Origin: Flavobacteriales bacterium
GTDB lineage: Bacteria > Bacteroidota > Bacteroidia > Flavobacteriales > UA16
Direction: 5' to 3'
DNA: 8,104 bases
NCBI GenBank assembly: GCA_030831885.1
Contig: JAURKF010000335.1
Span: 1 to 8,104, forward strand
The notes beneath the pieces were generated by a model that searched no databases, was not told where the DNA came from, and was given only the letters and a program-made list of their open reading frames with translations. Within the stretch, counting starts at the first letter, position 1; each line of letters opens with the position of its first letter. Made by a program: the position numbers and the translations under genes. This document shows positions 1 through 8,104 of this stretch, piece by piece.

Positions 1-2518
1 GACCATCGGGACCGGCCAAGCTCAGTTCGAATTCACCGGCGGGCACACGCAGCGGGTCAATCACTTTGATTTGCACAGGACCACCGCCGGGCAGATATTC
101 TGCCTCTTCGCTGTAGTAAGGCGCACTGAGAATTTCGTTTTCGGCCTTGGCCGAAAGGTTCAAGACGTTCTTGCCATTACCGGTTCCTTCAATGCGCACA
201 AGTGGCACACCATCGCCATAACCCGAGTTCACAATCGTACCTCCGTTTTCGGGAGAAACGTTGTGAGGGATGGCTTTTACTACGGGGATTTCGAGCAGCG
301 TTGCTTTGCGTGATGGCAGAAAGGGTTCATCTTGTCCGCCCAGCGTGGTGTATGAAAAATCAGCGTAGTTATTATACCCATATGCAATCACCATGAAGTA
401 GTAGGTTTTGTGATTCACCAGTTGTGGTGAACCAAGTGCAAATGCGTCGTTTGTGACGCGAAGCGAATGGAATACTCCTTCATTGGCACCCTGTACTTCG
501 AGTTGCGGAACAATTTGTCCGGTGGTCGCATCGAGTTTATAGTTGATTAGAGTGCTTACTTCATCTTGCACATCGCATTGCGCAATCATTCGGGCTTGGT
601 TGATGTCGCCTAATTCGGCCGCGGATACATTTTCATTTATTAGCTGATAAACCATGTACCCCTGGAACGTGTAGCTTCGTTCGTCGGCAGTATATGCTAC
701 GCCGTCGGGATTGAACTCAGGAATGGTTGGATCGAGCAGGTTGTATTGTTCATGGAAATTATTGCTCAAGGGATTTTCATTCGTCCATTGCAGAATGATT
801 TCGTTGGAAAGCTCGCAAACAGTAACATCAGGAGCATCGGGCCCGGAAATGAGTTCAAAACAATTGTCGAATAAAGCCTGTGCTTTGTCATCGGCTATGC
901 GCACGGCTTCCACACTTGCAAAGGGATCCCCGTCGTTGGCGCGAGCCCATACAACCCCAACGGTTATGTTGTTGTAGTCGCCGGGTTCAAGGGTGAATGG
1001 CCCTGCACTTTGCATGAATCGCCTATCGGCGGGCGGATTGCCACTGCTTATTTCGGTCCATGGTTCAGTATTTACTCCACCTGTTCCGAAGTGGTACGGA
1101 TCAGTGTCACCGGGAAACATGTAATCGGCAGGAATGGAAAGATTCGCTCCGCTTCCTTCGGTGAGCGCGTTTCCACCATAGGCCATTCGTTGGCCGTTTT
1201 TCCAATATCCTCGCAAGTAGTTGTAATAATGTGCCGGCACCTGGGGTGGCCCGTTAGTCGCCAATCCAGAGTTATGATAAAGGAATTTACGCATTCCGAA
1301 TCTTTCGTTGTCGACTACACCATCGCCATAACCAATACCGATTCCTTTGTAAGGAATACCTTTTTGATCGATGGCTTGTTGTATATCAGTTGTAAGAGGA
1401 TTGTCAATTTCATCTTCATCCTGATAAGGGCCTTCGAAAAAATCGACACCCACAGCGGGTGGGTTCTCTCCATATCCTAACGAGAGCCCTGTTGGATCAT
1501 CGAAAGCATCGCCATTATAGCCATATCCTAATCCTCGTTGCACATCGCATCCTACATAGTCATCTACGTGTCCTCCGATGTCGAGATCAATCCAGGTTCC
1601 GAAGTAGGTGTCTTGCAACGTCTGCGACCCTTGATTGATGAGTACATAGTTGTAGAATGTCATGTTGTTTACTTCATCGTTCGTGTTAAAGGCAAATGCC
1701 TGCGCACGAATTTCCATACCAATAGCCTGACCGCCCGTTTCGGAGTGAATGTTGCCTTTGTCGTTGAACACCCAGTAATACGTTTGATCACCATATAGTG
1801 GAACAATATCTTCACGCTTGCGGGTTTTGCAGTCGATTTCGCGTGTGAGATCATACCAGGGATAATCGCCGCTTTCGGGGTCATACGAACCATTGTTGTT
1901 ATAATCGTAAAATGGTGCGATGTAATAATCTTGACCTAAAGCAACATTTCCATGTGCCGGATAATCGTTGAAATAAGATGGCATACTATAACCATCCGGA
2001 AATAATTTGGCCATATCGCAATTGGGATCCTGCAAACAGTCGTGATATTGACGGTGCAAGGCTGCATCGCTTCTTAGAGTAATAGAAAACTTATCCCACT
2101 CCAGGCACGTGTTGGCATTTACTTCGGCTGCGCCGTCATTGGTAAGAGGTCCCGGCCAGTAGTCGTTGCCGCTATATCTGTATAACAAGGCTGCAAGTTT
2201 GAGTTGCTGGTCGGGCGAAACGCCTCCCAGCCATAAGGATCCCGCGAACATCACACCTGCGTCGCCATTTTTGGGAGCGAAATAGTGGGATCGGCCGTTT
2301 GCTCGGTCTTGCCAGAGTGAGCCACCGGTTTCAATGAGCGCGTCAATGTTGTTCCACTCCAGATCACGAAGCGCGGTAGCAGGAGCGCAGGCAGCTGCTC
2401 TGCTCTCGGCGATTGGTTTAACCCCGAGGTGATCGAGTTTGCCGGAAAGCAACAGAGCTTCCTGAGCGTGTGTGTATTCAACAAATACGCACAAAACAAG
2501 TAGCCAAAGCCATTTCAT
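1..2518 (-). CDS. Large secreted protein of Bacteroidota T9SS-substrate type, fibronectin-III-like region; 3' end cut by window
   Basis: The frame is open from the ATG at 2518 to the window edge, giving the first 839 residues of a longer protein. Residues 1-18 form a signal peptide (Lys2, a hydrophobic stretch, then THA before Gln19). The region after it resembles long secreted proteins common in Bacteroidota: a LIETGGSLWQD segment (61-71), FAGSLWLGG (91-99), SGNDYWPGPL (116-125), FNDKGNIHSETGG (251-263) and VDDYVGCD (318-325). Residues 205-216 (Asp205, Asn207, Asn209, Ser211, Asp213) read as an EF-hand-like calcium loop. About 557-725 looks like a fibronectin type III fold, starting PDAPDVTVCELSNEIILQW and ending YYFMVIAYGYNNY. 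Proteins of this type normally end in a T9SS type A sorting domain and are exported to the cell surface or medium; that end is not visible here, so T9SS export is inference. The function is unknown. AAGGA lies directly against the ATG, too close for a normal ribosome site. The gene follows the helicase gene by 41 bp on the same strand. Confidence 0.85.
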   Translation of the reverse strand, partial: MKWLWLLVLCVFVEYTHAQEALLLSGKLDHLGVKPIAESRAAACAPATALRDLEWNNIDALIETGGSLWQDRANGRSHYFAPKNGDAGVMFAGSLWLGGVSPDQQLKLAALLYRYSGNDYWPGPLTNDGAAEVNANTCLEWDKFSITLRSDAALHRQYHDCLQDPNCDMAKLFPDGYSMPSYFNDYPAHGNVALGQDYYIAPFYDYNNNGSYDPESGDYPWYDLTREIDCKTRKREDIVPLYGDQTYYWVFNDKGNIHSETGGQAIGMEIRAQAFAFNTNDEVNNMTFYNYVLINQGSQTLQDTYFGTWIDLDIGGHVDDYVGCDVQRGLGYGYNGDAFDDPTGLSLGYGENPPAVGVDFFEGPYQDEDEIDNPLTTDIQQAIDQKGIPYKGIGIGYGDGVVDNERFGMRKFLYHNSGLATNGPPQVPAHYYNYLRGYWKNGQRMAYGGNALTEGSGANLSIPADYMFPGDTDPYHFGTGGVNTEPWTEISSGNPPADRRFMQSAGPFTLEPGDYNNITVGVVWARANDGDPFASVEAVRIADDKAQALFDNCFELISGPDAPDVTVCELSNEIILQWTNENPLSNNFHEQYNLLDPTIPEFNPDGVAYTADERSYTFQGYMVYQLINENVSAAELGDINQARMIAQCDVQDEVSTLINYKLDATTGQIVPQLEVQGANEGVFHSLRVTNDAFALGSPQLVNHKTYYFMVIAYGYNNYADFSYTTLGGQDEPFLPSRKATLLEIPVVKAIPHNVSPENGGTIVNSGYGDGVPLVRIEGTGNGKNVLNLSAKAENEILSAPYYSEEAEYLPGGGPVQIKVIDPLRVPAGEFELSLAGPDG

Positions 2519-2530
2519 TCCTTCTTAATT

Positions 2531-2564
2531 TAAAGCTACATTACGAAAAAAAACGTTGCTCAAA
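2531..2564 (-). promoter_or_regulatory. Possible Bacteroidota-type promoter for the secreted-protein gene
   Basis: On the minus strand, TAGCTTTA (2538-2531) matches the Bacteroidota -7 box TAnnTTTG at all but the last of its fixed bases. A TTTG (2564-2561), overlapping the end of the helicase gene, lies 22 bases upstream, within the usual -33/-7 spacing. The predicted leader would be only a few bases long, and the spacer holds a run of eight T. This is a weak call; the gene could equally be transcribed from upstream. Confidence 0.25.
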
Positions 2565-5500
2565 CCGAAATAATGGACGGCCCCTCAGTGTACAATACGT
2601 AACCCTCCACCGGTTTGCTATAAATACGCTGAAGTTCTTGTTTGTATGTTTCCACCTGTCCGATATGCTTATCAGATTGTTTTCCTGATTTATAATCAAC
2701 CACCACCACACGATCTTGGAGTACGATTACACGATCGGGTCGAAGGGTGTGGTCTTTTTGTGATATCAGCTCTCGCTCGCAATGCAGCGCCTCATAGTCG
2801 GAAAACCATGCTGTGGTTTGTTCATTGCTTAACAAGCTATGAATGTCTTCGGTTAGTTTTTTTCGTTGAATGTGCGCATCTTTTTTTCCACTCAGCACGC
2901 GTTCGATAGCGTCGGTGGCATGCTCCGATTTTTTAAGCAGGGATAAACATTCATGGAGAAGTTTACCATAAGCAATTTCCGGTGTGTCACGCTGCAATCC
3001 GGAAAGCATTTTTAGTTTCGGGTACAACATCTCTCTGCCGGTGAGCATAGGTGTCATGGCCGGCGCTGATGAGTTTTTTGTTGTTGTGTATTTTTCTTGC
3101 CTGCCAATTTCCATGATGCCGGTATCGGAATATTCAGGGAAGCACTGCATAAGGGTTTGATCAAGCGTCCTATTGAATAGCGTACCCCCTTTTTCTTGAA
3201 TGAAGTACAAGCGTGTTGCTGCTCTGGTGCATGCTACATATAGGTTGTTGATTTCATCCAGGAAACGCATACGGCTTTCTTGCGATAATTCCTGGGTTAG
3301 ATTGTCATCCGATTCTTCATCAGCCTCATTCAATGACTTGGCCCCCATTTGAACATATGCGGTAGGCAAATCGCACATATGTTCAGGAATGGCAATCCAC
3401 AAAGAGCTTGGTTTTGCTTTTTCCATGAAATGAGGAATGATTACAGCCGGGAATTCAAGTCCTTTTGATTTGTGAACGGTCATGATGTTCACGGCATCGG
3501 GGTGATTAACCGCCGCAGAGCTTTGCTTGTTGCGATGTTCTTTCCACCATTCAATGAATCGATGAAGATCTAGGTTTTTTCCGATGCAATGTTGCTTAAT
3601 TAATTCGAGCAAGTATTCTACTCCGCTATCGACAGGCAGTTGAAGTGATCGCATCAACGAGATTGCCATATGAAATACATTTTCTCCCTTCATGACATGT
3701 GATAAATCACCGTAGATGGGCAGAAGAAATGCATTTAAATCAATTGGCGGAGAGTTCTTGTCGGCGAGATGGAGTGAAATGAAATCAGGAAGTATTACAC
3801 GATTGTCGAATGATGCAAGCGATTGCATCATATCGAAGGCCGCATATTTGTTTTTGGGATAAAGATAAAATTCGAAATAGCCCATTATAACCCGCACTCC
3901 TACTGAATGAATAAGCAGAGCGTTTTCAGCTGTAGTGAATGGTATTTTGTGCTCATTGAGCATGGCTGTACATTTATTTCCATCATTGTGCGATCGCACT
4001 AGAATAGTGATGTCGCCATACCGAAATCCGCTATTTATGCATTCCCCAATGGCTTGTATTACCGAATCTTTCATGAAGGTAGCGTAGCCCGCATCTTCTT
4101 TCTTCAACAGATGGTTTCCGATAAGACGCACGAATCCCGTATCGTTTGAATTTTTAATTTGATAAACCTCCTTGTAAACTTGCTCGCACCCCGGAAGCTC
4201 GGCAGCGAGTGGCGGGAATATGGTGTTGTTGAATTCAATAACAGATTCACTGCTGCGAAAATTGATTTGAAGCGCCTCCTCCTGAATGTTCTCATGCAAG
4301 GTTTTTTGTGCAAGTGGCATCTGAAAGTCTTTTGGTAGATTGGGCAGCATCGTGAATTGTTCGACATTCGCCGAGCGCCAGCGATAGATGCTCTGCTTGG
4401 CATCGCCCACGATTAAATTTTCGTGACCTTCAGCGAGGCAGTTTTGGATCAATGGTATGAGGTTCATCCACTGCATTTTGGAAGTGTCTTGAAACTCATC
4501 GACAAGAATGTGCTTGTAACGAGCACCGATGCGTTCAAAGATGAATGGTGCGTCGTTACTTTGGATGATGCTGTTGATCATACGATGAAAATCGGCGAGA
4601 AGGACCATGTTCTCTTCTGCTCTTATTTCATTGGCATATTCGTTCATGCGATCGATTAATCCCATCTTGAAAAGATTGTCTTTAATCTTTCGCATCAATT
4701 GAAGTTGTTGCAAGTTTTCTTCTGCAAGAAATGGTACCAATTCGTCCACCAGCGTGTCAAGCTCAATTCTAATCGGCTCAAGCTGTGTTCGCAATTCGGA
4801 TTTTGCATCTTTATGCAACCATTGTCTATTTTCAAAAAATGCATTCAGATTATTGCCGGGTTTGTCGAATCGGTCTTCGTTTATATATTTCGACAAACCC
4901 GATATGTATCCACTCTTTTTATTGGGTATATCGTCTTTGGTAACTCCTGCCTTCGTGATTAGTTCGAGAATTTTTGTTATCAGGATTCTTATCTGATTTT
5001 CTTGTTGTCGAACCTTCGCAGTAAGAATTTCATATTCTTGTTGAATTTTAGGAAGATCAATAGCCTCTAGCTTCTTTAACGGCTCTTGACCATCCTCCTG
5101 AAACAGCACGCGCGCCATCTGAATCAGTTCTTCCCTTGGATTCCATGCCTTTCCTTCCTCTAGCAGATTGGTGCTATAGCGATGGAGATATTGAGTAAGC
5201 AGCGCATCTTGGCCAATGAATTCGAGCATGCGATCGACGGCTTTTTCTTGCAAATTCTCCGGCTTAGTTTCGATATTGAAATCGTTGTTGAGCTGAAGAT
5301 CTTTTGCAAATGAACGCACCAGCCTGTGCGTAAAACTATCGATGGTTAGAATGCTTAGTTTGCTATAGTTGTGAAGCATGTGACTGTAGGTAGCCTCAGC
5401 ACGAGCCTTCAATTCTTGGGGTGAAATGTTCAGCTGCTTCAGAAGCATCTCCACGAAATCCTTGTTTCCGTTTCCTTCCGAAATCTCGCGCAGATACTTC

Positions 5501-5679
5501 AATGCGCGTTGCTTCATTTCATTGGCAGCTGCATTTGTAAACGTAATGGCAAGGATGTGTTTATAGTAGGAGGGATTTTCAAAACGCAATGCATACGAAA
5601 GGAAGTGAAATACCAGCTGAAATGTTTTACCACTGCCGGCACTTGCTTTTATAACCGTAAACTTTCGGGTTGATTCCAT
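2560..5679 (-). CDS. UvrD/RecB (AddA-like) superfamily 1 helicase with C-terminal PD-(D/E)XK nuclease domain
   Basis: A 1039-residue ATP-dependent DNA helicase-nuclease, predicted to act in the cytoplasm on double-strand ends in recombinational repair. Helicase motifs appear in order: Walker A ASAGSGKT (12-19), motif Ia TFTNAAANEMK (46-56), TIDSF (112-116), Walker B LVDEFQDTS (392-400), motif III GDAKQSIYRWR (425-435), motif IV NFRSS (473-477), motif V TVHKSKGLEFP (734-744) and motif VI VACTRA (815-820). The C-terminus carries a RecB-type nuclease: GKLLHE (His909), Asp982 in PDRV, Asp995-Tyr-Lys997, Gln1008 and Tyr1012. All expected catalytic positions are present, so the nuclease should be active. 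I chose the ATG at 5679, which gives MESTRKF close to Walker A as usual in the family; an in-frame TTG at 5706 would add nine residues of no obvious value. Motif Ia has Ala where most relatives have Lys after TFTN. An AddB-like partner is expected by analogy but is not in the window. The length is normal for Bacteroidota homologues. Confidence 0.93.
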   Translation of the reverse strand: MESTRKFTVIKASAGSGKTFQLVFHFLSYALRFENPSYYKHILAITFTNAAANEMKQRALKYLREISEGNGNKDFVEMLLKQLNISPQELKARAEATYSHMLHNYSKLSILTIDSFTHRLVRSFAKDLQLNNDFNIETKPENLQEKAVDRMLEFIGQDALLTQYLHRYSTNLLEEGKAWNPREELIQMARVLFQEDGQEPLKKLEAIDLPKIQQEYEILTAKVRQQENQIRILITKILELITKAGVTKDDIPNKKSGYISGLSKYINEDRFDKPGNNLNAFFENRQWLHKDAKSELRTQLEPIRIELDTLVDELVPFLAEENLQQLQLMRKIKDNLFKMGLIDRMNEYANEIRAEENMVLLADFHRMINSIIQSNDAPFIFERIGARYKHILVDEFQDTSKMQWMNLIPLIQNCLAEGHENLIVGDAKQSIYRWRSANVEQFTMLPNLPKDFQMPLAQKTLHENIQEEALQINFRSSESVIEFNNTIFPPLAAELPGCEQVYKEVYQIKNSNDTGFVRLIGNHLLKKEDAGYATFMKDSVIQAIGECINSGFRYGDITILVRSHNDGNKCTAMLNEHKIPFTTAENALLIHSVGVRVIMGYFEFYLYPKNKYAAFDMMQSLASFDNRVILPDFISLHLADKNSPPIDLNAFLLPIYGDLSHVMKGENVFHMAISLMRSLQLPVDSGVEYLLELIKQHCIGKNLDLHRFIEWWKEHRNKQSSAAVNHPDAVNIMTVHKSKGLEFPAVIIPHFMEKAKPSSLWIAIPEHMCDLPTAYVQMGAKSLNEADEESDDNLTQELSQESRMRFLDEINNLYVACTRAATRLYFIQEKGGTLFNRTLDQTLMQCFPEYSDTGIMEIGRQEKYTTTKNSSAPAMTPMLTGREMLYPKLKMLSGLQRDTPEIAYGKLLHECLSLLKKSEHATDAIERVLSGKKDAHIQRKKLTEDIHSLLSNEQTTAWFSDYEALHCERELISQKDHTLRPDRVIVLQDRVVVVDYKSGKQSDKHIGQVETYKQELQRIYSKPVEGYVLYTEGPSIISV
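4857..4901. repeat. Perfect 13-bp inverted repeat (potential hairpin) inside the helicase gene
   Basis: CGGGTTTGTCGAA at 4857-4869 is the exact reverse complement of TTCGACAAACCCG at 4889-4901, with a 19-base spacer. The arms encode residues about 260-275 of the helicase, in the variable stretch between the TIDSF motif and Walker B. The mRNA could form a stable 13-bp stem. The flanking bases on both sides do not pair, so the repeat is bounded exactly. Its role, if any, is unknown. Confidence 0.8.
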
Positions 5680-5755
5680 AGGAGAGGTGATAGGATAGAT
5701 GCACAATATCGGTCAATTTTAATTTTTTTCGCGTACTGTTCAGGTTTCTGTCGGT

Positions 5756-5763
5756 TATTTTTG
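5756..5763 (+). promoter_or_regulatory. Bacteroidota -7 promoter box upstream of the MbnP/di-heme operon
   Basis: TATTTTTG matches the Bacteroidota primary-sigma -7 consensus TAnnTTTG exactly and ends 23 bases before the ATG at 5787, giving a short leader. No clear TTTG or TTG is seen at the -33 position, so the call rests on one box. It lies in the 107-bp intergenic region (5680-5786) between the divergent helicase and MbnP genes. That region is AT-rich and shows no terminator. No Shine-Dalgarno sequence precedes the ATG, as is usual in this phylum. Confidence 0.5.
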
Positions 5764-5786
5764 TAGAGTACTGAAATTGAATACAC

Positions 5787-6554
5787 ATGAAGTCGATACA
5801 TTATTTTATTATTTCTGTTTTTTCGATTGTTTTTATGCAGGCATGCAAGGACGAAACAGACAATCCTCCGATGACCCAGCCTACCTCCGCTAAAATCTCT
5901 TTTGATGCGCGATGGGCAGGACAGCCTTTTCAAATGCAACAGGTGTATTTGGATGATTTCGGTAACCGCTTGCGTGCCGACAAATTCATGAATTACATTT
6001 CGTTGATCAAGCTTGTGAAAGACGATGGAACAGAAGTGTTGGTGAAGGATTTTATGTTGCTCGATTTTTTTGAAGCCAATTCAGTAACAGCTGAGGTTCC
6101 TGCTGGAAAGTACGTTGCGCTGAAATTCGGTATCGGTGTCCCTCGCGATAACAACAAAGATCAGGATCCTGCGCAGTATGCGAGCTCAAGCCCGCTAAGC
6201 GTAGCAGGCTCTCAGGGTATGTTTTGGACATGGAATACCGGATATATCTTCGCTAAATTCGAAGGGAAATGCGATACCACCGGCACAGAAGGCACCGAGC
6301 TTCTTACGCCTGTAGCTATTCATACAGGCGATGATTTCAGTTATCGTGAATTCACTTCCCCTTCCTTTAACGTTGATCTAAACGGAAACACGCATACGTT
6401 TTCTGTGCACGTAAACGTGGATCAAATATTCTCACCGATAAACGGAAACGACGTGAACATTGCGTTGGATGCAATAACCCATGGCGGCACCAATCCGGAT
6501 TTGACCAATAACTTCATGGATAATTATCTCGCGGCCTTGAGCCTTGAGCCATGA
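5787..6554 (+). CDS. MbnP-family lipoprotein, putative copper-binding partner of di-heme enzymes
   Basis: A 255-residue exported lipoprotein: a hydrophobic leader, then FMQAC with Cys20 as the lipidation site. Cys20 is followed by Lys-Asp-Glu, which resembles the Bacteroidota signal that sends lipoproteins to the cell surface. The mature part (about 34-255) reads as a single MbnP-like beta domain: KISFDARWAG near the start, MNYISLIKL (68-76), VPAGKYVALKFGIGVPRDNN (104-123), MFWTWNTGYIFAKFEG (145-160), AIHTGDD (177-183) and a C-terminal LDAITHGG (227-234). The Trp147-x-Trp149 pair before GY is the hallmark stretch. In methanotrophs, MbnP carries a copper site that includes kynurenine made from Trp by the di-heme enzyme MbnH; whether that happens here is inference. 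It is the first gene of the operon, and its stop overlaps the next start (ATGA). Cys162 is the only cysteine in the mature domain besides the lipid-bearing Cys20. The start is the only ATG that gives the signal peptide. Confidence 0.85.
   Translation: MKSIHYFIISVFSIVFMQACKDETDNPPMTQPTSAKISFDARWAGQPFQMQQVYLDDFGNRLRADKFMNYISLIKLVKDDGTEVLVKDFMLLDFFEANSVTAEVPAGKYVALKFGIGVPRDNNKDQDPAQYASSSPLSVAGSQGMFWTWNTGYIFAKFEGKCDTTGTEGTELLTPVAIHTGDDFSYREFTSPSFNVDLNGNTHTFSVHVNVDQIFSPINGNDVNIALDAITHGGTNPDLTNNFMDNYLAALSLEP
6551..6554 (+). other. ATGA start/stop overlap: MbnP-family gene to first di-heme gene
   Basis: The ATG of the di-heme gene shares bases with the TGA stop of the MbnP-family gene. This arrangement is typical of translational coupling and implies one transcript with linked production of the two proteins. 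No Shine-Dalgarno sequence is visible ahead of it. Confidence 0.8.
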
Positions 6555-7573
6555 TCCGCGCGTGCGTTATACTTGCAATTATTCTTGCCGGCTGCTCCAA
6601 CAATAGCCCAATTCAGCTGAAGGATGAGCCTTTTGATGTTCGTGTTCCGGTGGGTTTTCCGCCCGTTGAGTTTCCGGCTGATAATGAGCCCACGAAGTTG
6701 CGAGTGGAAATGGGTAGGAGACTTTTTTACGACAATAGATTATCATCTGACGAAACGATGAACTGCGGTTCCTGCCATGTGCTCAGCGCGGCATTTACAG
6801 ATGGTAGAACAACGAGCGAAGGATTGCATGGTATTTCCGGAAAGCGCAATGCACCAACATTGGTGAATCTTGCGTGGATGAAAAGATTCATGATGGAAGG
6901 CGGCGTTCCTACTCTCGAAACACAAGCCCTGGCGCCTTTGCACGATAGTGCTGAGATGGGTTCCAATATGATGCGGGCAGTAGAAAAACTAAATCGGGAC
7001 CCCTACATGATTGCGCTTGGTCGCGCTGCCTATGGTCGCGATAGCATCGATCCATTTATAATAACAAGAGCTCTGGCCTGTTTTCAGCGCACACTCATGT
7101 CGGGCGATAGCAGGTACGATCGATATGTGCGACTTGATAAAAAAGACCAGATGAATGCAAGTGAAATACGCGGCATGGACTTGTTTTTTTCGGCCAGGAC
7201 CCAATGCAGCTCCTGCCATAGCGGAGTTTTTTTTACCGACATGGATTATCACAATATCGCTTTGCAAGAAGAATATTTAGATGAGGGCAAGGCACGAGCA
7301 ACCCATCTTGATAAGGACGTAGGCCGATTTAAAACACCTACGCTTCGCAACATTCAGCTTACCGCACCATATATGCATGATGGTAGCATGCGCTCCCTTG
7401 AAGAGGTTATCTCGTTTTACAATAAAGGTGGAAACGCTCATCGCAACAAGGATCGAAGGATAAACACATTGGAATTGACGGTAGAGGAGCAGAATGACTT
7501 AATTGCTTTTCTGACAACACTCACTGATTGGAATTTTGTTCAGAATACAGACTTCTTACCTTTGATGCAATGA
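6551..7573 (+). CDS. Di-heme cytochrome c peroxidase / MauG / MbnH-like lipoprotein, first paralogue (lacks the FWDG Trp)
   Basis: A 340-residue lipoprotein (lipobox LAGC, Cys15) with two c-type heme sites: CGSCH (72-76) and CSSCH (219-223). Other family marks are LFYDNRLSSDETMNCGSC (58-75), the AEMG glutamate Glu135 that is catalytic in bacterial CCP and MauG, and KTPTLRNIQLTAPYMHDGS (261-279), whose Met275 is the usual axial ligand of the high-potential heme. The length fits the family. Enzymes of this family reduce peroxide or, as in MauG and MbnH, oxidise residues of a partner protein. The adjacent MbnP gene favours the second role, but this is inference. Unusually, the FWDG stretch reads FMMEGG (113-118), so Met115 stands where relatives carry a Trp between the two hemes. 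Heme attachment requires export to the periplasmic side of a membrane. The gene is coupled by ATGA overlaps to both neighbours. Confidence 0.9.
   Translation: MIRACVILAIILAGCSNNSPIQLKDEPFDVRVPVGFPPVEFPADNEPTKLRVEMGRRLFYDNRLSSDETMNCGSCHVLSAAFTDGRTTSEGLHGISGKRNAPTLVNLAWMKRFMMEGGVPTLETQALAPLHDSAEMGSNMMRAVEKLNRDPYMIALGRAAYGRDSIDPFIITRALACFQRTLMSGDSRYDRYVRLDKKDQMNASEIRGMDLFFSARTQCSSCHSGVFFTDMDYHNIALQEEYLDEGKARATHLDKDVGRFKTPTLRNIQLTAPYMHDGSMRSLEEVISFYNKGGNAHRNKDRRINTLELTVEEQNDLIAFLTTLTDWNFVQNTDFLPLMQ
7570..7573 (+). other. ATGA start/stop overlap between the two di-heme genes
   Basis: The TGA stop of the first di-heme gene overlaps the first of two adjacent in-frame ATG codons (7570 and 7573) of the second. 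Either start keeps an overlap with the stop. This suggests coupled translation along one operon mRNA. Confidence 0.75.
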
Positions 7574-8104
7574 TGAACAAGGTTCTCCATATCGCAATTT
7601 GTATAGTCATTGCGCTAGCTTCATGCAAGCCATGCGATCCGGAAATTACGCCCCAAGCAGAATTCAAGGCAACACCTTACAACTTAGTGATTCCGCCTCT
7701 ATTTCCGCCCATGGATATTCCTGCCGACAACCCGCTAACGGTAGAAGGTGTTCAATTGGGGCGATACCTTTTTTGGGAAAAAAAATTAAGTGCTGATGGC
7801 ACGCAGAGCTGCGGCTCCTGTCACTTGCCGGAACACGGATTTTCAGACCCCAATCAATTTAGTGTGGGGATTACCGGGGCTGTGGGTAATCGTCAATCGA
7901 TGGCACTTGTAAATCTCGGATGGGCGTACAATTATTTTTGGGATGGTCGCGCTGCAACATTAGAAGATCAGGTCATCGAGCCTATCATTAACCCTATTGA
8001 AATGAATAATACATGGGATGCCGCATTAACAGCGTTGCGCGCAGATCCAATCTATCCGCCATTATTCAAGGCTGCTTATGGCAGCGATGAAATCACGCAA
8101 GACA
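7570..8104 (+). CDS. Di-heme cytochrome c peroxidase / MauG / MbnH-like lipoprotein, second paralogue; 3' end cut by window
   Basis: The frame is open to the window end, giving the first 178 residues. It is a lipoprotein (lipobox LASC, Cys19). The mature part aligns with the preceding gene: PPMDIPADN (46-54) against PPVEFPADN, LGRYLFWEKKLSADGTQSC (63-81), then the first heme site CGSCH (81-85). The inter-heme region is canonical, YFWDGRAATLEDQ (122-134), followed by NPIEMNN with the catalytic-type Glu144. The second heme motif and the Met/Tyr ligand region would lie past the window end. Trp69 replaces the Tyr usual in the LFYD motif. An A8 run at 7778-7785 is read in frame and does not break the gene. 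The tandem arrangement suggests an old duplication. A role in oxidising the MbnP-like partner, or as a plain peroxidase, cannot be separated from this fragment. Confidence 0.88.
   Translation, partial: MMNKVLHIAICIVIALASCKPCDPEITPQAEFKATPYNLVIPPLFPPMDIPADNPLTVEGVQLGRYLFWEKKLSADGTQSCGSCHLPEHGFSDPNQFSVGITGAVGNRQSMALVNLGWAYNYFWDGRAATLEDQVIEPIINPIEMNNTWDAALTALRADPIYPPLFKAAYGSDEITQD

What the first reader, a model, noticed from the sequence alone, without database searches (positions are those of the whole stretch)
5787..8104. MbnP-family lipoprotein coupled to two tandem di-heme MauG/MbnH-like lipoproteins: candidate protein-modifying copper system
The sequence shows an MbnP-like protein followed by two di-heme peroxidase-like proteins, all lipoproteins and all joined by ATGA overlaps. 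In methanotrophs the MbnP/MbnH pair converts a Trp to kynurenine to form a copper site. No methanobactin precursor or maturation gene is visible here, so the module probably serves copper uptake, storage or redox chemistry unrelated to methanobactin. Two enzymes for one substrate is the unusual part.
Basis: partly seen in the sequence, partly recalled or inferred. Interest (0 to 1): 0.7.

Follow-up and report, generated by a model that had tools for sequence, protein, structure and literature searches.

The report
Copper-lipoprotein operon with paired heme enzymes
A bacterial lipoprotein that probably binds copper is encoded next to two different heme enzymes that may chemically remodel it, and related bacteria keep the two enzymes together even though one of them usually lacks a residue that this enzyme type normally carries.

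Summary
The window encodes an MbnP lipoprotein (5787-6554), a di-heme MbnH-like lipoprotein (H1, 6551-7573) and the N-terminal half of a second (H2, from 7570, cut by the window end), with overlapping genes. The order is conserved: 50 of 176 loci that I assembled carry H1-H2 side by side. H2 is the common partner; 100 of the 176 have H2 without H1, mostly at the same chromosomal site. H1 is a separate old clade (99/95 support). New point: H2 keeps the inter-heme Trp (MauG W93) and Tyr294 in 149 of 149, while H1 has lost that Trp in 48 of 49, yet keeps both heme motifs and the peroxide-pocket residues and is under purifying selection. Two MbnP types occur with the H1-H2 pair: type 2 (window) and type 1 (L056, L244, L246-L250). 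So the enzymes stay together whichever substrate is kept at the locus. I read this as an MbnP/MbnH protein-modifying module with a second, Trp-less, BthA-like enzyme. Copper and kynurenine are inferred from homology only; among the neighbours I annotated, none is a copper gene.

The parts
5787..6554 (+). MbnP-family lipoprotein (255 aa; type 2). Lipid Cys20 followed by KDETD; WxW = W147 (codon 6225), W149 (codon 6231); candidate copper ligands H179 (codon 6321), H232 (codon 6480)
6551..7573 (+). H1: Trp-less MbnH/MauG-like di-heme lipoprotein (340 aa). CxxCH at codons 6764 and 7205; Met115 (codon 6893) at the MauG W93 place; Q125, P129, E135; Tyr290 (codon 7418) at the MauG Y294 place
   Evidence: PF03150 2.4e-50; TIGR04039 2.8e-81, below cut-off; best PDB fold 6e1c MbnH TMq 0.86; residues
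7570..8104 (+). H2: Trp-bearing MbnH/MauG-like lipoprotein, N-terminal part only (window ends inside the gene). First CxxCH codon 7810; Trp124 (codon 7939) at the MauG W93 place
   Evidence: PF03150 4.4e-39; full-length orthologues in L001-L008 have two CxxCH and the Tyr; MauG alignment of the L001 orthologue

Best explanation
This is a non-methanobactin MbnP/MbnH protein-modification operon. MbnP is a lipoprotein, perhaps on the outer surface, in which a Trp of the WxW motif is oxidised (probably to kynurenine) to complete a copper site with His179 and His232. H2 is the ordinary MbnH-type enzyme: a di-heme protein with inter-heme Trp, Tyr-ligated heme and the Gln/Pro/Glu peroxide pocket, doing the long-range Trp oxidation with H2O2. 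H1 is a second, Trp-less (BthA-like) di-heme enzyme that works as a unit with H2 on whichever MbnP is present: most likely it carries out a separate oxidation step or handles the peroxide or electrons for it. Shown: families, folds, gene order, residue rule, clades, purifying selection. Inferred: modification, copper, localisation, and the H1-H2 partnership.
For: Pfam, PDB and fold matches to MbnP and MbnH. W147 and H179 in 159 of 159 single MbnPs and H232 in 136 of 136 H2-linked ones, like the Kyn + 2 His site of MopE* and CorA (passages). MauG W93, Q103, P107, E113, Y294 align with residues of the L001 H2; over 149 H2, W 149, Q 145, P 149, E 149, Y 149. H1 keeps two CxxCH and Q/P/E in 49 of 49, and dN/dS was 0.056-0.121 in the nine of 14 pairs that could be computed. 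H1 and H2 adjacent on one strand in 50 of 50. H1-H2 kept with type-2 MbnP (40 loci placed) and with type-1 MbnP (L056, L244, L246-L250); genome G002 has one of each (L002, L056). BthA shows that a Trp-less Tyr-ligated di-heme enzyme can form bis-Fe(IV) (PMC6405878, passages).
Against: No copper gene among the neighbours annotated, though not all were annotated. The 2:2 loci and L239, P-H(W)-P'-H(R), fit one enzyme per substrate equally well. No extra Trp is conserved in MbnPs that have H1, so no second target site is visible. H1 has lost Tyr294 in 17 of 49 (F 14, K 2, I 1), which makes MauG-like chemistry by H1 doubtful. H1-type proteins also occur alone with an MbnP (L242; the sister lineage in Chlorobiota L009/L010), so H1 does not always need H2. 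In the protein database set H232 is kept in 108 of 118 MbnPs only (N in 7). The window is cut before the H2 C-terminus.
Confidence: 0.45

Rival explanations
1. One enzyme per substrate: H1 is the modifier of type-1 MbnP and H2 of type-2 MbnP. The window lineage lost type-1 MbnP, and H1 has moved to another client elsewhere or is a slowly decaying leftover.
For: Six loci hold two MbnPs with H1-H2 (L122, L133, L139, L140, L195, L199). L239 has P-H(W)-P'-H(R) with each enzyme behind its own MbnP, and L242 is a type-1 MbnP with a Trp-less enzyme only. Type-1 MbnPs form one clade (94/95, 93% of bootstraps). 40 of 47 tandem genomes list more than one MbnP.
Against: H1 stays without an adjacent type-1 MbnP in the 40 loci other than the two-MbnP ones, and is under purifying selection. 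The mirror case, type-1 MbnP with both enzymes and no type-2 MbnP at that locus, also exists (L056, L244, L246-L250). Seven tandem genomes list one MbnP in all (incompleteness is possible, but G052's lies on a 3.48-Mb contig).
Confidence: 0.25
2. H1 is an ordinary H2O2-consuming peroxidase (BthA-like) that protects MbnP and H2 from excess peroxide or sets the peroxide dose; it does not touch MbnP.
For: Inter-heme Trp replaced in 48 of 49 H1, as in BthA, a good H2O2 peroxidase with Ser at that place (PMC6405878, passages). The window H1 scores lower against MauG (73.9 bits, best MauG chain) than the L001 H2 does (125 bits).
Against: No electron donor gene was recognised among the ORFs scanned. 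A Trp-less enzyme occurs as sole partner of an MbnP (L242; L009/L010), where a pure scavenger would leave MbnP without a modifier.
Confidence: 0.2
3. The module has nothing to do with copper or kynurenine: MbnP-like and di-heme proteins form a surface redox or peroxide-response system.
For: No copper gene among the recurrent neighbours annotated; identity to the solved MbnP is only 18% over 203 residues; MbnP, H1 and the L001 H2 fall below NCBIfam cut-offs.
Against: Conserved WxW, H179 and H232, the same fold, and regular adjacency to a MauG-type enzyme.
Confidence: 0.1

Closest known systems
MbnP/MbnH pair (Methylosinus trichosporium; PDB 7l6g, 6e1c; TIGR04052/TIGR04039)
   Different: No methanobactin genes among the ORFs scanned, only two Cys, NCBIfam cut-offs not reached, and a second Trp-less di-heme gene between mbnP and the mbnH-like gene.
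MopE/SACCP and CorA/CorB (methanotrophs)
   Same: Surface copper protein with Kyn + 2 His, co-transcribed with a di-heme cytochrome c peroxidase-like protein (PMC3912023, PMC3423442, passages).
   Different: One di-heme partner described; [quoted passage not shown]
MauG (TTQ biosynthesis; PDB 3l4m)
   Same: The L001 H2 has the W93, Q103, P107, E113, Y294 equivalents.
   Different: Different substrate; H1 lacks W93 and sometimes Y294; no mau genes among the ORFs scanned.
BthA (Burkholderia; PDB 6nx0)
   Same: Inter-heme Trp replaced, Tyr-ligated six-coordinate heme, distal pocket residues kept (PMC6405878, passages): as in 32 of 49 H1.
   Different: BthA sits beside a putative phosphatase, and its relative BthB is on the other chromosome; H1 sits beside MbnP and H2 and has Met, Ser, Ala, Arg, Gly or Lys at the Trp place.

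Membership tests
MbnP (PF20243 / TIGR04052) | Pfam MbnP domain over gathering score | tested here: met
   126.8 bits, cut-off 27
MbnP (PF20243 / TIGR04052) | NCBIfam TIGR04052 (MbnP_like_WxW) cut-off | tested here: not met
   52.8 bits, cut-off 140
MbnP (PF20243 / TIGR04052) | WxW motif | tested here: met
   W147, W149 in the window; both kept in 42 of 42 tandem, 85 of 94 P-H2 and 23 of 23 P-Hs MbnPs
MbnP (PF20243 / TIGR04052) | Four-Cys motif (from the name of the 7l6g molecule) | tested here: not met
   window MbnP has two Cys, C20 (lipid) and C162 (translation; name)
MbnP (PF20243 / TIGR04052) | MbnP fold | tested here: met
MbnP (PF20243 / TIGR04052) | Copper bound, Trp turned to kynurenine | not testable with these tools
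   needs protein
MbnH (TIGR04039) | NCBIfam cut-off | tested here: not met
   H1 273.2, L001 H2 262.1, cut-off 362.85
MbnH (TIGR04039) | Two CxxCH and MbnH fold (H1) | tested here: met
MbnH (TIGR04039) | Inter-heme Trp and Tyr ligand (as in MauG), H2 | tested here: met
   Trp in the window; Trp and Tyr in 149 of 149 H2, the window's C-terminal half not seen; 6e1c shows W and Y aligned at these places
MbnH (TIGR04039) | Inter-heme Trp, H1 | tested here: not met
   Met115 in the window; Trp in 1 of 49 H1 and 0 of 116 listed database proteins over 300 aa
BthA-type di-heme enzyme | Inter-heme Trp replaced, Tyr ligand kept (H1) | tested here: met
   window H1: M115 with Y290. Of 49 H1, 32 have this combination, 16 have lost both, 1 (L133) has Trp but Ile at the Tyr place
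BthA-type di-heme enzyme | Stable bis-Fe(IV), H2O2 turnover | not testable with these tools
   needs protein
Methanobactin operon | mbnA/B/C genes beside mbnPH | tested here: inconclusive
   the five main ORFs of the window scanned with NCBIfam give none; only 8.1 kb seen, and mbnA would be too small to notice

The most novel reading that the evidence does not exclude
H1 and H2 form an obligate two-enzyme unit, a Trp-less and a Trp-bearing di-heme enzyme, that together oxidise one copper lipoprotein (for example one making the first oxidation and the other the ring opening, or each taking one Trp of WxW). The unit accepts either of two MbnP types. This would be a division of labour inside the bCcP/MauG superfamily that I saw in no listing or passage of the papers I could search.
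Probability: 0.3. Interest if true: 0.75.

Novelty: new variant of a known kind. Interest (0 to 1): 0.52.

Why it matters
MauG-type enzymes are a model for long-range protein oxidation, and the inter-heme Trp is described as necessary for it in MauG (PMC6405878, passages). Here a Trp-less and a Trp-bearing enzyme are kept together beside one substrate gene in many genomes, which gives a natural comparison of what the Trp does. The MbnP family was found in 331 of 349 genomes drawn from this order, so whatever the module does is probably part of the normal physiology of these bacteria.

Tried and rejected
Chance or mis-called ORFs: rejected by Pfam, folds and conservation. H1 as a recent duplicate of H2: rejected; H1 is a separate clade (99/95) whose sister is the single MbnH of two Chlorobiota (100/97). 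H1 as a decaying pseudogene: not supported; dN/dS 0.056-0.121 in nine pairs (the other five saturated, and three of the nine have dS above 1), although H1 changes faster than H2 (mean pairwise identity 0.488 against 0.607 over 41 tandem loci; H2 higher in 789 of 820 pairs). A second conserved Trp in MbnP as H1 target: looked for, not found. W149 is Met or Leu in 9 of 94 P-H2 MbnPs and in none of 42 tandem ones; eight of the nine share one motif and may be one event, so I draw nothing from it. His289 as a replacement ligand when Tyr290 is Phe: 10 of 14 have His there and 4 Phe, inconclusive. A MauG W199-like Trp before the second heme motif: 6 of 49 H1, 12 of 149 H2, nothing to build on. RNA families in the window: none at gathering score. 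Plasmids: two weak Deinococcus matches.

Exceptions to the Trp rule: L133 H1 has Trp and L238 is P-H-H with Trp in both. L240 and L241 have a second Trp-bearing di-heme gene about 2.5 kb downstream; L236 and L237 are tandem di-hemes without MbnP. Of 30 phylum loci, two repeat known loci, seven are the tandems refetched, and 21 show one di-heme gene: W 17, F 2, Y 1, R 1. Some of these 21 score best with my H1 profile though they keep Trp, so that profile is not a safe label outside the order.

Sampling limits: the 176 loci (L001-L205 and the window, less 30) came from MbnP similarity, best PF20243 hits, nearly all listed H2 rows of a 349-genome draw (second hits such as G269:C17 and G317:C157 not fetched) and paralogues. 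Ten repeats and 20 short loci that were refetched were dropped. The set is not random, holds close relatives and many MAG contigs, and gives no natural frequencies; H2 presence is mostly by construction, H1 presence is not. From the MbnP comparison three short MbnPs were dropped and the 12 of two-MbnP loci kept apart; all 12 have WxW, H179 and H232. L056 and L154 were left out of the tree as long branches; L238 and L251 were left out. The lipobox finder is crude and picks a wrong Cys in some proteins, the window H2 among them.

Papers: Manesis 2021 and Kenney 2019, the key papers on MbnP and MbnH, are not held. That MbnH makes kynurenine in MbnP is recalled, not read, and those papers may already show tandem cases. 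Listings or passages in which I saw none.
Full report

CONSERVATION. One genome-contig scan with MbnP gave 21 loci; the eight closest all have MbnP, H1, H2 in this order. No whole genome is held for the window, so I used genomes of those loci as centres. MbnP (PF20243) is in 331 of 349 genomes drawn from their order (the order is not named), and an H2-like protein at E <= 1e-30 in 331 of 349. I fetched the neighbourhoods of nearly all listed H2 rows and sorted genes with profiles built from the first 21 loci. Of 176 loci, window included, 50 have H1-H2 (33 MbnP-H1-H2-Y, 10 MbnP-H1-H2, 6 with two MbnPs, 1 cut), 100 have H2 without H1 (76 MbnP-H2, 20 MbnP-H2-Y, 4 cut), and 26 have other MbnH types. 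Y is a CxxCxxCC (PF03692) protein, in 35 of 50 tandem and 21 of 100 H2-only loci. H1 and H2 lie on one strand in 50 of 50 and within 60 nt in 49 of 50. The RecB-like helicase cluster is found in 120 loci, 90 H2-only and 30 tandem, and is divergent and upstream in 119 of the 120. So these are largely the same chromosomal site with and without H1. Pfam on ten further neighbours, representatives of recurrent clusters, gave WYL, enoyl-CoA hydratase, MurB, PKD, phosphoribosyltransferase (under cut-off), a nuclease domain, no match (three), and one Nramp-like transporter just under its cut-off, whose cluster occurs in nine H2-only loci.

TWO UNEQUAL ENZYMES. In the alignment of the L001 H2 with MauG, MauG W93, Q103, P107, E113 and Y294 (chain numbering; PDB titles name Q103, P107, E113 and Y294 variants) fall on the H2 residues W (YFWDGR), Q, P, E and Y (HYN). 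The spacing W+10 = Q and W+20 = E also fits Trp98, Gln108 and Glu118 of N. gonorrhoeae BCCP (PMC10094543, passages). In the window H1 these places are M115, Q125, P129, E135 and Y290. Over the order set, H2 has W and Y in 149 of 149 and Q in 145. H1 has M 20, S 12, A 10, R 3, G 2, K 1 and W 1 at the Trp place, and Y 32, F 14, K 2, I 1 at the Tyr place, with Q, P, E and both CxxCH in 49 of 49. In a protein database search 2015 proteins match H1 at E <= 1e-60; 120 were listed. Of the 116 of them over 300 aa none has Trp there (M 95, A 8, S 6, F 5, G 1, T 1), and the Tyr place has Y 97, F 15, L 2, H 1, I 1. H1 is not decaying: NG86 dN/dS was 0.056-0.121 in nine of 14 pairs, the other five being saturated.

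TEST OUTSIDE THE ORDER SET. In a draw of 395 genomes from the phylum, 110 have an H1-like match at E <= 1e-50. Of its 30 loci, seven new ones are tandems. I refetched these with more flank, with nine further neighbourhoods chosen mostly because two matches lay close together (16 in all). Eight of the 16 hold two directly adjacent di-heme genes behind an MbnP: in seven (L244-L250) the first has Arg at the Trp place and the second has Trp; in one (L238) both have Trp. L239 is MbnP-H(Trp)-MbnP'-H(Arg), and L242 is MbnP with one Arg-type enzyme. The other six (L236, L237, L240, L241, L243, L251) are tandems without MbnP, widely spaced pairs or single genes. A careful tree of 69 di-heme proteins puts the 27 H1-type rows in one clade (99/95; 98% of bootstrap trees), with the single MbnH of two Chlorobiota (L009, L010; Ala at the Trp place) as sister (100/97).

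TWO SUBSTRATE TYPES. Six tandem loci have two MbnPs (L122, L133, L139, L140, L195, L199). All six are preceded by a gene of one cluster with an N-terminal CDxC motif (start missing in L139), and four of the six also by a small ORF with a CxGxC or CCKGxC motif (L122, L133, L140, L195). The first MbnPs of these loci group together (91); the second ones fall in the clade (96) of the ordinary H2-linked MbnPs, where the window MbnP and the other 39 single tandem MbnPs of that 87-row tree also sit. With the phylum loci added, the first MbnPs join L239's downstream MbnP, L242, L244, L246-L250 and L056 in a 15-row 'type 1' clade (95 in the quick tree; 94/95 and 93% of bootstraps; L245's MbnP was incomplete and left out). 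So H1-H2 occur with type 2 alone (window), with type 1 alone at the locus (L056, L244, L246-L250), and with both. Genome G002 carries one of each kind (L002, L056). At genome level, 7 of 47 tandem genomes list one MbnP and 40 list two to six.

MECHANISM. W147 and H179 are invariant in the 159 single MbnPs compared, and H232 in all 136 that are H2-linked, but in only 10 of 23 that are not; in the database set W147 and W149 are in 117 of 118, H179 in 118 and H232 in 108. Two His plus one Trp is what MopE* and CorA use, with the Trp as kynurenine (PMC3423442, PMC3912023, passages). The window MbnP begins C-KDE after lipidation, which contains the minimal K-(D/E)2 export signal of Capnocytophaga, although one place earlier than the optimal C-X-K-(D/E)2 (PMC5080379, passages). 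My crude scan finds this motif in 30 of 140 MbnPs, 3 of 49 H1 and 4 of 149 H2, so surface exposure of the window MbnP is plausible and not general. H2 has the MauG residues and is the common sole partner of MbnP in this order, so it is the likely Trp oxidase. H1 resembles BthA, which has Ser at the Trp place and still forms bis-Fe(IV) and turns over H2O2 (PMC6405878, passages). That both enzymes persist whichever MbnP type remains argues that they act together. It does not prove it: one enzyme per substrate explains L239, L242 and the 2:2 loci just as well.

VERDICT. The finding is real and conserved. The families are known. The tandem pair with a near-strict Trp-less/Trp-bearing split is a variant that I saw in no listing or passage of the library, and the two most relevant papers could not be opened. 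Copper, kynurenine and the job of H1 remain to be tested.

Noticed in passing
L122, L133, L139, L140, L195, L199, L137, L009, L010: A gene of about 310 aa with an N-terminal CDxC motif (weak Phenol_MetA_deg match for the L140 copy) lies beside MbnP or MbnH here; a small CxGxC ORF accompanies it in L122, L133, L137, L140, L195 and also lies beside single pairs in L011, L022-L024. Neither cluster was found at the window-type loci.
   Followed up: partly
L001 8008-8514 and equivalents: A CxxCxxCC (PF03692) gene follows H2 in 35 of 50 tandem and 21 of 100 H2-only loci; role unknown.
   Followed up: partly
window 2560-5706 (-): RecB-like helicase with a weak PD-(D/E)XK match, divergent from the module in 119 of 120 loci that hold it: a stable neighbour.
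   Followed up: partly
window 2-2518 (-): 839-aa open-ended ORF without Pfam or NCBIfam match; its cluster holds the window and L001, L002, L006, L008.
   Followed up: no
L121, L124, L125, L128-L132: MbnPs whose WxW reads RWDM or TWDM (second Trp lost), all in loci with H2 only.
   Followed up: partly
L236, L237: Tandem di-heme-family proteins without an MbnP, the first with only one CxxCH and neither with the usual Gln and Glu.
   Followed up: no
L076 5070-6326 and its cluster (nine H2-only loci): An Nramp-like transporter just under the Pfam cut-off (29.5 against 29.8 bits), the only metal-transport-like neighbour seen.
   Followed up: no
L011 7703-8194: A DUF3347 (PF11827) gene directly follows a single MbnP/MbnH pair in Mucilaginibacter.
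   Followed up: no
L001-L003, L008 records: MAGs titled Chryseobacterium gleum of 2.5-3.1 Mb share this locus with Flavobacteriales MAGs; the species label looks wrong (recalled: C. gleum genomes are much larger).
   Followed up: no
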